From the IMG/VR virus record IMGVR_UViG_3300032088_000017, positions 1 to 44,015 of that record: a stretch of 44,015 nucleotides of DNA; one strand, written 5' to 3'. The position numbers and the translations under genes are program-made. The notes beneath the pieces are model-generated. The model had not been told where the DNA came from, searched no databases, and worked only from the letters and a program-made list of their open reading frames with translations. Every line of letters begins with the position of its first letter. Position 1 is the first letter of the stretch. Source of the stretch: a virus. Positions 1 to 44,015 of the stretch are shown in pieces.

Positions 1-159
1 GAATATGTCAGAGCGCGCAGGATCTTTGGTGGACCGATCTTTATTCACCTTCATTACGATGCGCGAGTATTCACCGAAGTCGGTGATGATGACATTGTCA
101 TCTTTGGTCCTAAATACCATTTTGTCGATTATGTCGACGACGTTTCTAGGCGGGTTTAA
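1..159 (+). CDS. C-terminal fragment of an unidentified protein
   Basis: The reading frame is open from the first base of the window and encodes 52 residues before the TAA at 157-159; its start lies outside the window. The end is rich in Asp, Val and Tyr (IFGGPIFIHLHYD followed by FGPKYHFVDYVDDV), which looks like a real folded C-terminus, but I do not recognise the family. The stop lies inside the loop of the hairpin at 146-176 and overlaps the stop of the convergent leftward gene, as expected for two genes sharing a bidirectional terminator. Confidence 0.6.
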   Translation, partial: EYVRARRIFGGPIFIHLHYDARVFTEVGDDDIVIFGPKYHFVDYVDDVSRRV

Positions 160-176
160 TCGTAGTGCCCGCCTAG
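146..176. terminator. Hairpin between convergent genes, possible bidirectional terminator
   Basis: A perfect 9-bp stem, CTAGGCGGG at 146-154 and CCCGCCTAG at 168-176, encloses a 13-nt loop holding the stop codons of the genes converging from both sides. There is no long T-run on either side, so it may slow polymerase or protect 3' ends rather than act as a classical intrinsic terminator. Confidence 0.55.
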
Positions 177-410
177 CACTGCTACGGTAGAGACTTCTTC
201 TTTAAGGACTTCTGCCTCTCTTGCTTTATAAGCTTGTTCGAATCCAAGTTCATAATTATCTAAGCACTGTGATTCGTTATTCCACAATCTTTTGAAATAA
301 CTTTCATAGTAGCCCTCGACAGTTTCATCTGTTTCGCTTCGCGGAATAAGATGACCTTTGACTAACCAGAACATTCGGTTGGCTTCTTTACGTTTCCATG
401 GGCTGCACAT
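156..410 (-). CDS. Small hypothetical protein on the minus strand
   Basis: An 84-residue soluble, charged protein of no family I recognise. The start is supported by AAGGTG about 7 bases upstream of the ATG on the minus strand. The middle contains an aromatic and acidic helix-like stretch (EGYYESYFKRLWNN) followed by ELGFEQAYKAREAEV, consistent with a small helical protein. It is the only leftward gene in the first 31 kb and converges with the partial gene on its left. A weak minus-strand promoter (TTCAAA, 18 bp, TATAGA) can be read at about 441-470. Confidence 0.6.
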   Translation of the reverse strand: MCSPWKRKEANRMFWLVKGHLIPRSETDETVEGYYESYFKRLWNNESQCLDNYELGFEQAYKAREAEVLKEEVSTVAVLGGHYD

Positions 411-470
411 TTTGTCACACCTTTTGTTTAAGATGTAGATATCTATAGAATGGTAGCGCGAACAGTTTGA

Positions 471-528
471 AATTAATTTAAAAAAATGTATTTAGGGGGT
501 TTACATTCAATGTGTAGTATGGTAGAAA
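471..528 (+). promoter_or_regulatory. Early sigma-70-type promoter with A-tract and G-run
   Basis: The -35 TTTACA (500-505) lies exactly 17 bp before the -10 TAGAAA (523-528). It is preceded by AATTAATTTAAAAAA (471-485) and TTTAGGGGG, both of which recur in front of other genes here. Transcription should begin around 535, giving a short leader to the gene at 559. Confidence 0.75.
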
Positions 529-558
529 GGTGTATAAGCTAATTAAGGAATCACAGAT

Positions 559-867
559 ATGAAAATCACACAAGTACCACATTGGGAATACGACAACCTT
601 GAATCACTGAACACCATTTTGTCAAATGTATGTTATCTTGGTTTTGATAATGGCTCTTGGGGAAATGACGTTTGTCCTTCTCTTGTGCTCGAAGGCGACA
701 ATGATAACGAAACATATCGTGCAATATGGGTTGACTATAAAGATCCTTCTGCGCGTGAACTTGACTTTGCCGCAGAATTCTGTGTTGCTGACTATGTTGA
801 AGGCGAATGTACGCACAGTGTTAATTTTGACACAGTTAATGAAGTAATTGAGTATGTCACAAAATAA
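559..867 (+). CDS. Hypothetical acidic early protein
   Basis: A 102-residue, strongly acidic soluble protein with no membrane segment or motif I recognise. The ATG is preceded by AAGGAA about 8 bases upstream and by its own early promoter, so it should be expressed early and alone. Acidic small early proteins in T4-like phages often bind host enzymes or mimic DNA, but nothing in this sequence proves that role. It includes a segment NGSWGNDVCPSLVLEGDND and ends in VNEVIEYVTK. Confidence 0.7.
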   Translation: MKITQVPHWEYDNLESLNTILSNVCYLGFDNGSWGNDVCPSLVLEGDNDNETYRAIWVDYKDPSARELDFAAEFCVADYVEGECTHSVNFDTVNEVIEYVTK

Positions 868-870
868 CTA

Positions 871-899
871 TGTACATCTTGTATGTAGTATGGTAAGAT
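871..899 (+). promoter_or_regulatory. Early promoter
   Basis: TGTACA (871-876), a 17-bp spacer ending in TATGG, then TAAGAT (94-99 of the line, 894-899). This matches the early promoters of the window except for one base in the -35 box. It serves the gene starting at 932. Confidence 0.65.
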
Positions 900-931
900 A
901 CTCTAAGAAATCGAAAATAAAGGATTATATA

Positions 932-1240
932 ATGAATACCGAAAACATGATGAGCTCACCAAAGACTGACGAAGAAATCTTGCGCGCAATCGGCGGCATG
1001 CTGAAAAACATCAAAGACAAAAACACAATCGACTGCTTGTTTGATATGTTTCGTGCTCAGTCTAAATTCATGGAAACTCAAATCGCTGTTACTTTCTACA
1101 AAGGTCAGAACGTACAGTTTGACGCTAAGACTCGCGGAATTATCAAAGGAATTATCACAAAGGTGAATCAAAAAACTATTGTCGTAAAATCCGGCAATTG
1201 TAATTGGAAAGTTTCACCTTCACTGCTTGAAGCCATTTAA
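932..1240 (+). CDS. Conserved phage protein with a C-terminal SH3-like region
   Basis: A 102-residue protein. I chose the ATG at 932 because AAGGA lies 8 bases upstream, and an upstream extension of the frame would run through the promoter at 871-899. The N-terminal half is a helix-rich, Met-rich region. The C-terminal half (about residues 53-102, FYKGQNVQFDAKTRG then KTIVVKSGNCNWKVSPSLL) has the alternating pattern of a small beta-barrel, familiar from hypothetical proteins of T4-like phages. Function is unknown; nucleic-acid or protein binding would suit the fold. The last codons lie in the hairpin at 1227-1248. Confidence 0.7.
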   Translation: MNTENMMSSPKTDEEILRAIGGMLKNIKDKNTIDCLFDMFRAQSKFMETQIAVTFYKGQNVQFDAKTRGIIKGIITKVNQKTIVVKSGNCNWKVSPSLLEAI

Positions 1241-1370
1241 GGCTTCAAGACGACTCTAGCGAGTGGACTTATGGTTAGTCATGGCATCTCGCTAGTCGTT
1301 AAACTATTTTAATCAGCGTCCGTGTAGAGAGAACCGGACTTAAAAGCACAAAACCCAAGGGCGCTGATTT
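1227..1370 (+). ncRNA. Structured RNA candidate downstream of the 932 gene
   Basis: About 135 bases without a gene hold three consecutive foldable elements. The first is a perfect 8-bp stem, TTGAAGCC/GGCTTCAA, at 1227-1248, straddling the stop codon. The second is ACGAC plus TAGCGAG (1250-1263) pairing with CTCGCTA plus GTCGT (1288-1299), a 12-bp stem with a 2-nt bulge. The third is AATCAGCG (1311-1318) pairing with CGCTGATT (1362-1369), with an inner GTCCG/CGGAC stem at 1318-1322 and 1335-1339. It could be a 3' UTR structure or a processed small RNA; no family is recognised. Confidence 0.5.
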
Positions 1371-1376
1371 AAGTAG

Positions 1377-1405
1377 TTTACAAACCATCTGAAGTATGGT
1401 ATAAT
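1377..1405 (+). promoter_or_regulatory. Strong early promoter for the DUF932 gene
   Basis: TTTACA (1377-1382), a 17-bp spacer ending in TATGG, and a consensus TATAAT (1400-1405). It is one of the best matches to the sigma-70 consensus in the window and suggests high expression of the gene at 1439. Confidence 0.85.
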
Positions 1406-1438
1406 ATAAGTATAATTCAAATCAAAGAGGAATATGAA

Positions 1439-2416
1439 ATGGCACATGAAGTAGAAGAAATCAATGGCGTAGCTCAAATGGCTTATGCTGGTGATGTTCC
1501 ATGGCACGGACTTGGAACTCCTGTGAGCAATGATCTCACACCGTTGCAAATGCAACAAAAGGCAGGACTTGACTGGTCTGTGCAAGAAGTCGAATCATTT
1601 ATTGAACTTGATGGTAATCGCTTTCCGACTGGCCAAAAATCTCTTGTTCGTTCGATTGACGGTAAAATTCTTACTAACGTAGGCGAAAACTGGAAGCCAG
1701 TACAAAATGATACAGCCTTTGAATTCTTTGCTGATTTCGTAGCCGCAGGTGATATGGAGATGCACACAGCAGGTTCACTCAAAGGCGGAACAAACGTATG
1801 GGCCCTTGCAAAAGTGAAAGAGTCGTTTGATGTGTTTGGTGACGACACTGTTGAGTCGTTTCTTCTCTTTAGCAATCCACACCAGTATGGCAAAGCAGTC
1901 GATATTCGTTTCACGCCAATTCGTGTTGTGTGCAACAACACACTGACAATGAGCTTAAATCAAAATGCTCAGCGCTCTGTGAAAGTGAACCACAAGACAG
2001 AGTTTAATACAGACAAAGTCAAAGAAACACTTGGTATTGCGCACGAGAAATTTGCACAGTACAAAGAGATGGCGCAGTTTCTTGGTTCACGTAGCATATC
2101 AGCTGAATCACTTATTCAGTACTACAATGATGTCTTTCCTACAACTTCACGCTCTACAAAAGAGCGCGCACCGGTTGTTGAGTATAGCCAACTTTCTAAA
2201 GCAGCTAAAATGTGCTACGACGCACTTGACACACAACCAGGTGCTCAGTACGCGTCTGGTACATGGTGGCAAGCGTTCAACAGCGTAACTTACTACACTG
2301 ACCACTTGCAAGGCAAAAACTCTGAAAACCGCTTGCACAATCAGTGGTTTGGCGAAAGTCAACTTGCCAAAGTAAAGGCAGCAAACAAAGCAGTAGAATA
2401 TGCTACTGCTGCCTAA
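1439..2416 (+). CDS. DUF932 family protein
   Basis: A 325-residue protein of the DUF932 family, found in phages, plasmids and mobile elements; its biochemical role is unresolved. The N-terminus shows the typical pattern AYAGDVPWHGLGTPV, followed by a mixed alpha/beta body and the conserved TPIRVVCNNTLTMSL segment around residues 160-174. AGAGGAA lies just upstream of the ATG, and a near-consensus promoter precedes it, so it is probably an abundant early protein. It is followed by a terminator that overlaps the next promoter. The family assignment is firm; any role in DNA metabolism or counter-defence would be inference. Confidence 0.9.
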   Translation: MAHEVEEINGVAQMAYAGDVPWHGLGTPVSNDLTPLQMQQKAGLDWSVQEVESFIELDGNRFPTGQKSLVRSIDGKILTNVGENWKPVQNDTAFEFFADFVAAGDMEMHTAGSLKGGTNVWALAKVKESFDVFGDDTVESFLLFSNPHQYGKAVDIRFTPIRVVCNNTLTMSLNQNAQRSVKVNHKTEFNTDKVKETLGIAHEKFAQYKEMAQFLGSRSISAESLIQYYNDVFPTTSRSTKERAPVVEYSQLSKAAKMCYDALDTQPGAQYASGTWWQAFNSVTYYTDHLQGKNSENRLHNQWFGESQLAKVKAANKAVEYATAA

Positions 2417-2417
2417 A

Positions 2418-2476
2418 AATTAATTTAAAAAACAGACATTTAGGGGGTTTACAGCCCCCTTTTTTTATAGTACAAA
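2418..2476 (+). promoter_or_regulatory. Overlapping terminator and early promoter
   Basis: AATTAATTTAAAAAA (2418-2432) is followed by AGGGGG (2442-2447), TTTACAG (loop), CCCCCT (2455-2460) and a T-run to 2466. This is an intrinsic terminator for the DUF932 gene whose loop is the -35 box TTTACA (2448-2453). The -10 TACAAA (2471-2476) lies 17 bp downstream of that -35. Confidence 0.8.
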
Positions 2477-2511
2477 GGTGTATAAGTTAAAACAAACACA
2501 AAGGAAAGAAA

Positions 2512-2691
2512 ATGTCAGAAGGAATGATTATTTACGCAATTTGTTGTGCAATACTAGGCATCGTTTTTATCTCACTAGGAGATGTTGTACTTGGTGCTCT
2601 TGTTGCACTATGTGGACCGCTTTGGTTAATCATACAAGCAAATGCACATCACTCTAATACAGATGATGAGGAGGATTACGAAAATGATTGA
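2512..2691 (+). CDS. Small membrane protein, two predicted segments
   Basis: A 59-residue protein with an almost continuous hydrophobic stretch (about residues 4-43, including CCAILGIVFISLGDVVLGAL), long enough for two transmembrane segments, and a short acidic cytoplasmic-type tail (DDEEDYEND). AAGGAA lies upstream of the ATG. It is the first gene after an early promoter and overlaps the next tiny membrane gene. Early inner-membrane phage proteins of this size may act in superinfection exclusion or lysis timing; nothing here decides between these. Confidence 0.65.
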   Translation: MSEGMIIYAICCAILGIVFISLGDVVLGALVALCGPLWLIIQANAHHSNTDDEEDYEND

Positions 2692-2809
2692 TCTTTTAAT
2701 CTTTGTAGGGTTTTGTTTTTTCGTTGGAGTGGGTATCGGAGCAATACTAATACAAGTCAGTGCATTGTTTTGGATGTTCTGGGATATGTTTTTTGGTAAA
2801 AAAAGTTAA
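2684..2809 (+). CDS. Tiny single-pass membrane protein
   Basis: A 41-residue peptide, mostly hydrophobic and aromatic (LLIFVGFCFFVGVGIGAILI then FWMFWDMFFG), ending in basic residues. It overlaps the previous gene by 8 bases, and a GGAGG about 10 bases upstream of its ATG makes translational coupling likely. It is followed at once by the next terminator/promoter element. The function is unknown. Confidence 0.6.
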   Translation: MIDLLIFVGFCFFVGVGIGAILIQVSALFWMFWDMFFGKKS

Positions 2810-2812
2810 ATT

Positions 2813-2847
2813 AGGGGGTTTACAACCTCCTTTTTTTATGGTACAAA
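2813..2847 (+). promoter_or_regulatory. Overlapping terminator and early promoter
   Basis: AGGGGGTT (2813-2820) pairs with AACCTCCT (2824-2831) around a 3-nt loop, followed by T's to 2837: a compact intrinsic terminator. The -35 TTTACA (2819-2824) sits at the tip of the hairpin, and the -10 TACAAA (2842-2847) follows 17 bp later. Confidence 0.8.
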
Positions 2848-2883
2848 GGTGTATAAGTTAAAACAAACGTGAAGGAAAAACTC

Positions 2884-3168
2884 ATGGACAGATGGTCTGA
2901 AGCATATGTAGGCACATACAATTATTCTAACAAAAACGAAATGCAAGAGCTCACGACGCTACGAAACACTGTTAAAATTATCAACAGATGGTCACGCGAA
3001 CAAGCCGCCGAGACAGGTAAAAAAGCTACTCAGCTCTATGTTAAATGTCAAGGTCGCTCTGCGTCTGGTCAAGTAAAGCGGAGTGGCCGGTATTACTACT
3101 CAATGCCTCTTGACGTTGCTGATAGTGTTGACGCTTATATCTACGAGCGGAATGCTTACGGCTATTGA
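2884..3168 (+). CDS. Hypothetical early protein
   Basis: A 94-residue basic soluble protein, starting at the ATG at 2884 with AAGGAA about 8 bases upstream. Features are a helical N-terminal half and a Ser/Arg/Tyr-rich segment (GRSASGQVKRSGRYYYSM) near residues 64-81. I do not recognise the family. It is the last gene of the left early block; a terminator follows within 25 bases. Confidence 0.65.
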   Translation: MDRWSEAYVGTYNYSNKNEMQELTTLRNTVKIINRWSREQAAETGKKATQLYVKCQGRSASGQVKRSGRYYYSMPLDVADSVDAYIYERNAYGY

Positions 3169-3189
3169 GCATCAACATCAGGGCGACAT

Positions 3190-3216
3190 AAACCCGCTTC
3201 ATGCGGGTTTATTTTT
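3190..3216 (+). terminator. Intrinsic terminator ending the left early block
   Basis: AAACCCGC (3190-3197), loop TTCAT, GCGGGTTT (3203-3210), then ATTTTT. It separates early transcription from the late operon that begins just downstream. Confidence 0.85.
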
Positions 3217-3217
3217 A

Positions 3218-3225
3218 TATAAATA
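3218..3225 (+). promoter_or_regulatory. T4-type late promoter TATAAATA
   Basis: An exact match to the T4 late promoter, which is recognised by host RNA polymerase carrying gp55 and activated by gp33 and the sliding clamp. It directly follows the terminator and lies 24 bases before the ATG at 3250, so it heads the long late operon up to about 14.3 kb. Confidence 0.85.
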
Positions 3226-3249
3226 GCATTAAGATTACGGAGATTCTTG

Positions 3250-4608
3250 ATGTTTACAAAGATGAATAAAACCGAGTGGAGTAAAACGAAAGCTGGTACA
3301 AATACGCTTCGTACAGATATCTTAAAAAATATCATCCGCAAAGGTTTGCCTGTCTCATCTTTTGATGGAAAAGACATTTTCATAAACAACAGTCGTGACA
3401 ATCACGATGTTATTGACGCGTTTTTAGATAGCAAAGACGAAACTTTTACTGTTAAAGCTATAAACGGATCAGACGTAAATTCCTTATCGATAGGTAAGTC
3501 TGCAGTATTTGGCGGTAAAGGCCAAGGAGCTGGTGCTACCGGAAAAACCGCAGAAGGCGAGTGTTTGCAGTGCGTATATCTTTGCGCTATGCTTGCCATA
3601 GGAACACGGCATCCGTTTGCACGCTATACACCAGAGTTGCTTAAACAGTACCATGCAGACATAGATGTTGATTTACCTTTTGAAAAATATATGACGGCAG
3701 CGCCGGCATGGCACCACTCTGCATACGTATCAGCTATAGAACTTATAAACAAGGGATATGTCAACAAGACACACACCTTACATCGTGGCTCTAAGGCTAT
3801 GCAAGCAATTTACGATGCACAGAAGAAAGCGTATGCTAATGATGGTAAGCGTCCGATCCAAGGTGACAAATGGAATCCAGGCGATATATGGGCAATTAAA
3901 AAAGGCTTTAATCCTCGTACCCTTAACACGTCTTCGCTCATTGCGCTCAATGGCGAAATTAAAGGCATGTTTATACAAAGGGAAATGGTAGGTATTTCTC
4001 TTAAGCAGATAGAAAAGTTAACTGACAAACCTAAGATAAGTGAATACAATTTAGACGCCACTAAATTAGACTCACATGAATTTACGCGCGCGACGCTTAT
4101 TACATCAAATCGTAAAGGCGCGCAGATGTGGTCGTCAAAGGGTGGTTACTTCTTTTTTGACAGAACTCGGTACGGCGATGTGCGCGCATCTAATCAGTTT
4201 GCTACGGTAGGATTTGAATTAGCAGGCCAAGGCGCAAGAGGTGGTCGTGCAGGTAATGCAGACCTTGTTAAATGGTGTGCTCTATATTTTAAAAAGGTAA
4301 TACCAACCAACGCTCAGCTCAAGGCTACGGCCAAAGCTATGGTCGGTGGTAAAAAAGAAAATTTAAATAAAGATATGTTTAAACTGTGTAAAATAATACA
4401 TCCAGATCTCGATTATGATGAGTGGGTTGTTGGACTGTCAAGCGCAGCTGCACATCAAATCCACGCAAATTTAGGAGCAGCGCATATATTAGCTGCTGTC
4501 GTAGGTGGAAATAGGATGTCGCAAAGATTGTTTACATCGACGCTTGTAAACAAAGCAGCGTCTAAAGGCAATGAAAGCTCAGTATACATGAAAATAGAGA
4601 AAAAATAA
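3250..4608 (+). CDS. Conserved late protein of unknown function, possible nuclease fold
   Basis: A 452-residue protein heading the late operon. I chose the ATG at 3250 because GGAG lies 7 bases upstream; a TTG three bases earlier is less well spaced. Visible landmarks are a Gly-rich loop GGKGQGAGATGKTAEGECLQC (about residues 87-107), the segment GDKWNPGDIW (about 206-215) and a Gly-rich GQGARGGRAGNAD near 330. KWNPGDIW, an Asp followed by hydrophobics, resembles the metal-binding strand of some restriction-endonuclease-like phage proteins, but this is a pattern impression only. The stop overlaps the next ATG by one base. Confidence 0.75.
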   Translation: MFTKMNKTEWSKTKAGTNTLRTDILKNIIRKGLPVSSFDGKDIFINNSRDNHDVIDAFLDSKDETFTVKAINGSDVNSLSIGKSAVFGGKGQGAGATGKTAEGECLQCVYLCAMLAIGTRHPFARYTPELLKQYHADIDVDLPFEKYMTAAPAWHHSAYVSAIELINKGYVNKTHTLHRGSKAMQAIYDAQKKAYANDGKRPIQGDKWNPGDIWAIKKGFNPRTLNTSSLIALNGEIKGMFIQREMVGISLKQIEKLTDKPKISEYNLDATKLDSHEFTRATLITSNRKGAQMWSSKGGYFFFDRTRYGDVRASNQFATVGFELAGQGARGGRAGNADLVKWCALYFKKVIPTNAQLKATAKAMVGGKKENLNKDMFKLCKIIHPDLDYDEWVVGLSSAAAHQIHANLGAAHILAAVVGGNRMSQRLFTSTLVNKAASKGNESSVYMKIEKK

Positions 4609-5837
4609 TGCAAAGCTTTAGTCAACATATCATTGAAAATAAAAATACACATATGACTCATATCGAAGATAAAGTTATCTACGGTGGAGTCAAAGGTACG
4701 CGTGATGCTATTAATGCCCTACGGTCTTTACGCGACATGCTTAAAGGAGAACATGATGGAAACGTTAGTGTTAAGTGGGATGGTGCACCTGCTGTTTTTG
4801 CTGGTATTGATCCGAGTGATGGCAAGTTTTTTGTTGCTAAAAAAGGGATATTCAATAGGAATCCAAAGGTCTACAAATCTGCAGCTGATGTTGATGCTGA
4901 CACTTCTGGTGATCTTGCTATTAAACTTAAAGATGCTCTCGCATACTTGCCAGCCCTTGGGATTAAAGGGGTTATTCAAGGAGATTTCCTATTCGGCCGC
5001 GGAGACGTTGAGACCAATAAGATAAAAGGTGACACATATGTCACCTTCCATCCAAATACCATTGTATATGCTGTACCAGCAAATACGCCTGCTGCTGCTG
5101 ATATTAAAAAGGCAAAGGTCGGAATTGTTTGGCACACTACATACGTTGGTAACTCGTTTGAAACAATGCGAGCCAAATACGGTGTAAACGTTAAAGCACT
5201 TAAAAAATCTAAAAACGTATGGTCACAGGATGCAATGCTTCGCGATTTAACAAAAGTGACAATGTCAAAAGCAGATACAGATGAAGTCAATGGATACCTT
5301 AGCGATGCCGGTAAAATCTTTAATAAGATCTCTGGTTCAACGCTCCGTACGCTTGAAGCTAACAAGCAGTTATCTAGCCTCATCGAAACCTACAATAATA
5401 GTTTTGTCCGTGCCGGAACAAGTCCAGGCGATAGTGGCCGGCACGTCGATGGACTGATTAAGTGGGTGCACGCACGATTTAAAAAAGAAATGGACAAGCG
5501 ATCTACCGATAAAGGTAAAGCTGTACAACAAAAAAAATTAGACGACATACTAGCATTTTTCTCGCCACAGAACAAATCTGGATTAAAATTTATGTTTGAT
5601 TTGCAAAAATTGATCGTGCTAGTGAAGTTAAAACTTATAAATATATTAAACAGATTAGCAAAGATTAAAACCTTTGTTAAGACGCGTAATGGTTATAAAG
5701 TAACAGGCGAAGAAGGCTATGTTGCGATTGATAAACTTGGTGGTGATGCTGTAAAGATAGTTGACCGTATGGAATTTTCGGCCAATAACTTTTCGCCTGA
5801 TATATTAAAGGGATGGGACAAACCGGGAAGGAAGTAA
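4608..5837 (+). CDS. ATP-dependent ligase-like nucleotidyltransferase, putatively packaged
   Basis: A 409-residue protein with the signatures of covalent nucleotidyltransferases (ATP-dependent DNA and RNA ligases): motif I VKWDGAPAVF with candidate AMP-accepting Lys56, a motif-III-like GVIQGDFLFGR (about 121-131), and C-terminal EGYV (about 369) with Lys383 in VKIVDR, resembling motifs IV and V. The expected reaction is sealing of nicked RNA or DNA; the substrate cannot be read from sequence. The first residues (MQSFSQHIIENK) resemble the T4 capsid-targeting leader, so the enzyme may be loaded into the head and injected. It is coupled to the genes on both sides. Confidence 0.75.
   Translation: MQSFSQHIIENKNTHMTHIEDKVIYGGVKGTRDAINALRSLRDMLKGEHDGNVSVKWDGAPAVFAGIDPSDGKFFVAKKGIFNRNPKVYKSAADVDADTSGDLAIKLKDALAYLPALGIKGVIQGDFLFGRGDVETNKIKGDTYVTFHPNTIVYAVPANTPAAADIKKAKVGIVWHTTYVGNSFETMRAKYGVNVKALKKSKNVWSQDAMLRDLTKVTMSKADTDEVNGYLSDAGKIFNKISGSTLRTLEANKQLSSLIETYNNSFVRAGTSPGDSGRHVDGLIKWVHARFKKEMDKRSTDKGKAVQQKKLDDILAFFSPQNKSGLKFMFDLQKLIVLVKLKLINILNRLAKIKTFVKTRNGYKVTGEEGYVAIDKLGGDAVKIVDRMEFSANNFSPDILKGWDKPGRK
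5636..5643 (+). promoter_or_regulatory. TATAAATA inside the ligase-like gene, low confidence
   Basis: An exact late-promoter octamer, but nearly 200 bases from the next start and in coding sequence; noted for completeness. Confidence 0.2.
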
Positions 5838-5838
5838 C

Positions 5839-6267
5839 TTGGCACAGCTAGGTTTTAAAGATTATATTAATGTGGACCTGAAACCAGGCGCCACAGATCA
5901 AGAAAAATATAATGCAAAGAAGCGCAAGACGTATGACGAAGCAATAGATGACGAACAAGTAGAAGCCTTGTCGTTAAAGGCTCGCCGTAAACGCCAGATG
6001 GATATGCGCAAGAATAAGAACAAATTAAAAATCGGGCGTAGCCGCGCGATGAAACGCGTCGCTAATCCTGAGCGAATCAAGAAGCGCGCGAAGAAGCAAG
6101 CTATGCGTGACATATACAAGAAGCTTGCAAAAGGTGTCCCTAAATCTGATATGACGCCGGCCAAAAAGGCAGAGCTTGAGCGCCGCGTCTCTAAAATGAA
6201 ACCTCGTGTTAGCAGGATGATGAAGAAACTCATGCCGACCGTACGTGCAAGGGCTCACGGTAGATAA
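5839..6267 (+). CDS. Highly basic putative internal head protein
   Basis: A 142-residue protein rich in Lys and Arg throughout (KARRKRQMDMRKNKNKLKIG, KKRAKKQAMRD and more), strongly suggesting it binds DNA or the scaffold core inside the capsid. It starts at a TTG at 5839 behind GGAAGGAAG; no good ATG exists before the conserved-looking start GFKDYINVD, which again resembles a capsid-targeting leader. It follows the ligase-like gene by one base and lies in the same late operon. Families like this are common in marine T4-like phages, and their exact role is not established. Confidence 0.75.
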   Translation: MAQLGFKDYINVDLKPGATDQEKYNAKKRKTYDEAIDDEQVEALSLKARRKRQMDMRKNKNKLKIGRSRAMKRVANPERIKKRAKKQAMRDIYKKLAKGVPKSDMTPAKKAELERRVSKMKPRVSRMMKKLMPTVRARAHGR

Positions 6268-6271
6268 TATT

Positions 6272-7330
6272 ATGATAAGTAGATTTAGTCAATTTTTAGT
6301 AGAAGAAGAGCAGGTATGCTATTTTGTGTTCGGCCGGATGAATCCGCCAACAATAGGGCATGGCCGACTATTAGACGTGCTAGCTAAGCAAGCGGGCCGT
6401 AACAACTATAGAATATACCTATCACAATCCCAGAACAATAAAAAAGACCCTTTGTCATATTCTGACAAAGTTAAGTTTTGTCGTAAGATGTTTCCTCGAT
6501 ATGCTCGATCTATTATTATTGACAATAAAGTCAAAACACCGTTTGACGCGCTGACTGCCATTTACAATAGTGGCTGTAAAAAGGTTGTCATGGTAGCAGG
6601 CAGTGATCGTGTTGATGAGTATAAAACACGATTAAATTTGTACAACGGAAAAAAAGGCAAGCACGGTTTTTATAACTTTGAAGGCGGGATTAAGGTCGTA
6701 TCAGCCGGCGCCCGTGATCCTGATGCTGAAGGCGTTGAAGGCATGAGCGCTTCTAAAATGCGGAAGTACGCCACAGACGGTGACTTTACTAAGTTTGCAC
6801 AGGGTTTAGGTAAAAGTATTTCTACTGCCGATGCTCGCAAGTTGATGAACGCGGTACGCTCAGGTTTAGGCCTAAGAGAAACAACAAGTTTCCAGAACCA
6901 TATTCAATTAAGCCCAGTATCAGAAAGACGTGAGCAATTTGTGAGCGGAACACTTTTTGAGCTAGGTGAAATGGTAGTTATCAAGGATACAGATGAAGTC
7001 GGTAAGATTACACTTATCGGATCTAATTATCTTATCGTCGAGTCAGGTCAGAAGAAACTGCGTAAGTGGATTCACGATGTCGAGCATCTTGAAGAAGATA
7101 ATACAAAAAGCATGTATGCTGATAAACCTGACTGGGGTACAGATGCGTCTGCTCAAAAAGCAAAGCGCATGACACCCAACGAGGCCAATACAACACATAA
7201 CAATTATGGTATTCCCAAGGGTGCATCGCTAAGCGACCTTGATAAAATTTACAATACCACAACTAACAAGCAGAAAAAAGAGCGGGCGCATTGGTTGCGA
7301 AACATGCGCAGAGGAGCTAATAAAAAATGA
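6272..7330 (+). CDS. HIGH-motif nucleotidyltransferase-like protein, putatively packaged
   Basis: A 352-residue protein. After the leader MISRFSQFLVEEE comes a cytidylyltransferase/NMNAT-type Rossmann domain: FGRMNPPTIGHGRLL, with TxGH at residues 27-30, and the downstream MSASKMRKYA corresponding to the ISSTxxR-type motif. Such enzymes transfer a nucleotidyl group, as in NAD or CDP-compound synthesis. About residues 225-285 may form a KOW-like barrel (LGEMVVIKDTDEVGKITLIG), and the tail is polar. I start at the ATG at 6272; the Shine-Dalgarno is weak. The leader suggests entry into the prohead. The substrate is unknown. Confidence 0.75.
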   Translation: MISRFSQFLVEEEQVCYFVFGRMNPPTIGHGRLLDVLAKQAGRNNYRIYLSQSQNNKKDPLSYSDKVKFCRKMFPRYARSIIIDNKVKTPFDALTAIYNSGCKKVVMVAGSDRVDEYKTRLNLYNGKKGKHGFYNFEGGIKVVSAGARDPDAEGVEGMSASKMRKYATDGDFTKFAQGLGKSISTADARKLMNAVRSGLGLRETTSFQNHIQLSPVSERREQFVSGTLFELGEMVVIKDTDEVGKITLIGSNYLIVESGQKKLRKWIHDVEHLEEDNTKSMYADKPDWGTDASAQKAKRMTPNEANTTHNNYGIPKGASLSDLDKIYNTTTNKQKKERAHWLRNMRRGANKK

Positions 7331-8946
7331 ATAAACTAAAATCATTTAAAGACATTGCTCAAGAAAACGCAATGCATTTGTTAAAAAAAGAGCTTGCCAA
7401 AGAAGCTAAAAAGGCAGCAATAAATCCTTCAGACGCCGAAGAGGCAAGTGAAGAAAAAACGATGTATTGCAAAGATTGTGGTTGTGAAAAGGGTAAGCCT
7501 GATCCTGATTGCACGTGCGAAAACGATTGTAATAATTTAACTGCAGCACAATGCACTACTGAAAAATCTAAATGTAAATCTTTGAAAAAAGAAGCAGTCA
7601 ACGAGTATGGCGGGCCGCACATTTCTCGTAAAGATTATCTCAAGCCTATGCCATACAAAGGCGAAAAGGTATCTGTTAAAAACGAGCTAACAATTGCTGA
7701 TGTCCAAAATGCCACTGCAATGGCAAAGAAACGTCAAGACAAAGAACGTAAAGCCGGAAAGAAAAGTGTATCAACAACTGATCTTGCAGCACGTATGCCT
7801 AAAAAAGAAGCTCAAGATCCAAAGCATGTTAAGCAGGCAGTTGGCATTGCATCTGATCCTAGGTACAAGGGCGGAAATATGACAGGCGCAACTAAGGTGA
7901 TTAATAAACTTTCAAAAGGTTTGTCAGATCATCCTCAAGTTAAAGCCGTATTAAAACGTCAGAACGAAGACGTCAACGAGATTTCGCAGGCAACCAAGGA
8001 TCGATATGTTGCCCGCGCGTCTGGCGCAGCACAAGTCGGTGCTGTACAAAGTAAATATATGAAGGGCGACGCTAAAGACAAAAATGATAAGATGGTTGCA
8101 AAACGTCAAGCCGGAATAAAGAAAGCAGTCGGCGAAGAGATGACTATGCCAATGGGCAAAGTTTCAAAACTTCCTACATACACTAATAACAAGCAAAATG
8201 ACGACAAGAAGGCTGAGATCAGAAATGATTTAAAAGCTTTACGGGGTCGACTTGCTAAATTGTCTCGCACCAAACAAGAAGCACACCTAGATTATAACCC
8301 GGCAAAGGGCGGCTACAATCAACCTAAAGACAAAGAAGTTGGTAAAAGAGTCGGCACACGTGAAGACAAACAAGTTAAGAGTGCAGACAAGCGCCCGGTC
8401 AATGTGAATGTCGATGGTAAGATTGTGACACGCATGGAACCAGTTGTAAAACGTAAAGCGGATAAAGAAGTCTCAGAGCTTTCAAATCATAAGATGAGCC
8501 AATACCGAACTAAAGCCTATGACGACGCTGGAGCAAAATGGGCAGCCGGAGATACTGATAAAGCTAAAGCAAGAGTAAAAGGCGTATCTAAAGCTACGGA
8601 TAAGATGGACAAGAACAGAGTTTCTGAGCTTTCAAATCATACAATAGACTCATATAAAAAGAAGGCCAAGGTTTCGATTAATAAGGCCGCAGACACATAT
8701 GATTATAAGACTGCTATGAAGCGTACGCGTGGCTTTGGTCATGTCCTTAACAAAGCCAAAAAGTCTGGAACTAATGAAGATTATAAAATCACTAAAATTT
8801 ATAATCCGACAACAAGAAAATCACGAGCGGCTGGCACGAGCACGGCGACATATGCTGTTCATACCCATGATCGTAAATATTTCAAAGAGTTTCCAAATCA
8901 AAAAGACGCGGAAAAACATATGAAATCTATGGATAAGAAAAAGTAA
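7327..8946 (+). CDS. Large Lys-rich repeat protein, putative prohead core or internal protein
   Basis: A 539-residue hydrophilic protein, about a fifth Lys, with no membrane segment. It begins MNKLKSFKDIAQENA, has a Cys-rich patch at about residues 47-85 (CKDCGCEKGKPDPDCTCEND), and carries repeats of the form VSELSNHxxxxYxxKA near residues 385-460, plus a related EISQATKDRYVARA near 218. Repeats of this kind occur in internal proteins of T4-like marine phages. It overlaps the upstream gene by 4 bases. A scaffold, core or injected DNA-binding role is inferred from composition and context only. Confidence 0.7.
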   Translation: MNKLKSFKDIAQENAMHLLKKELAKEAKKAAINPSDAEEASEEKTMYCKDCGCEKGKPDPDCTCENDCNNLTAAQCTTEKSKCKSLKKEAVNEYGGPHISRKDYLKPMPYKGEKVSVKNELTIADVQNATAMAKKRQDKERKAGKKSVSTTDLAARMPKKEAQDPKHVKQAVGIASDPRYKGGNMTGATKVINKLSKGLSDHPQVKAVLKRQNEDVNEISQATKDRYVARASGAAQVGAVQSKYMKGDAKDKNDKMVAKRQAGIKKAVGEEMTMPMGKVSKLPTYTNNKQNDDKKAEIRNDLKALRGRLAKLSRTKQEAHLDYNPAKGGYNQPKDKEVGKRVGTREDKQVKSADKRPVNVNVDGKIVTRMEPVVKRKADKEVSELSNHKMSQYRTKAYDDAGAKWAAGDTDKAKARVKGVSKATDKMDKNRVSELSNHTIDSYKKKAKVSINKAADTYDYKTAMKRTRGFGHVLNKAKKSGTNEDYKITKIYNPTTRKSRAAGTSTATYAVHTHDRKYFKEFPNQKDAEKHMKSMDKKK

Positions 8947-8947
8947 A

Positions 8948-9055
8948 ATGCAACCTGAAATACCAGTCTTAGATGAAGAACACAATAACTGTGGAACACC
9001 AGACTGTTGTGGCGAATGCGATACAGCGGGCAAAGGCACGGACGAAGATGATTAG
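8948..9055 (+). CDS. Cys-rich micropeptide
   Basis: A 35-residue acidic peptide containing CGTPDCCGEC, a tight cluster of four cysteines that could bind zinc or a metal. It starts two bases after the previous stop and overlaps the next gene by 8 bases, a tiling typical of real phage genes. No family is recognised. The competing frame that would start inside it at 8973 is less likely, because the downstream gene has a better start at 9048. Confidence 0.55.
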   Translation: MQPEIPVLDEEHNNCGTPDCCGECDTAGKGTDEDD

Positions 9056-9311
9056 ATTTAAACAGTATATTGCAGAAAAAGGCGATGACGCAAAAGGCCA
9101 TTTCATTCCGACTGAAAAGGGGGCTGGGATGACACCTAAGGGTGTTAAGGCATATCGCGCGAAAAATCCTGGCAGTAAGCTTAAAACTGCCGTCACAGGT
9201 AAGGTAAAAGCCGGCAGCAAAGACGCTGGCCGCCGCAAATCATTTTGCGCAAGATCAAAAGGCTGGACTGGCGAACGAGGCAAAGCTGCTCGTCGTCGGT
9301 GGAAATGCTAG
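9048..9311 (+). CDS. DUF6321-like small basic protein
   Basis: An 87-residue protein with the pattern I know from the DUF6321 family of T4-like phages: KGAGMTPKGVKAYRAKNPG, then LKTAVTGKVKAGSKDAGRRKSFCAR and a basic C-terminus ending RRRWKC. I chose the ATG at 9048, giving MIRFKQYIAEKGDD, whose FxxYIAE matches the T4 capsid-targeting leader (MKTYQEFIAE) closely, with a likely cleavage after the Glu. The role is unknown, but DNA binding inside the head is plausible from its charge. An extended start at 8973 would hide this leader. Confidence 0.8.
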   Translation: MIRFKQYIAEKGDDAKGHFIPTEKGAGMTPKGVKAYRAKNPGSKLKTAVTGKVKAGSKDAGRRKSFCARSKGWTGERGKAARRRWKC

Positions 9312-9323
9312 GAAATACGAATT

Positions 9324-9602
9324 ATGGAAAAGTCAGAAGGTCAACGCCTCGACCGTATAGAAGAAAAGATTGATAGGTTGTCAGAAGCACTCATAAGTAT
9401 CGCGCGTTTTGAAGAAAAGCTCGAAGCCTATAACAGGTATCGTGAAGATTCTTGGAATCGTATGAATAAGTTTTCTGAAAAACTAGATAGTATCGAATTA
9501 CAGGTGCAGGACAACGCACATACTGTAGCAATTATAAATAAATTATTCTGGGTAGTTATTGTAGCTATCTCAGGAGCAATAGCAGCCCAGATTTGGATGT
9601 AA
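9324..9602 (+). CDS. Coiled coil with C-terminal transmembrane anchor
   Basis: A 92-residue protein. The first about 70 residues form heptad-like helices (LDRIEEKIDRLSEAL, FSEKLDSIELQVQDNA), followed by one transmembrane segment (LFWVVIVAISGAIAAQI) at the C-terminus. The architecture resembles XhlA-type and similar lysis-associated proteins, and it matches a family I know from marine T4-like phages. It sits in the late operon upstream of the spanins, so a holin-accessory role is possible but unproven. Confidence 0.7.
   Translation: MEKSEGQRLDRIEEKIDRLSEALISIARFEEKLEAYNRYREDSWNRMNKFSEKLDSIELQVQDNAHTVAIINKLFWVVIVAISGAIAAQIWM
9533..9540 (+). promoter_or_regulatory. Possible internal late promoter TATAAATA
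   Basis: An exact TATAAATA inside the 9324 gene, 73 bases upstream of the ATG at 9613. It could add late transcription for the downstream genes. In AT-rich coding DNA an occasional chance match is expected. Confidence 0.35.
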
Positions 9603-9612
9603 GGAAAAAACA

Positions 9613-10665
9613 ATGAAAACACAAGACATAAAAAATATGGCCCTTGCATTCCAAGCGGTCACCGAAAAGTACGGTAAGAAAAAAGAGGATGCGTATAACG
9701 ACGCGCGCCCTGGTACCAAGCAGAATCAAAAAGATTTTGATAAGGCTTCTAAAATGGCAGCGCCAAAAGATAAAGTATCTTTAAAGCCTATGCCACCCGC
9801 CTTAGCTAAGAAAATGGCTAAAGACGAAGGCTATGCATCTGCTGCCCAGCGTGCAGCAGTTTGGGCAGACCGAGCCGATGGCGGCAAAGGTCATCCTGAT
9901 AATAAAAAGAAGAAAAAGGCAGAGGGTTTGTGGGATAACATCCGCAAGCGCCGCGAAGCTGGTAAGCCTAAGAAGAAGCCAGGCGATAAAGGCTACCCTA
10001 AAACGCTTAACGTTGAGTCAGTCGAAGAAGCATTCGAGCCGCACATGATGTATGATCCTAAAACAGGCAAAGGATATAAGGCTGAAAAAGAAGCCGACCA
10101 TCTTCGCATGAAAAAAATGGGATACACTCATGATAAGCCTGCTACTAATGAAGCCCTAAAAGGCGATCAGCATAAACTAGATCACGATAAAGACGGTGAC
10201 ATTGACGCGGCAGATTTTAAAGGCTTGCGCAATAAAAACAAAAAAGACAAAAAGTCTGAAATGGAAGTTAAGCCTAATCAGAAGCAAGACGATGATAAAG
10301 GTGCTGTAGCTGAAAAGGCAAAGTGCTCTTCTTCTTATAAGAAAGAGTCAACTGAGCTTGAAAATCTTGAAACTCAAGTCGAGCAGACATATCAAGGTGT
10401 TCAATCAGGCATGCGTCAAGCTATGATGCAGATGTGGGAAAAGGCCTCGCACACAGGCGGCGCGCCAGCTGAAGAGATCGATTCAAAAGATTCTCCGACT
10501 GCCAAAAAAATGAAGGCTGACCATAAGGCCGAAGTTAATGACGTTGAAGAAAAAGGTCATGTTGATGCAGCACAAGCTGGTCGCGCAGGACCATCTGCCA
10601 AAGCTCGCCCAAATGATAATATGAAAGGCGATAAGGCAATTATTAATCCAGTGAAAGGAAAGTAA
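9613..10665 (+). CDS. Lys-rich internal-type protein with an EF-hand-like loop
   Basis: A 350-residue, very hydrophilic protein. Landmarks are SAAQRAAVWADRADGG near residues 76-91, a WDNIRKRREAGKPKKKPG segment (about 107-124) also familiar from other marine-phage internal proteins, and an EF-hand-like calcium loop DHDKDGDIDAAD at 190-201 with acidic residues at loop positions 1, 3, 5, 7, 9 and 12. GGAAAAAAC lies before the ATG. Composition and position suggest a core or packaged protein; calcium binding is inferred from the loop only. Confidence 0.7.
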   Translation: MKTQDIKNMALAFQAVTEKYGKKKEDAYNDARPGTKQNQKDFDKASKMAAPKDKVSLKPMPPALAKKMAKDEGYASAAQRAAVWADRADGGKGHPDNKKKKKAEGLWDNIRKRREAGKPKKKPGDKGYPKTLNVESVEEAFEPHMMYDPKTGKGYKAEKEADHLRMKKMGYTHDKPATNEALKGDQHKLDHDKDGDIDAADFKGLRNKNKKDKKSEMEVKPNQKQDDDKGAVAEKAKCSSSYKKESTELENLETQVEQTYQGVQSGMRQAMMQMWEKASHTGGAPAEEIDSKDSPTAKKMKADHKAEVNDVEEKGHVDAAQAGRAGPSAKARPNDNMKGDKAIINPVKGK

Positions 10666-11019
10666 ATGGCAATCACACCACCTAGCTGGGCGAAGAACGC
10701 TGTGCCAACTCCAAACGGTTGGCAGGATCCTCGCTCAGGTGAATTATTGAAATCACAGCGTATTGGCCAAGCTGACATCGATGCATATAACGGAGTTACT
10801 GCTCCTGCACCGGTTGCGCCTGCGCCTACGCCCGTAGCCACAGTCGAAATTGAAGAGGAAGTAATGCAACAACTAAATGAAGCGCCTGTTAACAACACTT
10901 CGATTGATAATATGACTAAATTTCAGCTTGAAGCCCTAGGCCGAGAGTATGGTGTCGAGTTAGATCGTCGTAAATCAAAGGCCGCACTAGTAGATGAGGT
11001 CAAATCACTTACTGAATAA
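10666..11019 (+). CDS. Conserved phage protein with LEM/SAP-like C-terminus
   Basis: A 117-residue protein directly abutting the previous stop. It starts with MAITPPSWAKNAVPTPNGW, a pattern recurrent in T4-like marine phages, has a Pro/Ala linker (PAPVAPAPTPVA, about residues 46-57) and ends in a two-helix module (MTKFQLEALGREYGVELD then KAALVDEVKSL) resembling SAP/LEM-type DNA-binding helices. It may tether DNA or a partner in the head. Function is not established. Confidence 0.75.
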   Translation: MAITPPSWAKNAVPTPNGWQDPRSGELLKSQRIGQADIDAYNGVTAPAPVAPAPTPVATVEIEEEVMQQLNEAPVNNTSIDNMTKFQLEALGREYGVELDRRKSKAALVDEVKSLTE

Positions 11020-11022
11020 TTG

Positions 11023-11030
11023 CATAAATA
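11023..11030 (+). promoter_or_regulatory. Variant late promoter CATAAATA
   Basis: One mismatch to the T4 late consensus in the short gap between two late genes. It is well placed: a start near 11036 would leave a 25-base leader with GAGAA before the ATG at 11061. Confidence 0.45.
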
Positions 11031-11060
11031 AGTTTGAAATATAATTTATTTGAGAACATA

Positions 11061-11426
11061 ATGCAATTTGAAAATGTAAGCGAAAGTAACTTGTTGTTAT
11101 ATGCGGCAAAGAACTATCATAATCCTTTGGGCGCAAGCTCAGAGGATTTTTATGAAGATTTAAAAAGGTTTACTTACGTAAAAAGGCTAGTAAACAAATA
11201 TTTGCAGACCAAGGAATTACCTGAAAGGCTGATATTAAATCATCTAATAGTAATTTTTAATATGTTTGGTATTGAAGCTGGTTGTAAAATTCTAGAACTT
11301 AAACTAGATGATGAGCACTGGCCAGTAATAAAACCATTTTTGATCTTCCTGCGCTATATCGATAATAAACAATACGCCGAACTACATATGAACAAACATG
11401 TTGTCGAGGCCCTAAGGAAGATATAA
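11061..11426 (+). CDS. DUF7207-like conserved late protein
   Basis: A 121-residue helical protein. I chose the ATG at 11061 with GAGAA upstream, giving MQFENVSESNLLLYAAKNY. A TTG at 11034 would lengthen it over the promoter-like CATAAATA. The sequence pattern (KRLVNKYLQTKELPERLILNH, then FNMFGIEAGCKILEL) matches a family I know from cyanophages, always near structural genes. Its job is unknown. Its stop overlaps the next start. Confidence 0.75.
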   Translation: MQFENVSESNLLLYAAKNYHNPLGASSEDFYEDLKRFTYVKRLVNKYLQTKELPERLILNHLIVIFNMFGIEAGCKILELKLDDEHWPVIKPFLIFLRYIDNKQYAELHMNKHVVEALRKI

Positions 11427-11992
11427 TGGGTATTTTAAAGAAGTCTGCTGACTTAGTTTATACATTTAGATTTCTAAAATTACTTGTCACACCATTTGAC
11501 AAGACTAAAGCCTTTGAGCTTGGTCTTATTGACGACAAGGGTAAAAAACTAAAGAAATCTGAAACATCAGCCGAAAAGGATGCGTTAACGCCGTTTATAC
11601 GTATGGTATTTAATATCAAAAAATTAATACCTGCAGGTAAGATCGGATCATACGCATCAGCATTATATTTGCTTAAAGAAACATTTGGCTTGACCAATAC
11701 AAGCGTTGATAAGATAATTGTCGAGTCTGGCATCGATCCATCGTCATTACTTGCCGAGCAAACCGCATGGTTTATGCTTGAAGACAAACAGCTTTCACCC
11801 GGAACATATCGCATAAATCACACAAAGGCTATCAATGCTACGTGTGAAGAAGTCGTTAATCGTAATGACAAAGTGCGGATATTAGATGACTCATATCCTA
11901 TTGGCGATATTCGAGGCATCGATATATACGAAGCAATACATATAAATACTATGCAAAAGATATACGTATCATCTATGGAGCTAATTAAATGA
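11426..11992 (+). CDS. Conserved T4-like structural-type protein
   Basis: A 188-residue protein overlapping its neighbours on both sides. It contains KIGSYASALYLLKETFGL (about residues 71-88), with the remainder including ESGIDPSSLLAEQTAWFMLEDK and YEAIHINTMQKIYVSSMELI. I recognise this pattern from proteins of marine T4-like phages annotated as structural or hypothetical. It is soluble, with no catalytic motif seen. The neighbourhood suggests a virion or assembly role. Confidence 0.7.
   Translation: MGILKKSADLVYTFRFLKLLVTPFDKTKAFELGLIDDKGKKLKKSETSAEKDALTPFIRMVFNIKKLIPAGKIGSYASALYLLKETFGLTNTSVDKIIVESGIDPSSLLAEQTAWFMLEDKQLSPGTYRINHTKAINATCEEVVNRNDKVRILDDSYPIGDIRGIDIYEAIHINTMQKIYVSSMELIK
11941..11948 (+). 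promoter_or_regulatory. Possible internal late promoter TATAAATA
   Basis: An exact TATAAATA 41 bases upstream of the ATG at 11989, inside the preceding coding region. It could reinforce late expression of the next gene; chance occurrence is possible. Confidence 0.35.
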
Positions 11993-12228
11993 TTAACTTT
12001 AAAAACTACATAGCAGAAGACAAGGCTGGAACTTCGTTCGCTGATAAGTCAAAAAAATCTGGCATATCAACTGGTGTACTGCGCAAAGTGTACAACCGCG
12101 GTGTTGCCGCATGGAAGACAGGGCATCGTCCTGGAACTACGCCATCACAGTGGGGACACGCGCGCGTTAATGCCTTTATTGTTAAAAAGAAAAAAGGTGG
12201 CCTAAATCACGACAAGGATTTAGCTTAA
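11989..12228 (+). CDS. DUF5824-like protein with a capsid-targeting-type leader
   Basis: A 79-residue protein. After MINFKNYIAEDK, which matches the FxxYIAE capsid-targeting pattern, comes KSGISTGVLRKVYNRGVAAWKTGHRPGTTPSQWGHARVNAF, a block I recognise as DUF5824, widespread in large phages either alone or fused to other domains. The function is unknown; the Trp- and Arg-rich motif suggests nucleic-acid or protein binding. It overlaps the previous gene by 4 bases and is followed after one base by the kinase gene. Confidence 0.8.
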   Translation: MINFKNYIAEDKAGTSFADKSKKSGISTGVLRKVYNRGVAAWKTGHRPGTTPSQWGHARVNAFIVKKKKGGLNHDKDLA

Positions 12229-12229
12229 A

Positions 12230-13630
12230 ATGAAAACCCGGCAAGATCCAGATATTAAAGCGCGTGATGGCACGCAACCAAAAAACCATTATGCCGGATT
12301 GAAAAAAAAGACTAAGGTTGCGCGTGATAAACACTTTAATAAAAATAGCAAAAAGTCTGACAGTGATCCAAGCGCATATAAACCAGCGCCAGGCGATAAG
12401 ACTGCTAAAACAAAAACATCGACATATACAAAACAGTATAAACAAATGTACGAAGATAAAGTTACAAAGAAACAGCTAAATTCACTTGAAGCCATACTCG
12501 ATAAAGTATTTGCTAAAATCGGTATGGATGTAGAATTTACTCGTCACTTCTTAGATCGTGTCAACGATGCTCGCAACAAGACACAGATCACGCCTAAAGA
12601 ATTGGCATTGCTATTTAAAAAAGAGTACATCAAATGGGGCAAGCCTATTGCTAAGATGGGCGACGACGCTGAAGGTGTTATGAAGGATTTAGAGTCTGAC
12701 ATAAACATACCGTTTGTACTCAACTGGAACGCCGATAAAAAAGAATTAGAAATGGTGGCCAAGACTGTTATGAGAAAAAAGAATTTTACATCCCCTGACC
12801 GTAAGTTTCCGGTAGAAAGCGTAAACGAAGGTGTTAACGATCCCGCTATATTTCATGCTGTGTTTTTAGCCGGCGGCCCGGGCTCAGGCAAATCGTTTAT
12901 GGTTGGCCAAACTGCTCTGACTGCTCTTGGCTTTAGAATTATTAACTCTGACAACGCATTTGAAATGGCTATGAAGAAAGCAGGCATGGACACTACGCCT
13001 GAAAATATATTCTCGGTCAAAGGGCAAACAATACGCAAGGGTGCTGCTACACTTACTGTTAAGAAAATGGAAATAGCTTTGAAAGGTCGTCTCGGTCTTG
13101 TAATCGATGGTACAGGCAAAGATTACGCTAAGATCGCTAAGCAGGCAGCTAAGCTTCGTGCGCTTGGCTATGAAGTTGCTATGATATTTGTTAACACAGA
13201 TAAGCAAACGGCTATAGATAGAGATGCCAAGCGTAAAAGAACGTTGGGCCCAGAAGTTGTAACTAAGATGTGGGCAGATGTCCAGAAGAATATAGGTAAA
13301 TTTCAAAACTTATTTCGTAACAAAATGTTTGTAGTCGATAATAGCGAAGGGTCAAATTGGCAAGGCGCTACTATGGCAACATACAAACAAATTAAAAAGT
13401 GGTCTGAGAAAGAAGCATCGAACGGTATTGCTAAGAAGTGGATCGCGCAAGAGCGTAAACCCAAGCCGCCTACTGTTAGAAAAGAAGATGTTCCTGGAAC
13501 CTCTACTACTTCAGTTGTGGGCGCTGGTAATAATCCTACAGGCACGGTAGTAGTTGATAGACGCCGGCGCAAAGACAAACACCCAAAGGTGCTAAAGAAA
13601 TTTAGAAAGTATTTAGAAAACGATGGTTAG
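12230..13630 (+). CDS. P-loop kinase fused to a phage head-associated domain
   Basis: A 466-residue protein in three parts. Residues 1-80 are a Lys-rich linker. About 85-190 hold a conserved phage domain (VEFTRHFLDRVNDARNKTQI, then FVLNWN). From about 200 there is a nucleotide kinase with Walker A GGPGSGKS at 215-222, followed by FRIINSDNAFE and LVIDGTGKDY. The kinase resembles zeta-toxin and polynucleotide-kinase P-loop proteins. In relatives I know it is usually a separate gene whose start leads into EGVNDPAIF; here that junction reads VNEGVNDPAIF, suggesting a fusion. The phosphate acceptor is unknown. Confidence 0.8.
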   Translation: MKTRQDPDIKARDGTQPKNHYAGLKKKTKVARDKHFNKNSKKSDSDPSAYKPAPGDKTAKTKTSTYTKQYKQMYEDKVTKKQLNSLEAILDKVFAKIGMDVEFTRHFLDRVNDARNKTQITPKELALLFKKEYIKWGKPIAKMGDDAEGVMKDLESDINIPFVLNWNADKKELEMVAKTVMRKKNFTSPDRKFPVESVNEGVNDPAIFHAVFLAGGPGSGKSFMVGQTALTALGFRIINSDNAFEMAMKKAGMDTTPENIFSVKGQTIRKGAATLTVKKMEIALKGRLGLVIDGTGKDYAKIAKQAAKLRALGYEVAMIFVNTDKQTAIDRDAKRKRTLGPEVVTKMWADVQKNIGKFQNLFRNKMFVVDNSEGSNWQGATMATYKQIKKWSEKEASNGIAKKWIAQERKPKPPTVRKEDVPGTSTTSVVGAGNNPTGTVVVDRRRRKDKHPKVLKKFRKYLENDG

Positions 13631-14069
13631 AATTTACGTCTTTATTTTTATTGTAGGAACCTTAGGCAGTGTTGCCTGGGGAGCTAAATGGTATTATGAA
13701 GACACACAAGCTAGACTAACACAATTAAGAGAGAATAATGTTAAATTGGTCGATGCAGCAGAAACGCTGCAAACTACAGTAGACCAACTTGAATATGATG
13801 CCGAACAATCTCAGCTCAATGTTGCTGAATTGCAGAAGAAACTTAAAAAATCTGAAGCCGGCCTTGATCGACTGAGAAAAAGATTTAGTGAAATTGATAT
13901 TACGAGGGACGCATTAGCAGATCCTGCAGACCTCGAACGGAGAATTAATCGTGGCGTTGACAGACTCATACAAGACATATTTAAAGATACTGGCGGTATC
14001 ACTGCTGACACTCCCACTGATGGGATGCCTGAGGAGCAATCAGGAACCGACAGTAGTAACGAAGACTGA
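13623..14069 (+). CDS. i-spanin (Rz-like) inner-membrane lysis protein
   Basis: A 148-residue protein with an N-terminal membrane anchor (about residues 3-20, YVFIFIVGTLGSVAWGA) followed by a long coiled coil (about 28-98, rich in Gln, Leu and Glu) and an acidic tail. This is the layout of an i-spanin, which spans the periplasm and, with its lipoprotein partner, fuses the two membranes at the last step of lysis. The partner gene starts inside it in another frame. It overlaps the kinase gene by 8 bases and should be expressed late. Confidence 0.85.
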   Translation: MVRIYVFIFIVGTLGSVAWGAKWYYEDTQARLTQLRENNVKLVDAAETLQTTVDQLEYDAEQSQLNVAELQKKLKKSEAGLDRLRKRFSEIDITRDALADPADLERRINRGVDRLIQDIFKDTGGITADTPTDGMPEEQSGTDSSNED

Positions 14070-14337
14070 ATTCATCTATCCTAATATTCAGTTACAAGAA
14101 CCACCAAAACCAGTTGACATGCCAGATGTCGAGTGGTTTGTTGTTAATGAAGAAACACTTGACGAATTTATAGAGCGCGTCAAGGCAGTTGGCGGTGTGC
14201 CTGCCTTTATTGCTATTACTCCAAAGGGCTATGAAAATCTCGCAATCGGCATTAATGATTTGCGCAGATATGTTCTACAACAGACCGAAATTATTGTGTA
14301 TTACGAAAAATCTATTTCGGAAATGGGTCCTAAATAA
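13951..14337 (+). CDS. o-spanin (Rz1-like) outer-membrane lipoprotein
   Basis: A 128-residue lipoprotein precursor. It starts at a GTG with GGAG 8 bases upstream, inside the i-spanin gene (119-base overlap). The signal peptide ends in the lipobox LMGC, with Cys26 as the lipidated residue. The mature part is Pro-rich at first (PNIQLQEPPKPVDMPD), then helical, longer than lambda Rz1. It should sit in the inner leaflet of the outer membrane and bind the i-spanin. The embedded start is typical of Rz/Rz1 pairs. The last base lies next to a putative NrdR box. Confidence 0.85.
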   Translation: MALTDSYKTYLKILAVSLLTLPLMGCLRSNQEPTVVTKTEFIYPNIQLQEPPKPVDMPDVEWFVVNEETLDEFIERVKAVGGVPAFIAITPKGYENLAIGINDLRRYVLQQTEIIVYYEKSISEMGPK

Positions 14338-14382
14338 CACAATATATTGTGACAAATTGTCAAATATAGCTATATTTTGCTG
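14337..14382 (+). promoter_or_regulatory. Putative tandem NrdR boxes
   Basis: Box 1 (14337-14352, ACACAATATATTGTGA) matches the NrdR consensus acaCwAtATaTwGtgt at 15 of 16 positions, with a perfect core. Box 2 (14367-14382, TAGCTATATTTTGCTG) matches 9 of 10 core positions and abuts the -35. The centres are 30 bp apart, close to the usual 31-32. NrdR is a host repressor of ribonucleotide reductase genes. A smaller inverted repeat, TGACAA/TTGTCA, lies between the boxes. Confidence 0.6.
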
Positions 14383-14411
14383 TTTACAAACTTCGCGTTT
14401 TGATATATAAT
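14383..14411 (+). promoter_or_regulatory. Promoter of the nrdB-nrdA operon
   Basis: TTTACA (14383-14388), a 17-bp spacer and TATAAT (14406-14411). It is preceded by the putative NrdR boxes, so it may be repressible by the host. Confidence 0.85.
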
Positions 14412-14457
14412 AGCACATATACAGAAAAGAATCATATACATTTTGGAGATTACGCTC

Positions 14458-15429
14458 ATGCTTTTTGAGGAACAAATTGCAAGGAAGCCCGACCTATACC
14501 CGTGGACTAAACAGTTTATCGAGGCTATATGGAAAGGTTTTTGGACACCTGAAGAATTTAACTTTAGATCTGACTATTCACAATTCAAGACAGACTTAAC
14601 ACCAGAGGAACAACAGGTTGTTGTTAAGACGATGAGTGCAATTGGTCAAATAGAAATTGCAGTAAAATCGTTCTGGGCAGACGTAGGAAACCACTTACCT
14701 CATCCGTCAATCAAAGATCTTGGCTATGCTATGGCTAACTCTGAAGTCATACATAATATGGCTTATGAAAAGATTCTTGATGTTCTACATCTTACTCACG
14801 TATTCGAAGAAAACTTAAATGAAAAGGTCATACGTGGCCGCGTAGACTATTTGCGGAAATATAATAACAAAGTATATGATGACGACAAAAAACAGTATAT
14901 CTACTCCATAATGTTGTTTACATTATTTGTTGAGAACGTATCACTGTTCAGTCAGTTTTATATTATTATGCATATGAATCGCAATAAAGCTGTAATGAAA
15001 GATTGCGCGCAGCAGGTACAGTACACACGAAATGAAGAGATGTTGCATGCTCAAGTCGGTATTAAACTAATTCAAACATTACGTGAAGAATATCCTGAGC
15101 TGTTTGATGCCGAGTTACAAGCCCGCGTTCAAGAAGAATGTATCGAAGCCCTTAAAGCAGAGAGCAAAGTAATTGACTGGATCATGGACGGATATTCTGC
15201 GCCTGGTCTTAGTGCGCCAATTCTAAAGTCGTTTATTGCTAAACGCATGGCAGAGTCAATTGACCAAATTGGATTTGACAGCAGTGAAATTGTATATGAC
15301 AAAAGCTTATCAGACGAAACGTTTTGGTTTGACGAAGAATTATACGGTGCAAATATGACAGACTTCTTTCAGAAAAGGCCTGTCGAATACGCTAAAGGCC
15401 AAGGCATTAGCGCAGATGATTTATTTTAA
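14458..15429 (+). CDS. nrdB: Class I ribonucleotide reductase, small (radical) subunit
   Basis: A 323-residue NrdB-type protein that houses the metal centre and tyrosyl radical used by NrdA to reduce ribonucleotides to deoxyribonucleotides for phage DNA synthesis. Ligand patterns are visible: a likely first Glu near residue 66, then E96xxH99 with the radical Tyr103 (SEVIHNMAYEKIL), Glu in LFVENVSLF, and ExxH in NEEMLHAQ. The ATG at 14458 has GGAG 9 bases upstream; a TTG at 14443 is not needed. It lies 11 bases before nrdA with its own promoter. Confidence 0.95.
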   Translation: MLFEEQIARKPDLYPWTKQFIEAIWKGFWTPEEFNFRSDYSQFKTDLTPEEQQVVVKTMSAIGQIEIAVKSFWADVGNHLPHPSIKDLGYAMANSEVIHNMAYEKILDVLHLTHVFEENLNEKVIRGRVDYLRKYNNKVYDDDKKQYIYSIMLFTLFVENVSLFSQFYIIMHMNRNKAVMKDCAQQVQYTRNEEMLHAQVGIKLIQTLREEYPELFDAELQARVQEECIEALKAESKVIDWIMDGYSAPGLSAPILKSFIAKRMAESIDQIGFDSSEIVYDKSLSDETFWFDEELYGANMTDFFQKRPVEYAKGQGISADDLF

Positions 15430-15440
15430 AGGAGTATATA

Positions 15441-17084
15441 ATGGGATTTGATTGGCTAAACGAAGACTCACGAACGTTTTTAAGTCGTGGATATATCGAC
15501 GGTAATATGACCGCCGAAGAACGAGTAAGGGAAATTGCTAAAACCGCCGAAACTATTTTAGACAAAGAGGGCTTTGGCGATAAGTTTTATGACTACATGA
15601 GCCGCGGTTTTTATAGCCTGTCGTCTCCTGTATGGTCAAACTTCGGAACTAAGAAGGGATTACCTATTTCATGCAATGGTGTTTTTATTAACGACAACAT
15701 GGAATCGATCCTAATGAAAAATGCAGAAGTCGGTATGCAGACTAAGTTAGGTGCCGGGACTTCTGGTTACTTTGGTGCTATTAGACCGCGCGGGCATGTA
15801 ATTAACTCAGGCGGCACTGCAGATGGTCCGGTTCACTTTATGAATCTGACAGAAACGCAAGTTGATGTAGTTGCTCAGGGCTCAGTGCGCCGAGGATCTT
15901 TTGCAGCATACCTTGATATTGAATCACCAGACATTATGGAATTTCTTGAGTGCCGCGAAGAAGGTTCGACTATTATGCACCTTTCGCTTGGAGTATGCAT
16001 TAGCGACGAGTGGATGAACTCAATGATCCATGGTGATAATAACAAGCGGACTGTCTGGGCGCGTATTCTACGCAAGCGGCGTGAGAGTGGTTATCCGTAC
16101 TTGTTTTTCAAAGATGCAGTAAATAATAATAAGCCACAGGTTTTAAAAGACGAAGACATTACTATTTGGGCATCAAACCTTTGTTCAGAAATTTGCTTGC
16201 CATCATCCGAAGGCGAATCATTTGTGTGCAACTTGGCATCTATGAATTTGCTTACATTTGATGAGTGGGAAGAAACCGATGCAGTCGAAACTATGACTTG
16301 GTTCCTTGATGCCGTGATGGAAGAGTACATCGAAAAAACCGAAGGCATTAAGTTTATGGAGAGCGCTCGTGAATTTGCTATGAAATGGCGCGCGCTTGGT
16401 TTAGGCCAACTTGGCTGGCACTCGTACCTTCAGTCTAAAATGATTCCGTTCGAATCATTTGAAGCACATATGCTAGCGGCTAAAATCTCACGTACAATTG
16501 ATGAGAAATCTCTTGAGGCTTCAAAGGAATTAGCTATAGAATATGGTGAACCTGTAGGTATGCTTGGTTATGGCGAGCGAAACCTAACTCGCACCGCTGT
16601 AGCACCTACCACGTCATCTAGTTTCATCCTAGGACAGGTAAGCCCGAGTATAGAGCCATTAGCGTCTAATTATTTCACTAAAGATTTGGCAAAGGGTAAA
16701 TTTACATACCGTAACCCATATCTCAAACAGATCTTGGCAGATGCAGATAAAGATACAGACGAAGTATGGATGTCAATTCTAAAACGTGGTGGATCAGTAC
16801 AGCACTTAGAGTTTCTATCGGAACATGATAAATCGGTATTTAAGACGTTTAGTGAAATTACTCCACTCGTTATTGTTCAGCAAGCTGCAGCGCGTCAAAA
16901 GCACATTGACCAAGCACAATCACTTAATACCATGATACATCCTGACGTTAGTGCTAAAGATGTTAACGCACTGATTATAGAAGGATGGAAGCTAGGCATC
17001 AAAACTTTCTATTATCAACGGTCGGCTAATCCAGCACAAGAGCTGGTGCGGGATATTATGAACTGTGCAAGTTGTGAGGCATAA
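15441..17084 (+). CDS. nrdA: Class I ribonucleotide reductase, large (catalytic) subunit
   Basis: A 547-residue catalytic subunit, short because it lacks the N-terminal ATP-cone of cellular NrdA and so the usual dATP off-switch. Visible active-site elements are the redox Cys in LPISCN (near residue 77), NLCSEICLP with the N-C-E triad, the second redox Cys in VCNLASMN, the radical-transfer Tyr pair in FYYQRS, and a C-terminal CASC pair for reduction by glutaredoxin or thioredoxin. GGAG precedes the ATG. Such compact forms are known from marine phages. It works with NrdB upstream. Confidence 0.95.
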   Translation: MGFDWLNEDSRTFLSRGYIDGNMTAEERVREIAKTAETILDKEGFGDKFYDYMSRGFYSLSSPVWSNFGTKKGLPISCNGVFINDNMESILMKNAEVGMQTKLGAGTSGYFGAIRPRGHVINSGGTADGPVHFMNLTETQVDVVAQGSVRRGSFAAYLDIESPDIMEFLECREEGSTIMHLSLGVCISDEWMNSMIHGDNNKRTVWARILRKRRESGYPYLFFKDAVNNNKPQVLKDEDITIWASNLCSEICLPSSEGESFVCNLASMNLLTFDEWEETDAVETMTWFLDAVMEEYIEKTEGIKFMESAREFAMKWRALGLGQLGWHSYLQSKMIPFESFEAHMLAAKISRTIDEKSLEASKELAIEYGEPVGMLGYGERNLTRTAVAPTTSSSFILGQVSPSIEPLASNYFTKDLAKGKFTYRNPYLKQILADADKDTDEVWMSILKRGGSVQHLEFLSEHDKSVFKTFSEITPLVIVQQAAARQKHIDQAQSLNTMIHPDVSAKDVNALIIEGWKLGIKTFYYQRSANPAQELVRDIMNCASCEA

Positions 17085-17222
17085 ATGAATACGTATTTAA
17101 TAGAGTGTAGTTTTTGTGATGAAGAGAGTGAAGTAGTTAGCGAGGCAGAGCTGTCGCCAGACTACTGTCCGTTTTGCGGTAACACAGCAAATGCAATTGA
17201 GTTGGACTCAGACGAATATTGA
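17085..17222 (+). CDS. Small zinc-ribbon peptide after nrdA
   Basis: A 45-residue acidic peptide starting on the base after the nrdA stop. Two knuckles, CSFC (residues 8-11) and CPFCG (28-32), form a zinc-ribbon pattern. Small zinc ribbons next to ribonucleotide reductase recur in T4-like phages; an accessory redox or binding role is possible. It overlaps the start of the next gene by 32 bases if the longest start there is used. Confidence 0.7.
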   Translation: MNTYLIECSFCDEESEVVSEAELSPDYCPFCGNTANAIELDSDEY

Positions 17223-17646
17223 TATAGATAGCCTTATGTGGCTATATGAAAATAAAGAATTTACACTTAGCCCTGATGATCTTGAGGATTTTCAGGGCTT
17301 TGTCTATTGTATTACTGAAATTGATACCGGTAAGAAATATATCGGTAAGAAATTTTTTTGGAAACCAAAGATTTTACCTGTCACTAAGACTCGTAAACGC
17401 CGGAAGCGTACACGGGTTCCCTCTGACTGGCCTAAATATTATGGATCAAGCGCTCAGGTCAAGCTACTTGTGGAAGAGAAAGGCGAGCAAAATTACAAAA
17501 GAGAGATACTAAAACTATGTAAGACTAAAGGCACATGCTCATACTATGAAGCAAAATTACAGTTTGAGCACGACGTGTTACTCAGTGATGATTATTACAA
17601 TGAATTTATTGGTTGTAAAATTCATTCAAAACATGTTCGTGTATAA
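17191..17646 (+). CDS. GIY-YIG-like putative endonuclease
   Basis: A 151-residue protein with a degenerate GIY-YIG signature: GFVYC (residues 36-40) in place of GIY and KYIGKK (49-54) as YIG, followed by a basic loop (KTRKRRKRTRVPSDW) and KYYGSS. GIY-YIG enzymes cut DNA and include phage homing endonucleases, but this compact form, common in T4-like phages, may be a recombination or repair nuclease. The start is uncertain: the ATG at 17191 overlaps the zinc-ribbon gene, and the ATG at 17236 is an alternative. Neither has a strong ribosome site. Confidence 0.75.
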   Translation: MQLSWTQTNIDIDSLMWLYENKEFTLSPDDLEDFQGFVYCITEIDTGKKYIGKKFFWKPKILPVTKTRKRRKRTRVPSDWPKYYGSSAQVKLLVEEKGEQNYKREILKLCKTKGTCSYYEAKLQFEHDVLLSDDYYNEFIGCKIHSKHVRV

Positions 17647-17649
17647 ATA
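17642..17649 (+). promoter_or_regulatory. T4-type late promoter TATAAATA
   Basis: An exact match overlapping the end of the upstream gene, 22 bases before the ATG at 17671. The predicted start near 17655 leaves a leader containing GAGG. It makes the following gene a late gene amid early ones. Confidence 0.85.
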
Positions 17650-17670
17650 CAGTTATATAAAATGAGGTGA

Positions 17671-18093
17671 ATGATGGTTAAACTAATTCATGAAGTGCTT
17701 GATGAAGCACGTAAGAAACGATCTAAGGCCGAGACGGTTGCTGTATTACAGCAAAACGAAACTTGGGCACTTAAAGATATTCTACGAGGATCTATGGATT
17801 CGACAGTAGAATTTGCGATCCCAGATGGTGATCCACCCTATACCCCAGGACAGGAGTATAGCGCTCCAAGAAATCTTCTCAAAGAACATAAGCGGTTTGT
17901 ATACTTTGTCAAAGGTACTCGTCACGACGAGATGCCTCAATTTAAACGTGAGCGTATCTTCTTTGAAATTTTAGAAGGCATTGACCCCAACGATGCCAAG
18001 CACGTTGTCAACATGGTGAATAAAAAAGCACCAGCCGGCATTTCTCGACCCGCTGTGGAAGAAGCCTTCCCTGGGTTGTTGAAAGATACATGA
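17671..18093 (+). CDS. DUF6433-like conserved late protein
   Basis: A 140-residue protein. The pattern is LIHEVLDEARKKRSKAE, then NETWALKDILRGSMDSTVEF, DPPYTPG and HKRFVYFVKG, a family (DUF6433) I recognise from cyanophages and other T4-like phages. GAGG precedes a double ATG (17671 and 17674), and a perfect late promoter lies 22 bases upstream, so it is probably made with virion proteins. No catalytic motif is visible. An assembly or virion role is inferred. Confidence 0.8.
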   Translation: MMVKLIHEVLDEARKKRSKAETVAVLQQNETWALKDILRGSMDSTVEFAIPDGDPPYTPGQEYSAPRNLLKEHKRFVYFVKGTRHDEMPQFKRERIFFEILEGIDPNDAKHVVNMVNKKAPAGISRPAVEEAFPGLLKDT

Positions 18094-18143
18094 TGTGAAA
18101 GTGAGGAAATAAACTACAATTTAACTGTAAGGGGAACCTATGC

Positions 18144-18296
18144 ATGTCAAAAACTCAGCTAGATAGATTAATCCAAGACTCGAACGAACTGCGATTATAT
18201 GCAGATAAACTTAAAGAACGAGGAAAGGATATATTATATCAGAAAATTCTAGCTAAGCGTCAATATCTTGACAAACGTATAAATGAGGCTTTATAG
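18144..18296 (+). CDS. Small helical protein
   Basis: A 50-residue charged peptide that should form one or two helices (KTQLDRLIQDSNELRLYADKL). AGGGGA lies about 8 bases before the ATG at 18144. No family is recognised. It ends just before the promoter at 18308, and no promoter of its own is clear; it may be transcribed from the late promoter at 17642. Confidence 0.6.
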   Translation: MSKTQLDRLIQDSNELRLYADKLKERGKDILYQKILAKRQYLDKRINEAL

Positions 18297-18302
18297 TAAA
18301 AA

Positions 18303-18361
18303 AGGAGTTTACAATCTCCTCCGAGTATGGTACAATAAGAAGTATTCGTTATTCGGAGGAG
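18303..18361 (+). promoter_or_regulatory. Early promoter in a hairpin, with a possible ribosome-site sequestering repeat
   Basis: TTTACA (18308-18313) lies in the loop of AGGAG/CTCCT (18303-18320), and TACAAT (18331-18336) follows at 17 bp. CTCCTCCGA (18316-18324), upstream of the expected start near 18343, is exactly complementary to TCGGAGGAG (18353-18361), the ribosome site of the next gene. Read-through RNA could therefore hide the site, while RNA from this promoter could not. Confidence 0.75.
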
Positions 18362-18371
18362 ATAATACCCT

Positions 18372-18929
18372 ATGAACATTTTTATACTAGATCGCAATCC
18401 ACACGAGGCTGCTAGGCTTCAATGCGATAAACACGTAGTAAAAATGATCGTCGAATCAGCACAGATGTTATCTACTGCACATCGCATGATTGACGGCTAT
18501 CAAGAAAAACGTCCTTCAAAATCTGGCAAGACTATGGTTAAGTACTGGAAATTGCTTGACGAACGAGAAGACACTATGTACAAAGCAGTGCATGTCGGTC
18601 ATCCTTGTACAGTGTGGACAATGAATAACGATAATAATTATATGTGGCACTACGATCACTTTACAGAACTATGCCGCGAATACACTTATCGATATGGCAA
18701 AGTGCATGCAACTGAAAAGCTACTTAAAAAAATGCTTTCAAAAACTCCTAATAATATCAAAGCCGGTCATAAATACGCATGTACAGCGTTTCCATTAGCT
18801 ATGCAGCATGAGCCTCAATGCATGATGGATGATCCAGTTAAATCATACCAAGCGTATTATAAAACTAAGGCAGCACGGTTTAACATGGTGTGGACTAAGC
18901 GAGATGTACCGGAGTGGTTTAATGCTTGA
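18372..18929 (+). CDS. Conserved T4-like phage protein of unknown function
   Basis: A 185-residue protein with the pattern NIFILDRNPHEAARLQCDKH followed by VVKMIVESAQMLSTAHRMIDG, then VGHPCTVW and PLAMQHEPQC, a family present in many T4-like phages. Conserved His, Cys and Asp residues suggest an enzyme or metal site, but I know no established activity. It has a very strong ribosome site (GGAGGAG) and its own promoter, so it is an early gene. It overlaps the next gene by 8 bases. Confidence 0.8.
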   Translation: MNIFILDRNPHEAARLQCDKHVVKMIVESAQMLSTAHRMIDGYQEKRPSKSGKTMVKYWKLLDEREDTMYKAVHVGHPCTVWTMNNDNNYMWHYDHFTELCREYTYRYGKVHATEKLLKKMLSKTPNNIKAGHKYACTAFPLAMQHEPQCMMDDPVKSYQAYYKTKAARFNMVWTKRDVPEWFNA

Positions 18930-19218
18930 TACTCATGCACAAAACATATTTAATAAAAACATTAACATGATGGTTCCGTATTACATAATGGCTGCATATG
19001 CATATTATAAGGATGATGATCCTATATTCTCTGATGCCTTCTTTGATAACATGTCAAAGATTATGCTTGACGAATGGATGAATATATATCATTATCACAA
19101 AGACTTAATAACAATTGAAGATTTAAAGGGTGGAACTTACTTAGGCAAATATCCGTCTATTGTTAAGGGTGCACTCAAAAACCTACGTGGAGTACAAAAT
19201 GAAAGACCAGTTAATTAA
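18922..19218 (+). CDS. Hypothetical phage protein
   Basis: A 98-residue protein starting at the ATG at 18922 inside the end of the previous gene. The frame extends further upstream but has no better start. It is rich in Tyr, Met and Asp (NMMVPYYIMAAYAYYKDDD), with a C-terminal GGTYLGKYPSIVKGALKNL. I recognise the type from cyanophage gene neighbourhoods near phoH but know no function. It overlaps the following gene by 20 bases. Confidence 0.65.
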   Translation: MLDTHAQNIFNKNINMMVPYYIMAAYAYYKDDDPIFSDAFFDNMSKIMLDEWMNIYHYHKDLITIEDLKGGTYLGKYPSIVKGALKNLRGVQNERPVN

Positions 19219-19393
19219 AGCAATGCGCATGCACGCCGAAGGTGAGCTTGAGCGCGCTAAAACTAATGTTATGGTTTATATGAATCAAAGTGTTGGTATT
19301 GGTGAACACAGCGATATTGTCGAAGCAATGCAAGAAGAGCTTGACAAAATGGCTATGCATACAGACCGAATTGAAATGCTTAATCATTTTTAA
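19199..19393 (+). CDS. Conserved small helical phage protein
   Basis: A 64-residue protein with KDQLIKAMRMHAEGELERAK, then NVMVYMNQSVGIGEHSDIVE and EELDKMAMHTDRIEML. GVGIGEH-type small proteins next to phoH are common in T4-like phages. GGAG lies 6 bases before the ATG at 19199. It is all-helical by appearance, probably an oligomer or partner protein. The function is unknown. Confidence 0.75.
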   Translation: MKDQLIKAMRMHAEGELERAKTNVMVYMNQSVGIGEHSDIVEAMQEELDKMAMHTDRIEMLNHF

Positions 19394-19404
19394 GGAGTAA
19401 GCCT

Positions 19405-19641
19405 ATGCCTATATACAAAGTTAAACGCGCAGGTGTCGAAGACAGCACTGCATGGGAAGTAACTTGCTCTTATAGCGAGCTTACAGCTATGTGTGAAGAA
19501 TACGGATTAGTCCAGGAATTATCTACGCCTAACTTTGTGTCTAGCACAGGTAATCAGATTAATAAAACTTCAGATGGTTGGAAAGATCGTCTTTCTACTA
19601 TCAAGTCCCAAGCTGGCAGAAATAATTCAATTAAACTATGA
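19405..19641 (+). CDS. Small phage protein, degenerate FmdB-like
   Basis: A 78-residue protein starting MPIYKVKRAG and ending in a conserved-looking KTSDGWKDRLSTIKSQAG. The ends resemble the FmdB-like zinc-ribbon proteins that sit beside phoH in cyanophages, but the CxxC knuckles are missing here (only single Cys residues), so zinc binding is unlikely. AAGGAG precedes the ATG. It overlaps phoH by 4 bases. Confidence 0.65.
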   Translation: MPIYKVKRAGVEDSTAWEVTCSYSELTAMCEEYGLVQELSTPNFVSSTGNQINKTSDGWKDRLSTIKSQAGRNNSIKL

Positions 19642-20336
19642 AGCAAAAAAGTATTATTAAAAACAACTCGCTGCAGATTAGATATGACGATATGCTTGAG
19701 TATCCGCCTATCACAGACAATCAAGGCATTGCATATCAGGCATGGGATGATGACTGTAATTTAGTATTAACAGGCTCTGCTGGTACTGGCAAGACATTTA
19801 TGGGCATGTATCTTGGATTAGAAGCAGTGCTTGATCCTGACACGCTTCAAGATCGTCTCGTCGTAATTAGGTCTATGGTACCGACGCGTGATATGGGATT
19901 TATGCCAGGAACTAGGGAAGAGAAAGAAGACGTTTACACTGCGCCATATAAGGCCATTGCTGATGAGCTGTTTAACGAAAAAGGCACATGGAACAAAGCA
20001 CTAAACACAAAGAAAATCTCTTTTGAATCTACATCCTTTATACGAGGTGTGACTATAGATAATGCTGTAGTCCTCGTTGATGAGATGCAAAATTTAAATT
20101 TTCATGAGCTTGATTCTGTCATTACTCGTGTTGGCCGTAACTCAAGAATTATTTTTTCTGGCGACCATCTACAAACAGATTTTAAGTTTAATGATGATAA
20201 ATCAGGAATATATAAATTCTTATCAATCGTAGAACAATTAAAGAACTTTGAAATAGTAAACTTTGGCTGGGAAGATATTGTAAGATCTGACTTTGTCCGA
20301 GACTATATCATGACCAAAGAAATGTTAAACTTATAA
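19638..20336 (+). CDS. phoH: PhoH-like P-loop ATPase
   Basis: A 232-residue PhoH-family protein. Walker A is GSAGTGKT (46-53) and Walker B VVLVDEMQN (144-152); a further conserved segment is IIFSGDHLQTD. PhoH-like genes are common in marine phages and bind and hydrolyse ATP; a helicase-related or RNA-metabolism role has been proposed, and the link to phosphate starvation is not general. It overlaps the previous gene by 4 bases and is followed by the endolysin. Confidence 0.92.
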   Translation: MKQKSIIKNNSLQIRYDDMLEYPPITDNQGIAYQAWDDDCNLVLTGSAGTGKTFMGMYLGLEAVLDPDTLQDRLVVIRSMVPTRDMGFMPGTREEKEDVYTAPYKAIADELFNEKGTWNKALNTKKISFESTSFIRGVTIDNAVVLVDEMQNLNFHELDSVITRVGRNSRIIFSGDHLQTDFKFNDDKSGIYKFLSIVEQLKNFEIVNFGWEDIVRSDFVRDYIMTKEMLNL

Positions 20337-20345
20337 GGAGCAGAG

Positions 20346-21212
20346 ATGCTGACCGAACAAGAATTAGCTAAGCTAATCCCCGGAAACAAAGACGTAGGCG
20401 CTTGGCACGAAGCCTTGGCTGCTATTATGCCAAAGTATGGCATCACATCTAAACGAAGGATCGCGCATTTTATTTCTCAGTGCGCGCATGAATCTAATAA
20501 TTTTCGTAGTTTATCTGAAAATCTAAACTACAGTGAGAAGGCATTGAACGCTGTGTTTGGCCGCTATTTTGGCACAGGCGGAACCAAACGTAACGCAGCA
20601 GAATACGCACGCAACCCAGAGAAAATTGCTAATTATGTTTATCAGGACGAGTTTCGTAAATATAAAATGGGCAATGTAAATCCAGGTGACGGATGGTTGT
20701 TCCGCGGCCGCGGCCTAAAGCAACTTACCGGACGTGAAAACTATACGCGATTTGGCAAATCTGTTGGTATGACTGCAGAACAAGCAGCAAGCTATGTTGC
20801 CACACCAAAGGGTGCTGTTGAGAGTGCATGCTGGTTTTGGGATGCAAACAAGTTAAACAAGATTGCAGATACTGACGACGTGAAACGCATGACTAAGAAA
20901 ATCAATGGCGGTAATATCGGACTAGCTGATCGCCAGTCTAGGTATGTGAAGGCAATGTCAGTCCTTGGTTCACCTATTGCAGTTGACGCTCTCAACGACG
21001 ATGATGATGCACCAGACATCGATGATATTGGTGTATTGCGCAAAGGTTCACGTGGCGCAGGCGTTAAGATGATGCAAGAAGCATTGGGCATCGGTGCAGA
21101 CGGATCGTTTGGTCCAGGCACAGAACGAGCTCTTAAGAAGTGGCAAGCAGCAAAAGGCTTAACACCTGATGGTATTGCCGGACCAAATACTTTAGAAAAA
21201 CTTCTCGGTTAG
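20346..21212 (+). CDS. Endolysin: GH19 domain plus peptidoglycan-binding domain
   Basis: A 288-residue modular lysin. Residues 1 to about 215 are a glycoside hydrolase family 19 (chitinase/lysozyme-like) domain with catalytic Glu49 in CAHESNNF, then RGRGLKQLTGRENY and INGG. About 225-288 form a peptidoglycan-binding-1 domain (LRKGSRGAGVKMMQEALG, GPGTERALKKWQ). It would cut glycan strands after release to the periplasm. No signal peptide is seen, so a holin is needed. AAGGAG precedes the ATG. A promoter follows at once. Confidence 0.93.
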   Translation: MLTEQELAKLIPGNKDVGAWHEALAAIMPKYGITSKRRIAHFISQCAHESNNFRSLSENLNYSEKALNAVFGRYFGTGGTKRNAAEYARNPEKIANYVYQDEFRKYKMGNVNPGDGWLFRGRGLKQLTGRENYTRFGKSVGMTAEQAASYVATPKGAVESACWFWDANKLNKIADTDDVKRMTKKINGGNIGLADRQSRYVKAMSVLGSPIAVDALNDDDDAPDIDDIGVLRKGSRGAGVKMMQEALGIGADGSFGPGTERALKKWQAAKGLTPDGIAGPNTLEKLLG

Positions 21213-21215
21213 GGG

Positions 21216-21244
21216 TTTACAAGCTGCATGTGATCTGATATAAT
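21216..21244 (+). promoter_or_regulatory. Early promoter
   Basis: TTTACA (21216-21221), a 17-bp spacer and consensus TATAAT (21239-21244), starting four bases after the endolysin stop and preceded by AGGGG. It drives the exonuclease gene. Confidence 0.85.
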
Positions 21245-21269
21245 AGATTTATATTAAGTTAGGAATCAC

Positions 21270-21953
21270 ATGCAGTTTATACACGAAAAAATCGACAAAG
21301 GCTATGACACACTTAAACGTGAGGATGGCGAAACACGTCGATATATGACACCAAACGGTGTCGCTTATCCTTCAGTCACAACAGTTACAGGTATTCTCAA
21401 TGCCGACAGCATAGCGGCTTGGCGCGCTCGTGTAGGTGACGAAGAAGCAAATAAGATCGGCCATAAAGCCGCTACGCGTGGCACGGCCGTTCACAATCTA
21501 ATAGAAAAATATCTACTCAATGATCCTGAGTATGGCAAGGATGTATTGCCACATGTGATGCAAAGTCTAGTCAATCTCAAGCCGATACTAGATAAACGCC
21601 TTAATAAAATCTATGAACTTGAGGTACCGCTTTATAGCGATCATCTTAAATTGGCCGGCACATGTGATTGCGCATGTGAGTTTGACGGTGTCAACAGTAT
21701 TGTTGACTTTAAGACATCAAAGTGGCCAAAGAAAAAATCACTTATTTCAAACTACTTTGTACAAGCAGCCGCATATTCTATTATGTGGGAAGAGCGCACT
21801 GGCATGGCTATGCCAAATCTTGTTATTGTTATGGATGTCGATGGCGGAAGGCCTTTGACATATAAAGAACATCGTGATAATTGGACTGATAAGCTCACAG
21901 AAACTATAGCACTTTATAACAAACAGCAGAATGAACGTGCTTTATTTGGATAA
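21270..21953 (+). CDS. RecB-like PD-(D/E)XK exonuclease
   Basis: A 227-residue nuclease of the RecB/Cas4-like PD-(D/E)XK superfamily found in T4-like marine phages. Landmarks are RGTAVHNLIEKYL (70-82), Glu118, GTCD (130-133), the core VDFKTSK with Asp146 and Lys148, and YFVQAAAYS with Gln165. It probably degrades host DNA or processes ends in recombination. There are no four-Cys iron-sulfur ligands as in Cas4 (CDCAC is internal). AGGAA precedes the ATG, and its own early promoter lies just upstream. Confidence 0.9.
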   Translation: MQFIHEKIDKGYDTLKREDGETRRYMTPNGVAYPSVTTVTGILNADSIAAWRARVGDEEANKIGHKAATRGTAVHNLIEKYLLNDPEYGKDVLPHVMQSLVNLKPILDKRLNKIYELEVPLYSDHLKLAGTCDCACEFDGVNSIVDFKTSKWPKKKSLISNYFVQAAAYSIMWEERTGMAMPNLVIVMDVDGGRPLTYKEHRDNWTDKLTETIALYNKQQNERALFG

Positions 21954-21963
21954 TAATGCGTTT

Positions 21964-21998
21964 AGGGGGTTTACAACCCCTTTCAAATGTGGTATAAA
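21964..21998 (+). promoter_or_regulatory. Overlapping hairpin and early promoter
   Basis: GGGGTT (21966-21971) pairs with AACCCC (21975-21980) around TAC, with the -35 TTTACA (21970-21975) at the tip, then TTT. The -10 TATAAA (21993-21998) lies 17 bp downstream. As a terminator it is weak because the T-run is short. Confidence 0.8.
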
Positions 21999-22031
21999 GA
22001 CTATAGTTAAGTTAGTATGAAAGGAATATAT

Positions 22032-22619
22032 ATGATTAACAATTTAAATAAAGTCATCCTCACAGATTGTGATGGTGTCCTCATGAACTGGGAATACGCA
22101 TTCCATACTTGGATGCAACATCGGGGCTATACTCCTGTGCCTGGTAATGAAAATGATTACGATATGGGCGATCGGTATGGCCTAGACAATACCACTAAAC
22201 AACAAGTCGTTCGGAACTTTAACGAGTCTGCCGCAATTGGCTTCTTGCCTCCTTTACGGGACGCTATGTATTATGTAGATCTGCTTCACCGGAAGCACGG
22301 TTATACATTTCATATGATTACTTCTCTGTCAAAAGATGAGAGTGCTCAAGCTCTTCGGATCGCAAACACTAAAAAGTTGTTTGGTGATACGGCCTTTACT
22401 AAATTCATCTTTGCTGATACTGGCGAAGATAAAGATGAGGTGCTAGCGCCTTACATTGATAGCGGTTTATTTTGGATTGAAGACAAAGTAGAAAATGCCG
22501 AGCTTGGTGTTAAATACGGCCTTGAATCTCTTTTAATTGAACATGGCCATAATATGGATTGTGCTGACATTGCTCTAATGAAAAATTGGAAAGAAGTGTA
22601 TGACTTTATCACTGGCTAG
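22032..22619 (+). CDS. HAD-superfamily phosphatase/nucleotidase-like protein
   Basis: A 195-residue HAD-like hydrolase: motif I DCDGVLMNW with the nucleophile Asp12 and acid/base Asp14, a Thr/Ser motif II in MITSLSKD, and a late acidic motif (FWIEDKVENA). It resembles phage 5'-nucleotidase/NagD-type proteins and would dephosphorylate a nucleotide or sugar phosphate. I use the ATG at 22032 with AAGGAA 5 bases upstream instead of the earlier ATG at 22017, which overlaps that site. It directly precedes the glycan cluster. Confidence 0.85.
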   Translation: MINNLNKVILTDCDGVLMNWEYAFHTWMQHRGYTPVPGNENDYDMGDRYGLDNTTKQQVVRNFNESAAIGFLPPLRDAMYYVDLLHRKHGYTFHMITSLSKDESAQALRIANTKKLFGDTAFTKFIFADTGEDKDEVLAPYIDSGLFWIEDKVENAELGVKYGLESLLIEHGHNMDCADIALMKNWKEVYDFITG

Positions 22620-22809
22620 TCTGCTTAATCTGCGGACAGAATACGAAGCAATTATAAATCGCTATAAGATACCAAATGAGTATAAGAACAGCACTATAGA
22701 TAGTGTGACATGGTTCTTAAGCCATGGCCGTAAACCGAACAGGCTTAGGCCGTCTTATATAAGAGCTGTAACTATTGCAGAAATAATTATAAGAGAATCT
22801 AAAAGGTGA
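22600..22809 (+). CDS. Small basic hypothetical protein
   Basis: A 69-residue protein whose ATG lies 20 bases inside the HAD gene. It is basic, with a pattern of helices (LRTEYEAIINRYKIPNEYKN, IRAVTIAEIIIRES) suggesting a small DNA- or protein-binding protein. The family is not recognised. The next gene follows after 4 bases, so it belongs to the same transcript. Confidence 0.6.
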   Translation: MTLSLASLLNLRTEYEAIINRYKIPNEYKNSTIDSVTWFLSHGRKPNRLRPSYIRAVTIAEIIIRESKR

Positions 22810-22813
22810 CATA

Positions 22814-23611
22814 ATGAAACGCTTGATTTATCAAGTGTATGTCGGTAAAAAATCGAGGTTATACGATCATTGTATAGCCTCTGTTGCCGCATACTGTAAA
22901 GAGCATAACATCGAACATGTTATTCAAAAGCAACCAATCTTAAAAATTAAACCAGACGTCTTTGCCACAAATCGCAGTAAAGAGTCGTATGAAAAGCACG
23001 GTGGTTTTCTTCCTATTTTTGAGAAAGAAAACGCATTTACGTATTTAAAAACTTATGACTCAGTTGCTATCATTGATGCCGACATATGGATTAGACCAGG
23101 ATCACCGAACATATTTGATGCGGTGCCTATGCAGTATGATTTTGGCGGAGTATTAGAACGCGATATGCCTGTCACTGCATCGTACCTTCGTAAAATAGCA
23201 AATTATTCTCGTATGCAATATGGCATGTCAAACATAAATCATTTGTTTGATTGGAAACATAAGAGCGGTGCTGGTGCAGACTTTTATAATATGGGTATGA
23301 TGGTCCTCAATAAAGGTATAACTACTCATACACGTAACCAGACACCTATGCAGTTTCTTAACCGTCCAGAGTTTAAAGCGTTTGTGGATGGCGTTGGCAA
23401 TTGGAAATGGTCAACCGATCAAACGTTGCTTAACGTATGGGTAAAGGAATCTAAAATGATGACAAAGAACTTATCATTTGAATGGAACGGTTTGTTTTCT
23501 GCAATCGACGCAAGGAAAATCAAAGAGTGTAATTTTGTGCACTTTTTCTTAAAAGATAAACTTCCGTTGCGCGGCGAAAACGTACAGGAGCTCATGTCAT
23601 ATGTTGATTAA
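22814..23611 (+). CDS. Glycosyltransferase (GT-A type)
   Basis: A 265-residue protein with the look of a GT-A glycosyltransferase: a beta strand start (RLIYQVYVG), a DxD-type metal and sugar-nucleotide site in VAIIDADIWI (about residues 75-84), and a later DQTLLNVW motif. It probably transfers a sugar onto phage or host surface structures, or onto DNA. AGGTGA precedes the ATG. It is the first of seven overlapping or abutting genes for glycan modification. Confidence 0.75.
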   Translation: MKRLIYQVYVGKKSRLYDHCIASVAAYCKEHNIEHVIQKQPILKIKPDVFATNRSKESYEKHGGFLPIFEKENAFTYLKTYDSVAIIDADIWIRPGSPNIFDAVPMQYDFGGVLERDMPVTASYLRKIANYSRMQYGMSNINHLFDWKHKSGAGADFYNMGMMVLNKGITTHTRNQTPMQFLNRPEFKAFVDGVGNWKWSTDQTLLNVWVKESKMMTKNLSFEWNGLFSAIDARKIKECNFVHFFLKDKLPLRGENVQELMSYVD

Positions 23612-24296
23612 TAAAAAGATCTTTGTGCATATACCTAAGAACGCAGGTATGACTATCAGGCATAGTGTATTTTTAAAAGACAAGATCTTAGTCAATAATC
23701 AGAACACTCATAAGAGTCGAGAGTATACACAAGAACTTTTAGATACAATGGCGATGACCGGAGATCACCATGGCATTGAACACGCACGATGGAAGGATCT
23801 AAATCCAGACTACACTAAACAATTTGGCGCCTTTGCTGTTATCCGTAACCCGTGGGATCGTGTAGTGTCTCGCTATTTCTTTGCCAAAAAGGTTATTGAG
23901 GTAGAGAGAAAGGTAGATGCAAGTTATGCAGATGTTTCGTCGTTTGAAGCGTTTTTGGAAGAACGTCATAAATGGGGCAATCACCCTTTTATGTGGCACC
24001 GTGCGATTCGAGGATGGTATCCTGCTCTTAATCATGTTACTGATGACACTGGGACTGTTAGGTGTGATATAATTAGATTTGAGCAATTAAATGCTGATCT
24101 AATAAAATACTTTAACATCCCGCAAATGTCACGTGCACGGAACGTTACAGCCTTAAACGAAGGATCCTATCGGGACATGTACAACGCCGATACAGCTAAT
24201 ATTGTTGGCGACTGGTATAAAGAAGACATTGATTATTTTGGCTATGATTTTGGAACTGGGCCAAGCAAGAATTATTGGAGATTAGATAATGAGTGA
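23601..24296 (+). CDS. PAPS-dependent sulfotransferase-like protein
   Basis: A 231-residue sulfotransferase: the 5'-phosphosulfate loop FVHIPKNAGMT (residues 8-18, replacing HxPKTGGT) and the 3'-phosphate motif IRNPWDRVVSRYFF (81-94) are both clear. Such enzymes move sulfate from PAPS to a sugar or other acceptor. It starts inside the preceding glycosyltransferase gene (11-base overlap) and overlaps the methyltransferase. In this setting it may sulfate a glycan made by the neighbouring transferases. Confidence 0.88.
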   Translation: MLINKKIFVHIPKNAGMTIRHSVFLKDKILVNNQNTHKSREYTQELLDTMAMTGDHHGIEHARWKDLNPDYTKQFGAFAVIRNPWDRVVSRYFFAKKVIEVERKVDASYADVSSFEAFLEERHKWGNHPFMWHRAIRGWYPALNHVTDDTGTVRCDIIRFEQLNADLIKYFNIPQMSRARNVTALNEGSYRDMYNADTANIVGDWYKEDIDYFGYDFGTGPSKNYWRLDNE

Positions 24297-24915
24297 ATTA
24301 GGAGATTTATTTAATAAGTACGGATGCGATAAGACACGTAAACATCAGTACGATCGTGTGTATGCACCAGTGCTCGATACAATGATGAATAAACGAATCA
24401 ACGTCTTAGAAGTTGGTGTATTCAATGGACATAGTACCGAAGCATTTCTTCAGTATTTGCCTATGGCACATATGTACGGATTAGATATTTTTACTCGGAC
24501 TCGCGCTGAAGATTTGCCGTGCTATACATTTCAGCGGGCAGACTGGATCAAGGCAAGTAGCACTGATCCTTCAATTGGTAGGCAACTCAAAGAAAAATGG
24601 GGCAACATCAAGTTCGATGTAATCATTGACGATGGCTTGCACACGCCTAAGGCTAACATGCAGACATTTAATAATCTGTCGCCGTTTTTGGCAGATGACG
24701 GTGTTTACTTTATTGAAGATGTATTTCCGATGGAAATAATGACGCAAAAAGAATTATCAATTGATTGGTTAATGCGTTATCCTGATCGATACAACCACTT
24801 AGATAATAATATGTTTCTTAGTGCACTAGACAAATCTAATATGAAAATTAAACGCCACGATCAGCGGAAACTGACTAAACAGCCAGACAGTTATATAGTA
24901 GAGCTAAGAAAATGA
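24289..24915 (+). CDS. SAM-dependent methyltransferase, sugar O-methyltransferase type
   Basis: A 208-residue class I methyltransferase. The N-terminus (LGDLFNKYGCDKTRKHQY) is typical of glycan and macrolide O-methyltransferases; motif I is VLEVGVFNGHS (39-49), and the acidic post-motif reads FDVIIDDGLHTP. It overlaps both neighbours (8 and 4 bases). The likely role is methylation of a sugar in the same glycan as the sulfotransferase substrate. Confidence 0.85.
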   Translation: MSELGDLFNKYGCDKTRKHQYDRVYAPVLDTMMNKRINVLEVGVFNGHSTEAFLQYLPMAHMYGLDIFTRTRAEDLPCYTFQRADWIKASSTDPSIGRQLKEKWGNIKFDVIIDDGLHTPKANMQTFNNLSPFLADDGVYFIEDVFPMEIMTQKELSIDWLMRYPDRYNHLDNNMFLSALDKSNMKIKRHDQRKLTKQPDSYIVELRK

Positions 24916-25634
24916 GAGCCTATGTCATAACGGTATTCCAAAATGACATGTCAGAAACCGCGGCAGAAGTGGCTATCAAGTCATCAGCTGATGTTGGCAA
25001 TGAGTTTAGTATTCGTAAATTTTACGGGACTAGACCAGACGACGCTCAAGAAGAATTAAAGCAAGAGGGTTTGCAATGGACATATCCGTGGGAAGGCAGT
25101 CGTATGGATATGGATACTGGGCTAACACTCAGTGCATATCGTACAGCTGATCCTAGAAAGCGGATTGCTTGCTTTATGAGTCACTACAAAATATGGAAAC
25201 GATGTGTCGATATTAATGAGCCTGTTGTGGTTTTAGAACACGATGCTTTATGTATAAAAAAGTTTCCGCTCACCCATCAATTCTTTACTGCGCCTAAAAC
25301 AGGTGTTTTAGGTATTAATTCACCGCTAGGCGCAACTCGTAGAGCAGGCATGTTTCATGAAAATATTCAGAACTCTAAAAACCTGCCGCATAACAAAGAC
25401 AAACAATGTCTAACAATCCCGAGAGTCGATCAGTATGATGTGCCACAAGGACTAGCCGGAAACAGCGCATATATAATCAAACCAGCCTACGCAGAGATGA
25501 TTTTAAAAAAGATCAAGCGGATAGGTGCATGGCCAAATGACGCGTTGTTATGCTACCAGAATTTTTCTTTTCTTCGTGTCAGCAATGAATATTATACAAG
25601 GGTGCAAGGCTTGCCAAGTACAACTACATTATGA
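24912..25634 (+). CDS. GT25-like glycosyltransferase
   Basis: A 240-residue protein resembling family 25 (lipooligosaccharide) glycosyltransferases: ACFMSHYKIWKRC followed by PVVVLEHDALC, where EHD replaces the usual EDD, and a later GLAGNSAYIIKPAYAE. It overlaps its neighbours by 4 bases on each side. The adjacent gene is a clear paralogue, so the two may add successive sugars. Confidence 0.8.
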   Translation: MRAYVITVFQNDMSETAAEVAIKSSADVGNEFSIRKFYGTRPDDAQEELKQEGLQWTYPWEGSRMDMDTGLTLSAYRTADPRKRIACFMSHYKIWKRCVDINEPVVVLEHDALCIKKFPLTHQFFTAPKTGVLGINSPLGATRRAGMFHENIQNSKNLPHNKDKQCLTIPRVDQYDVPQGLAGNSAYIIKPAYAEMILKKIKRIGAWPNDALLCYQNFSFLRVSNEYYTRVQGLPSTTTL

Positions 25635-26284
25635 AACATTATGTCATCACAATAGAAGATAATCCAAAATCAGTTAAGGCTGCTGAACGGTGCATCAAAT
25701 CAGGCTATCAGCATGGCGGCATCCAAGTACACAAATGGAAAGCAACTACTCCGGCCGATGATATACAATCTATGATAAAGAACTTTGGCATCAACATGAC
25801 AGCTATGAACGAGATTTATTCTCGTACACCAAATTGCATGGCAGCGTTCTTATCACATTTTAGCCTTTGGAAAGAATCAGTAGACACAAATCAGGAAATA
25901 ACTATATTCGAGCATGATGCAGTCTGCGTACAGAATATTCCTACAGTTATTAAGTATAACGGCTGCGTATCACTTGGCGCGCCGTCGTACGGTAAGTTTA
26001 ATACGCCAACGTCTTTTGGTGTAGTGCCGTTGCAGTCTAAAAGATATTTTCCAGGAGCGCATGCATACCGAGTAAATCCGGGAGGCGCATCAATATTGAT
26101 ACAGCAAGCTATTATGCAGGCGCGCCCGACTGATGTGTTTCTTAATATAGATACATTTCCGTTTTTGCAAGAATTTTATCCATGGCCTGTGATGGCCAAA
26201 GACACCTTCACGACTATCCAGAAGTCAGAAGGTTGCCAAGCCAAACATAACTATAACGCTAACTATGAGATAATTGATGTCTAA
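25631..26284 (+). CDS. GT25-like glycosyltransferase, paralogue of the preceding gene
   Basis: A 217-residue protein with the same plan as its upstream neighbour: a start MKHYVITIEDN, then CMAAFLSHFSLWKE and ITIFEHDAVC, and a C-terminal PGAHAYRVNPGGASIL. Sharing the EHD acidic motif supports a tandem duplication. It overlaps by 4 bases upstream and 8 bases downstream. Role as for its paralogue, with probably a different sugar or acceptor. Confidence 0.78.
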   Translation: MKHYVITIEDNPKSVKAAERCIKSGYQHGGIQVHKWKATTPADDIQSMIKNFGINMTAMNEIYSRTPNCMAAFLSHFSLWKESVDTNQEITIFEHDAVCVQNIPTVIKYNGCVSLGAPSYGKFNTPTSFGVVPLQSKRYFPGAHAYRVNPGGASILIQQAIMQARPTDVFLNIDTFPFLQEFYPWPVMAKDTFTTIQKSEGCQAKHNYNANYEIIDV

Positions 26285-26933
26285 ACCAGATTTAAGTCAG
26301 TGCGTACTAACAGGGTGCGATAGAGAAGCCGAGTGGATGTTACCTTGGTTTATTAAAAACTATCATAGGCATAACGACATGCCCTTGTCTGTCATTAACT
26401 TTGGCATGTCACCTTCAATGTTAGAGTGGCTTGAAACGCAGGTTAATTCTATCGGGCACCTTGAAACCCATACTGGTCAGCCTACTTGGTTCAAAAAACC
26501 TGGAGCAATGCTTAATTCACCCTATAAGCGTACAGTGTGGATCGATGTGGACTGTGAAATACTTGGTAACATTTCTGGCATATGGAAACATTGCATGCCA
26601 CAGAAACTCAACATGTGTCTTGATAAACCTTGGACAAAGCGCGCTGGTGAAGAGTGGTACAACTCAGGCGTAGTTGCGTATCAAGGCAAGCCAGACATTT
26701 TAAACAATTGGGCTCGCAAATGCTTTGAAAATCCTACGCAACGCGGGGATCAAGAAGAACTACACTACATGTTAGATCCGCTTCAAAAAGCTATATACAT
26801 AAACCAGCTGCCGCCACAATATAATTATTTACGACTAGACGCTGTTGACGGCAACAAAGTAAAGAATATCCTTATTAAGCATCACACTGGTGCTAAAGGA
26901 AAAGAGATTATTAGAGGTTTGATGAATGAGTAA
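26277..26933 (+). CDS. Glycosyltransferase-like protein with DxD motif
   Basis: A 218-residue protein with VWIDVDCEILG (about residues 87-97), a DxD metal-binding motif, and a downstream EEWYNSGVVAYQGKP and DQEELHYML typical of GT-A/GT8-type enzymes. I use the ATG at 26277; the TTG three bases earlier is an unnecessary start. It overlaps the previous stop by 8 bases and the next start by 8. Confidence 0.75.
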   Translation: MSKPDLSQCVLTGCDREAEWMLPWFIKNYHRHNDMPLSVINFGMSPSMLEWLETQVNSIGHLETHTGQPTWFKKPGAMLNSPYKRTVWIDVDCEILGNISGIWKHCMPQKLNMCLDKPWTKRAGEEWYNSGVVAYQGKPDILNNWARKCFENPTQRGDQEELHYMLDPLQKAIYINQLPPQYNYLRLDAVDGNKVKNILIKHHTGAKGKEIIRGLMNE

Positions 26934-27531
26934 AGTAGCCCACATTATTGGCAATGGTGACAGTCATCGCTTTTACAAACCGGCTAAGGGATTAAAGCTT
27001 ACGTGTAATCTGCCGCCAATGGCAGTTGATAACGTGTATGCCACGGCTATTGTGGATTTTAAAATGTGTCGAGCTCTGACCGAAGGCAGTGTTAATCTCA
27101 ACGCATATGAGTGGGTTATGGGCGCACGTCCTAAAAAGTTTACAGAAATGAATCCTCAGTTTCATATGCGTTTTGCACGGAACATTAAGGATTTTTATCT
27201 TGATTTACCCAGATATGCTAACAATTATACTGATTTTAACTGTGGTCACATGTGTACACACTACACAGCTAATCGACTCAATTGCGATGAAATACACATG
27301 TATGGCTTTGATTCTATATTTGATTTTAATCTGGTATCCACAACTGATTTCGTATTAAACTCTGAACGCGACGCATTTAACACACATCGATTAGCACAAA
27401 ACTGGCGGCCAATTTGGGAAGGCTTATTCCGTGAATTTCCCAAGACTCAATTTGTGGTGTACCATATGCATGGTAAACCTAAGATTAGTTTACCTGATAA
27501 TGTTGAAGTAATTCCAGGAAAGTTAAAATAA
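26926..27531 (+). CDS. Glycan-cluster protein with Rossmann-like start
   Basis: A 201-residue protein, starting VAHIIGNGDSHRFY, with a middle block FNCGHMCTHYTANRL and EIHMYGFDSIFDF. This arrangement recurs in phage proteins near glycosyltransferases and loosely resembles DUF115-type or sialyltransferase-like folds; the activity is unknown. It ends the coupled glycan cluster, followed by a promoter within 5 bases. Confidence 0.65.
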   Translation: MSKVAHIIGNGDSHRFYKPAKGLKLTCNLPPMAVDNVYATAIVDFKMCRALTEGSVNLNAYEWVMGARPKKFTEMNPQFHMRFARNIKDFYLDLPRYANNYTDFNCGHMCTHYTANRLNCDEIHMYGFDSIFDFNLVSTTDFVLNSERDAFNTHRLAQNWRPIWEGLFREFPKTQFVVYHMHGKPKISLPDNVEVIPGKLK

Positions 27532-27535
27532 GGGG

Positions 27536-27564
27536 TTTACAATGCAAATCATTTGTGGTAGATT
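27536..27564 (+). promoter_or_regulatory. Early promoter
   Basis: TTTACA (27536-27541), a 17-bp spacer ending TGTGG, and TAGATT (27559-27564), preceded by AAGGGG. The expected start is about 27570-27572, on or next to the ATG at 27571. Confidence 0.7.
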
Positions 27565-27570
27565 ATTCTT

Positions 27571-27993
27571 ATGATGGAAATAGATTTTACAGGTCACAAA
27601 GGCAGTCGCCTTGAGAAAACAATAGCTGCCGCTGCGCATTTTACAAAGCAACAGTTGTTTCCAAGACATCGTAACGTCTCTGTGACGTTTGAATTAATCA
27701 AAACTCTTAGATCTAAAGAAGGTGTACATGGCGATGTCATGGACGATGAAGATCGTGAGTTTACGATTAGAGTAGACACTTCACAATCTGAACAAGATTT
27801 AGTGGCTACAGTGATACACGAAATGGTTCACGTTTATCAATATGTGACTAAGCGTATGGAACAAAGATGGTCGCATGAGATCATTTTTGAGAAGCGCGCT
27901 TACTCGCATGACGTCGAATATTGTAATCGGCCATGGGAAATAGAAGCGCATGCTTTAGAGCGCGATCTAGTTGCGCTTTTTTATAAATACTAA
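27571..27993 (+). CDS. HExxH zinc metallopeptidase-like protein
   Basis: A 140-residue protein with VATVIHEMVHVYQY, a zinc-peptidase HExxH motif at residues 83-87, and a later EYCNRPWEIEAHA that could supply the third ligand. It resembles short SprT-like or phage-type metallopeptidase domains that cleave proteins. The start is a double ATG (27571, 27574) without a Shine-Dalgarno, at the predicted transcription start, so the message may be leaderless. It is an early gene that could act on a host protein. Confidence 0.75.
   Translation: MMEIDFTGHKGSRLEKTIAAAAHFTKQQLFPRHRNVSVTFELIKTLRSKEGVHGDVMDDEDREFTIRVDTSQSEQDLVATVIHEMVHVYQYVTKRMEQRWSHEIIFEKRAYSHDVEYCNRPWEIEAHALERDLVALFYKY
27982..27989 (+). 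promoter_or_regulatory. T4-type late promoter TATAAATA
   Basis: An exact match overlapping the stop end of the metallopeptidase gene, 31 bases before the ATG at 28021. A start near 27995 leaves a 26-base leader containing GGAAG. Confidence 0.8.
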
Positions 27994-28020
27994 TGATAGA
28001 AATTATAAACGGAAGCATGA

Positions 28021-28188
28021 ATGGATGACGCCGAGCGACGCCTTTGGGAGGCGCAGCTTGATGACCCGCATGATACAGTTACAGATATTACAGCATGGAT
28101 AAGGTACGTACATAATGAATCAACGGCAAGAGAGATACCACGAGTGGATCCTCAGAAAACTGAGAGAAGACCGCGAGACGGTTTGTGA
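28021..28188 (+). CDS. Small late protein
   Basis: A 55-residue acidic and Arg-rich protein (MDDAERRLWEAQLDDPHD at the start, RRPRDGL at the end). GGAAG lies 5 bases before the ATG, behind a perfect late promoter, so it is likely a real late product, perhaps a minor virion protein. No family is recognised. It overlaps another small frame by 74 bases. Confidence 0.55.
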   Translation: MDDAERRLWEAQLDDPHDTVTDITAWIRYVHNESTAREIPRVDPQKTERRPRDGL

Positions 28189-28234
28189 TAATACGGTCAC
28201 AACAGATAAAAAAAGTGAAAATAAAGCAAATTAG
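28115..28234 (+). CDS. Overlapping micro-ORF
   Basis: A 39-residue frame, +1 relative to the preceding gene, starting MNQRQERYHEWILRKLREDR and ending in Lys/Asn. AAGG lies 10 bases before its ATG. It is helical and charged, and ends just before the promoter at 28238. It may be a genuine gene or a chance frame within the overlap; the downstream 46 bases are not otherwise used. Confidence 0.4.
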   Translation: MNQRQERYHEWILRKLREDRETVCDNTVTTDKKSENKAN

Positions 28235-28237
28235 CTA

Positions 28238-28266
28238 TTTACATTGTAGATCACATATGGTATAAC
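28238..28266 (+). promoter_or_regulatory. Early promoter
   Basis: TTTACA (28238-28243), a 17-bp spacer ending TATGG, and TATAAC (28261-28266). It heads the group of small genes from 28290 to 29117. Confidence 0.8.
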
Positions 28267-28289
28267 AGTTATATCAACGGAGATTAATA

Positions 28290-28712
28290 ATGCAAAAAAC
28301 TGATGACTTTACATGGGACGGCCAACTTGATCTGATCTCAGATCTACATAAAGACGTGTTTGGCTTTCGTCCAGGTGCGACTTATTTAGAAGCATTTTGG
28401 TCGCTAACTGAGTCTGGACAGCAAAATGTCTATGACGACTTATGCGCTCAACTCGAGCAAAATCAACAAGAAGAAAAAGTTCAAGAGCAAGCTGCTGTTG
28501 AAGAATTCCAAGCGCGTATTGAAGACGTGATTGGTCTTGGCGCAGGCAATCGTTTGACCGCGCTTAGTTGGATTACTGGACAAGAAAAGTTTTATCACAG
28601 TCAAGACGTCGAAAGCTTTGTTTGGGAACAAGGTATTCTATTTACTGACTATGGCAAAAAGCTTGTCAAAGAACTATTAACAATTGTAAAATATGAAGTG
28701 GACTATGTATAA
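28290..28712 (+). CDS. Conserved acidic phage protein
   Basis: A 140-residue soluble protein: ISDLHKDVFGFRPGATYLEA, then FWSLTESGQQNVYDDLCAQLEQ and a Gln/Glu-rich helical middle. LHK-x-VFGFRP is a pattern seen in hypothetical proteins of many large phages. Function is unknown. ACGGAG precedes the ATG. Its stop overlaps the next start. Confidence 0.75.
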   Translation: MQKTDDFTWDGQLDLISDLHKDVFGFRPGATYLEAFWSLTESGQQNVYDDLCAQLEQNQQEEKVQEQAAVEEFQARIEDVIGLGAGNRLTALSWITGQEKFYHSQDVESFVWEQGILFTDYGKKLVKELLTIVKYEVDYV

Positions 28713-28855
28713 TGTGGTATGTTGAAGTTATTGAGAGCTGGACCAATCAACAGGTTCAGATATGGGAATGTCTGACACGGCAACAGTCTCGCGAAATCCA
28801 CCGGCAGTTTTCACAGAGTGGTGCCGCAATGGTGCGGTCAGGTGTGATGCAATGA
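28712..28855 (+). CDS. Small hypothetical protein
   Basis: A 47-residue protein (MWYVEVIESWTNQQVQIWEC at the start), overlapping the previous stop by one base and the next start by 4. Aromatic and Gln-rich, with a basic end. No family is recognised; the neat tiling with its neighbours supports it as real. Confidence 0.6.
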   Translation: MWYVEVIESWTNQQVQIWECLTRQQSREIHRQFSQSGAAMVRSGVMQ

Positions 28856-29016
28856 CCAGTGGAATCAGTGAAGTTGATATTTGGGGAATGGCCGAGACCG
28901 AAGAGCAAAAAGAGTACTTTGGTGTAAAGCGGTTAGGTTTTATGGTGCCTGAGCAAACTGAAGAACCTGCAGCGCTCATAGAGCAAGAACATGATGGTAT
29001 GGAGATAATATTTTGA
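28852..29016 (+). CDS. Small acidic hypothetical protein
   Basis: A 54-residue acidic protein (SEVDIWGMAETEEQKEYFGV). I start at the ATG at 28852 because it forms an ATGA overlap with the previous stop; the frame's longer start at 28762 would overlap that gene by about 90 bases. No family is recognised. Confidence 0.6.
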   Translation: MTSGISEVDIWGMAETEEQKEYFGVKRLGFMVPEQTEEPAALIEQEHDGMEIIF

Positions 29017-29117
29017 GCACTCTTAAAGTATGGTCGTATGGACTGTTTATTGGTTTAATCGCCGCTAATGTAGCAAATATACTACATAAACATTTTTTTA
29101 TCACAAATGCATTTTAG
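29013..29117 (+). CDS. Tiny membrane peptide with TTG start
   Basis: A 34-residue peptide with one hydrophobic segment (YGLFIGLIAANVANIL). TTG at 29013 overlaps the previous TGA (TTGA), with GGAG 8 bases upstream. Its stop is the TAG at the base of the following hairpin/promoter. It is likely an inner-membrane micropeptide of unknown role. Confidence 0.5.
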   Translation: MSTLKVWSYGLFIGLIAANVANILHKHFFITNAF

Positions 29118-29149
29118 GGGTTTACAAACCCCTTTAAACGTAGTATAAA
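29116..29149 (+). promoter_or_regulatory. Overlapping hairpin and early promoter
   Basis: AGGGGTT (29116-29122) pairs with AACCCCT (29127-29133). The -35 TTTACA (29121-29126) spans the loop, and the -10 TATAAA (29144-29149) lies 17 bp after it. The downstream AAAGGTGTATAA is shared with other promoters of this type. Confidence 0.8.
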
Positions 29150-29174
29150 GGTGTATAACAAATAAGGAATACAC

Positions 29175-29393
29175 ATGACTACTCAAACAATTCAAATTGA
29201 CATCGATCATAATTCACTCGACACTACTCCTGCTGTCGCCAAACAATATGACTTACAATTTACACTTGTCAAACTTGATGGCCCTGCTGGCGGTAATCCT
29301 CTTATTGAATTAACTGGCACTACTCAAAAACTTATTTCGTTTCTCACTACACACTATTGTGATGCCGATGATGTCAGCCTATACTTAAACTAA
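29175..29393 (+). CDS. Hypothetical early protein
   Basis: A 72-residue protein with alternating hydrophobic residues (TIQIDIDHNSL, LQFTLVKLDG, LIELTGTTQKLISFL) suggesting a small alpha/beta sandwich. It is acidic and without recognised motifs. AAGGAA lies upstream of the ATG; early promoter immediately upstream. Confidence 0.7.
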   Translation: MTTQTIQIDIDHNSLDTTPAVAKQYDLQFTLVKLDGPAGGNPLIELTGTTQKLISFLTTHYCDADDVSLYLN

Positions 29394-29403
29394 GGTTTTT
29401 ATT

Positions 29404-29754
29404 ATGACAATGCATCTTGTGCGAGGCATGTCCTCGCTTAACACTAAAAAACGTAAGACTCGTAGTAATTCTAAGTCTCTTGCAAAAGCACGATTAGAGC
29501 ACGAAAAGTTTCTTAAAAGGGTTGGCTACAAAGGTACTGGTAAAGAGCATCGCTCTAACATACCTGATTACACGGTGGATAAAAATGCACCACCAACGTC
29601 CAATGTCATTTGTTCTAATGGCATAGCTAAGGATCGTAAAATTTACACCGGCGATGAAATTGCAGGTATTGTCACTACACATAAGTCTAATCTTATGCCT
29701 ATACGTAAAGACAATAAACAAGCCGCAATTGACGCAGCAAATATGCGAAGGTGA
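29404..29754 (+). CDS. Conserved phage protein with LVRGMSSLNTKK motif
   Basis: A 116-residue basic protein. The start MTMHLVRGMSSLNTKKRK is a strongly conserved pattern in many T4-like and other large phages. The rest includes HRSNIPDYTVDKNAPP and IYTGDEIAGIVTTHKSNLMPIR. It is probably nucleic-acid associated given the charge. No established function is known to me. It follows the previous gene after 10 bases; no strong ribosome site is visible. Confidence 0.8.
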   Translation: MTMHLVRGMSSLNTKKRKTRSNSKSLAKARLEHEKFLKRVGYKGTGKEHRSNIPDYTVDKNAPPTSNVICSNGIAKDRKIYTGDEIAGIVTTHKSNLMPIRKDNKQAAIDAANMRR

Positions 29755-29795
29755 CATAAATAACTATGTACAACGCAGCAGAAATGTGGTAGTAT
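29755..29795 (+). promoter_or_regulatory. Late-like box and early promoter ahead of the RNA candidate
   Basis: TGTACA (29767-29772), a 17-bp spacer ending TGTGG, and TAGTAT (29790-29795) predict a start near 29802. A CATAAATA (29755-29762), one mismatch from the late consensus, lies just upstream. Together they suggest the RNA region that follows could be transcribed at more than one stage. Confidence 0.55.
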
Positions 29796-29801
29796 GTAGT
29801 T

Positions 29802-29934
29802 AAATCCTAGACACGTGATCTCGTACGAGGTGCTCTAGGTCGGTGTAAGCGTTGGTACCGTTGTAAAACCCAACCGGTTGATGCACACGTTAAGTGCATA
29901 TGTAGCGAGGCCGCTCTGCAGTAAGCGGCCTCGT
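29802..29934 (+). ncRNA. Structured non-coding RNA candidate
   Basis: There is no credible gene in 29755-29971. The stretch after the promoter folds into consecutive hairpins: CCTAGA/TCTAGG (29806-29839) enclosing CTCGTACGAG; ACCGTTG (29857-29863) with CAACCGGT (29871-29878) and one bulge; ATGCAC/GTGCAT (29881-29899); and a 10-bp CGAGGCCGCT/AGCGGCCTCG (29906-29933) with an 8-nt loop, more GC-rich than its surroundings and terminator-like but without T's. It is not a tRNA. It could be a regulatory RNA or the leader of the gene at 29972. Confidence 0.6.
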
Positions 29935-29971
29935 GAATTTACAACTGCAATATAATACGGAGGAAATACAA

Positions 29972-30121
29972 GTGCAAACAACACGTTCTGAACGTATCGC
30001 AAAATCCGGCGCGGCAAGACAACGTCGTAGAGATTTAAAAGATATTTTAGCTGGTAAGACACTCAGACTATTTTCAAAAGCAAGAAAACTCCGACGAAAA
30101 AAATCTAAGTCAATAAACTAA
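29972..30121 (+). CDS. Small Arg/Lys-rich protein
   Basis: A 49-residue, highly basic protein (SGAARQRRRDLKDI, FSKARKLRRKKSKSIN). GTG start at 29972 with GGAGG 9 bases upstream. Likely binds nucleic acid or an acidic partner. The frame extends upstream but only through the RNA hairpin region. Confidence 0.6.
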   Translation: MQTTRSERIAKSGAARQRRRDLKDILAGKTLRLFSKARKLRRKKSKSIN

Positions 30122-30150
30122 AAACTAGTATCTGCATAGGAGAGAATATT

Positions 30151-30654
30151 ATGAAACTGATTACAACTACATTGACGGCAATTGCTATTGCACTGCCGGC
30201 TTATGCGGATACTGTTAGAGCTACAGTGTCGCGAATCGATCCAATTTATCATAACACTACAGTCAACACACCGCGTAACATTTGTCAGAATGTTGAAGTT
30301 CCTATTTACGGCACTGTCCAAGGTGGTGGTGCTACTGGTGGTGACGTTCTTGGAGGTATGATTCTTGGAGCGTTGCTTGGTAAAGGTGTATCTGGAAACG
30401 ATAAAGGCGCTGGTGCAGGCGCAGTCTTTGGCGGTATTATTGCTGCAGATAAAGCGAATAAATCTCGTCAAGTAGTTACTGGCTATCGCTCGGAACAGCA
30501 ATGCCAAACAGTGTATGAATCGCACACTGCGCAGACACTAAAACATTACAAAATATGGTTTACATGGAACGGCCACGAAGGTACTGCCATGACTTATAAT
30601 AAATACCAGGTAGGAAATCGTATTCCTGTGGAAGTTTCACTAAGGGCAAAATAA
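30151..30654 (+). CDS. Periplasmic glycine-zipper protein
   Basis: A 167-residue secreted protein: signal peptide MKLITTTLTAIAIALPAYA with cleavage before Asp20, then a Cys-containing strand region and a glycine-zipper block (GGDVLGGMILGALLGKG, then GAGAGAVFGGIIAAD, about residues 67-107) like the Rickettsia 17-kDa antigen/2TM glycine-zipper family. A later Cys (QQCQTVY) could pair with Cys46. It may embed in the envelope of the infected cell. AGGAGAG precedes the ATG; the stop overlaps the next start. Confidence 0.8.
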   Translation: MKLITTTLTAIAIALPAYADTVRATVSRIDPIYHNTTVNTPRNICQNVEVPIYGTVQGGGATGGDVLGGMILGALLGKGVSGNDKGAGAGAVFGGIIAADKANKSRQVVTGYRSEQQCQTVYESHTAQTLKHYKIWFTWNGHEGTAMTYNKYQVGNRIPVEVSLRAK

Positions 30655-30896
30655 TGTCAGATATGTTTGATTTTGGCTTTACGGCCGTAAACGAAGATGA
30701 ACTTGAAGCAGTACAAACAGCAGCGTCAGCTGCCGGAACTGTTGAAGATCGTCTTGATGCGTTGTACAATGCTATTGTACCACTGCTTAATAATCTTAAA
30801 GCTAACCCACAAAAAGATTATATTTTGTGGCCAAACCGCCTTGCAAAGGTAGAAGAGTTTGAAACCCACTTAACTAAAATTTATAAGGGTAGCTAA
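30654..30896 (+). CDS. Conserved small phage protein (FDFGFTAV)
   Basis: An 80-residue protein starting MSDMFDFGFTAVNEDELEA, with LYNAIVPLLNNLKANPQKDY and ILWPNRLAKVEEFETHL. This exact style is highly conserved among T4-like marine phages, but its function is unknown to me. Acidic and helical. It overlaps both neighbours by one base each, so is translationally coupled. Confidence 0.82.
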   Translation: MSDMFDFGFTAVNEDELEAVQTAASAAGTVEDRLDALYNAIVPLLNNLKANPQKDYILWPNRLAKVEEFETHLTKIYKGS

Positions 30897-30988
30897 TGAT
30901 TAAATGGATTAAAGCCGCGTATTATTCTTGGCTAGCTAAAAAAGAATCGGATGTCCCAAAATATTTGGGAGGCAAGACAAATGTTTAG
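30896..30988 (+). CDS. Micropeptide, conserved-position small ORF
   Basis: A 30-residue peptide (MIKWIKAAYYSWLAKKESDV at the start), amphipathic and basic at the N-terminus, overlapping the stop before and the start after. The overlap pattern supports translation. The function is unknown; membrane-surface binding would suit the Trp/Lys pattern. Confidence 0.55.
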   Translation: MIKWIKAAYYSWLAKKESDVPKYLGGKTNV

Positions 30989-31190
30989 CGCAATAATATT
31001 AGGATGTATCATAGAAACTCAAGCGCCAACATGTAAGGTTATGGCATTTCCAAGCCCATTGCCTACGATAGATGTGTGCCTAGAAAGTTTAAGCGCAGGT
31101 ATGCGCCTGGCTGAATCAAACGGATGGACTGTCGTAGGATACACCTGCTACAATTGGAACGACGGCAAAGATCTTAAGGATCTATTGTAG
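30981..31190 (+). CDS. Small Cys-containing, possibly exported protein
   Basis: A 69-residue protein starting at the ATG at 30981 with GGGAGG about 9 bases upstream. A short hydrophobic start (MFSAIILGCI) is followed by Cys residues (PTCKVMAF, IDVCLESL, GYTCYNWNDG) that could form disulfides, so it may be exported. Related small proteins occur in cyanophages. It converges with the leftward operon and overlaps its last gene by 17 bases. Confidence 0.65.
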   Translation: MFSAIILGCIIETQAPTCKVMAFPSPLPTIDVCLESLSAGMRLAESNGWTVVGYTCYNWNDGKDLKDLL

Positions 31191-31428
31191 GTTTCTGTTC
31201 CTCTGGTATTCGCAATACTTTATGGGCAAACCATTTTAGTATCCTCTTAATAGTGCCTACAAGCCACTCGTTAAACAAATGCCTAAATATTCTTACAACT
31301 ATTAGTATAGGCGAATACAGCACATCAAACACGATAAGCAGAACATCGACAACCAGGTCGATCATGCTATCGACGTGCCACAGATCCCTTAGTTTTTTAT
31401 GTATTTTAGCTCTTGTCTTCTTAAACAT
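31174..31428 (-). CDS. Small basic membrane protein
   Basis: An 84-residue protein, last gene of the leftward operon. A basic N-terminus (MFKKTRAKIHKKLRDL) is followed by a hydrophobic stretch (MIDLVVDVLLIVFDVLYSPILIVV, about residues 21-45) and a Trp/Lys C-terminus. It could be a membrane-bound accessory or a holin candidate, but there is only one clear hydrophobic block. It overlaps the upstream gene by one base. Confidence 0.65.
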   Translation of the reverse strand: MFKKTRAKIHKKLRDLWHVDSMIDLVVDVLLIVFDVLYSPILIVVRIFRHLFNEWLVGTIKRILKWFAHKVLRIPEEQKPTIDP

Positions 31429-32102
31429 TAGTCATTTAACGGATTATCAAGGGCCTCTTCGATCCTCTCAATAACGTTCTTTTTTAAATCAGCCATAGCT
31501 TCGTTTAGATCTTTAACCGTAGCCTTCATTGTATCGCGTGTGTCCTTCTCAGACACGCGCATTGTTGTTTCTACATCTCGCAGGGTTTGGCCTGTCTCAG
31601 ATCTTATTTCACCCATGGTATCGCGAATCTTTTCTAACTCATCGTCAAGCTCTTTTGCCATAGCTTCTAATTCTTCTTGAGCTGCCTTTAATTCGTCTTC
31701 GGCTTCGCGAAGTTGCTGTTTAGTTTTGTCTTCAAATTTTTCGATAGTGTTTTCTGTCTTTTCTTCAAAATGTTCAACAGTGCCTTCGACGTGATCTTTA
31801 GATGCTTCTACTTTAGCCTTCAGTTTATCTAAGCCAACATCTATCCTACTGATATCACCTTTAAGGTCGTTCTTAATGTCCCGTGTATATCCTATTGCTT
31901 CGTCAAGTTTTATTTCTATTTCGTTATTGCGTGCATCAATCGCATCTGTATCAATATTTGTAATTATTTCTTTCATGTCCATATAATCTTTATAGACTTC
32001 AAAGCCTCCCCATGCAGCACCGCCGAGTGTAGATAGCGCAGTTAGAACTGCAAACATCTTACCGCCTGTAAATTTTACTCCGCCAAACTCTACCTCGGCC
32101 AT
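31428..32102 (-). CDS. Membrane-anchored long coiled-coil protein
   Basis: A 224-residue protein. The N-terminus VEFGGVKFTGGKMFAVLTAL leads into a transmembrane segment ending near residue 37, then about 170 residues of Glu/Lys-rich coiled coil without prolines. The start sequence is familiar from marine phages. A Gram-negative periplasm-spanning or cytoplasmic-face rod is possible; topology cannot be decided here. TAGGAG lies before the ATG. It belongs to the late leftward operon with other envelope proteins. Confidence 0.75.
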   Translation of the reverse strand: MAEVEFGGVKFTGGKMFAVLTALSTLGGAAWGGFEVYKDYMDMKEIITNIDTDAIDARNNEIEIKLDEAIGYTRDIKNDLKGDISRIDVGLDKLKAKVEASKDHVEGTVEHFEEKTENTIEKFEDKTKQQLREAEDELKAAQEELEAMAKELDDELEKIRDTMGEIRSETGQTLRDVETTMRVSEKDTRDTMKATVKDLNEAMADLKKNVIERIEEALDNPLND

Positions 32103-32111
32103 ACTGTTCTC

Positions 32112-32540
32112 CTAAAGTGTGACTATGCCTTCAGCAATAAGTCGTTCTCTGTTTGACATATGTGCAGCATGCACATCGTCTTTGTTCTGGCCCTCGTACA
32201 ATACAGCATGACCTTCTGCAATCATAATATCTGTAACCATTTGACCGTCTTCTGTTATAAAGTCGCCCAGTATTCGGCCGAATTTACCTTTCATATCCTC
32301 ACCCTTTTTAGAGACCATAGTCTTTAATATAGGCTTAGGACCAAGAAGCTCGGTTAGCCTTTGCTTTGCAGCAAGGCCAAAAACCTTCTCAGTTTTGTCA
32401 GATGTTCTTGACTCCGGTGTGTCTATACCCATGATGCGAACTCGCTCATTGTGTAACCACGTACCAAAACCCAGATCAATATCTACGTCGACAGTATCAC
32501 CGTCGACGATCTTGACGATTGTAGATCTATATTCATACAT
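32112..32540 (-). CDS. Thermonuclease-like (staphylococcal nuclease) protein
   Basis: A 142-residue SNase-fold protein. Catalytic landmarks are VDGDTVDVDIDLG (Asp13 region), RIMGIDTPESR with Arg35, Asp40 and Glu43, and KFGRILGDF with the second Arg. These residues bind calcium and the phosphate in micrococcal nuclease, which cuts DNA and RNA. No signal peptide is seen. It sits between membrane-protein genes in a late operon, so it may degrade incoming or host nucleic acid late. The upstream gene ends on the base next to its start. Confidence 0.9.
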   Translation of the reverse strand: MYEYRSTIVKIVDGDTVDVDIDLGFGTWLHNERVRIMGIDTPESRTSDKTEKVFGLAAKQRLTELLGPKPILKTMVSKKGEDMKGKFGRILGDFITEDGQMVTDIMIAEGHAVLYEGQNKDDVHAAHMSNRERLIAEGIVTL

Positions 32541-32894
32541 CTATTTGTAGTCCTGATCTACACTAATAGATTTGCTAGCATATGCCTGAGTACCATAAAA
32601 CGCAGCAACAATTGCAGCAACCGATACAAAATATGTCGGCGCCATGTTACCTAAAATAGTACCGGCATCTTCAAGTCCAAACGCACTTGCAATGACTACT
32701 GCAAACGGATAGAGTAGCATCCCAAACAAGGCGAACCATGCCATGTTGCGCTGTGCATCTTGCTTTTTATCTTCATTCTCAACTTGTATCATATGTTCGG
32801 CTTTTGCCATTTCCTCATCTGTCACTTCTCCATCACCATCTAAATCATATGCTGCATACTTAGAACCTGGTTCTAAAGTTTTCTTAGCGGCCAT
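32541..32894 (-). CDS. EF-hand and two-TM membrane protein
   Basis: A 117-residue protein. An EF-hand loop DLDGDGEVTDEE (residues 17-28) with canonical calcium-binding positions is followed by a Lys/Glu helix and two transmembrane segments (MAWFALFGMLLYPFAVVIAS, YFVSVAAIVAAFYGT). I start at the ATG at 32894 with AGAGGAA upstream; a longer frame would overlap the upstream gene. EF-hand plus 2TM proteins of this size are known from marine phages. Calcium sensing or membrane binding is inferred. Confidence 0.8.
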   Translation of the reverse strand: MAAKKTLEPGSKYAAYDLDGDGEVTDEEMAKAEHMIQVENEDKKQDAQRNMAWFALFGMLLYPFAVVIASAFGLEDAGTILGNMAPTYFVSVAAIVAAFYGTQAYASKSISVDQDYK

Positions 32895-32895
32895 G

Positions 32896-34686
32896 TTAAT
32901 TCCTCTCGTACTGCTGCCGTACCATAGCGCGATGCTTTTCATCGGATGCGCCGTTAAAGAAACGAGCAGCTGGGTTATCGTAATTTTCTTGCCCGCCATA
33001 TATCTCTTTTGACTGATAGAATTGACCATCAGGCATTTGCTGAGATTGATAGGCCCGAAACTTGGGATTATAACCAAGTAATGCCGCTTGGGCATCCTCA
33101 CTCTCATCACCAGATAATGCCTGTTCAACTAACACGTCTTCTTCGGCATTCTGCTCTTCAAAACTTACTTGCTCTTCTTCAGATTGTTCTATCTGAATAT
33201 CTGCATTTTTATTTAAAGCCGACTGAAATACTTGGTCTATCGCCAAGTCTAAAGCAGCTATTTCAAATGAATCAACCGTAATTTCAATAACAATTTCATC
33301 TGTATCAATAGCACCGTTTGCTGTTGATCCGAAGCCATCAGACTGATTCGTATTATTTATCATTTGAGCGTTATTGAGACTACTCAATTCAGTATTAATC
33401 TTGCCATAATTATCTACGATTAAAGAACTGCCATTTCCTTGATCTGAGCCAAATTGGTTGTTGCTTATATCATTTTGTAAAAGATCACTGCCTGTTTGTT
33501 GATCGTTAAATGCAGACTCAGAATTTAAAACAGAATTGTTAGTTTGATTTAATGTATTTGATATATTAATATTGGCTTGGGCCAAAGCACCGCTTACTGC
33601 GTCTTGTGCAATTGAAAGGGGGTTTATCGTGACGTTTGAAACAAGTGGTGCTTCTGTTATTTCTGTTATAACATCTGTTATAACTTCAACAGTTTCTTCT
33701 ACAATGACCTCTTGAATCGGCTCTACTACAACAGTCTCAACACTTACTATCACAGGTTCTTCTGCTATAGGTGCTTCTGTGATCTGCGTTATTTCGTCGA
33801 TGAATGCAACTTCTTCTTCAACAGGCACAACCTCTATCGAAGTTGTTTCAGCAATTTGTGCAATGATTTCGTCTTGTTGCCTTACTAGTGCATCAGCGTA
33901 TCCAGGGCATGTGGCATCTAAAAGTGGATCAGTACAATCTTGTGTTATGATAGGATCTACCACTAAAATACTGTAAATGCCGGCTTCTCTAAACTCAGAC
34001 CCATAATACCCTGCTGAGCCAGCAGCGTCTTTACCTTCTACCTCTAATGTAATTGTGTCAATTTTGTCGCCAGTTATAAATGGTTCATACCAATACATGC
34101 CGTACTTGAGCTGCCAGTCATTTATTGGTTTACTGTAATCAAACTCTTTTTCGTCTAACACATTGCCGCTAGGATCTTTAACTATAACTCGTACATATAA
34201 TGGATCTTGCGCTGCGGTTTGCATCTCACTATCGTCCATGGCATTATAATTTTTAACTTTCCACTGATACCTGTAGCCTACGACCGTGATGCCAGCAATC
34301 TTTAATGCCTCGGCAATAGCATCTTGTGTTTGAGATACAATAGTATTGCCACTACTAAAACGAATCGCGCCTTTGCCGTTAGAGCCAACGTTAGCACATC
34401 CACCCGCAGCTTGGCCTCCCCAAGAGCCGTCGCCGCCTGTAACATTCAAACAACCTGACGTTGCTGAAAATTCTGTAGGGCTGTTGTCTATGATCTGATC
34501 CATATACGCTTTACCTTCATCCATCTGATTAATATCACCTGGAGATCCATAAAGAATACTTTGATCGATATCATCTTGGCCCAGATCACCGTCGTAGGTA
34601 TATGTAGATCCGTTTGTTGCTTGAGCGTTACAGCAAGAGAAGCAAAAGAAGAAGACCACCGCCGAGAATAGCGTTAGTTTTAACAT
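32896..34686 (-). CDS. Large secreted marine-phage protein
   Basis: A 596-residue protein with an N-terminal signal peptide (MLKLTLFSAVVFFFCFSCCNAQA). Residues about 55-265 form a beta-rich domain (GCLNVTGGDGSWGG, VVGYRYQWKVKNYN, YYGSEFREAGIYSILVVDPI) ending with DATCPGYADALVRQQ, a pattern I know from secreted proteins of cyano- and pelagiphages. The following 200 residues are acidic Val/Ile/Glu-rich and then Asn/Gln-rich low complexity. The C-terminus is Gln/Tyr rich. Its first 59 bases overlap the end of the upstream gene. The function is unknown; envelope or surface location. Confidence 0.75.
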   Translation of the reverse strand: MLKLTLFSAVVFFFCFSCCNAQATNGSTYTYDGDLGQDDIDQSILYGSPGDINQMDEGKAYMDQIIDNSPTEFSATSGCLNVTGGDGSWGGQAAGGCANVGSNGKGAIRFSSGNTIVSQTQDAIAEALKIAGITVVGYRYQWKVKNYNAMDDSEMQTAAQDPLYVRVIVKDPSGNVLDEKEFDYSKPINDWQLKYGMYWYEPFITGDKIDTITLEVEGKDAAGSAGYYGSEFREAGIYSILVVDPIITQDCTDPLLDATCPGYADALVRQQDEIIAQIAETTSIEVVPVEEEVAFIDEITQITEAPIAEEPVIVSVETVVVEPIQEVIVEETVEVITDVITEITEAPLVSNVTINPLSIAQDAVSGALAQANINISNTLNQTNNSVLNSESAFNDQQTGSDLLQNDISNNQFGSDQGNGSSLIVDNYGKINTELSSLNNAQMINNTNQSDGFGSTANGAIDTDEIVIEITVDSFEIAALDLAIDQVFQSALNKNADIQIEQSEEEQVSFEEQNAEEDVLVEQALSGDESEDAQAALLGYNPKFRAYQSQQMPDGQFYQSKEIYGGQENYDNPAARFFNGASDEKHRAMVRQQYERN

Positions 34687-35614
34687 TTGGCTGATGTCCT
34701 TTTACTGGTAATTCTTCTGGACTATTATCCCATTTAGCTTGAGCTTCTGCACCAATAGAACCTCTAAACGGGCATGGTGTGCCGGCCATCTCCATAGCTT
34801 TAAACACAGATTGATCTTGACACATCAATGACACTGCTGCGACTTTCATCCCCATATTATAGAGGGTTTTTGAATTTTTTAGTCGTTCACAGTTCATATC
34901 TCTGACATGCCCACCGCCTGACGCACCGAATATTTGGGTTTGAACTGCAGCAGAGTAAGTTACAGTACACGTATCATTTCCGCCACCCATAATTGTAGGA
35001 GCTATAGCAGAAGGCGGCGCAGTAATAATTTCTTGAGTTATATTGCTGTCATTAGTATTATTATTATTGTTGTTGTTAGTATTGCTACTAGTAGAATTTA
35101 CTGTGCTATTATTAGTATTGTTATTAGTATTAGTATTGGTATTAGTGTTGGTATTAGTGTTAGTATTATTAGAAGTAATGTTGCTTGTAGAATTAACAGT
35201 TTGGTCGATTGTGCTGTCTGTCGTTTGATCTACTGTCTGATCTACTGTGCTATTTGTTGTTTGAGTCACCGTACTATTATTAGTATTTGTATTGGTATTT
35301 GTATTATTATTAGTATTTGTATTAGCACTAGTTGAACTCACTGTCGTGTTGTTTGTATTAGTATTATTGTTTGTGTTGGTGCTAGTAACAGTGCTATTAT
35401 TAGTATTATTGTTATTATTAGTGTTAGTCGAAGTTACGGTGCTAGTATTAGTATTTGTATTATCAGTAGTAATATCACTAGTTGTAGTATTAGTAGTTGT
35501 GCTGTCAGTTTCAACATAGCTAGTAGAATCAAATTTACCGTCGGCGTCATCTGTCACTTCGCCATAGGTAGGTGCTGCTGCAAGCAAGGCAGCGACTATT
35601 AAATATCTACGCAT
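34628..35614 (-). CDS. Secreted Asn/Thr-rich low-complexity protein
   Basis: A 328-residue protein: signal peptide MRRYLIVAALLAAAPTYG, then about 150 residues (38-190) made almost only of Asn, Thr and Ser in TNTNTN-like runs, with periodic STVTQT/STVDQT blocks; then a folded-looking Cys-containing domain (CTVTYSAAV, DMNCERLKN, LMCQDQSV, GTPCPFRG), and a tail GGG plus eight Leu. It could span the periplasm with a flexible linker and insert at the C-terminus. A late promoter lies 31 bases upstream of the start with AAGGAA between. No family is recognised beyond marine-phage look-alikes. Confidence 0.75.
   Translation of the reverse strand: MRRYLIVAALLAAAPTYGEVTDDADGKFDSTSYVETDSTTTNTTTSDITTDNTNTNTSTVTSTNTNNNNNTNNSTVTSTNTNNNTNTNNTTVSSTSANTNTNNNTNTNTNTNNSTVTQTTNSTVDQTVDQTTDSTIDQTVNSTSNITSNNTNTNTNTNTNTNTNNNTNNSTVNSTSSNTNNNNNNNTNDSNITQEIITAPPSAIAPTIMGGGNDTCTVTYSAAVQTQIFGASGGGHVRDMNCERLKNSKTLYNMGMKVAAVSLMCQDQSVFKAMEMAGTPCPFRGSIGAEAQAKWDNSPEELPVKGHQPNVKTNAILGGGLLLLLLLL
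35040..35503 (-). repeat. Low-complexity repeat tract encoding the Asn/Thr linker
   Basis: A tract of degenerate ATT/GTT-type triplets (on the plus strand TATTATTAGTATTG-like units), interrupted by longer units at about 35190-35270. Such triplet tracts expand and shrink easily. The open frames seen on the plus strand here are by-products of the repeat composition. Confidence 0.8.
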
Positions 35615-35644
35615 AGGTATAGTTTCCTTATATCCATTCGGTAC

Positions 35645-35652
35645 TATTTATA
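35645..35652 (-). promoter_or_regulatory. T4-type late promoter, leftward
   Basis: TATTTATA on the plus strand, TATAAATA on the minus strand. The predicted start near 35639 gives a 25-base leader with AAGGAA to the ATG at 35614. It heads the leftward envelope operon down to 31174. Confidence 0.85.
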
Positions 35653-35675
35653 ATCGCGTGTCCATTTTCTGACAG

Positions 35676-35683
35676 TATAAATA
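35676..35683 (+). promoter_or_regulatory. T4-type late promoter, rightward, probably giving a leaderless message
   Basis: An exact TATAAATA ending 5 bases before the ATG at 35689. In T4 the late box occupies about -13 to -6, so the predicted +1 is the A of the ATG itself. Together with the leftward late promoter at 35645 it forms a divergent pair. Confidence 0.75.
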
Positions 35684-35688
35684 ACCAT

Positions 35689-35916
35689 ATGGACGATTAT
35701 GATAATAAAACAGAAGAAGATGTTTTTTTCGAAACATTTGATAGGATTTGGCCGGCGGCTGAACCTCTTACATTATCAGAAGAACTTGACAACATAATTT
35801 ATGAAAAGGTCAAAGACGCATTAATAAAATTTGATTGGAACAAGAGTAAGGCAAGCGCTGCAATAGGTTTGAAACGCACTACGTTTATTGCAAAATGTAA
35901 GAAATTTAATTTGTAG
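35689..35916 (+). CDS. Fis/NtrC-type helix-turn-helix protein
   Basis: A 75-residue protein. The C-terminal half (about residues 36-75) reads KVKDALIKFDWNKSKASAAIG then LKRTTFIAKCKKFNL, the layout of the HTH_8 (Fis family) domain: helix, turn, Ala-Ala-x-x-Gly, then Arg-Thr-Thr recognition helix. It should bind DNA as a dimer. The N-terminus is acidic. There is no Shine-Dalgarno, and the late promoter abuts the ATG. It converges with the 35906 gene (11-base overlap). It could regulate late genes or shape DNA at packaging. Confidence 0.78.
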   Translation: MDDYDNKTEEDVFFETFDRIWPAAEPLTLSEELDNIIYEKVKDALIKFDWNKSKASAAIGLKRTTFIAKCKKFNL

Positions 35917-36085
35917 TTCCAGGATCTTCGATCCACAAGCAGTCAATAGATTCACCGCTCTTAGTTACAAGTATGCTGGCTTTAACTAATTGTTCTCCAC
36001 ATTCTTTTTCAGTTAAATGTGTTCCTAAATGATAGTATTTCATATCACCAGCATTATTCAATGCTAACCAAATTAATATCCACAT
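35906..36085 (-). CDS. Small membrane-type or exported protein
   Basis: A 59-residue protein. I start at 36085 (MWILIWLALNNAG), with GGAAG upstream, directly after the upstream gene's stop. A short hydrophobic N-terminus is followed by YYHLGTHLTEKECGEQLVKA and a C-terminal IDCLWIEDPG with two Cys residues. The pattern resembles small secreted proteins of cyanophages. It overlaps the convergent HTH gene by 11 bases. Confidence 0.65.
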   Translation of the reverse strand: MWILIWLALNNAGDMKYYHLGTHLTEKECGEQLVKASILVTKSGESIDCLWIEDPGTTN

Positions 36086-36086
36086 G

Positions 36087-36569
36087 CTACCACTTCCCTT
36101 GTTCTGCCCCAATAAAATATATAATTGCGCCACTAATAGCGAACAATGTTAAAATCAAAGCAGTGCCAATTATTATATTAATTATTTTTTCTTTTTGCTC
36201 TTGAGCAGCATATACAGCTTCCTTTTGCTGTTTACGCATTTGAACTTCGGTACGAACAATTTCGTCCCAGGCGCTTGGTCCGTATGATGCACTGATATAA
36301 CTACGTAATTCTTCGCGCATTTCTTTTGCTTTTTGCTTATGTCCCCACACTTCCAATGCGTTTTGTTCTATGTTTGATGCGCCAAACAACTTTTTTAACA
36401 TCGGAGGATTTTCTGACTTTGTATGGGCGTAGTCTAAATCACTAATAGCTTTACCCCACTGACCAAGTTGCCCTGCCATGCTTTGTATATCTTTGCCGGC
36501 GTTAATTGCGGACTTTATGCCTTTAAACGCAGTTGACGCTAAACCTATTGCTGTTATCGGATCGATCAT
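36087..36569 (-). CDS. Conserved T4-like protein with C-terminal TM segment
   Basis: A 160-residue protein: MIDPITAIGLASTAFKGIKS, GKDIQSMAGQLGQWGKAISD, NIEQNALEVWGHKQKA and SYGPSAWDEIV, a strongly conserved pattern in cyano-, pelagi- and other marine T4-like phages, ending in a transmembrane segment (IINIIIGTALILTLFAISGA) and a short tail. The role is unknown; it may be an infection-cell membrane protein. It is transcribed leftward from the palindromic late promoter at 36644. Confidence 0.82.
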   Translation of the reverse strand: MIDPITAIGLASTAFKGIKSAINAGKDIQSMAGQLGQWGKAISDLDYAHTKSENPPMLKKLFGASNIEQNALEVWGHKQKAKEMREELRSYISASYGPSAWDEIVRTEVQMRKQQKEAVYAAQEQKEKIINIIIGTALILTLFAISGAIIYFIGAEQGKW

Positions 36570-36643
36570 AAACTTATACTACCTTATATGTTTCTGGTCC
36601 AATCACTAGAAGTAATATAATATAAAATAATATATGCTTAAAG

Positions 36644-36655
36644 TATTTATAAATA
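36644..36655. promoter_or_regulatory. Palindromic bidirectional late promoter
   Basis: TATTTATAAATA contains TATAAATA on the plus strand (36648-36655) and on the minus strand (36644-36651). The two share 4 bp. The genes on both sides diverge, starting at 36569 leftward and 36680 rightward, so one 12-bp element could serve both. Confidence 0.8.
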
Positions 36656-36679
36656 AATCGTGTTTAAAAGGAATTAATT

Positions 36680-37591
36680 ATGTTGAATAAAAAACCTATT
36701 ATGCTAGTACTAGGTTGTTCGTGGACAGATACAAATTTTTTAAGTACATTAAAACATTTGCCAGATGATCGCCGCGGCGGTTGGCCGATGTGGGATTCGT
36801 ATGTGCAGAATAAATTAGAAGAACGTGACGGCATTAGGTACGAACGCATTAACTTGGCATTATGCGGTAAAAGTAACCAGCACATACAGCGTGACTTTTT
36901 TAGAGCCGTATCAATGTATGGTGACAGAATAAAGTATGTGTTTGTTGGAGGTACAAAATTCAACAGATATATGGGTCCACACGATAATGCGTCGATAAAT
37001 ATCGATACTCATAATTTTTTTACAAACCGCAAAGGGGCCTGGGCCAAAATAGAAAGTTGGAATGAAAGAGCTCCTGGTATGCGTGATTATTGGCAGTGGC
37101 ATATAGAGAATGAACTGTTCACTGCTCAAGGCATCAAAGCCAACGTAGAAAGAAATACTGGATACATGGCATCTATTTTACACACGTGTGAAGGTATGGG
37201 CATAAGTTTATTTTGGGCGCAGCTGTTAAAACCGATGACAGATTACAATCTTTATAAGGAGCTTATTGCATTAGGAATAACACCAAAATCTGATTGGAAT
37301 CCGTCATCAAATTCGTGGAAAGCACGGTATACCAGCAATGTATTACAAGCATTTTTAGAATCTCCGCATTTCAATGTATTAGAAAAGCACAGACGACAAT
37401 TTAGTGGCTTGCCTTTTGTTGGACCAGATGCAAAAATATTTGAAAATATGAAGCAAGATCAAAAGCATCTGTTTATAGATAGGACGGCTAAAGATCCTAA
37501 TGAACGAGACGGCCATCCGAACGCATATGGCCAAGAGTGTATCGGCAATTACATATGGGAGCAATACTGTGAAAACATGGATAAAGTATAA
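36680..37591 (+). CDS. SGNH-hydrolase-like protein
   Basis: A 303-residue protein of the SGNH/GDSL fold: block I GCSWTDTNF with Ser14 (Cys replaces the usual Asp of GDS), CGKSNQHI with the block-III Asn, and C-terminal DGHPNAYGQECIGNYIWEQY containing the DxxH catalytic pair. Members deacetylate or de-esterify glycans and other substrates. AAAGGAA precedes the ATG, with a late promoter upstream. Its neighbour is a paralogue. A surface or tail-associated glycan role is inferred. Confidence 0.8.
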   Translation: MLNKKPIMLVLGCSWTDTNFLSTLKHLPDDRRGGWPMWDSYVQNKLEERDGIRYERINLALCGKSNQHIQRDFFRAVSMYGDRIKYVFVGGTKFNRYMGPHDNASINIDTHNFFTNRKGAWAKIESWNERAPGMRDYWQWHIENELFTAQGIKANVERNTGYMASILHTCEGMGISLFWAQLLKPMTDYNLYKELIALGITPKSDWNPSSNSWKARYTSNVLQAFLESPHFNVLEKHRRQFSGLPFVGPDAKIFENMKQDQKHLFIDRTAKDPNERDGHPNAYGQECIGNYIWEQYCENMDKV

Positions 37592-37650
37592 AATACTGTA
37601 TTTAAGACTACTTTTCTCGCGCAATAAAAATACTGACAATGAGGATGACG

Positions 37651-38607
37651 ATGTTTACATATACGAAGACTAAACCAATCATTTTGGCTATTGGCGATTC
37701 GTTTACTGATCCTAACTTTAAATCACACCTTCAAGATATTCCTGATGACAAGCGCGGCGGATGGGATATGTGGCCCGATTACATCAAACAAAACATAGAA
37801 CGCCACACAGGCGAAAAACATATATTGGTTAACACAGGCAAATCTGGAGCGGGCAACAATTATCTATTTAAGAATATGGCCGCGGCTTTTGCCAAATATG
37901 GCGATAGAATAAAATACGTGTTTTGGGGCAGTACAGAGTGGCAGCGACACGAAGAATTTTGGACTGGTTCATTTTTAAACATCGCAGCAGACATTCATTG
38001 GTATGAAAAATTCTTGTCAACCGGCGATACGGAGCTGTTGAGAGCGCGCCATTGCGATGAAGAAATTATTAAATTGACAGGTTGGTATTACAAAGAAAAA
38101 TTTAGTAAACCTGAAGCGCAAAGAAGGTTAATAATAAGTGGAGCTCAGCACATGTACCAAGCTCACCATATGGCCAGAAGTCACGGCGCGCAATATTTAG
38201 AGTATCCTTTAATAAAGACACTGCCCAGCGTAAATTCCGTTAAAAGTACACTGGCTCGAGTTTTTCCTGACTTAGATGATATAGACGCGCGTGTATCATG
38301 GGATGATAAATGGCGGCAGGTCGAATGGTCAAAAACTCCTTACGCAGATTATTTGATGGAATGGAAAGAACATTTTCCAAACAACCAATTTCTCGTTTCA
38401 GATGCTCAGGACTGGACAACTGGAAGGAATTTAAAATCTTCTAAAGGCGATATCTGCAAACTGCGAATTCGCCCTGTTAAACCTGGTGATGCTAACAACA
38501 GCGGTGGTAAATTTGGAGGCTTAGACAATCATCCTAACGCGGCCGGCCAAAAAGATATTGCAGAGCACATTTGGAAATACTATATTAAAACATTTGCTGA
38601 CAAATGA
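37651..38607 (+). CDS. SGNH-hydrolase-like protein, paralogue
   Basis: A 318-residue protein with block I AIGDSFTDPNF (Ser17), TGKSGAGNNYLFKNM (block III GxxN) and C-terminal DNHPNAAGQKDIAEHIWKYY (DxxH). It aligns throughout with the upstream gene (LPDDRRGGW versus IPDDKRGGW; IKYVFVGG versus IKYVFWGS), so the two arose by duplication. I use the ATG at 37651 with GAGG 6 bases upstream; earlier ATGs at 37639 and 37645 overlap that site. A variant TATAAAATA at 37587 could add late transcription. Confidence 0.8.
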   Translation: MFTYTKTKPIILAIGDSFTDPNFKSHLQDIPDDKRGGWDMWPDYIKQNIERHTGEKHILVNTGKSGAGNNYLFKNMAAAFAKYGDRIKYVFWGSTEWQRHEEFWTGSFLNIAADIHWYEKFLSTGDTELLRARHCDEEIIKLTGWYYKEKFSKPEAQRRLIISGAQHMYQAHHMARSHGAQYLEYPLIKTLPSVNSVKSTLARVFPDLDDIDARVSWDDKWRQVEWSKTPYADYLMEWKEHFPNNQFLVSDAQDWTTGRNLKSSKGDICKLRIRPVKPGDANNSGGKFGGLDNHPNAAGQKDIAEHIWKYYIKTFADK

Positions 38608-39251
38608 ATATCAGATTTGATAAGGAGTCAAAAACGACTGCACATGATGGACGGTGCGGTTGGTTTCAACTCTTCCAGGTTTTTGCAAACCCTGATGTAT
38701 TAGTAATAGAGGCAACAAATCCTGATTACATTAAAATTTGCTATGACGCGTTCAAGCATTTCGTGCCTGGCACACATGATATCGATATTAGACAGATAGA
38801 TTATAATAACACGACTGCAGCTGTATATGATTATTCTAAGCCAGTTCATCGGGATCCCAATGATTGGGAACATAAGATAACTAAAACTAATAAGAAACGA
38901 TGGATAACAAGCTCGTGGATGTATGAGGACGACTTAGATAGTACAGACGGCGGTGAACGGACAGTGCGACTGAAGCATAGATCGTTAGATCCACATCTAG
39001 CTCCATTGATCGAAACTATGCACAATAATCCAGACTATGTTGATTTAGGAAAATCACGAAGATTTCATTGTTCATATTCGCTGATACGCAAAATGCAGTT
39101 TGTACTAGATTCTAAGTTTTACTTTGGTAGCACATGCTCGTGGAGCTCTTGGGCTAAAGCGTGTGGAATTAAAACATACGTATTTTACAATCCGGCTTTG
39201 CCATCTGAATATAAAAAAGATTTTGTTGAATTTGATTTACAATTAATTTAA
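38604..39251 (+). CDS. Glycosyltransferase-like hypothetical protein
   Basis: A 215-residue protein overlapping the preceding stop by 4 bases. HDGRCGWFQLFQVF at the start and FYFGSTCSWSSWAKACGIK (about residues 173-191) near the end give it the look of a glycan-related transferase of the type that scans a nucleotide-sugar site, but no certain family is seen. It completes the three-gene rightward late group. The A-rich end of this gene is also the upstream element of the next promoter. Confidence 0.55.
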   Translation: MNIRFDKESKTTAHDGRCGWFQLFQVFANPDVLVIEATNPDYIKICYDAFKHFVPGTHDIDIRQIDYNNTTAAVYDYSKPVHRDPNDWEHKITKTNKKRWITSSWMYEDDLDSTDGGERTVRLKHRSLDPHLAPLIETMHNNPDYVDLGKSRRFHCSYSLIRKMQFVLDSKFYFGSTCSWSSWAKACGIKTYVFYNPALPSEYKKDFVEFDLQLI

Positions 39252-39299
39252 AAAAAGTGCATTTAGGGGGTTTACATCTCGTTTGTAGTATGGTATAAA
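39241..39299 (+). promoter_or_regulatory. Early promoter with A-tract and G-run
   Basis: AATTAATTTAAAAAA (39241-39255), TTTAGGGGG, TTTACA (39271-39276), a 17-bp spacer ending TATGG, and TATAAA (39294-39299). It is nearly identical to the elements at 471 and 2418. Confidence 0.85.
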
Positions 39300-39328
39300 G
39301 AATCATAAACCAGATAGAGGAAATTATA

Positions 39329-39679
39329 ATGGCTTTTATTACTCAAGTTGAAAAAAAAGAACGTGCTGTGCAAATCAAAAAAGTGCTTAATAAGTATGGC
39401 TACAAAGGCACTGTCGGTGTTCGTCATCACTCCACGCTTGTTGTAAACCTTAAATCAGGCCCATATGACTTTACAGATCAATACAATGTCAACACTTATT
39501 GGATTGACAAACATTACACCGGAATCGTTAAGAACTTTCTTAATGATCTAGTCGCCGCTATGAAAGGCGCAAATTGGTATAACAACAGCGATATCATGAC
39601 TGACTATTTCGATGTTGCATACTACTGTGACATTAATGTCGGCGTTAGCCATAAAAGTCCTTATGTCGTAACAAAATAA
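39329..39679 (+). CDS. Conserved phage protein (LPD29-like)
   Basis: A 116-residue protein: IKKVLNKYGYKGTVGVRHHSTLVVNLKSG, then NWYNNSDIMTDYFDVAYYCD and INVGVSHKSPY. This is a family found in many large phages of Gram-negative bacteria, resembling polyvalent-protein-associated domains. It has an aromatic, Asp-rich surface. Function unknown. AGAGGAA precedes the ATG, and the promoter upstream is strong. Confidence 0.75.
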   Translation: MAFITQVEKKERAVQIKKVLNKYGYKGTVGVRHHSTLVVNLKSGPYDFTDQYNVNTYWIDKHYTGIVKNFLNDLVAAMKGANWYNNSDIMTDYFDVAYYCDINVGVSHKSPYVVTK

Positions 39680-39683
39680 AATT

Positions 39684-39718
39684 AAGGGGTTTACATCCCC
39701 TTTTTTTTATGTTACAAA
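39684..39718 (+). promoter_or_regulatory. Overlapping terminator and early promoter
   Basis: AAGGGG (39684-39689), loop TTTACAT, CCCCTT (39697-39702) and T's to 39708 form an intrinsic terminator. The -35 TTTACA (39690-39695) is its loop, and the -10 TACAAA (39713-39718) follows at 17 bp. Confidence 0.82.
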
Positions 39719-39746
39719 GGTATATCAGATAAATAAAGGAATCAGC

Positions 39747-39944
39747 ATGTACTATATCAATCAAATCAAAGCTCTTCTTGACTGTGACACAGAAAATGCC
39801 GAAGCTGTTTATAACAACATCGCATGGCTCGATCTTAGTGAAATAACTCAGAGCGAATTTAATCGTGAAGTCAAAATTGCTAATATGATTGTTAACTCTT
39901 CTGAAGAAGAATTGATTGCAATGTTAGAGGCTGAAGTAGCATGA
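39747..39944 (+). CDS. Small acidic protein
   Basis: A 65-residue acidic helical protein (MYYINQIKALLDCDTENAEA, EEELIAMLEAEVA). AAGGAA lies upstream, and the stop overlaps the next start by 4 bases. No family is recognised; it heads a four-gene early group. Confidence 0.68.
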   Translation: MYYINQIKALLDCDTENAEAVYNNIAWLDLSEITQSEFNREVKIANMIVNSSEEELIAMLEAEVA

Positions 39945-40171
39945 AAATAGAATTTGAAGGTGTAAAATATGACACTGTAAACGGTGATCCTTTTGATCGA
40001 GGATCAGCCGACTCATATTACGGTCGCAGAATGGATCCACACTATTGGCCCAGCGGCACGTATAAAGGTCATCGTGTAGAAGAAGAAGACATGTCTGAAA
40101 AAGAAATTGCTGAATATTATGCTGGATATAAGTATAATGAAGAATTAGGTGATTATAAAGACTGGGGCTAA
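39941..40171 (+). CDS. Small hypothetical protein
   Basis: A 76-residue acidic and Tyr-rich protein (FDRGSADSYYGRRMDPHYWP, EEDMSEKEIAEYYAGY). The DRGSADSYYGR pattern is common in small phage and plasmid proteins of unknown function. Overlaps both neighbours (4 and 1 base). Confidence 0.72.
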   Translation: MKIEFEGVKYDTVNGDPFDRGSADSYYGRRMDPHYWPSGTYKGHRVEEEDMSEKEIAEYYAGYKYNEELGDYKDWG

Positions 40172-40410
40172 TGTTTACAAACGAAATTGAATTTGATGAG
40201 ACGATCACTACTATTGTATGTGATCGCGATCGCTATGAGGATGTCGCATTATTCATTGATGAAAATGAAGTGTATATGCGGCAATACAACGAAAATAAAC
40301 CTGGCTGGGACCTTATTATAATGTCGCCAGAGATGTTTGCAGAAATGTTAACGGCACTTCGAAAGCCAGAAGGCTGTTATCAAACGATAGTGTATAAGGA
40401 AGAGATATGA
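40171..40410 (+). CDS. Small acidic hypothetical protein
   Basis: A 79-residue acidic protein with alternating hydrophobics (DETITTIVCDRDRYEDVALF, YETIVYKEEI-like end), probably alpha/beta. It is coupled to both neighbours by short overlaps. No family is recognised. Confidence 0.68.
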   Translation: MFTNEIEFDETITTIVCDRDRYEDVALFIDENEVYMRQYNENKPGWDLIIMSPEMFAEMLTALRKPEGCYQTIVYKEEI

Positions 40411-40571
40411 CATACGAACATATGCAAGTTACGCTTATGCAAATAGGCGATAAGCTTAACGCGGTCGAGAAAAGACTTGCCATGATTGAAGCACGTACTC
40501 TTACGCATAACGAAGAACTTCTTTCAATGCGAAAGAACATGGATGCAATAAAAAATGTATTATCTAGTTAA
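40407..40571 (+). CDS. Small coiled-coil protein
   Basis: A 54-residue protein (MQIGDKLNAVEKRLAMIEAR, EELLSMRKNMDAIKNVL) with heptads over its whole length, so probably a dimeric coiled coil. Overlaps the previous gene by 4 bases, with AAGGAAGAG upstream. It ends just before an early promoter. Confidence 0.65.
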   Translation: MTYEHMQVTLMQIGDKLNAVEKRLAMIEARTLTHNEELLSMRKNMDAIKNVLSS

Positions 40572-40588
40572 AAATTACATTTAGGGGG

Positions 40589-40617
40589 TTTACATTCGTT
40601 TTAAGATATGGTATAAA
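40589..40617 (+). promoter_or_regulatory. Early promoter
   Basis: TTTAGGGGG then TTTACA (40589-40594), a 17-bp spacer ending TATGG and TATAAA (40612-40617). It drives the genes at 40653-41374. Confidence 0.83.
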
Positions 40618-40652
40618 CTACTTATGATAAATTATAATGGAGTATGTGATAC

Positions 40653-40910
40653 ATGATGACCGACCAACAATTAGCTGACCGTAAAGCTTTAATTCGAACA
40701 ATTGCTGAACGCAAAGCTAAGCTGGCGAAAGTGCAAGCCAAATCAAAAGCACTGCCTAAACGTCTTCCAAAAAAGGCTCGTTCATTTATGGATTTGCCTA
40801 AAAACGAACACGTTAATATCAACCAATGGACAGACGCATCAAGCTATGCCCAAGAATATTATGGTGAGGTGAAATATCACACTCAACGATTTGACAATGA
40901 TTGGAATTAA
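40653..40910 (+). CDS. Small basic early protein
   Basis: An 85-residue protein with a Lys/Arg/Ala-rich helical first half (KAKLAKVQAKSKALPKRLPK) and an acidic, aromatic end. A double ATG (40653, 40656) follows GGAG at about 10 bases. Possibly binds nucleic acid or ribosomes. No family is recognised. Confidence 0.68.
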   Translation: MMTDQQLADRKALIRTIAERKAKLAKVQAKSKALPKRLPKKARSFMDLPKNEHVNINQWTDASSYAQEYYGEVKYHTQRFDNDWN

Positions 40911-40911
40911 A

Positions 40912-41178
40912 ATGAATCGACAAACGATAACGACTGCTTTAGAAAGCGGCGTACACACAGTACTTTTTGAAAAGGTAAATGGTGATAAGCGACTTATGCA
41001 ATGCACGCTTGATCCTACGCTTATGCCAGCAGCCACAAAGGTTGATGCACTGTCACAGACTAAGGTGCGTGAGATCAATGAGGAAGTGGTTGTTTGCTTT
41101 GACGTGACTGCAAAGGGTTGGCGCTCGTTTCGCGTAGAAAACCTCGAACAGTTTGACGGCCAGATCATTGCCAATTGA
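40912..41178 (+). CDS. DUF2693/WYL_2-like SH3-barrel protein
   Basis: An 88-residue protein: ITTALESGVHTVLFEKVNGD, RLMQCTLDPTLMP, VVCFDVTAKGWRSFRVENLE. The ending WRSFRVENL is the hallmark of the DUF2693 (WYL_2) SH3-like family common in T4-like phages. The start at 40912 has GGAA 5 bases upstream; the longer frame from 40891 overlaps the previous gene. WYL-type domains bind ligands or nucleic acids, but this family's role is unknown. Confidence 0.85.
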   Translation: MNRQTITTALESGVHTVLFEKVNGDKRLMQCTLDPTLMPAATKVDALSQTKVREINEEVVVCFDVTAKGWRSFRVENLEQFDGQIIAN

Positions 41179-41374
41179 TCCTGGTTTAATTGCAGTCGGC
41201 GCTGGACTACTATGCGCCGTCTGTGGTTATGGTATAGGAAGCAATGCTCTTAGCCGTAACAACGAAAGGGCAATCGAAGATACGATCATCTATCTTTGCG
41301 AAAACGGATATGTCAAACATCGTGAACTAGCAGATGGCGAAGTTGAAATAATTCCGTTAGAAGGTGAAGTTTAG
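41168..41374 (+). CDS. Small membrane protein, start uncertain
   Basis: A 68-residue protein with a transmembrane segment (GLIAVGAGLLCAVCGYGIGS) near the N-terminus and an acidic tail (HRELADGEVEIIPLEGEV). I take the TTG at 41168; a TTG at 41153 is an alternative, and no clear ribosome site marks either. It overlaps the previous gene by about 11 bases. Function unknown. Confidence 0.55.
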   Translation: MPIDPGLIAVGAGLLCAVCGYGIGSNALSRNNERAIEDTIIYLCENGYVKHRELADGEVEIIPLEGEV

Positions 41375-41376
41375 GG

Positions 41377-41405
41377 TTTACATTTTTGCGTGAACGTGGT
41401 ACAAT
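41377..41405 (+). promoter_or_regulatory. Early promoter
   Basis: TTTACA (41377-41382), a 17-bp spacer ending GTGG, and TACAAT (41400-41405). It drives the genes at 41430, 41912 and 42139. Confidence 0.83.
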
Positions 41406-41429
41406 TAATCATATATTATGGAGTGAAAC

Positions 41430-41912
41430 ATGACCAAAGCTGTAAAAGCCAGAAAGCCTAGAAAACCAATGTCGGCTGAGCAACGCAAAGCCGCCGGAGA
41501 AAGACTAGCAAAGGCTCGTGAGAAACGGGCGGCCGCGAATCCTCCACAATATAAGAACGTTCATCCTGCGGTACTAGCTCTACCGGAGGATGATGCGTTC
41601 TACTTTAAAAACGTTCGCAAATGGATAGCAACACAACGTGACCTACTATCAGCCGAAAAGAAGCTAATGCGCAAAGAGCCCAATACAAAAGGCATTGCTG
41701 GGCGCGTCTCTAATCATGAAGGCTATATTCGTAATCTTGAAAAGTTTTTACGAGATGGTGATTACGTTGATGAATTCTATGGCGAGCATCAACAAATGAA
41801 GATCAAATGGCGCTGTATCGCACCTGCTTACTATAAAGACGGTACACAGAAAAGAACACATGGTGTTTTCTACGAAGACATCGGCACTGTTTGGTCAGAC
41901 TACGAGGTATAA
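41430..41912 (+). CDS. Conserved T4-like phage protein
   Basis: A 160-residue protein. The basic N-terminus (KPRKPMSAEQRKAAGERLAK, AREKRAAANPPQYK) and the later VRKWIATQRDLL and EGYIRNLEKFLRDGDYVDEF match a family conserved in cyanophages just upstream of gp33. Nucleic-acid binding is likely from the charge. ATG with GGAG about 9 bases upstream. The stop overlaps the gp33 start. Confidence 0.78.
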   Translation: MTKAVKARKPRKPMSAEQRKAAGERLAKAREKRAAANPPQYKNVHPAVLALPEDDAFYFKNVRKWIATQRDLLSAEKKLMRKEPNTKGIAGRVSNHEGYIRNLEKFLRDGDYVDEFYGEHQQMKIKWRCIAPAYYKDGTQKRTHGVFYEDIGTVWSDYEV

Positions 41913-42142
41913 TGGTAGAAACACAATTTTTAACTAAAAGCAAGTTCTCGGTGTTAATCGAGAACTCTGTTATTAAAAAGAAAATGTCGTACATTGATGC
42001 AGTCGTTGATATCTGTGAAAAGCAAGGTATCGATCCTGAAGATGTACGCAAATTTATATCTGCTCCTATTAAGGATAAGATTGAAGCCGAGGCGATGAAA
42101 CTCAATTATCTGCCTCGTGGAAATGAGTTAACATTTGAATGA
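41912..42142 (+). CDS. 33: Late-transcription coactivator gp33
   Basis: A 76-residue protein that fits T4 gp33, which links host RNA polymerase, gp55 sigma and the gp45 clamp at late promoters. FSVLIENSVIKKKMSYIDAV and IDPEDVRKFISAPIKDKIEAEAM align in order with the T4 gp33 pattern (IIEKMVEEFGMSYLEA and EKIQSEAI). It is shorter than T4 gp33 (112), lacking about 30 N-terminal residues. The clamp-binding tail is expected at the C-terminus (here NELTFE). Start at 41912, overlapping the previous stop. Confidence 0.85.
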   Translation: MVETQFLTKSKFSVLIENSVIKKKMSYIDAVVDICEKQGIDPEDVRKFISAPIKDKIEAEAMKLNYLPRGNELTFE

Positions 42143-43164
42143 AGCCGCTGCGCAATATAAATTTTATCTTATCTAACAGATGTAATGCAACATGTATTTG
42201 GTGTCCTAGTTCTCGGGGCACCAAATTGCAATTTGACATGGATAAAGATTTGGTCTTTAAGATCGTTGATGAGATTTCTGATCCGGCATTTCCGTATGAG
42301 ATTAAAAATATGCATATGAGTGAGAATGGTGAGGCACTATATCATAAAGATTTTATTGAAATTCTACGATACATAAAAAAGAAATTGCCAAACACCGAAG
42401 TTGATATGCTAAGTAATTTTGGACTCATGTCTAAAAAGGTTGCAGAGATCTTAGTAAAGGAAAAACTTTTCTATTCAATTCAAGTCAACGTTGATGGGCA
42501 CAATCAAGATTCATACGGTGCAGTGAAAGGTATTCCACTCAAATCAGTGATGAAAAATCTAAAACATTTTTTAGAGTTGCGCGCCAAACATTATCCTGAA
42601 ATGGATTTTGCGATTAATGTAATGCCTGCCTTTGAATATACTGCTACAGTGTTCACTGTATTTAATAAAAATCCTGCTCAAGTAAAACCAGGAACATCAG
42701 TGCCATTTAGCTCTCACGAGCTTGTGACACAAATGCTTAAAGACGAATTGGGTGAACACATATATGATTCGCTCACGCTAGTCAGGCATAGTGAATCAGG
42801 CTTATGGGCCGAAAGATCTAAATTTAAATCCGGAGAATATGAGTCACAACCCGATTTAAAATGCCCGCTCATATCAGTGATACAAGAAGTGATGTACATA
42901 GCACCAAATGGTGATTACTATGCATGTTGCCTTGATGATAATCAGGATCTTGTGCTTGGCAATTTAAAAGAACAAACAGTATTAGAAGTTTGGCAATCAC
43001 AAAGGCGGATTAACTTTGTTAATCAGTTAAAGATGCAAAACTTTGAAAAGATAGGTTATCCATGTAGTACAGTGGGTGCTTGTCAAAGCGTCTCTATCGA
43101 TAAGGTCCAATACGAAGAAATGACCAGCGTTTATTCCGATGGTGACGTAATTGTTTTTGAATAA
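42139..43164 (+). CDS. Radical SAM/SPASM-like protein
   Basis: A 341-residue radical SAM enzyme: SNRCNATCIWCPSS with the CxxxCxxC cluster at Cys15, 19 and 22 that binds the [4Fe-4S]-SAM centre. The C-terminal third has further Cys residues (KCPLISV, YYACCLDDN, YPCSTVGACQS), as in SPASM-type auxiliary-cluster domains that modify peptides or sugars. The substrate is unknown. It overlaps gp33 by 4 bases and is transcribed with it, an unusual place between gp33 and gp32. Confidence 0.88.
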   Translation: MKPLRNINFILSNRCNATCIWCPSSRGTKLQFDMDKDLVFKIVDEISDPAFPYEIKNMHMSENGEALYHKDFIEILRYIKKKLPNTEVDMLSNFGLMSKKVAEILVKEKLFYSIQVNVDGHNQDSYGAVKGIPLKSVMKNLKHFLELRAKHYPEMDFAINVMPAFEYTATVFTVFNKNPAQVKPGTSVPFSSHELVTQMLKDELGEHIYDSLTLVRHSESGLWAERSKFKSGEYESQPDLKCPLISVIQEVMYIAPNGDYYACCLDDNQDLVLGNLKEQTVLEVWQSQRRINFVNQLKMQNFEKIGYPCSTVGACQSVSIDKVQYEEMTSVYSDGDVIVFE

Positions 43165-43179
43165 ACGTATATATAAGGG

Positions 43180-43208
43180 TGTACTGCGACGCATGAACGT
43201 GGTATAAT
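43180..43208 (+). promoter_or_regulatory. Promoter of gene 32
   Basis: TGTACT (43180-43185), a 17-bp spacer ending GTGG and TATAAT (43203-43208). The -35 box is weaker than in the others. Confidence 0.65.
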
Positions 43209-43246
43209 AATTCAGTCAATACTACAGCAAATAAGGAAACATACAT

Positions 43247-44015
43247 ATGTCTTTTGCAAATCTAAAACGTAATAAATCTAACATCTCTAAACTCATCCAA
43301 GCAGCCGAGTCTGCAGGCGGTGGTGGCGAAAAGAAAAGCTACGGAGATGATCGTGTATGGAAACCAACAGTAGATAAGGCCGGCAACGGTTACGCTATTC
43401 TTCGTTTCCTTCCTGCCGGCGAAGGTCAAGAACTACCTTGGGCACGGTACTGGGATCACGGTTTCAAAGGCCCAACTGGCCAATGGTACATCGAACGTTC
43501 TCTTACATCTATCGGCCAAGCAGATCCTGTTGGTGAACTTAATTCTAAACTATGGAACACAGGCATCGAAGAAGATAAAGCTACTGCACGCATGCAGAAG
43601 CGGCGGCTACACTATGTGTCAAATGTTCTTGTTGTATCCGATCCTGCTAATCCTGAGCGTGAAGGTAAAATCATGCTCTATCAATATGGCAAGAAAATCC
43701 ATGACAAAATCATGGATATGATGCAACCAGAGTTTGCAGACGAAACTCCTACAAATCCATTTGATATGTGGGAAGGTGCAGACTTTAAACTCAAAATCCG
43801 TAATGTCGAAGGTTATCGTAACTATGACAAATCAGAATTTGCTTCACCAAAAGCTATTTCTGATGACGATACAAAACTTGAGTCTTTGTATAACGGAATG
43901 TATAATCTTGGTGAGTTTGAAGATCCGGCTAACTACAAAACATACTCTGAGCTACAAGCTAAACTGCAGCGAGTGCTTGGTGAATCAGTAGATGCTGGCG
44001 CGCAGTCAATTGCTC
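43247..44015 (+). CDS. 32: Single-stranded-DNA-binding protein gp32, truncated by the window end
   Basis: The first 256 residues are present and the frame is still open. The N-terminal LKRNKSNISKLI is the cooperativity-type motif; the core includes GYAILRFLPAG, PWARYWDHGF, WYIERSL and VLVVSDPANPEREGKIMLYQYGKKI, all in T4 order. gp32 coats ssDNA at the replication fork and in recombination. The zinc-binding Cys cluster of T4 gp32 is absent (here IGQADPVGELNSKLWN), as I remember for cyanophage homologues. AAGGAA lies 8 bases before the ATG. Confidence 0.95.
   Translation, partial: MSFANLKRNKSNISKLIQAAESAGGGGEKKSYGDDRVWKPTVDKAGNGYAILRFLPAGEGQELPWARYWDHGFKGPTGQWYIERSLTSIGQADPVGELNSKLWNTGIEEDKATARMQKRRLHYVSNVLVVSDPANPEREGKIMLYQYGKKIHDKIMDMMQPEFADETPTNPFDMWEGADFKLKIRNVEGYRNYDKSEFASPKAISDDDTKLESLYNGMYNLGEFEDPANYKTYSELQAKLQRVLGESVDAGAQSIA

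Follow-up and report, generated by a model that had tools for sequence, protein, structure and literature searches.

A conserved N-terminal leader is common to unrelated proteins encoded in the window (the whole stretch of DNA analysed, 44,015 nucleotides from a marine T4-like virus), and leader-bearing relatives of these proteins occur in virions. Most likely, the leader is a T4-type capsid-targeting sequence, cut by a gp21-type protease, that packages a set of enzymes; docking onto the core, cleavage, injection and the packaging of these particular proteins are inferred. Leader packaging would then probably be a variant of the known T4 mechanism. In the literature searched, we found no earlier report of leader-based packaging in these viruses.

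A shared leader on four unrelated proteins

The initial annotation had claimed a shared leader for the genes at 4608, 6272, 9048 and 11989, with looser versions at 5839 and 7327. Both claims held: the four N-termini were confirmed at these positions and their likeness is beyond chance, while the other two are weak versions. The four strong leaders sit on four unrelated proteins, namely DUF6267, a cytidylyl/NMN-adenylyl-transferase-like protein, DUF6321 and DUF5824 (Table 1). Compared with the T4 capsid-targeting register (F4, Y/F/H7, I/L8, E10), the leaders of 4608, 9048 and 11989 conform to M-x-x-F-x-x-[HY]-I-x-E, placing F at 4, Y/H at 7, I at 8 and E at 10; that of 6272 is offset by one residue. 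All four carry the [IL]-x-E motif at the predicted cut.

With a matrix trained on other genomes, each of the four scored about 20, and the top score among internal-methionine controls of the window (n=232) was 6.3. High scorers comprised 4 of the 17 cluster ORFs versus none of the 65 other ORFs (Fisher P=0.001, with a cluster boundary chosen by us). After exclusion of their own family from training the four leaders still scored 16.8–19.9, which 0 of 200,000 random 7-mers matched. The leaders of 5839 and 7327 (core FKDIAQE) are genuine; at about 7 their scores are weak, and as 7-mers each stands at about 1e-4. The C48C1 homologue of 5839 bears the full leader MLSFKQFVSE. A family search with the 7327 protein gave no match. 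The idea that every cluster gene has a leader was rejected, as 3247, 11426 and 12230 lack one. The matrix superseded a plain regular expression, which was too loose as the sole test: it gave UvsX false positives and, on annotated starts of phage S-CREM2, an association of P=0.057 only.

Start codons are clear for 4608, 7327 and 11989. The start at 6272 is favoured over an overlapping GTG at 6245 because homologues begin at 6272. For 9048 a longer in-frame ATG lies upstream at 8973; 9048 is the probable start because in the homologue L375 a stop codon precedes the leader methionine by three codons. Among close DUF6267 orthologues the leader is present in 80 of 80, with E10 invariant and F4 conserved in at least 90%, and a structure model leaves residues 1–10 unfolded (pLDDT<50). 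Isolates DLP_6 and Melnitz have a leader-bearing DUF6267. That DUF6267 is packaged in every phage is unsupported, since the versions of cyanophages P-HM2, S-SM1 and S-SZBM1 have no leader.

The 5839 and 9048 proteins are small and very basic. Further TATAAATA sites lie at 3218 and 9533, just upstream of cluster genes. The window holds 10 such sites versus 4.4 expected, and 2 of 100 shuffles reach 10; the excess of T4-type late promoters is modest only. PADLOC gave no result of weight.

Table 1. Features of the leader-bearing cluster; a slash marks the putative cut
Feature	Position	Strand	Match or remark
DUF6267 / phrog_455 protein, 409 aa	4608..5837	+	Pfam DUF6267 E=7.5e-99
Leader MQSFSQHIIE of DUF6267 protein	4608-4637	+	cut predicted after E10 (/NKNTHM)
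Basic 142-aa protein, weak leader LGFKDYINV, TTG start	5839..6267	+	
Cytidylyltransferase / NMNAT-like protein	6272..7330	+	PF01467 E=3.6e-4; phrog_395 E=6.8e-60
Leader MISRFSQFLVE of cytidylyltransferase / NMNAT-like protein	6272-6304	+	
539-aa Lys-rich protein, several V-x-E sites, weak leader MNKLKSFKDIAQE	7327..8946	+	
DUF6321 protein, 87 aa	9048..9311	+	PF19846 E=6e-11
Leader MIRFKQYIAE of DUF6321 protein	9048-9077	+	homologue L375 begins at its own leader
TATAAATA, T4 late-promoter-like	11941..11948	+	41 bases upstream of gene 11989
DUF5824 C-terminal half, 79 aa	11989..12228	+	PF19141 E=2e-18
Leader MINFKNYIAE of DUF5824 C-terminal half	11989-12018	+	standalone homologues have MINFKxYIxE-type leaders
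Fusion of DUF5824 N-half, middle domain and zeta/PNK-like P-loop kinase (GGPGSGKS)	12230..13630	+	AAA_33 E=2.6e-10; Zeta_toxin E=4e-9
Junction VESVNE/GVNDP, retained hydrophobic-x-E site directly before kinase domain	12812..12829	+	
C-terminal VLKKFRKYLENDG, leader-like F-x-x-Y-L	13589..13627	+	conserved in standalone homologues

Related viruses, T4 and published virions

Across 158 related viral loci, 464 of 2,936 ORFs carry the leader, against 52 of 10,223 internal methionines (0.5%). As in T4, the commonest spacing places F at residue 4. The leader occurs on many unrelated families, including catalytic ones (SAM hydrolase, kinase, NMNAT-like, zeta-like kinase and HD hydrolase). The set is thus larger than initially supposed, with a SAM hydrolase, kinases and a Cas9-like protein bearing the leader in relatives.

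As a positive control, a matrix trained solely on uncultured loci ranked IPIII and IPII second and third among 280 T4 ORFs. The leader positions conserved in relatives are those mapped in T4 IPIII, where residues 4 and 7 serve targeting and 8 and 10 cutting (PMC9026906). Like T4 IPI, IPII and IPIII (MKTYQEFIAE), the proteins share an N-terminal 10-residue leader with these key positions, an L/I-x-E cut motif and unrelated mature parts behind one leader. Unlike the T4 internal proteins, the cargo here is larger, enzyme-like and from conserved families, the first aromatic residue is Phe instead of Tyr, P1' is more often E/Q/D/K, and sites also occur in domain fusions. T4 Alt, an injected ADP-ribosyltransferase, is likewise a head-packaged enzyme whose N-terminal propeptide is cut by gp21 (PMC9026906), but its start MELITELFDE scores low with the matrix (1.3) and the enzyme family differs. 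SPN3US/phiKZ head proteins are also packaged and matured by a gp21-related protease (PMC9026906); they are not known to share a short leader like this one.

The gene for gp21 was found in 10 of 10 relatives searched, as well as in T4, and is absent from the window, a 44-kb fragment. In leader-bearing phages, gp23 and gp21 have matching [IL]-x-E sites (FLTE/T, CIVE/A and LLTE/A); in the leaders, P1' is frequently E/Q/D/K, not A. Cutting after Glu by gp21, as first proposed, remains inferred for this phage: the motif is present, cleavage is not shown.

Published mass spectrometry (MS) of relatives bears on packaging. In Synechococcus phage S-CREM2 the matrix's four best ORFs, encoding a cytidylyltransferase, a SAM hydrolase, an APH-like kinase and a 78-aa protein, are all published virion proteins (P=0.003, PMC10665884). 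Among leader ORFs scoring at least 14 in four phages with such data, 7 of 9 were detected (P=2e-4), or 4 of 5 when each family was counted once (P=0.009). Orthologues of 6272 (S-SM1 gp190, S-SZBM1_140, S-SCSM1 ORF91 and S-CREM2 gp154) are virion proteins and all have the leader; being orthologues, these four detections are not independent. The cytidylyltransferase of S-SZBM1, with leader, was detected in the virion, whereas the adjoining DUF6267, without leader, was not. In S-CRM01 a kinase begins MISFDQFLSE, and a kinase of such kind is reported in its virions. One 110-aa leader family, represented by S-SCSM1 ORF30 and a homologue in S-SZBM1, is absent from the MS-detected proteins. The S-CREM2 authors noted that co-purification could account for enzymes in CsCl fractions (PMC10665884). 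The virion-associated enzymes of cyanophages S-SM1, S-SZBM1, S-SCSM1, S-CREM2 and S-CRM01 resemble the window's set in that they include the orthologous cytidylyltransferase/NMNAT and that the MS-detected kinase and SAM hydrolase bear the leader; unlike here, no packaging signal is reported in the sections of those papers bearing on virion enzymes. There is no direct MS evidence for leader-bearing DUF6267, and no proteomics for the window's phage.

Packaging is well supported by relatives and inferred for the window's own proteins. The proposed T4-like capsid-targeting function is supported by the T4 control, the virion MS of relatives and the L/I-x-E-type sites at fusion junctions described below; packaging of the 6272-type nucleotidyltransferase-like enzyme is supported by its orthologues in virions, while injection is inferred.

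The kinase fusion and the enzyme identities

The 12230 fusion protein has no N-terminal leader of its own. Because it retains a cleavage site at its inner junction, the span of the set, previously given as 4608–12228, was too short and is extended to 13630. In all 64 of 64 standalone kinases, a leader, or else a short hydrophobic-x-E start, ends at the position matching this junction. Domain fusions have mostly lost the targeting half, and 12 of 12, the 12230 kinase fusion included, keep a hydrophobic-x-E site at the junction (allowing V, M and F besides L/I); L198 has the leader motif SFKSYINE inside a fusion. The leader-like C-terminal motif occurs in 1.36% of tails versus 0.66% of internal stretches, a signal confined to few families (gp21 and the 12230 tail), and T4 gp21 lacks it. 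A C-terminal tag is therefore possible, as a lead only.

The 6272 protein meets the motif test of the NMNAT/cytidylyltransferase superfamily, with an HxGH-type motif in GRMNPPTIGH (NPPTIGH) and an ISSTxxR-type motif in MSASKMR; its PF01467 match is barely over the cut-off. PDB sequence searches with this protein and with the kinase gave no match. DUF6267 had been called ligase-like, and membership of the covalent nucleotidyltransferase (ligase) superfamily, defined by motifs KxDG, III, IV (EG) and V plus a matching fold, is possible but unproven. Its ligase-like residues K56-W-D-G, G125-D126, E369-G-Y-V and K383 are conserved, the motif-like ones invariantly. A first structure model (pLDDT 66) gave meaningless matches only; with a second (pLDDT 75), ligases were among the best unrelated matches, all weak (8rbj tRNA ligase E=0.10, RNA ligases E=0.06–0.5). 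By sequence, DUF6267 had no convincing match in PDB.

Proposed mechanism, rival readings and meaning

We propose that the F-x-x-[YFH] half would dock the protein onto the prohead core while the head is being assembled. A gp21-type protease would then cut behind the Glu of [IL]-x-E, freeing the enzyme within the head, and the freed enzyme would be expected to enter the host together with the DNA. The window cluster would represent the cargo set: DUF6267, the NMNAT/cytidylyltransferase-like enzyme, DUF6321, DUF5824 and the kinase, which in its fusion follows an internal cut site.

Two rivals are unlikely. The leader could be a docking tag for another complex (a replication/takeover complex or the membrane), with enzymes that act unpackaged in the producing cell. 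In many relatives the cluster is located between the replication genes gp41 and gp61, and the UvsX N-terminus, MSFLNDIAKE, loosely resembles the leader. Against this, published virions are enriched in leader-bearing proteins, the same matrix recovers T4 internal proteins, and docking alone does not predict a hydrophobic-x-E site kept at fusions. Alternatively, the leader might package proteins without injection, as head-assembly or DNA-condensing factors remaining in the particle. In its favour, the cluster includes several small, very basic proteins (5839, 9048), and T4 IPIII also influences head assembly (PMC9026906), but the catalytic cargo families have no evident assembly role. Very unlikely is a fortuitous likeness to the T4 sequence, in which the leader would be tied to translation or act as an N-degron in late genes with high expression: the leader is short, N-terminal and mostly on operon-like genes with TATAAATA sites close by, but the F-x-x-Y-I-x-E spacing and invariant E are conserved at the protein level, and the motif also lies inside fusion L198 and partly at C-termini, where initiation effects are impossible.

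Under the capsid-targeting reading, T4 gp61.1 (MKTFKEFIKE/D) should be an internal head protein. A bolder reading, which we consider possible but less likely than not, is that T4-like ocean phages possess a plug-in address system, in which the short motif, whether N- or C-terminal, brings a variable set of enzymes into the head. If true, a phage's injected protein repertoire would be readable from sequence and would include anti-defence enzymes (SAM hydrolase, Cas9-like nuclease). In this phage it may include an end-repair or NAD-repair kit of ligase-like DUF6267, PNK/zeta-like kinase and NMNAT-like enzyme, delivered ahead of any phage gene expression. Enzymes have repeatedly been found in cyanophage virions without a decision between packaged protein and contaminant. 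A sequence-level packaging signal would settle this and would allow prediction, from genomes and metagenomes, of which proteins common ocean viruses inject.

Leaders on unrelated proteins

The window is a 44-kb IMG/VR fragment; it comes from a T4-type, Kyanoviridae-like phage and carries four strong capsid-targeting-like leaders on mutually unrelated proteins (see table). The weak versions in genes 5839 and 7327 are genuine, yet insufficient taken alone. Among the phage's named relatives, Phage C48C1 is closest (65% identity across DUF6267), followed by Stenotrophomonas phage DLP_6, Methylophilales phage Melnitz and Pelagibacter phage HTVC008M. The cluster at 3247-13630 matches gene blocks between gp41 helicase and gp61 primase/RNR in HTVC008M, Melnitz, Syn9, S-SM1 and P-HM2. 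The orthologous C48C1 cluster bears MLDFKNFITE, MLSFKQFVSE, MIKNFSQYLLE (outside the deposited start), MITFKKYLEE and MKKFKQYIDE. A leader directly precedes KNTHMTHIED in 80 of the 80 closest DUF6267 orthologues, a biased set gathered partly with a probe covering the leader region. Across 158 loci, the strict motif was found in 464 of 2936 ORFs versus 52 of 10223 internal methionines. The commonest Met-to-Phe spacing was that of T4.

Features with coordinates (a slash marks the predicted cut after Glu)
Source	Position	Protein	Sequence or observation
Window	gene 4608	DUF6267	MQSFSQHIIE/N
Window	gene 6272	Cytidylyltransferase-like	MISRFSQFLVE/E
Window	gene 9048	DUF6321	MIRFKQYIAE/K
Window	gene 11989	DUF5824	MINFKNYIAE/D
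Window	gene 12230	Kinase fusion	junction VESVNE/GVNDP
Window	13623-14069, 13951-14337	Overlapping membrane protein/lipoprotein-like pair	resembles Rz/Rz1 spanins
Window	20346-21212	Chitinase/PG-binding endolysin	same window as spanin-like pair
C48C1 (L001)	19622-19687	Cytidyltransferase	annotated start too late; upstream GTG restores leader and conserved domain start
L114	8779-9345	HD_4 phosphohydrolase, SpoT/MESH1-like	MLNFKSHMNE
L116	16824-17540	239 aa, weak KptA/Tpt1-type match (E=0.03)	MKPFRKFITEE
T4 (L569, NC_000866)	18966-19130 (-)	gp61.1, hypothetical	MKTFKEFIKE/DMVAGD
S-CREM2 (L465)	7704-10313 (-)	gp12, Cas9-like	LRFASFMAE/A
S-SCSM1 (L466)	44203-44535	ORF30, 110 aa, amid structural genes	MKTFKQFMSE/SVNISG (perfect leader)
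S-SZBM1	122314-122643 (-)	ORF30 homologue
S-SCSM1 (L467)	11627-11836	ORF93, 69-aa virion protein	C-terminal RTFKEFLEYIE, leader-like tag at opposite end
S-SCSM1 (L471)	3307-3957	gp21	F-x-x-F-[LM] ending

Among relatives, leaders were also borne by a RimK-like ATP-grasp protein in Melnitz, zeta-like kinases in L143 and many other loci, and several unnamed families. The L114 phosphohydrolase could be a packaged alarmone hydrolase, packaging and activity both being inferred. The conserved DUF6267 residues (K56-W-D-G, G125-D126, E369-G-Y-V, K383) form a pattern resembling motifs I, III, IV and V of ligases. Because ligase matches in fold searches were weak, the ligase-like reading of the initial annotation remains a possible hypothesis.

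Agreement with virion proteomes

For training a 7-residue matrix we used 286 unique leaders, all of them from uncultured loci. Because these had been chosen by pattern, the matrix partly repeats that pattern and its value is limited to ranking unseen genomes. Among 280 T4 ORFs, IPIII and IPII (MKTYQEFIAE) ranked second and third. First was gp61.1, a predicted further internal head protein; its gene adjoins gene 61, which in many of the marine relatives flanks the cargo block.

For S-CREM2, in whose virions 52 of 219 proteins were detected (PMC10665884, Table 3), the top four matrix-scored leader ORFs were all in virions (p=0.003). Detected leader proteins were gp154 (cytidylyltransferase, MKNFSSFLTE/A), gp6 (SAM hydrolase, MKDFDSFLEE/F), gp13 (MKDLHSFLTE/Q) and gp14 (APH-like kinase, VKRFDAFLTE/E). 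In gp12, also detected, the motif begins after 16 residues, as it does approximately in homologues from L572, L573 and L574 (GFSSFLKE/A type; four phages in all), and the C-terminus, KTFRDFLN, is a second copy of the motif's targeting half. T4-GC190, the orthologue of the window 6272 enzyme, was detected in S-SM1 virions (PMC3037559) and starts MKKFSAFLNE/A. Virion-detected likewise were the S-SCSM1 NMNAT (MKSFLQFLKE/A; PMC9602691) and the S-SZBM1 cytidylyltransferase (MRFRQFIIE/A), whose DUF6267 neighbour had no leader and was not detected (PMC9146016). A Ser/Thr kinase was reported in S-CRM01 virions (cited in PMC10665884); the S-CRM01 relative of gp14 starts MISFDQFLSE/K, its identity with that kinase being unconfirmed.

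In the four phages with mass spectrometry (MS), 7 of 9 ORFs scoring >=14 were virion proteins (p=2e-4), or 4 of 5 with each family counted once (p=0.009). The two absent from the reported MS proteins belong to one small family, that of ORF30. This evidence was taken without supplementary MS tables. Cutting, release and the injection proposed in the initial annotation are inferences; there are no particle data for this phage.

Cut-type sites in head proteins and fusions

Motif prediction, without measurement, placed gp23 sites at FLTE/TGP (C48C1), FLSE/AAP (Melnitz) and LLTE/APT (S-CREM2), and N-terminal gp21 sites in the same phages at CIVE/A, LIAE/A, YITE/A and LLTE/E. Most of these gp21 proteins end in F-x-x-F-[LM], the leader's targeting half at the C-terminus; the T4 gp21 C-terminus, when checked, did not. 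The ending (e.g. AFETFLKSL) was seen in L007, L010, L011, L012, L556, L558 and S-SCSM1.

Each of the 64 distinct standalone copies of the P-loop kinase domain (GVNDPAIF...GGPGSGK) follows a hydrophobic-x-E, which is nearly always the leader end; three fused copies, including window 12230, keep a hydrophobic-x-E at precisely the same place. Fused DUF5824 copies retain [ILMF]-x-E at the leader position in 9/9 cases and the entire leader in 2/9. In HTVC008M-type DUF6267 the leader is reduced to LLVE/D or LLNE/D, with L-x-E kept. The junction Glu might instead be part of the domain edge and not a cut site. This is still possible for any single domain, but improbable for several unrelated domains simultaneously, and we consider it unlikely. 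Retained cutting is the likelier reading, inferred from sequence alone: cutting would be needed for each domain and targeting just once per polypeptide, so that fusions would keep the site.

Both the capsid-targeting sequence and cutting at L/I-x-E were already established for T4, and T4-like phages have been suggested to load varied proteins in this way (PMC9026906). We found no paper naming the sequence in cyanophages or pelagic phages in the literature searched, which mostly excluded subscription journals; an earlier report is possible. New here are the leader on conserved enzyme families throughout marine T4-like phages, its agreement with published virion proteomes, and the cut-type sites retained within fusions.

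Follow-up and report, generated by a model that had tools for sequence, protein, structure and literature searches.

A conserved phage RNA of about 135 nucleotides with two self-complementary hairpin loops

The stretch of virus DNA analysed here (44,015 nt, from IMG/VR record IMGVR_UViG_3300032088_000017; hereafter the window) was found to carry a structured RNA at positions 29806-29933, between two phage genes. Judged by comparison of related sequences, the conserved unit is a non-coding RNA of about 135 nt, and it is probable that this is a free-standing phage RNA that homo-oligomerises through two self-complementary loops. The original prediction described the region as an orphan RNA, a term that no longer applies as the same RNA is present in 101 IMG/VR records besides the window. 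The parts of the element and its surroundings in the window are as follows.

29767-29795, plus strand: promoter TGTACA-17-TAGTAT with extended -10 TGTGGTAGTAT, a perfect copy of a motif recurring in related phages
29806-29839, plus strand: P1 hairpin, CCTAGA...TCTAGG; outer stem paired in 286 of 312 cells (52 distinct sequences)
29820-29829, plus strand: P1 tip, palindrome CTCGTACGAG, with tetraloop GTAC at 29823-29826; 14 of 15 distinct tetraloops palindromic
29841-29874, plus strand: H-type pseudoknot made of stems A and B
29841-29860, plus strand: pseudoknot stem A, CGGT (29841-29844) with ACCG (29857-29860); C-G replaced by U-A in 7 of 53 sequences
29851-29874, plus strand: pseudoknot stem B, GTTGG (29851-29855) with CCAAC (29870-29874); two-sided changes in 4 of 5 pairs
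29875-29880, plus strand: single-stranded CGGTTG, invariant in alignment A3, for which the search patterns partly fixed the letters
29881-29899, plus strand: P3 hairpin, ATGCAC-ACGTTAA-GTGCAT; 5 of 6 pairs with two-sided changes in alignment A5
29906-29933, plus strand: P4 hairpin with 10-bp stem CGAGGCCGCT/AGCGGCCTCG; two-sided changes in all 8 pairs counted, 99.6% of cells paired
29916-29921, plus strand: P4 loop palindrome CTGCAG, the proposed homotypic kissing site; 186 of 186 cells self-paired in 62 distinct sequences
29972-30121, plus strand: 49-aa ORF downstream of the RNA, a neighbour and no conserved partner; homologues elsewhere not directly downstream of the RNA

Identification of relatives

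Loci were fetched via two neighbouring proteins, and blastn of the 217-bp predicted region among these gave L082, L100 and L108, from which a core pattern was derived that retrieved 15 IMG/VR stretches. Looser patterns based on the pseudoknot and on P3 retrieved 43 and 76, respectively, and the three pattern sets together gave 79 loci (L140-L218). A covariance model, R1, built from the 53 distinct sequences among these loci and the window, matched 79 of the 79. Patterns based on P4 added 17 loci, and searches of whole records added three with R1 and two with a model R2. The whole-record search with R1 found the RNA in 31 of 49 records, with one copy in each, and that with R2 matched 4 of 52 records, three of which were counted as members; one, G082, is the record of L105. 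Weak R2 matches at L254 (14.5 bits) and L255 (16.6 bits, in G075) were left out of the membership. Many of the relatives' records are fragments, and absence of the RNA from one of them says little.

The exact 34-base P1 of the window had no match in IMG/VR. Rfam, at gathering and permissive thresholds, placed no family at the RNA in the window or 20 other loci (five at E up to 0.5); matches to RsaJ (11.8 bits), snR75 and Plastid-ycf2 fell below the Rfam threshold and were dismissed. Neither ARAGORN nor Rfam detected a tRNA or tmRNA in the window. By blastn no copy of the RNA was seen in INPHARED (50,697 phage records), which returned two chance matches of 21 bases. A pattern scan of bacterial genome contigs gave 11 matches (L219-L229), where roughly 13 were estimated to arise by chance, and R1 matched none of these 11 loci; on this evidence there is thus no bacterial copy. 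No description of the RNA was found in the literature, in a search that lay largely outside subscription journals and preprints, so that its novelty is unproven.

Conserved fold

The fold was assessed in an alignment of the 53 distinct sequences (A3) fitted to no structure, in which 23 pairs of four helices were counted. In all, 98.5% of 1219 cells were paired, against 31-48% in slid controls, and two-sided changes affected 13 pairs and 119 cells where shuffled sequences gave 7.5 and 27.1, a test that kinship among the sequences inflates. An R1-fitted alignment of 62 distinct sequences that includes distant subfamilies (A5) had 98.6% of cells paired and 162 two-sided changes. The truncated copies L180, L189 and L217 were left out of the alignments.

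Stem B and P1 lie outside the model. In stem B 96.6% of cells were paired and 22 cells had two-sided changes (4.6 expected from shuffling), the last pair being unformed in 10 sequences, while in the L230 subfamily the pseudoknot is written in wholly different letters, with stem B formed by CAUCA and UGAUG as judged by eye. The outer P1 cells listed above compare with 72.9% pairing (maximum 77.9%) when the arms were re-dealt, a count that leans towards pairing through the choice of the P1 start by folding. Pairing of ACCG with the downstream CGGT was ruled out, as UGGU/ACCA variants keep the upstream pairing only. Since most of P3 and some of the pseudoknot had been specified in the patterns used for retrieval, the lack of variation in those letters within the main family is in part built in. 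The compensatory changes in relatives show P1, the H-type pseudoknot, P3 and P4 to be the conserved fold of these sequences. The four consecutive stems of the original prediction, including its 10-bp stem, which is P4, are found where they had been placed, and the covariation analysis that it proposed has borne them out.

The RNA in the window folds at -49.7 kcal/mol, where shuffled sequences average -40.9 kcal/mol (z = -2.26) and 4 in 200 do as well; by itself this is modest evidence for an RNA, with the comparative data providing the proof. As predicted, no credible reading frame is present, the longest overlapping frame being an unsupported one of 75 codons on the minus strand. The predicted enrichment in GC holds against the preceding 0.7 kb (0.45-0.49 at the RNA versus 0.29-0.41) and fails against the coding DNA at 30275-30499, which equals the RNA region.

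Self-complementary loops

Wherever P4 is complete, in 97 of the 99 tabulated members, its loop is self-complementary without exception. It reads CUGCAG, CCUAGG, CUCGAG or CCGCGG in 95 members and UGCA in two. The hexamer was fixed in the pattern by which 17 of the 97 were retrieved, and the unbiased rest is palindromic in 80 of 80; the CCGCGG loop was first met in L105, which was retrieved via a protein neighbour. Across the 62 distinct sequences (9 pattern-fixed) every cell of mirror positions forms a standard pair, and 38 show a two-sided change, whereas slid controls gave 15-71%. Adjacent bases of the loop co-vary in 62 of 62 distinct sequences. Since the two inner positions are next to each other along the strand, intramolecular pairing between them is impossible, and this covariation goes beyond any single-molecule fold. 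Symmetric replacement in the loop is seen between close pairs, as in L185 (CGCUCGAGCG) and L209 (CGCGCGCGCG).

In P1, the palindromic tetraloops are of five kinds, GUAC, ACGU, UCGA, GCGC and UGCA, with a chance expectation of 1 in 16 each, and the lone non-palindromic one, of L175, is a wrongly cut segment. A palindrome of at least four bases is present at the P1 tip in 49 of 52 sequences against 33 expected, a moderate excess only, and for the commonest class, the GGCC tips, the palindrome is not significant individually (p about 0.65). On these sequence comparisons, the evidence for the palindrome is strong for P4 and good, though weaker, for P1.

Of the 22 distinct members with a P4 other than CUGCAG, 8 have a P1 tip centred on UGCA, against none of the 30 in which P4 is CUGCAG; this count, confounded by relatedness, hints that the P1 and P4 sites are kept apart from each other. 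The two sites are not always distinct, since L182 (993-1126), unlike nearly all members, has the CUCGAG palindrome core in both loops, and in L247/L249 UGCA is common to both.

Promoter and genomic context

The predicted promoter was confirmed, with TGTACA at 29767-29772, a 17-nt spacer and TAGTAT at 29790-29795. With up to three mismatches the motif TGTACA-N12-TGTGGTAGTAT has three matches in the window against 0.15 expected, that upstream of the RNA being the sole perfect one; over the window and 80 relatives' loci (668 kb) there were 103 matches against 2 after mononucleotide shuffling. As TGTACA-N12-TGTGGTAGaAT, the motif recurs in front of small genes, often with several copies in a locus (L005, L035, L037, L043, L054, L055, L081 and others) and probably represents a phage-wide promoter class in this phage group. 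Transcription of the RNA is inferred to start at about 29802, some 4 nt ahead of P1. The near-perfect late box that had been noted on the upstream side, CATAAATA, one mismatch from TATAAATA, is a chance occurrence, with 107 such sites in the window and 99 expected. The proposal of a phage small RNA with its own promoter is supported by the covarying conserved stems, the real promoter motif and the independent genomic placement of the unit.

In 72 distinct members, neighbouring features were recorded using mechanically called ORFs. In 65 members the feature closest upstream shares the strand of the RNA (40 ORFs and 25 tRNAs); in six it is an opposite-strand ORF of 46-101 codons, and in one the contig ends. 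On the downstream side the closest features are 43 same-strand ORFs, 15 opposite-strand ORFs, 8 tRNAs and 6 contig ends. Many copies lie directly behind tRNA-Arg, and in one type of context the RNA stands behind a gene for a single-strand DNA-binding protein (phrog_224, E 2e-110) and ahead of a convergent gene. Among 80 loci fetched by the 116-aa neighbour of the window RNA, no full copy of the RNA was present in the stretches, with only the end-cut L032 matching. The 49-aa product of 29972 has homologues in 13 loci, counting that of the window, and 8 of the 13 also carry the RNA; the window alone has the gene directly downstream of the RNA. A small basic protein family was considered as a partner of the RNA and rejected, its copies being at varied distances.

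As the phages carry genes such as those for a single-strand DNA-binding protein and for a PhoH whose best matches are in cyanomyophages (44-47% identity), they are probably T4-like. Permuted tmRNA genes of alphaproteobacterial type were observed in two records that also carry the RNA, at L150 2160-2463 (plus strand) and L178 6599-6949 (minus strand), with tags ANDNFAPSGYALAA and ANNNFAPSGYALAA, and hint at alphaproteobacterial hosts.

Further elements were observed near the RNA. Directly 3' of P4 many members have a second, longer RNA-like domain with a long closing stem (about 100-200 nt); it is downstream of the RNA in L146, L161, L218, L236-L238 and L242, and upstream of tRNA-Pro in L170 and L186. 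In the loci where it was scanned, Rfam returned no family for it. A compact pseudoknot-like module, AGGC..GGGG..GCCU-hairpin-CCC, immediately precedes P1 in L142, L155, L158, L160, L181, L182, L187, L201 and L215; in others its place is taken by a simple long hairpin, and both are absent from the window. Elsewhere in the window, the 328-aa ORF at 34628-35614 (minus strand) contains a long stretch of Thr/Asn repeats and has a hydrophobic C-terminus, and a run of ORFs at 22814-27531 (plus strand) resembles, by the look of the sequences, glycosyltransferases or sulfotransferases together with a methyltransferase (24289-24915, phrog_21658), a possible sugar-modification island.

Proposed assembly and alternative explanations

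In the window the RNA would be transcribed from its own promoter, and in most relatives, where it lies just 3' of a same-strand tRNA or gene, it would probably be cut from that transcript. After folding into P1, the pseudoknot, P3 and P4, as the covariation indicates, the tip of P4 is predicted from the covariation of adjacent bases to pair with its counterpart on a second molecule, and the palindromic tips make it very likely that P1 does so too. Each molecule would then have two homotypic sticky ends, leading to dimers or larger homo-oligomers. What the oligomer does in the infected cell may be guessed at with low confidence: it would most likely give a host or phage factor a stable scaffold, or sequester it. 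A more specific arrangement, which we put forward tentatively as somewhat less likely than its contrary, is a minimal bivalent self-assembling unit in which P1-P1 and P4-P4 joints alternate between two kinds of two-fold axis. If so, the copies would close into a dimer, build a dihedral ring or cage, or extend into a fibre, giving an RNA-only nanostructure that phages make during infection from units roughly five times smaller than ROOL.

Among the alternatives, the one given most weight, though still considered unlikely, is that the RNA is a monomer whose conserved single strands let it act as an sRNA or decoy, or that it binds protein, with the palindromes read by a symmetric (dimeric) protein or producing an inconsequential transient dimer. 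The conserved CGGUUG and the P3 loop ACGUNAA of the main family, both partly fixed by the search patterns, are consistent with this. A protein reading a set sequence is, however, incompatible with loops such as CUGCAG, CCUAGG, CUCGAG, CCGCGG and UGCA, which share symmetry alone. The other suggestion of the original prediction was a structured leader for 29972, and a cis-acting leader or riboswitch for the downstream gene would agree with the position of the window RNA between a promoter and a gene, with the Shine-Dalgarno GGAGG after P4 and with the terminator scan of the window, which detected none between the RNA and 29972, so that the RNA may read through into that gene there. In the 72 members, however, no fixed place upstream of one same-strand gene class was found: the RNA follows tRNAs and gene ends, its downstream features vary and in 15 are opposite-strand ORFs, the 49-aa family is unlinked to it, and Rfam offers no match. 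Movement of the RNA relative to protein genes speaks against a leader, which as a conserved role is already contradicted and is regarded as very improbable.

Equally little weight is given to P4 ending the upstream gene's transcript as an ordinary terminator, or stabilising its 3' end, with the remainder incidental, although many copies are right behind gene or tRNA ends, several of them between convergent genes, and some (e.g. L185, L188) have a U-rich tail after P4. The U-tract is absent in the window and in all CCCACGAAAAC types, the scan found no terminator at the window P4, and a terminator needs no palindromic loop, conserved pseudoknot or P3. An element acting as DNA, such as a site of recombination or nicking, or a group of palindromes resembling restriction sites, would account for six-base palindromes in the loops and for the varied placement relative to protein genes. 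It is the least likely of these explanations, as the stems tolerate G-U pairs, the pseudoknot covaries, the upstream feature is so regularly on the same strand and the window copy has a promoter. Homo-oligomerisation through the two loops remains the preferred reading.

Comparison with known RNAs

A parallel from an unrelated virus is the retroviral dimer-initiation loop, an RNA element that forms a homodimer via a six-base palindromic loop flanked by purines. OLE, in turn, is a much larger RNA and bacterial, unlike this phage RNA. Its likeness to the present element lies in a dimer with a kissing loop, the palindromic tetranucleotide of which switches between GGCC, GAUC and AGCU, as described in PMC12286853, where covariation at adjacent loop bases in OLE and GOLLD is also argued to support symmetric intermolecular contacts. 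The cryo-EM account given there has ROOL and GOLLD forming homo-oligomers via loop-loop contacts, some of them symmetric, and describes both, like this RNA, as phage-encoded (also in prophages) and often near tRNAs. Such proximity is found here, a tRNA being the nearest upstream feature in 25 and the nearest downstream feature in 8 of the 72 distinct members. ROOL and GOLLD differ from this RNA in secondary structure and in length, the solved ROOL being 659 nt and many GOLLD over 800 nt against about 135 nt here, and neither they nor OLE gave an Rfam match at the gathering level in the window and 20 other loci. By this analogy, the RNA would work like ROOL, GOLLD and OLE and yet be a member of none of them by model or size.

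In placement, the closest parallel is with rnaC and rnaD of T4, stable small RNAs of 139 and 119 nt situated just 3' of tRNA-Arg in a T4-type phage, a position matching that of many members here. In PMC3014915 and PMC12685909 their role is given as unknown. Homology was not supported, as R1 with filters off gave no match at L250 1909-2172 (minus strand), the best elsewhere being 7.7 bits, and rnaC differs in having, judged by its letters, a tRNA-like arm at its end. The manA and wcaG motifs are structured RNAs of marine T4-like phages and metagenomes that, as presented in PMC2864571, appear to regulate defined gene classes; they differ in this from the present RNA, which has no Rfam match.

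In nature, homo-oligomers made of RNA only have so far been described for just a few RNAs, all of them very large. An RNA of 135 nt that apparently works by the same mechanism, and whose loops change and yet stay palindromic, is small enough for quick synthesis, mutation and structure solving, and this size makes the purpose of self-assembling phage RNAs directly testable. It also bears on the older puzzle of the T4 small RNAs beside tRNA-Arg.
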